11,752 bases of DNA from the NCBI GenBank assembly GCA_016209155.1, contig JACQWU010000003.1, forward strand, positions 1-11,752, read 5' to 3'. This document shows, in pieces, positions 1 to 11,752 of the stretch. The first letter of the stretch is position 1; each line of letters starts with the position of its first letter. The notes below the pieces were generated by a model. That model was not told the DNA's origin. It made no database searches and saw only the letters and a program-made list of their open reading frames with translations. Origin of the DNA: Candidatus Desantisiibacteriota bacterium (GTDB taxonomy: Bacteria > JACRDZ01). Made by a program: the position numbers and the translations under genes.

Positions 1-416
1 GCCTTATTTTCTGTAAAATGTCTCAGCATAAGATAGGCGATATATATAAACCATAGTATAAGCGTGGTTGTAAGTCTTGGTTCCCATGTCCACCAGGCAT
101 TCCATATCGGTCTTGCCCATATCGGGCCTGTTATGAGAACAAGGGTGCAGAATAAAATCCCGATTTCAGCCGCACAATACGCTGTTATATCATAAATATG
201 GTCTTTTTTTAGTAAATACAATATGCTCATAACAAATACCACAAAAAACGCAAGAAATGAAACCCATGCCAGAGGTACATGAAAATAAAATATTTTTTGA
301 ATTATTCCCATAACCTTTTCAACGGGTACATAAATAAAAACAGCATATAATGATATTAGCATGGATGTAAAAGTGAGGGCTGTTAATACGGATATGACTT
401 TTTTTAATTGAAACAT
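1..416 (-). CDS. ccmC: CcmC, haem-handling membrane protein of cytochrome c maturation (3' end cut by window edge)
   Basis: Reading leftwards from ATG 416-414, the first 138 codons are open and encode a hydrophobic protein that runs off the window. CcmC is the integral membrane protein that presents haem to CcmE, together with the CcmAB ABC transporter. Visible hallmarks are the tryptophan-rich WWD motif near residues 108-118 (NAWWTWEPRLT) and the first periplasmic haem-ligand His at residue 46 in FYFHVPLAW, which matches His60 of the E. coli protein. The second ligand His lies beyond the edge. About four membrane segments are visible. A good Shine-Dalgarno (AAAGGAGA, 428-421) sits 4 bases before the ATG. 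It is the last visible gene of the minus-strand ccm operon and is separated from ccmB by a repeat-filled gap. The assignment is firm and only the length is unknown. Confidence 0.95.
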   Translation of the reverse strand, partial: MFQLKKVISVLTALTFTSMLISLYAVFIYVPVEKVMGIIQKIFYFHVPLAWVSFLAFFVVFVMSILYLLKKDHIYDITAYCAAEIGILFCTLVLITGPIWARPIWNAWWTWEPRLTTTLILWFIYIAYLMLRHFTENK

Positions 417-436
417 GGTATCTCCTTTGAAAAGAA

Positions 437-549
437 GCAATGAGCAATGAGTGATGAGCAATGCGCAAAATATTTTACTCGTCACTCATTGCTCATTACT
501 CATTGCTCATTACTCATTGCTCATTACTCATTGCTCATTACTCATTGCT
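437..549. repeat. Heptamer/14-mer minisatellite with an inverted arm, in the ccmB-ccmC gap
   Basis: Positions 484-549 are 4.7 perfect tandem copies of the 14-mer ACTCATTGCTCATT, which is itself two heptamers differing only in the first base (A or G). Positions 437-463 carry the same motif on the opposite strand (GCAATGAGCAATGAG and onward) with one mismatch. The two arms are separated by a short AT-rich loop (about 464-482), so the single strand can fold into a long hairpin. It lies inside the ccm transcript, between the ccmB stop and the ccmC ribosome binding site. It has no spacers, so it is not a CRISPR array. Confidence 0.9.
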
Positions 550-555
550 ATGCAC

Positions 556-1227
556 TTATTCCTCAATCACATATTCAAAAACAAGATAAGATATTACTAT
601 AAAAATAATATCAAATGCTCCAAGCATTTTTATCCAGTTTAGTATATCAGATATCGGTTTATCTTTAAACAAAAATTCTGTGGATTTAACAGCTCCCACA
701 ATCACAGGCACCATAACAGGGAAAAGCAAAATAGGGAGCATTACTTCTCTTGTGCGTGTGTTGATGGACATTGCGGCAAACAATGTGCCGACGGATGCAA
801 ATCCTATTGTTGCAAGTAATACCACAATAACAAGCGGTATTAAAAAAGGGAGCAGGCTGATATTAAAAAATACAGCAAAGAAGATAAGCGAAACAAGTTC
901 TATTATCAGCATAAAAATAATATTTCCAAGCATTTTGCCAAGATAAATAATTCCGCGGTCAACCGGTGAAAGAATAAGTCCGCTTATACATGAATTTTCT
1001 TTTTCCGAGACCATGGAATGATTAAGCCCGAGTATTCCTGCAAATGTAAAAGCAACCCATAAAATACCGGGAGCGGCGGCTTTTACAATTTCACTGCCCG
1101 GTTCAAAAGTAAAATTAAAAATAACTACGACCAGCATTGAAAATATTATCATGGAAGTGAGTATTTCTTTTGATCTTAGTTCAGATATTATATCTTTTTT
1201 AACAATCGCCCATATTTTTTTTATCAT
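556..1227 (-). CDS. ccmB: CcmB, membrane subunit of the CcmAB ABC transporter
   Basis: This 223-residue protein has six predicted membrane segments, the usual length of CcmB (about 220). CcmB pairs with CcmA, and their ATP hydrolysis is needed to release haem-loaded CcmE from CcmC. Family signatures are the N-terminal KKDIISELRSKE stretch (residues 10-21) ahead of the first membrane helix, the block PGILWVAFTFAGILGLN (residues 53-69), and SGLILSPVDRGIIYLGK (about residues 82-98). The start at 1227 fits the family N-terminus, although the ribosome binding site is weak (CGGGAAA). It lies downstream of ccmA across a 110 bp gap holding an inverted repeat, and upstream of ccmC across another repeat-filled gap. 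No missing or altered segment was seen. Confidence 0.95.
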   Translation of the reverse strand: MIKKIWAIVKKDIISELRSKEILTSMIIFSMLVVVIFNFTFEPGSEIVKAAAPGILWVAFTFAGILGLNHSMVSEKENSCISGLILSPVDRGIIYLGKMLGNIIFMLIIELVSLIFFAVFFNISLLPFLIPLVIVVLLATIGFASVGTLFAAMSINTRTREVMLPILLFPVMVPVIVGAVKSTEFLFKDKPISDILNWIKMLGAFDIIFIVISYLVFEYVIEE

Positions 1228-1244
1228 AGATTTCCCGAAAATTC

Positions 1245-1327
1245 TTCAGGTGTTCAGGCTGAAGGCTGAAGGAGATTAGTCAATGCATTCGTACCTAAAA
1301 GCCTTCAGTCTTCAGTCTATCAACCTG
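1245..1327 (-). repeat. CTTCAG-rich inverted repeat, copy 1 (ccmA-ccmB gap)
   Basis: This 83 bp element begins TTCAGG and ends CCTG. Internal blocks are CTGAAGGCTGAAGG (1259-1272), CCTAAAAGCCTTC (1294-1306) and CTTCAGTCTAT (1310-1320). The left and right arms are imperfectly complementary. Its reverse complement matches the copy at 11346-11426 block by block and in the same order, so the two are members of one dispersed family in opposite orientation. It fills most of the space between ccmA and ccmB. Confidence 0.85.
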
Positions 1328-1337
1328 CGCAGCTCCA

Positions 1338-2060
1338 TCAGCTCTTTGAATTCTGCACTTTCTCATGATAGATTTTAATAAAATCATCTTCTTTTATATT
1401 CCGGCATTTTTCTAAAAATACGATTTGGCCGTTTACAAGAATAGACAGAATATTGCTTACTTTATATCCTATTGACAGATCGTGTGTAATTAAGATTATT
1501 GTGCGTTTTTCTTCATATAAACGTTTGAGCAGATCGCTTAATAGCTGTGTTGCATGCTGATCAAGCCCGGTATAGGGTTCATCTAAAAAAATTATTTCAG
1601 GATTATGAAGAAGGGCTCTTGCGATAGTAAGTCTCTGCTGCATGCCGCGCGAGAAGGTTCTCGCAAGATCATTTTTACGTTCAAATAATCCAACCTCTGT
1701 AAGTACTCTTTCTGCTCTTACAATTGGATCCTGGACATCATAAAGTTTACTGTAAAAAAGAAGATTTTCCCAGGCAGTAAGATTATTATAAATAAAGCTG
1801 TCATGCGAGATGATGCCGATAGATCTGCGGAGTTCCTCTTCATGCTCATGAGGGGTAAATCCCGCGATTTTTACTGTTCCCGATGTTGGCTTGCTTAATG
1901 TGGAAAGAATTTTAAGTAAAGTGGTTTTCCCTGCGCCATTTGGTCCGAATAGTCCGAGAGTTTCACCTTTTTTTAAATTCAGGGATATTCCTTTAAGCAC
2001 TTTTTTATTCCCAAAATTTTTTGTAAGGTTTTCAATTTGAATAATATTTTCTGAGGTCAT
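1338..2060 (-). CDS. ccmA: CcmA, ATP-binding subunit of the CcmAB ABC transporter
   Basis: This 240-residue ABC ATPase carries all the motifs: Walker A GPNGAGKT (39-46), a Q-loop region with His in place of Gln (ISHDSF, 84-89, as is common in CcmA), signature FSRGMQQR (136-143), Walker B IIFLDEP (156-162) with catalytic Glu161, and the H-loop His193 (ITHD). It energises the CcmAB step of haem delivery on the cytoplasmic face of the inner membrane. At 240 residues it is longer than the roughly 205-residue enterobacterial CcmA, and the extra length is a hydrophilic C-terminal tail. Its ATG follows the stop of the upstream small gene by only 3 bases and no clear Shine-Dalgarno is present, so translational coupling is likely. 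CcmA identity rests on the motifs plus the operon position next to ccmB. Confidence 0.95.
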   Translation of the reverse strand: MTSENIIQIENLTKNFGNKKVLKGISLNLKKGETLGLFGPNGAGKTTLLKILSTLSKPTSGTVKIAGFTPHEHEEELRRSIGIISHDSFIYNNLTAWENLLFYSKLYDVQDPIVRAERVLTEVGLFERKNDLARTFSRGMQQRLTIARALLHNPEIIFLDEPYTGLDQHATQLLSDLLKRLYEEKRTIILITHDLSIGYKVSNILSILVNGQIVFLEKCRNIKEDDFIKIYHEKVQNSKS

Positions 2061-2063
2061 ATT

Positions 2064-2357
2064 TTATTTTTCTGATTTTAACAAATCAATCTGTTTAAGA
2101 ACATTGATAGCATTGTTTTTATAAGTTAACCATGCATGTTCAAAATCTTCCTTAGAAATTTTATTTGTAGCGTAATCTGCTTCCATATCGCGAAGTGTGG
2201 CAAAAATACCTAATTTATGATCTTCCAGCTCTGCCAGTTTATCTTCAAATTTTCCCCATGACGGGCTTATTCCCTGTTTTTTACTTATAAGCGGGTAAAA
2301 AATATAACACAAACCGGCTATACTAAATAATATTATTGTTGCTATTGACATTGTCAT
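2064..2357 (-). CDS. Small CcmI/CycH-N-terminal-like membrane protein
   Basis: This 97-residue protein has one membrane helix (about residues 4-22) followed by a charged helical segment. The stretch LRDMEADYATNKISKEDF (55-72) resembles the cytoplasmic loop after the first helix of CcmI/CycH, where the family typically has LRDLEFD followed by TGKLSEEDY. CcmI normally continues into a second helix and a TPR domain that binds the apocytochrome C-terminus, and all of that is absent here. It sits between the ccmH-like gene and ccmA, with a clear AGGAGA ribosome binding site 7-8 bases before the ATG and a 3-base gap to ccmA. An in-frame Met3 is an alternative start. A role as a CcmH/CcmF accessory protein is inferred from position and the short motif only, with no direct evidence of function. 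Confidence 0.7.
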   Translation of the reverse strand: MTMSIATIILFSIAGLCYIFYPLISKKQGISPSWGKFEDKLAELEDHKLGIFATLRDMEADYATNKISKEDFEHAWLTYKNNAINVLKQIDLLKSEK

Positions 2358-2399
2358 AATTATTTCTCCTATTTATAAATTTGGTAATTCTAAAATCCA

Positions 2400-2427
2400 G
2401 TAGAGACGCAAAATTTTGCGTCTCTAC
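2400..2427. repeat. Perfect 28 bp palindrome in the ccmH-ccmI gap
   Basis: The half-site GTAGAGACGCAAAA is followed immediately by its exact reverse complement, giving a 28 bp palindrome with no loop. It is REP-like, and palindromes with GTAGAGACG ends are known as abundant intergenic repeats in several bacterial groups. It lies 15 bases past the ccmH-like stop in the direction of transcription. No T-run follows on the transcribed strand, so a classic intrinsic terminator is unlikely. Confidence 0.9.
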
Positions 2428-2442
2428 GTTTTATATTTTATC

Positions 2443-2907
2443 TTACACTCTTTCTTTATAAGCTTTATATTCTTCTTCAAATTGTATTTCATATTTATCT
2501 TTACCGTCACCGGGACTTTGAACGTTCATAGCATTTTTTGATTCTTCATGTGATTTGTTGATTTTTATCCATTTACCGATGAAAGCGGATATTAAAATAA
2601 GCGCCAGGGCAAAACCTGCAACAGGCACTATATAAGCCATAGCCATGCCTGCGCCTTTTTCCCGCGGATTTATTAGAACAGCCCCCCCAAATTGCATAGA
2701 TACAGCATCAAGAATTTCATCTTTACTTTTTCCTTCATCCGACATTTTTTTTACAGTCGATATTATTTCAGGTCTGTCATGATCCGGACATTTTATTTCC
2801 TGTTGAAGAATTTCTTCCATAGTACCTCCGAACACATATTTCCCGGCAGGGGGAAAAAGAATAATTATTAATAATATAAATTTAATGAATATTATTTTTT
2901 TATTCAT
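2443..2907 (-). CDS. ccmH: CcmH-like cytochrome c biogenesis protein with a single cysteine
   Basis: This 154-residue protein has a signal-anchor (about 4-24), a short periplasmic domain and a second membrane helix (about 89-111), the architecture of CcmH/CycL. The periplasmic part follows the family: EIKCPDHDRP (37-46) stands where CcmH has LRCxxCQNQS, then the helix IISTVKKMSDEGKSKDEILD, then a segment ending MQFGGAVLINP that corresponds to the family YGxxVLxxPP. The redox CxxC is reduced to Cys40-Pro-Asp-His43, and no other Cys exists in the protein. CcmH normally reduces or holds apocytochrome for CcmF, and one cysteine could still form a mixed disulfide. That last point is inference. A strong AAGGAGATAA ribosome binding site precedes the ATG, and the gene begins 24 bases after ccmF ends. 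The family call is good. Loss of function or altered chemistry cannot be told apart from sequence alone. Confidence 0.8.
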   Translation of the reverse strand: MNKKIIFIKFILLIIILFPPAGKYVFGGTMEEILQQEIKCPDHDRPEIISTVKKMSDEGKSKDEILDAVSMQFGGAVLINPREKGAGMAMAYIVPVAGFALALILISAFIGKWIKINKSHEESKNAMNVQSPGDGKDKYEIQFEEEYKAYKERV

Positions 2908-2931
2908 TTAAATTATCTCCTTCTTTTTAGT

Positions 2932-4884
2932 TTATGCGGCCGCATATTTTTTATCAGGCCATAATGCAATGATACATCCGATACTTACAACAATGGTTCC
3001 AATCCACATCCATATCACCAGAGGATTAATTAAGAATTTAAAAGAAGCGCTTTTGTCTCTTTCATATCCTCCCAAAATCACATACAGATCGTGCGTAATT
3101 GTGCTCATAATAGCCACTTCTGTGGCAGGTTGTTCTCTATTACGATAAAAATTCTTTTCAGGATAAAGAATTTTATACGGTTTGCCATCTTTAAAAACAG
3201 AAATTTTGGCTGCAACTATTTCTTTATGAGGTGTGTTTTCATATGTAAGGTCATCGTATCGTAAAACATAATGACCCAGGGCTTCGCTCATTCCCGGTTT
3301 TAAAGGCACTTCTTTTTCAGTGACAAATGCCGAGGATCCGGTAACTCCGAAAAATATAAGAACTATTCCTATATGTACAATATATCCGCCATAGCGGCGT
3401 TTGTTTTTCTTGATTATTGCAAAAAATGAACTGAAATAATTTTTCCCTGTTGCACTTGCATAAGCTATTGTTCCGCGGTAAAACTCTGTTGTTATTACAC
3501 TTAACACAAAGACACATAAACTGAATGCGAGAACCGCATATATTAAATAAATTTTAAAAATGAAGAGTACTACCGCTGTTATAATAAATAAAATTACGGG
3601 AATAATGAAATTTTTTTGGAGATTTAGTTTTGATGCTTTACGCCATGCAATTAAAGGGCATATACCCATAAATGTGAAAAGAAGCAAAAATTGAGGAATT
3701 GTAACACGATTAAAAAATTCCTGTCCTACAGTAATCTTAATCCCTTTTATCAGTTCGGAAACCAGAGGAAAAGCAGTCCCCCATAATGTCGCAAAGCAAA
3801 TACATACGAGTATTATTGTAGCAAAAAGAAACATACTTTCTTTGGATAAAAATGATTCAATCTCATTTTCGCTTTTAAGCTTGTTTTTTCTCCATATTAC
3901 AAGAATCATAAAACCAATAAGAACAAATAACATGAAGATAATAAAAAATGGTCCTAATTTTGATTGACCAAAAGAATGTACCGATGATATAAACCCTGTG
4001 CGGGTAATAAATGTGCCGAATATACATAGATTAAAAGTTATCATTGCCAGTATCATATTCCAGATTTTCATCATTCCCCGTCTTTCCTGCATCATTACTG
4101 AATGCAGCAGAGCAGAGGCAGAAAGCCAGGGAATAAACGAGGAGTTCTCAACAGGGTCCCATGCCCAGTACCCGCCCCATCCCAGTACTTCATATGCCCA
4201 TTCTCCTCCGAGCACTATCCCGATTGTGAGAAAAAACCACGCAAATATATTCCAGCGGCGGATATCTTTTATCCATGAATTATCAAGCTCTCCGCTTAAT
4301 AAAGCCCCTGCGGCATAAGCAAAAGGGAAAGTATATGCGGCATATCCCAGAAAAAGCGTGGGGGGATGCCATGTCATGCCGGGATTTTGCAGTAGAGGAT
4401 TAAGTCCTGCACCATCCGGAGGCATAAAATTTAACAGTTTAAAAGGATTGGTTGCGAAAATCATTAAAATAAGAAAAAATATATCTGTAATGGCAATAAT
4501 AGCATAGGTATATGGGATATATCTTTTTTTAGTAAATTCATGCCTTGTATTCCAAGCCACTACTGCGCCGCCAATAGCCAGAAGCCATGTCCAGAAAAGA
4601 AGAGAGCCTTCCTGCCCCGCCCAGAATGCGGCTACTGTATAAAACATAGGGAGTGTCCTGCTTGTGTAGTTAGCTATATATTCAACTTGAAAATTTCGAG
4701 TCACAAGCGCATGAAGCAGAACAAAAGAAGATACAGTGATAAAAAAACATATAACATAAAAACTGCGTCTTGCGGTTTCAATGTATAAAAAAGATTCCTT
4801 TTTGCTTCCCAAAAAGGATGATATTACTATATATACTGCAAGTATTATAGAAACAATAAACGAATAAAAACCAATATCTATCAT
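2932..4884 (-). CDS. ccmF: CcmF, membrane core of the cytochrome c haem lyase
   Basis: This 650-residue polytopic membrane protein has the size and all the hallmarks of CcmF, which takes haem from CcmE and attaches it to apocytochrome c in the periplasm. The WWD motif is GWGGYWAWDPVENSSF (235-250). Four expected haem-ligand histidines are present: His173 (TWHPPTLFLGY), His261 (LLHSVMM), His303 (SVHSFG) and His504 (GGYIVHIGI). The first three have the same numbers as in E. coli. About 15 membrane helices surround a C-terminal periplasmic segment (about 520-615), followed by a final helix. The start at 4884 has an excellent GGAGGT ribosome binding site and the family N-terminus. It lies between ccmE and the ccmH-like gene. 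It is intact, with no oddities in the motifs. Confidence 0.97.
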   Translation of the reverse strand: MIDIGFYSFIVSIILAVYIVISSFLGSKKESFLYIETARRSFYVICFFITVSSFVLLHALVTRNFQVEYIANYTSRTLPMFYTVAAFWAGQEGSLLFWTWLLAIGGAVVAWNTRHEFTKKRYIPYTYAIIAITDIFFLILMIFATNPFKLLNFMPPDGAGLNPLLQNPGMTWHPPTLFLGYAAYTFPFAYAAGALLSGELDNSWIKDIRRWNIFAWFFLTIGIVLGGEWAYEVLGWGGYWAWDPVENSSFIPWLSASALLHSVMMQERRGMMKIWNMILAMITFNLCIFGTFITRTGFISSVHSFGQSKLGPFFIIFMLFVLIGFMILVIWRKNKLKSENEIESFLSKESMFLFATIILVCICFATLWGTAFPLVSELIKGIKITVGQEFFNRVTIPQFLLLFTFMGICPLIAWRKASKLNLQKNFIIPVILFIITAVVLFIFKIYLIYAVLAFSLCVFVLSVITTEFYRGTIAYASATGKNYFSSFFAIIKKNKRRYGGYIVHIGIVLIFFGVTGSSAFVTEKEVPLKPGMSEALGHYVLRYDDLTYENTPHKEIVAAKISVFKDGKPYKILYPEKNFYRNREQPATEVAIMSTITHDLYVILGGYERDKSASFKFLINPLVIWMWIGTIVVSIGCIIALWPDKKYAAA

Positions 4885-4922
4885 TACAACCTCCTTAATT
4901 TTATATTTGGCAATGTCAAAAA

Positions 4923-4966
4923 TTAACCGCAGAAACGGAGTAATCCTTAATTTTTCTCTGTGGTTC
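4923..4966 (-). repeat. CCACAG/CTGCGG inverted repeat, copy 1, overlapping the 3' end of ccmE
   Basis: On the minus strand this begins GGAACCACAGAG and ends CTGCGGTTAA, so the ends are imperfect inverted repeats. The same ends flank the copy at 9015-9078. The minus-strand 5' part supplies the last residues and the TAA stop of ccmE (4949-4947), and the rest fills the gap before ccmF. Confidence 0.7.
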
Positions 4967-5372
4967 CTTTTTCATTTTTTTCCTGATATTTGGAAGGACA
5001 TTTGGCAAGAAGCACAGTGGCTTTAAAAACATGATTTTCTATTAATTTTCCTTCTACTACTACCGTTATATCCGGTTTGAAAATATCCGGAATTATGCCT
5101 GAATAGTCCACTTTTATTTTTTTATTTTTATCTTTCTCATCCATAATTTCAAACTGGATGCGCATACCGTTTGAGTCCCGAACTACGGAACCGTCAACCA
5201 CCTTGCCTGAAATTCTGACACCTTCATTTTTATATTTTTGTTCGTCATTTAAAAATTCACCTACATTTAAATAGTATACCATGGAATCCTGCATACCGCT
5301 ATAGGCAAGATAACCCAGTATTCCAAAAACAATAATGCTTCCGATTAATATTTTTTTTGTTTTAGTTGTCAT
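4947..5372 (-). CDS. ccmE: CcmE, periplasmic haem chaperone of the cysteine (CxxxY) type
   Basis: This 141-residue protein has an N-terminal membrane anchor (about 8-24) and an OB-fold periplasmic domain with the family features VRISGKVVDGSV (52-63), YSGIIPDIFKP (90-100) and VVVEGKL (104-110). CcmE receives haem from CcmC and carries it to CcmF. The usual covalent haem ligand is the His of AKHDENY, but here the motif is AKCPSKY, with Cys125 and Tyr129. This is the CxxxY form known from Desulfovibrio desulfuricans and some archaea. The C-terminal tail beyond about residue 130 is short and lysine-rich, and its last codons come from an intergenic repeat. A GGGG ribosome binding site precedes the ATG. 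It is the first gene of the operon, 510 bases from the transketolase start-side promoter region boundary counted through its own length, and it faces that gene divergently. Confidence 0.95.
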   Translation of the reverse strand: MTTKTKKILIGSIIVFGILGYLAYSGMQDSMVYYLNVGEFLNDEQKYKNEGVRISGKVVDGSVVRDSNGMRIQFEIMDEKDKNKKIKVDYSGIIPDIFKPDITVVVEGKLIENHVFKATVLLAKCPSKYQEKNEKGTTEKN

Positions 5373-5494
5373 TTAAACCCCTTTTATCCACATTTATATG
5401 AATTTTTTAGTATATAAGGTCTTATGATATCACAATTCTATAATAAATAAATATTATTATAATTTTAAAACCCGCAATATTAAAAATTTAGGAA

Positions 5495-5524
5495 ATTTTA
5501 GCTTCTCTATTCTGTCTTTGTCAA
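5495..5524 (-). promoter_or_regulatory. Candidate sigma70-type promoter for the ccm operon
   Basis: On the minus strand, a perfect -35 TTGACA (5524-5519) is followed after 18 bases by TAAAAT (5500-5495), five of six bases of the -10 consensus. It would give a leader of about 115 nt before ccmE. The spacer is AT-rich, so chance matches are possible and this is only a candidate. Confidence 0.45.
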
Positions 5525-5561
5525 GTAAAAACAGAAAATAGTAAAAATTTGAGACGATAAC

Positions 5562-5590
5562 TTGAATTAAAAATAAAAAAATAGTATAAT
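5562..5590 (+). promoter_or_regulatory. Sigma70-type promoter upstream of the transketolase genes
   Basis: TTGAAT (5562-5567) and a perfect TATAAT (5585-5590) are separated by exactly 17 bases. The implied start near 5597 gives a leader of about 35 nt to the ATG at 5632, with AAGGAA (5621-5626) as the ribosome binding site. It is the best promoter seen in the window. Confidence 0.65.
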
Positions 5591-5631
5591 ATATAAAATG
5601 TATATATTTGAAATATTAAAAAGGAAAATTA

Positions 5632-6492
5632 ATGGCGGATTGTTCATCTCTTGAGAAAATGGCTAACACTATCCGTCAGGATATAATAACAATGCTTACG
5701 AATTCCTGTTCCGGACATCCCGGCGGCTCCCTTTCAAGCGCTGATATTCTTACCGTGCTATATTTTCATAAAATGAGAATAAATTCAAAAAATCCCAAAT
5801 GGCCTGACAGAGATCGTTTTGTAATGTCTAAAGGTCATGCAGCACCTGTATTATATGCATCACTTGCGCGTGCGGGTTTTTTTGATGTATCGGAGCTTCT
5901 GACATTACGCAAGCTTGGAAGTATTCTTCAAGGGCATCCCGACTATAAACTTACTCCGGGAGTAGAATGTTCTACCGGTTCGCTTGGACAGGGTCTTTCA
6001 ATAGCCAATGGAATGGCTCTTGCCGGTAAACTTGACAAAAAAGATTATCGTGTTTATGCGCTGATAGGTGACGGAGAAAGTCAGGAAGGGCAGATATGGG
6101 AAGCTGCCATGGCATCTGCTCATTATAAGCTTGACAATCTCTGTGTGATTCAGGATTTTAATGGATTGCAAATAGACGGTCCTGTAGAAGAAGTTATGAA
6201 TGTAAAACCATTACCTGAAAAATGGCGTTCTTTCGGATTTAATGTTCAGGAAATTAACGGACATGATATATCTGAAATAATATCAGCATTTGATAAAGCA
6301 GAGGAAGAAAAAGGAAAACCGAGCATAATTATCGCCAATACAATTAAAGGCAAGGGAGTTTCTTTCATGGAAGGACAATGTAAATATCATGGTACGCCGC
6401 CCACAAAGGAAGAAGGGGACAAATGTCCGGTTCAACCAAATCATCGGTTTTTCGTGATAAGTACCCGTCTCGTTTTTTTAACTTTGGTGTAG
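5632..6492 (+). CDS. Transketolase N-terminal (TPP-binding) subunit, 3' end altered by a junction deletion
   Basis: Split transketolases encode the PP (TPP pyrophosphate-binding) and Pyr domains as separate subunits of the pentose phosphate pathway enzyme that transfers two-carbon ketol units. This is the first subunit. It shows SGHPGGSLSSADIL (27-40), SKGHAAP (66-72), TGSLGQGLSIANGMA (115-129), the TPP/metal motif GDGESQEGQIWEAA (147-160) extending to Asn177, and KGKGVSFMEG near 239-248. Family similarity runs to about Lys264 (PTKEEGDK). The last 22 residues (CPVQPN onward) are unlike the family. They are the start of the C-subunit gene read in the wrong frame. The natural end, about 10-20 residues, is therefore missing. 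The start has a promoter and an AAGGAA ribosome binding site. It overlaps the next frame by 70 bases. Identity is certain, but whether it makes active enzyme is open. Confidence 0.9.
   Translation: MADCSSLEKMANTIRQDIITMLTNSCSGHPGGSLSSADILTVLYFHKMRINSKNPKWPDRDRFVMSKGHAAPVLYASLARAGFFDVSELLTLRKLGSILQGHPDYKLTPGVECSTGSLGQGLSIANGMALAGKLDKKDYRVYALIGDGESQEGQIWEAAMASAHYKLDNLCVIQDFNGLQIDGPVEEVMNVKPLPEKWRSFGFNVQEINGHDISEIISAFDKAEEEKGKPSIIIANTIKGKGVSFMEGQCKYHGTPPTKEEGDKCPVQPNHRFFVISTRLVFLTLV
6411..6418 (+). promoter_or_regulatory. Shine-Dalgarno-like site for the transketolase C-subunit frame
   Basis: AGAAGGGG lies 4 bases before the ATG at 6423, so internal initiation of the second frame is possible. 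It is also ordinary coding sequence of the first subunit (KEEGD), so the match may be accidental. Confidence 0.35.
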
Positions 6493-7277
6493 CTGAACAG
6501 AACATGATGGGTACAGCCGCCGGATTTGCATTGTCCGGAAAAATAGTTTTTGCCAGCTCTTTTGCTATTTTCGCGACCGGCCGTGCATGGGAACAGATAA
6601 GAAACAGCATAGCAAGTCCTAATATAAATGTTAAAATTGTAGGAAGTCACAGTGGTATTTCCGTGGGAGAAGACGGTTCTTCGCATCAGGCACTGGAAGA
6701 TATTGCTTTGATGAGGGTTATTCCGAACATGAAAATAATTGTTCCCGCTGATGCGATAGAAACTGAAAAAGCGGTATTTGCCGCGGCAGAAATCCAGGGA
6801 CCTGTATACATCCGGACATCAAGACCAAAAACGCCGGTAATATTTAACGAGAATTATGAATTTCATCTGGGCAGGGGCGCTGTGATTAGAAAAGGCGCGG
6901 ATATTACAATTATCGCGACCGGTATTATGCTTAATGTTGCTCTGGAAGCAGCGGTAAAATTATTTAATCAAAAGATAGACTGCAGAGTTGTAAATATGCC
7001 GACAATAAAACCTATTGACAGAGAAATAATAATTTCTTCCGCTTCCGAGACAGGAGCAATTTTAACGATCGAAGAACATTCCATTGTCGGTGGACTGGGA
7101 AGCGCTGTGGCAGAAGTACTTGCTGAAGAAAACCGCAATGCTTTTTTTAAAGGTGTGGGTATTCCCGATAAATTTGGACAATCAGGTACTTATGAAGAAC
7201 TCTTCGCTTTTTACGGACTTACGTCAGAAAATATAATGAATGAAGTTCTTGAAATTTTGAAAAAAAAACGAAAATAG
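6423..7277 (+). CDS. Transketolase C-terminal (Pyr/C-domain) subunit, N-terminus missing
   Basis: This 284-residue frame carries the Pyr domain and the C-terminal domain of transketolase. The catalytic Glu is Glu25 in FGVAEQNMMG. Further family blocks are FATGRAWEQIRNS (50-62), SHSGISVGEDGSSHQALEDIALMRVIPNM (74-102), PVYIRTSRPK, and EEHSIVGGLGSAVAEVL near residues 216-232. The first residues, MSGSTKSS, correspond to the SGST segment that in intact subunits follows roughly 30-40 residues (a TREAYG-type helix and a VVLDAD strand). Those are absent here, and the frame is closed by TAA at 6381. The subunit is thus shorter than the usual 310 or so and lacks the opening helix-strand of the Pyr fold. 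It is in the -1 frame relative to its partner. It could be a real deletion, a population variant or an assembly error. Confidence 0.85.
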   Translation: MSGSTKSSVFRDKYPSRFFNFGVAEQNMMGTAAGFALSGKIVFASSFAIFATGRAWEQIRNSIASPNINVKIVGSHSGISVGEDGSSHQALEDIALMRVIPNMKIIVPADAIETEKAVFAAAEIQGPVYIRTSRPKTPVIFNENYEFHLGRGAVIRKGADITIIATGIMLNVALEAAVKLFNQKIDCRVVNMPTIKPIDREIIISSASETGAILTIEEHSIVGGLGSAVAEVLAEENRNAFFKGVGIPDKFGQSGTYEELFAFYGLTSENIMNEVLEILKKKRK

Positions 7278-7279
7278 CG

Positions 7280-7345
7280 GTAGGTTGATAGATCAGAGCA
7301 AATGCTCTAAATCACCTGATTAGCAAGGCTAAAGCCTTGCCCTAC
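7280..7345. repeat. Nested hairpin repeat after the transketolase genes
   Basis: The block is bounded by GTAGG (7280-7284) and CCCTAC (7340-7345). Inside are AGAGCA-AA-TGCTCT (7295-7308), set within ATCAG (7292-7296) and CTGAT (7316-7320), and a GCAAGGCT-AA-AGCCTTGC hairpin (7323-7340). It is REP-like. The second hairpin is strong but is followed by CCTACTTCAG rather than a T-run, so it is weak as an intrinsic terminator. The remaining sequence to the ftsE start at 7447 shows no clear promoter. Confidence 0.75.
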
Positions 7346-7446
7346 TTCAGATTTAGTATAGGGTAACAAAAATTGATGTTTAAACAATTTTAATGCGCTT
7401 GCACTTAATTTCCCTGCTTTTGCTCTCTTATTCGTGATCGGACAAT

Positions 7447-8160
7447 ATGATTATTTTTAATAATGTATCAAAAAAATACGGATCTGCCAATCAGGCTATC
7501 TTTAATACCAGTCTGAAAATTAATGATGGAGAACTTGTATTTTTAGCAGGTTCACCGGGAGCAGGGAAAACAACTTTCATAAAATTAATAGTAGGATTGG
7601 ATAAGCCTGATCAGGGTCAGCTTAATGTAAAAGGCAGAAGTCTTTCTGCATTAAGCTACAGTGGATTGGCATTAGCCCGCCGTGAAATGGGTATTATAAT
7701 GGATGCCTTTAGTTTATTCCCGAATTTAACTCTTGAGGAAAACATAGAATTGCCTCTTCGTATTACCGGGATAACCAAAAAAGAAAGGGAGAAAAAGGTA
7801 CAGGATATTATTGAGCAGTTTGGACTTACGCAAAAACGTCATTTTTTCGGTTATGAACTTCCGTATCAGGAAAAAAAATTGTGTATGACTGCAAGAGCTC
7901 TTGTAACAGAGCCATGTCTTATAATTGCTGATGAGATATTCGATTCTATGCTTCCTGAAAATATAAATATTATAACTCAAAAAATTTTTGACCTGCTCGA
8001 AAAAAATGCAACTGCTGTCATATCTTTAAATCAAGTTGAAATTATTAATGATCTTCCCAAAAGGAAACGATTAATTACTTTTTCTAACGGTAAAATAATC
8101 AAAGACGAAATTTTAAAAGACAGAGCCGAACAACTGGAAGGTATATTGGATAATGTTTAA
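7447..8160 (+). CDS. ftsE: FtsE-like ABC ATPase with degenerate catalytic motifs
   Basis: This 237-residue protein is next to ftsX and overlaps it, so it is the FtsE of an FtsEX complex, which in model bacteria couples ATP use in the cytoplasm to periplasmic amidase activation during division. Walker A GSPGAGKT (35-42) and the Walker B core IIADE (159-163) are intact, and the fold regions FPNLTLEENIELPLR and ARAL are typical. Other motifs are changed: the Q-loop Gln is Asp86 (GIIMDAFSL), the signature LSGGE reads LPYQE (138-142), the DEPTGNLD segment reads DEIFDSML so the D-loop Asp is Leu169, and the H-loop His is Asn195 (ISLNQVE). ATP binding looks possible while hydrolysis looks impaired; that is inference. 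The start at 7447 is bounded by an in-frame TGA at 7435, and its ribosome binding site is poor. Confidence 0.85.
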   Translation: MIIFNNVSKKYGSANQAIFNTSLKINDGELVFLAGSPGAGKTTFIKLIVGLDKPDQGQLNVKGRSLSALSYSGLALARREMGIIMDAFSLFPNLTLEENIELPLRITGITKKEREKKVQDIIEQFGLTQKRHFFGYELPYQEKKLCMTARALVTEPCLIIADEIFDSMLPENINIITQKIFDLLEKNATAVISLNQVEIINDLPKRKRLITFSNGKIIKDEILKDRAEQLEGILDNV

Positions 8161-8995
8161 AAATAATTTTGGATTTTATTTAAAAATGGCAATTTTGTAT
8201 TTAGGTGAAGCACGCTATCCTTATATGTTCATGAATATAATATTTATTTTTTCATTAGTATTATTCGGGATGGGCATTTTAATTCAAAATAATTTTAAAA
8301 ATTTTATTGAGGAGAAAAAAAGCAATTATGAAGTAATGGTATATTTGAAAAAAGATTATGACAAAAATAAATTTTTCAATGCATTAAAAGAATTTCACGG
8401 TCTTAGCAAGGTAACTTATATAAATCCGGAAAAATTTGAAGCTTCTATAAAAACAGAAGATAAAAAAATGGCAAAACTTATAAGTTCACTTTCTTTTAAT
8501 CCGTTCCCCGTTGCATACAGTATTATTTTAAAAAAAGAAGTATGGAGTAAAGATAAGGTAAAAGATCTTGTTGATTTTCTTGCAAAAAAGCCTGAAGTTG
8601 AAGATGTGGATTTCGGGGAGACTGTTATAGATTTTTTAACTGCAATTTTTGTGAACATTGAAAAGGTAACTAAATACATATTGTATGTTCTGGGAATGAT
8701 TGGACTTTTTTCTATGCTTGGGGCAACAATAAACTGTAGAAAGTATCTTACTTCCTCCATTGGAATATTAAAGCTAAGCGGTGCAGGTAAGATTTTTATT
8801 CGAATGCCTTTTATTCTTGCAGGTATTATAATAGGGATAATATCAAGTATTGTAGCTTTAGTATTACTGGCTTCTGTATTTTCATATATTGCAAAAGATG
8901 TCCCTATAATTTTTTTATCATGGTATGATATTTCAATTATTTTTTGCGCAGGGTGTATAATCCCTATATTAGGCAATATTTTTAGTCTTGAGTAA
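8153..8995 (+). CDS. ftsX: FtsX, membrane subunit of the FtsEX division complex
   Basis: This 280-residue protein has the FtsX layout: a short cytoplasmic N-terminus, helix 1 (about 24-46), a periplasmic domain (about 47-170), then three helices (about 173-195, 216-247 and 252-277). The periplasmic domain has the family NPFP motif (116-119) and the EVEDVDFGE segment near 147-156. After helix 2, the RKYLTSSIGILKLSGAGKIFIRMPF stretch (196-220) matches the conserved cytoplasmic loop that contacts FtsE. The gene begins inside the end of ftsE, sharing 8 bases (ATGTTTAA), with GGAAGG about 9 bases upstream, so the two are co-translated. FtsX passes the FtsE signal to EnvC-type activators through its periplasmic domain. 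No truncation is visible. Confidence 0.93.
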   Translation: MFKNNFGFYLKMAILYLGEARYPYMFMNIIFIFSLVLFGMGILIQNNFKNFIEEKKSNYEVMVYLKKDYDKNKFFNALKEFHGLSKVTYINPEKFEASIKTEDKKMAKLISSLSFNPFPVAYSIILKKEVWSKDKVKDLVDFLAKKPEVEDVDFGETVIDFLTAIFVNIEKVTKYILYVLGMIGLFSMLGATINCRKYLTSSIGILKLSGAGKIFIRMPFILAGIIIGIISSIVALVLLASVFSYIAKDVPIIFLSWYDISIIFCAGCIIPILGNIFSLE

Positions 8996-9014
8996 AAAAA
9001 ATATAATGAAAAAT

Positions 9015-9078
9015 GGAACCACAGGTCACAGAGATTTATTCTGTGTTCTCAAATCTATTTAAAGTTTTCTGTGGTTAA
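9015..9078 (+). repeat. CCACAG/CTGTGG inverted repeat, copy 2 (ftsX-envC gap)
   Basis: It begins GGAACCACAGG and ends CTGTGGTTAA, with internal CACAGAG and TCTGTG forming a second complementary pair. Both ends match those of the copy at 4923-4966 on the minus strand, but the middles differ in length and sequence. It fills most of the gap between ftsX and the envC-like gene. Confidence 0.7.
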
Positions 9079-9092
9079 GTTTTGATATTATC

Positions 9093-9099
9093 AGGGTGG
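9093..9099 (+). promoter_or_regulatory. Ribosome binding site deciding the envC-like start
   Basis: AGGGTGG lies 5 bases before the ATG at 9105. A GTG at 9096 in the same frame would begin inside this site and has no Shine-Dalgarno of its own, so ATG 9105 is preferred. Confidence 0.55.
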
Positions 9100-9104
9100 A
9101 CGGA

Positions 9105-9968
9105 ATGGCTATTTTCAATTTGATAGCGGCTGTATTTATTTTTTTCATAGTTTTACCGGATCAGGTTAAGGCTATGGATGAAAACGCGGAAAAAGATAGC
9201 AGCTACATTCAAAATTATAATAAAAAAAAAGATGATTTATCATGGAGTATTAAAGAGTTTTATAAATCAAAAAGTCATGAGAAGATAAAAAATTTAGAGA
9301 ATGGTAAAAAATTAGATTATTTTTTACTTAAACGTAAAACATTAAAAAATATTGTTTATTATTTTTCCATGGATGACTTAAAAGCGGAAAATAAAGAGAA
9401 AGTCCATGATACGCAGGATGATAATCTGGTTAAATTTAAAAAAAATTATAAAAAATTAGCTTTGAATACTGTATCTGAATATAATGAAGCTGTGGAAAAT
9501 TTAAAGAAACTGGTTGAATTTTTTGAAAAAAATTCAACCGGCGGGAATAGCAATGGAAATGTAATAGAATATAGTAATTTGACATGGCCGGTAAGTGGAC
9601 GTATAATCTCCTCATTCGGTCAAAAGAAAATTACCCAGTATAATGCTATTGTATTTGAAAATGGAATAAAAATTAAATCGGATTTCGGGGAGAATATAAG
9701 CGCGGTAGAAAAAGGTGTAGTGGAGTATGCTGATTGGTTGTATGGATTTGGAAAAATATTAATTATTGAACATGGAAATGATTTTTACAGTATATATGGG
9801 TATCTTTCTGAGATTTTAACCGAAAGAGGAGCCGTTGTTTCGCGTAACCAGGTAATAGGTAAGGTTGGAGACAGCGGGACAATTGCAGGGACATGTTTAT
9901 ATTTTGGAATTATAAAATCCGGTAAACCTGTAAATCCCGAGGAATGGCTGTCAAAAGCAAAAGAATAA
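9105..9968 (+). CDS. envC: EnvC-like degenerate LytM (M23) factor
   Basis: From ATG 9105 this is 287 residues: a hydrophobic signal segment (about 2-23, probable cleavage after QVKA), a charged helical region (about 27-144) likely to be coiled coil, and a C-terminal LytM domain (about 158-283). The domain matches M23 peptidases (TWPVSGRIISSFG, ADWLYGFGKILIIEHG, NQVIGKVGDSGT), but every zinc ligand is replaced: HxGxD reads ENGIK (Glu185, Lys189), the YxHL His is Tyr233, and HLHFE reads CLYFG (Cys264, Tyr266). E. coli EnvC is degenerate in the same way and acts by binding FtsX and switching on amidases rather than by cutting peptidoglycan. Position after ftsEX supports this role. The coiled-coil region is much shorter than in E. 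coli EnvC (about 420 residues). The signal segment lacks the usual N-terminal lysines. Confidence 0.85.
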   Translation: MAIFNLIAAVFIFFIVLPDQVKAMDENAEKDSSYIQNYNKKKDDLSWSIKEFYKSKSHEKIKNLENGKKLDYFLLKRKTLKNIVYYFSMDDLKAENKEKVHDTQDDNLVKFKKNYKKLALNTVSEYNEAVENLKKLVEFFEKNSTGGNSNGNVIEYSNLTWPVSGRIISSFGQKKITQYNAIVFENGIKIKSDFGENISAVEKGVVEYADWLYGFGKILIIEHGNDFYSIYGYLSEILTERGAVVSRNQVIGKVGDSGTIAGTCLYFGIIKSGKPVNPEEWLSKAKE

Positions 9969-10005
9969 TATATCGTTTTAATTCAAAGAATAGGAGTGAA
10001 GTTAA

Positions 10006-11343
10006 ATGAAAAAAAGTTTTATTAAATGGATAAGTGTATTATTTTTTATTTTATTTTTGGGAGCTGGATTTGCGTTATGGGGTGCGTCAGCGCAGCACAC
10101 TAAAAGTATTTATGAAGATTTGAAAAATTTTTCAGACGTACTTTCTTTAATTCAGGAAAATTATGTAGATGAAATTTTATCTCAGGATCTGATAAAGGGT
10201 GCAATTAGGGGTATGATGGGAACTCTTGATCCTCACAGTCAATATATGGAAAAAGAAGAATATAACGACCTTAAGGTTCAGACCAAAGGGGAATTTGGCG
10301 GTTTGGGAATTGTTGTTACAATAAAAGATAATCTGCTTACGGTAATATCTCCGATTGAAGATACTCCGGCATTTAAAGCTGGAATTATGGCAGGTGACAG
10401 AATAGTTAAAATAGAAGATGAATATACTAAAGATATGACTTTATATGAAGCTATCGGTAAAATGCGCGGTGAATCCGGAACAAAAATAAATATAAGTATT
10501 TATAGAGAAGGGCATGCGGATTTAATCCAATTTACGCTTATTAGGGCGAAAATCCCTATGGTTTCCGTTAAATATCACATGGTTAAAGATAATGTCGGGT
10601 ATATAAAAATCAGCGAATTTAAATCAAAAACCGGTGAAGAATTGGAAAAAGCACTTAAGGATCTGGAAAAGCAGGGAATGCAATCTTTGGTATTGGATTT
10701 GAGGCATAATCCGGGCGGGCTTCTTAATGTAGCAGTTGAAGTGGCAAATAAATTTATTTCCCGCGGCAGATTAATAGTTTATACCAAAGGAAGAATAGAG
10801 GGTCAAAATATGCAATTTTTTGCTGACAAGGAACCTTCTCATCCGAATTTTCCTCTGGTAATCCTTGTAAATATGGGAAGCGCCAGCGCTTCTGAAATTG
10901 TTGCAGGAGCTGTTCAGGATTGGAACCGGGGGGCGCTGGTTGGGACAAAAACATTTGGGAAAGGTTCCGTACAGAGCATTATTCCACTTGGTGAAAGCGG
11001 AGCCTCCGGTTTGAGATTAACTACAGCCAAATACTATACTCCAAGCGGACGATGTATACACGGGGAAGGAATTATGCCTGATATTAATATAGAAATGTCT
11101 ACAGATCAGCAGCTAAAAATTTATAAACAGGAAAGCGAAGAAGAGAATATTAAAGTCAATGAAAAACAGAGACAATATCTTAAAGATACTATTGATAGTA
11201 CTAGTGTTGAATTAAGACAGAAACCGGAAGAACAAAAAAATAATGAAATAGAAAAAGTTTCTGATATTCAACTGGACATTGCTGTTGATATTCTTAAAGC
11301 TCAATATTTATTCACTAAAAGTAAATTTGAGTCATTATTATAA
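10006..11343 (+). CDS. ctpA: CtpA, S41-family carboxyl-terminal processing protease
   Basis: This 445-residue protein has an uncleaved or cleavable N-terminal signal (about 4-29), an N-terminal helical region, a PDZ domain (about 96-180, GGLGIVVTIKDN then PAFKAGIMAGDRIVKI) and the S41 catalytic core. Catalysis uses a Ser-Lys dyad: Ser294 in GSASASEI and Lys319 in TFGKGSVQ, 25 residues apart as in E. coli Prc (452/477), with the supporting Gln323. The LDLRHNPGGLL segment (230-240) is also typical. The last about 80 residues are charged and less conserved. Such proteases trim or degrade periplasmic proteins, often ones that act on peptidoglycan, and the gene commonly sits beside envC-like genes. 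A good AGGAG (9993-9997) lies 8 bases before the ATG, and it begins 37 bases after the envC-like stop. Confidence 0.97.
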   Translation: MKKSFIKWISVLFFILFLGAGFALWGASAQHTKSIYEDLKNFSDVLSLIQENYVDEILSQDLIKGAIRGMMGTLDPHSQYMEKEEYNDLKVQTKGEFGGLGIVVTIKDNLLTVISPIEDTPAFKAGIMAGDRIVKIEDEYTKDMTLYEAIGKMRGESGTKINISIYREGHADLIQFTLIRAKIPMVSVKYHMVKDNVGYIKISEFKSKTGEELEKALKDLEKQGMQSLVLDLRHNPGGLLNVAVEVANKFISRGRLIVYTKGRIEGQNMQFFADKEPSHPNFPLVILVNMGSASASEIVAGAVQDWNRGALVGTKTFGKGSVQSIIPLGESGASGLRLTTAKYYTPSGRCIHGEGIMPDINIEMSTDQQLKIYKQESEEENIKVNEKQRQYLKDTIDSTSVELRQKPEEQKNNEIEKVSDIQLDIAVDILKAQYLFTKSKFESLL

Positions 11344-11345
11344 AA

Positions 11346-11426
11346 TTCAGGCGGATAGACTGAAGGCGGAAGGCTTTTAGGTTTAAATCATCTAATATCC
11401 TTCAGCCTTCAGATTAAATACCTGAA
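11346..11426 (+). repeat. CTTCAG-rich inverted repeat, copy 2 (after ctpA)
   Basis: This begins TTCAGG 2 bases after the ctpA stop and ends CCTGAA, so the two ends are exactly complementary. Internal blocks ATAGACTGAAG (11355-11365), GAAGGCTTTTAGG (11369-11381), CTAAT (11392-11396) and CCTTCAGCCTTCAG (11399-11412) are identical to the reverse complement of 1245-1327. No T-run follows, so it is not a typical terminator. Confidence 0.85.
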
Positions 11427-11448
11427 TAGCTATGCTTGGGAATAATTA

Positions 11449-11752
11449 ATGGCAAAAAAAAATAAGAAAAGCAAAAAATGGGTATTCTGGCTGGTTCTTT
11501 TTTTATTAGCAGGGATCTTCTATTTTTTTTTAAAATCTGACAAAAAGCCTTCTTTTATTTCAAAAATTGAAAATATTATTACTTCTTTTTTGCCCGGTAA
11601 GGATCTAACCCAAAAAAGTTTAAAGATCGATCAGGCAGTTACGCGAACACTGGATAAGTTAGGGATTGAAGATAAAGATGTGATTGAAGAATATAGAGAA
11701 GAGAAGAAAGGATTTGGGAAAACATGGATACAGATAAACAGAAAAATTTCCA
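11449..11752 (+). CDS. Membrane-anchored protein, possibly divergent polysaccharide deacetylase (3' end cut by window edge)
   Basis: From ATG 11449 the frame stays open to the window end, giving 101 codons. A lysine-rich start (MAKKNKKSKK) is followed by one membrane helix (about 11-28), with the remainder predicted periplasmic and charged. The visible stretch IDQAVTRTLDKLGIEDKDVIEEYREEKKGFGKTWIQINRKI resembles the linker that precedes the catalytic domain in divergent polysaccharide deacetylases (YibQ/DUF610 type). Genes of that family often follow envC and ctpA. The catalytic domain itself is out of view, so the family call rests on context and a weak resemblance. The ribosome binding site is weak (GGGAA). 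The CTTCAG repeat lies between it and ctpA. Confidence 0.5.
   Translation, partial: MAKKNKKSKKWVFWLVLFLLAGIFYFFLKSDKKPSFISKIENIITSFLPGKDLTQKSLKIDQAVTRTLDKLGIEDKDVIEEYREEKKGFGKTWIQINRKIS

Follow-up and report, generated by a model that had tools for sequence, protein, structure and literature searches.

The locus described here raises the question of what FtsE can still do for a dividing cell when much of its ATPase motif set has been replaced. The stretch of DNA analysed (the window, 11,752 nucleotides) is a whole contig of a 3.08-Mb, 78.8% complete assembly of a Candidatus Desantisiibacteriota bacterium. Its ftsE lies directly upstream of ftsX. The preliminary description, made from the sequence alone, had reported a clean frame and an 8-base overlap with ftsX, and both were borne out (ORF 7447-8160, 237 aa; ftsX start at 8153). 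The codon usage of ftsE is normal and like that of the adjoining genes. We compared the locus across four genomes of the phylum, namely the window genome, G002 from another family, and G001 and G003, which represent one genus of a third family. The ftsE-ftsX order is shared by G001-G003, and the features of the window are collected in Table 1.

Table 1. Features of the ftsE locus, numbered from the first letter of the window.
Feature	Coordinates	Strand	Basis
Split transketolase tktN + tktC, syntenic neighbours of ftsE	5632..7277	+	Order shared with G001 and G003
ftsE, 237 aa, degenerate (putative pseudo-ATPase) FtsE	7447..8160	+	TIGR02673 best family; model; fold matches
Walker A/P-loop GSPGAGKT, intact (residues 35-42, Lys41)	7549..7572	+	5/5 conserved P-loop sites kept
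Q-loop position, Asp86 for Gln	7702..7704	+	Alignments to solved FtsE and to profiles
Signature position, LPYQE (138-142) for LSGGE	7858..7872	+	Alignments; Gly141 invariant in 107 surveyed FtsEs
Walker B Asp162 + catalytic Glu163, intact (ADE 161-163)	7930..7935	+	Alignment; conserved-site count
PTGNLD/D-loop segment changed to IFDSML, Leu169 for Asp	7936..7953	+	6/6 conserved sites lost
H-loop (switch) position, Asn195 for His	8029..8031	+	Alignments
ftsX, 280 aa	8153..8995	+	TIGR00439 116.5 bits (under cut-off); FtsX_ECD over cut-off; folds like solved FtsX
FtsX X-lobe helices (EnvC side), retained	8426..8485	+	Helices 92-102 and 104-111 in model; 32-residue segment; 6tpi match
envC-like gene, 290 aa, short coil + LytM domain without zinc-ligand residues	9096..9968	+	Profile matches; comparison with G002
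ctpA-type S41 peptidase, conserved locus end	10006..11343	+	TIGR00225 over cut-off; same position in G001, G002 and G003

Several other observations concern the surroundings of ftsE. The split transketolase is damaged or misassembled at 6400-6500, where its frames overlap; compared with G001 and G003, tktN is without its end and tktC without about its first 30 residues. The gap between tktC and ftsE holds a perfect 7-bp hairpin (GCAAGGC-TAAA-GCCTTGC, 7323-7340), which a search across the loci found on the window contig only. The minus strand at 3-5372 carries a cytochrome c maturation (ccm) cluster, judged from translations alone, that is divergent from the tkt-fts locus. No Rfam family matched in the window.

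Alignment with the solved Pseudomonas aeruginosa FtsE (8i6o) sets Asp86 against the Q-loop Gln, LPYQE against LSTGQ (LSGGE in most FtsEs), Leu169 against the D-loop Asp (IFDSMLP/PTGNLDP), and Asn195 against the H-loop His (SLNQ/ASHD). Identical motif columns were obtained in a profile alignment of 107 FtsEs found via their FtsX neighbours, and all residue changes named earlier are in place, as are the intact Lys41 and Asp162-Glu163. Among 48 positions that are at least 85% conserved across 93 near-canonical FtsEs, the window protein is changed at 22, compared with a mean of 2.4 and a maximum of 9 for the 93 proteins themselves. The changes affect 15 of the 17 sites in the Q-loop, signature, PTGNLD and H-loop but only 7 of the 31 elsewhere (Fisher p = 1.4e-5), and the conserved sites of the P-loop (5/5) and of Walker B/Glu (3/3) are all kept. 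With four of seven motifs lost, the protein does not carry a complete ATPase motif set.

By best match, position and fold, though not by the NCBI equivalog rule, this protein is a divergent FtsE. TIGR02673 (FtsE) is the top of 167 families for it, matching over the full length with 145.8 bits, a score below the curated cut-off of 264.85. The model, built with 12 relatives, has a pLDDT of 88.6, and its closest structural neighbours are the solved FtsEs 6z63 and 8hd0 (8hd0_A: Z 30.5, 1.6 Å over 218 residues, in a fold common to many ABC ATPases). As modelled, the protein looks like a well-folded FtsE from which catalytic motifs have been selectively lost, not like a random wreck.

The relatives in the phylum put these losses into context. 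G001 and G003 have the locus tktN-tktC-ftsE-ftsX-ctpA, which is the window order minus envC (the G001 copy is split over two contigs). The FtsE of G003 keeps Gln86 and has LSDFE, Ser163, Asn169 and Lys195, while that of G001 keeps Asp169 and has Asp86, LSEFE, Asp163 and Arg195. Both have Lys for the P-loop Gly38, and the signature Gly141 is replaced by Gln or Phe in the window, G001 and G003 proteins. At the G002 locus, ftsE-ftsX-envC-ctpA, the D-loop (NLD) and the H-loop (ATHD) of FtsE are canonical; because the contig starts inside ftsE, the motif reading covers these two loops only. Between G001 and G003, dN/dS is 0.114 for ftsE (bootstrap 0.047-0.180), 0.161 for ftsX and 0.06-0.22 for seven neighbouring genes, at a dS of about 1.4, which is near saturation. 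By these ratios the degenerate ftsE is kept by purifying selection in that genus, and the same would probably hold for the window ftsE, if the related genus is a guide. Ratios for degenerate pairs from other lineages were left out of account, since some of the open frames used there extend upstream of the start codon.

The earlier interpretation is thus supported in part, namely in its argument against simple decay. Degenerate FtsEs occur in synteny, their dN/dS of 0.11 lies within the range of the neighbouring genes, and no second FtsX was found; the ratio is that of G001 and G003, not of the window gene. The preliminary description had looked for contrary evidence to relatives with canonical motifs together with a dN/dS near 1, or to a second canonical ftsEX. 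One such relative does exist, as G002 is canonical at the D- and H-loop, while neither of the other two was encountered, the dN/dS again coming from G001 and G003 and the genome search from an assembly with about 21% missing. In an FtsE tree made without the motif columns, the window protein groups weakly with G001 and G003 (85/78, long branches), whereas in the CtpA tree it groups with G002, the genome with canonical D/H-loops (99/98, distant outgroup). Because the two trees disagree and the residues lost differ, parallel losses in the window and in G001/G003 seem at least as likely as one ancestral event.

The partners of FtsE differ among these genomes as well. In the window FtsX, FtsX_ECD (PF18075) scores over its cut-off and TIGR00439 under its own, the X-lobe and type VII topology are predicted by the model and its fold matches, and the model matches the EnvC-bound FtsX domain 6tpi. 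The X-lobe segment, at 32 residues, equals the median among 133 FtsX. In the FtsX of G001 and G003 (L066:7238-8026; L103:127-915), this segment measures 14 residues instead of about 35, in loci that also have no envC; the best matches to the G002 EnvC in these two genomes span the M23 domain only and lie in other proteins. The LytM domain of the window EnvC is without zinc-ligand residues, as is that of E. coli EnvC (PMC11627006). At 290 aa versus 419 aa in G002, the window protein differs mostly in its coiled-coil part, which is about half as long, and it reaches 84.8 bits in the EnvC family NF008644 against a 270-bit cut-off, the part preceding LytM being far shorter than in G002. In E. coli, it is through this coil that motion powered by ATP reaches the restraining arm (PMC12505981). 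A weaker ATP motor, a weaker transmitting coil and, at the end, the disappearance of both EnvC and the lobe on which it docks form a coherent picture, although any order of events drawn from four genomes is tentative.

A survey extended the comparison beyond the phylum. Among 386 genomes, 226 gave a match to the FtsX extracellular domain, and the neighbourhood was read at 129 FtsX loci, in 107 of which FtsE adjoins FtsX. Loci were sampled through FtsX, so that the state of FtsE was no factor in their selection, and a strongly diverged FtsX such as that of G001/G003 would escape. FtsE is near-canonical in 93 of the 107, and the switch His is absent in 11 of the 106 that are readable there, in eight families. 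FtsEs lacking this His, some of them changed in additional motifs, were seen at L136, L142, L138, L160, L140, L146, L137, L169, L171 and L168, in several other families; those of L138 and L160 are related and have Glu, Glu and Thr at the Q-loop, D-loop and H-loop. The FtsE of L175 (G208:C1:47354-49535, ORF 556-1287 minus) has no P-loop (SENVLAATA) and has lost the Q-loop Gln, the catalytic Glu and the switch His, although its 243-aa frame, which lies between mltG and ftsX, is intact. No FtsE adjoins FtsX at 22 loci. Three of these (L078, L180 and L183) end at a contig edge; the other 19 have FtsX alone, with ftsE possibly elsewhere in the genome. At L156 (G186:C93:26397-28575), the order is tktN-tktC-ftsX with no ftsE between, as if it had been lost from the same neighbourhood. 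Degenerate FtsEs occupy several separate places in the FtsE tree made without the motif columns.

Within the window genome (79% complete), protein and extracellular-domain searches for a second FtsX gave this copy only, and the other FtsX-superfamily permeases adjoin other ABC proteins. One candidate for a second canonical ftsEX, the C49 ABC protein next to an FtsX-domain protein, was rejected, as its neighbour is a split, larger LolC/MacB-like permease and not FtsX. All four genomes of the phylum encode FtsA as well as an Amidase_3 protein, and therefore both ends of the pathway remain; the idea that loss of FtsA or of the amidase had made ATP dispensable was ruled out by the same finding.

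The reading that we favour, with a probability of about 60%, is that the window FtsE is a pseudo-ATPase kept as an FtsX-bound scaffold and that ATP-driven activation of EnvC has been abandoned. As the cytoplasmic half of FtsEX, FtsE would hold FtsX in its assembled state and anchor it to the divisome, while FtsX would still present its periplasmic X-lobe to EnvC. Neither the ATP-driven closing of the FtsE dimer nor the activation of EnvC and its amidase that this closing times would take place any longer. Put most simply, FtsE may have retained the recruitment part of its job and lost the cycle. The genomes could then form a series, from canonical D/H-loops with a long EnvC (G002), through a degenerate FtsE with a short EnvC (window), to a degenerate FtsE whose locus has no envC and whose FtsX has lost most of its X-lobe (G001, G003). 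The support is sequence-based and consists of the motif loss, the predicted intact fold and P-loop, the intact X-lobe of FtsX, the short EnvC coil, and the syntenic degenerate ftsE under purifying selection in the related genus; from these we infer a lack of productive ATP turnover, a scaffold role, and EnvC regulation without an ATP stroke.

Published work on other bacteria speaks for this reading. In E. coli, FtsEX localisation, FtsA contact and EnvC recruitment are independent of ATP hydrolysis, which is required to relieve the septal wall synthesis block and for full EnvC activity (PMC7343993), and in M. tuberculosis ATP binding is not needed for FtsEX to recruit RipC (PMC10694151). Also in favour of the scaffold, degenerate FtsEs beside FtsX recur in other lineages, one of them without a P-loop. 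Against it, ATPase-dead FtsEX in E. coli acts by way of FtsA to block septal wall synthesis (PMC7343993). Since FtsA is present in all four genomes, some compensation must exist. Furthermore, a pure scaffold would not need the P-loop, Walker B and Glu163 that the window protein keeps unaltered, and these could allow ATP to stay bound in a structural role.

This retention, while the other motifs are gone, is what recommends the nucleotide-binding switch with little turnover that had been proposed earlier, in which ATP at the P-loop and Walker B would be either a ligand with a structural role or a slow switch, fixing FtsX in one conformation. Consistent with it, EnvC activation in E. coli is driven by ATP binding and not by hydrolysis (PMC12505981). 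The relatives speak against it, as in G001 and G003 the P-loop Gly38 has become Lys and the catalytic Glu has become Asp or Ser. In another lineage, the G208 FtsE has no P-loop at all. The signature Gly141 faces ATP across the dimer, and its replacement by Gln or Phe in all three degenerate proteins of the phylum would, judging from ABC structures, be unfavourable for a closed ATP sandwich dimer. ATP-dependent dimer closure should leave the opposite pattern, and because the nucleotide-site residues are not conserved in G001 and G003, we consider such a switch unlikely.

A relaxed gene heading for loss, its frame intact from recency or from the overlap with ftsX, would account for the long branch of the window FtsE (1.38 versus a median of 0.48), the shortened EnvC, the changes at 7 of the 31 other conserved sites, and the 19 surveyed loci, L156 included, where FtsX has no adjacent FtsE. 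However, the losses cluster in the catalytic motifs and are not spread across the fold, codon usage is normal, and the degenerate ftsE of G001/G003 is under purifying selection, which together make decay quite improbable. We give very little credence to a canonical ATPase partner or a back-up ftsEX in the missing fifth of the genome: an intact P-loop with a broken signature can mark one half of an asymmetric pair, and the genome, at 78.8% completeness, has 29 other ABC matches, but no unpaired FtsE-like ATPase stands out among them, the nearest adjoin other FtsX-superfamily permeases, and G001, at 98% completeness, carries one FtsX.

The favoured scaffold can be set beside systems already described. 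The window resembles FtsEX-EnvC, the type VII ABC mechanotransmission complex of E. coli, P. aeruginosa and V. cholerae, in its ftsE-ftsX-envC order, the folds of FtsE and FtsX, the X-lobe, the LytM domain without zinc ligands, and the FtsA and Amidase_3 protein elsewhere in the genome. It departs from that complex in the missing Q-loop Gln, signature, D-loop Asp and switch His of FtsE and in an EnvC coil about half that of G002, and G001 and G003 depart further in having neither envC nor most of the X-lobe. Asymmetric ABC proteins (CFTR, TAP, TM287/288) have the catalytic Glu, switch His or signature naturally replaced while one consensus site remains; the window FtsE shares such natural replacements, at the switch His and the signature, but a homodimer of this protein would have two degenerate sites. 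Laboratory ATPase-dead FtsEX mutants (E. coli D162N and E163Q; M. tuberculosis D164A and E165Q) are alike in that a block of the ATP cycle is expected and recruitment by FtsX can remain (PMC7343993, PMC10694151). In contrast to these, the window FtsE is natural, keeps Asp162 and Glu163 with other motifs changed, and is the only copy found in its genome. No description of a degenerate FtsE was found in a search of open-licence papers.

Current work is still sorting out which share of FtsEX function is that of a scaffold and which depends on a signal driven by ATP, and because ATPase mutants made in the laboratory block septal wall synthesis, they are difficult to interpret. Where selection maintains an FtsEX that has lost its hydrolysis motifs, nature supplies a separation-of-function series, and such lineages predict that the ATP step of E. 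coli has been replaced by another change, such as an altered FtsA contact or a shortened or lost EnvC. Tentatively, and at somewhat less than even odds, FtsEX may have turned repeatedly, in several bacterial lineages, from a mechanotransmitter driven by ATP into a division scaffold that works independently of nucleotide. Some of these lineages would also have lost EnvC and the FtsX lobe opposite it, and the window species would be one intermediate. As equally altered FtsEs in two related genomes are kept by selection, the lasting job of the window FtsE is suggested to be holding the division complex together rather than acting as an ATP-driven motor.
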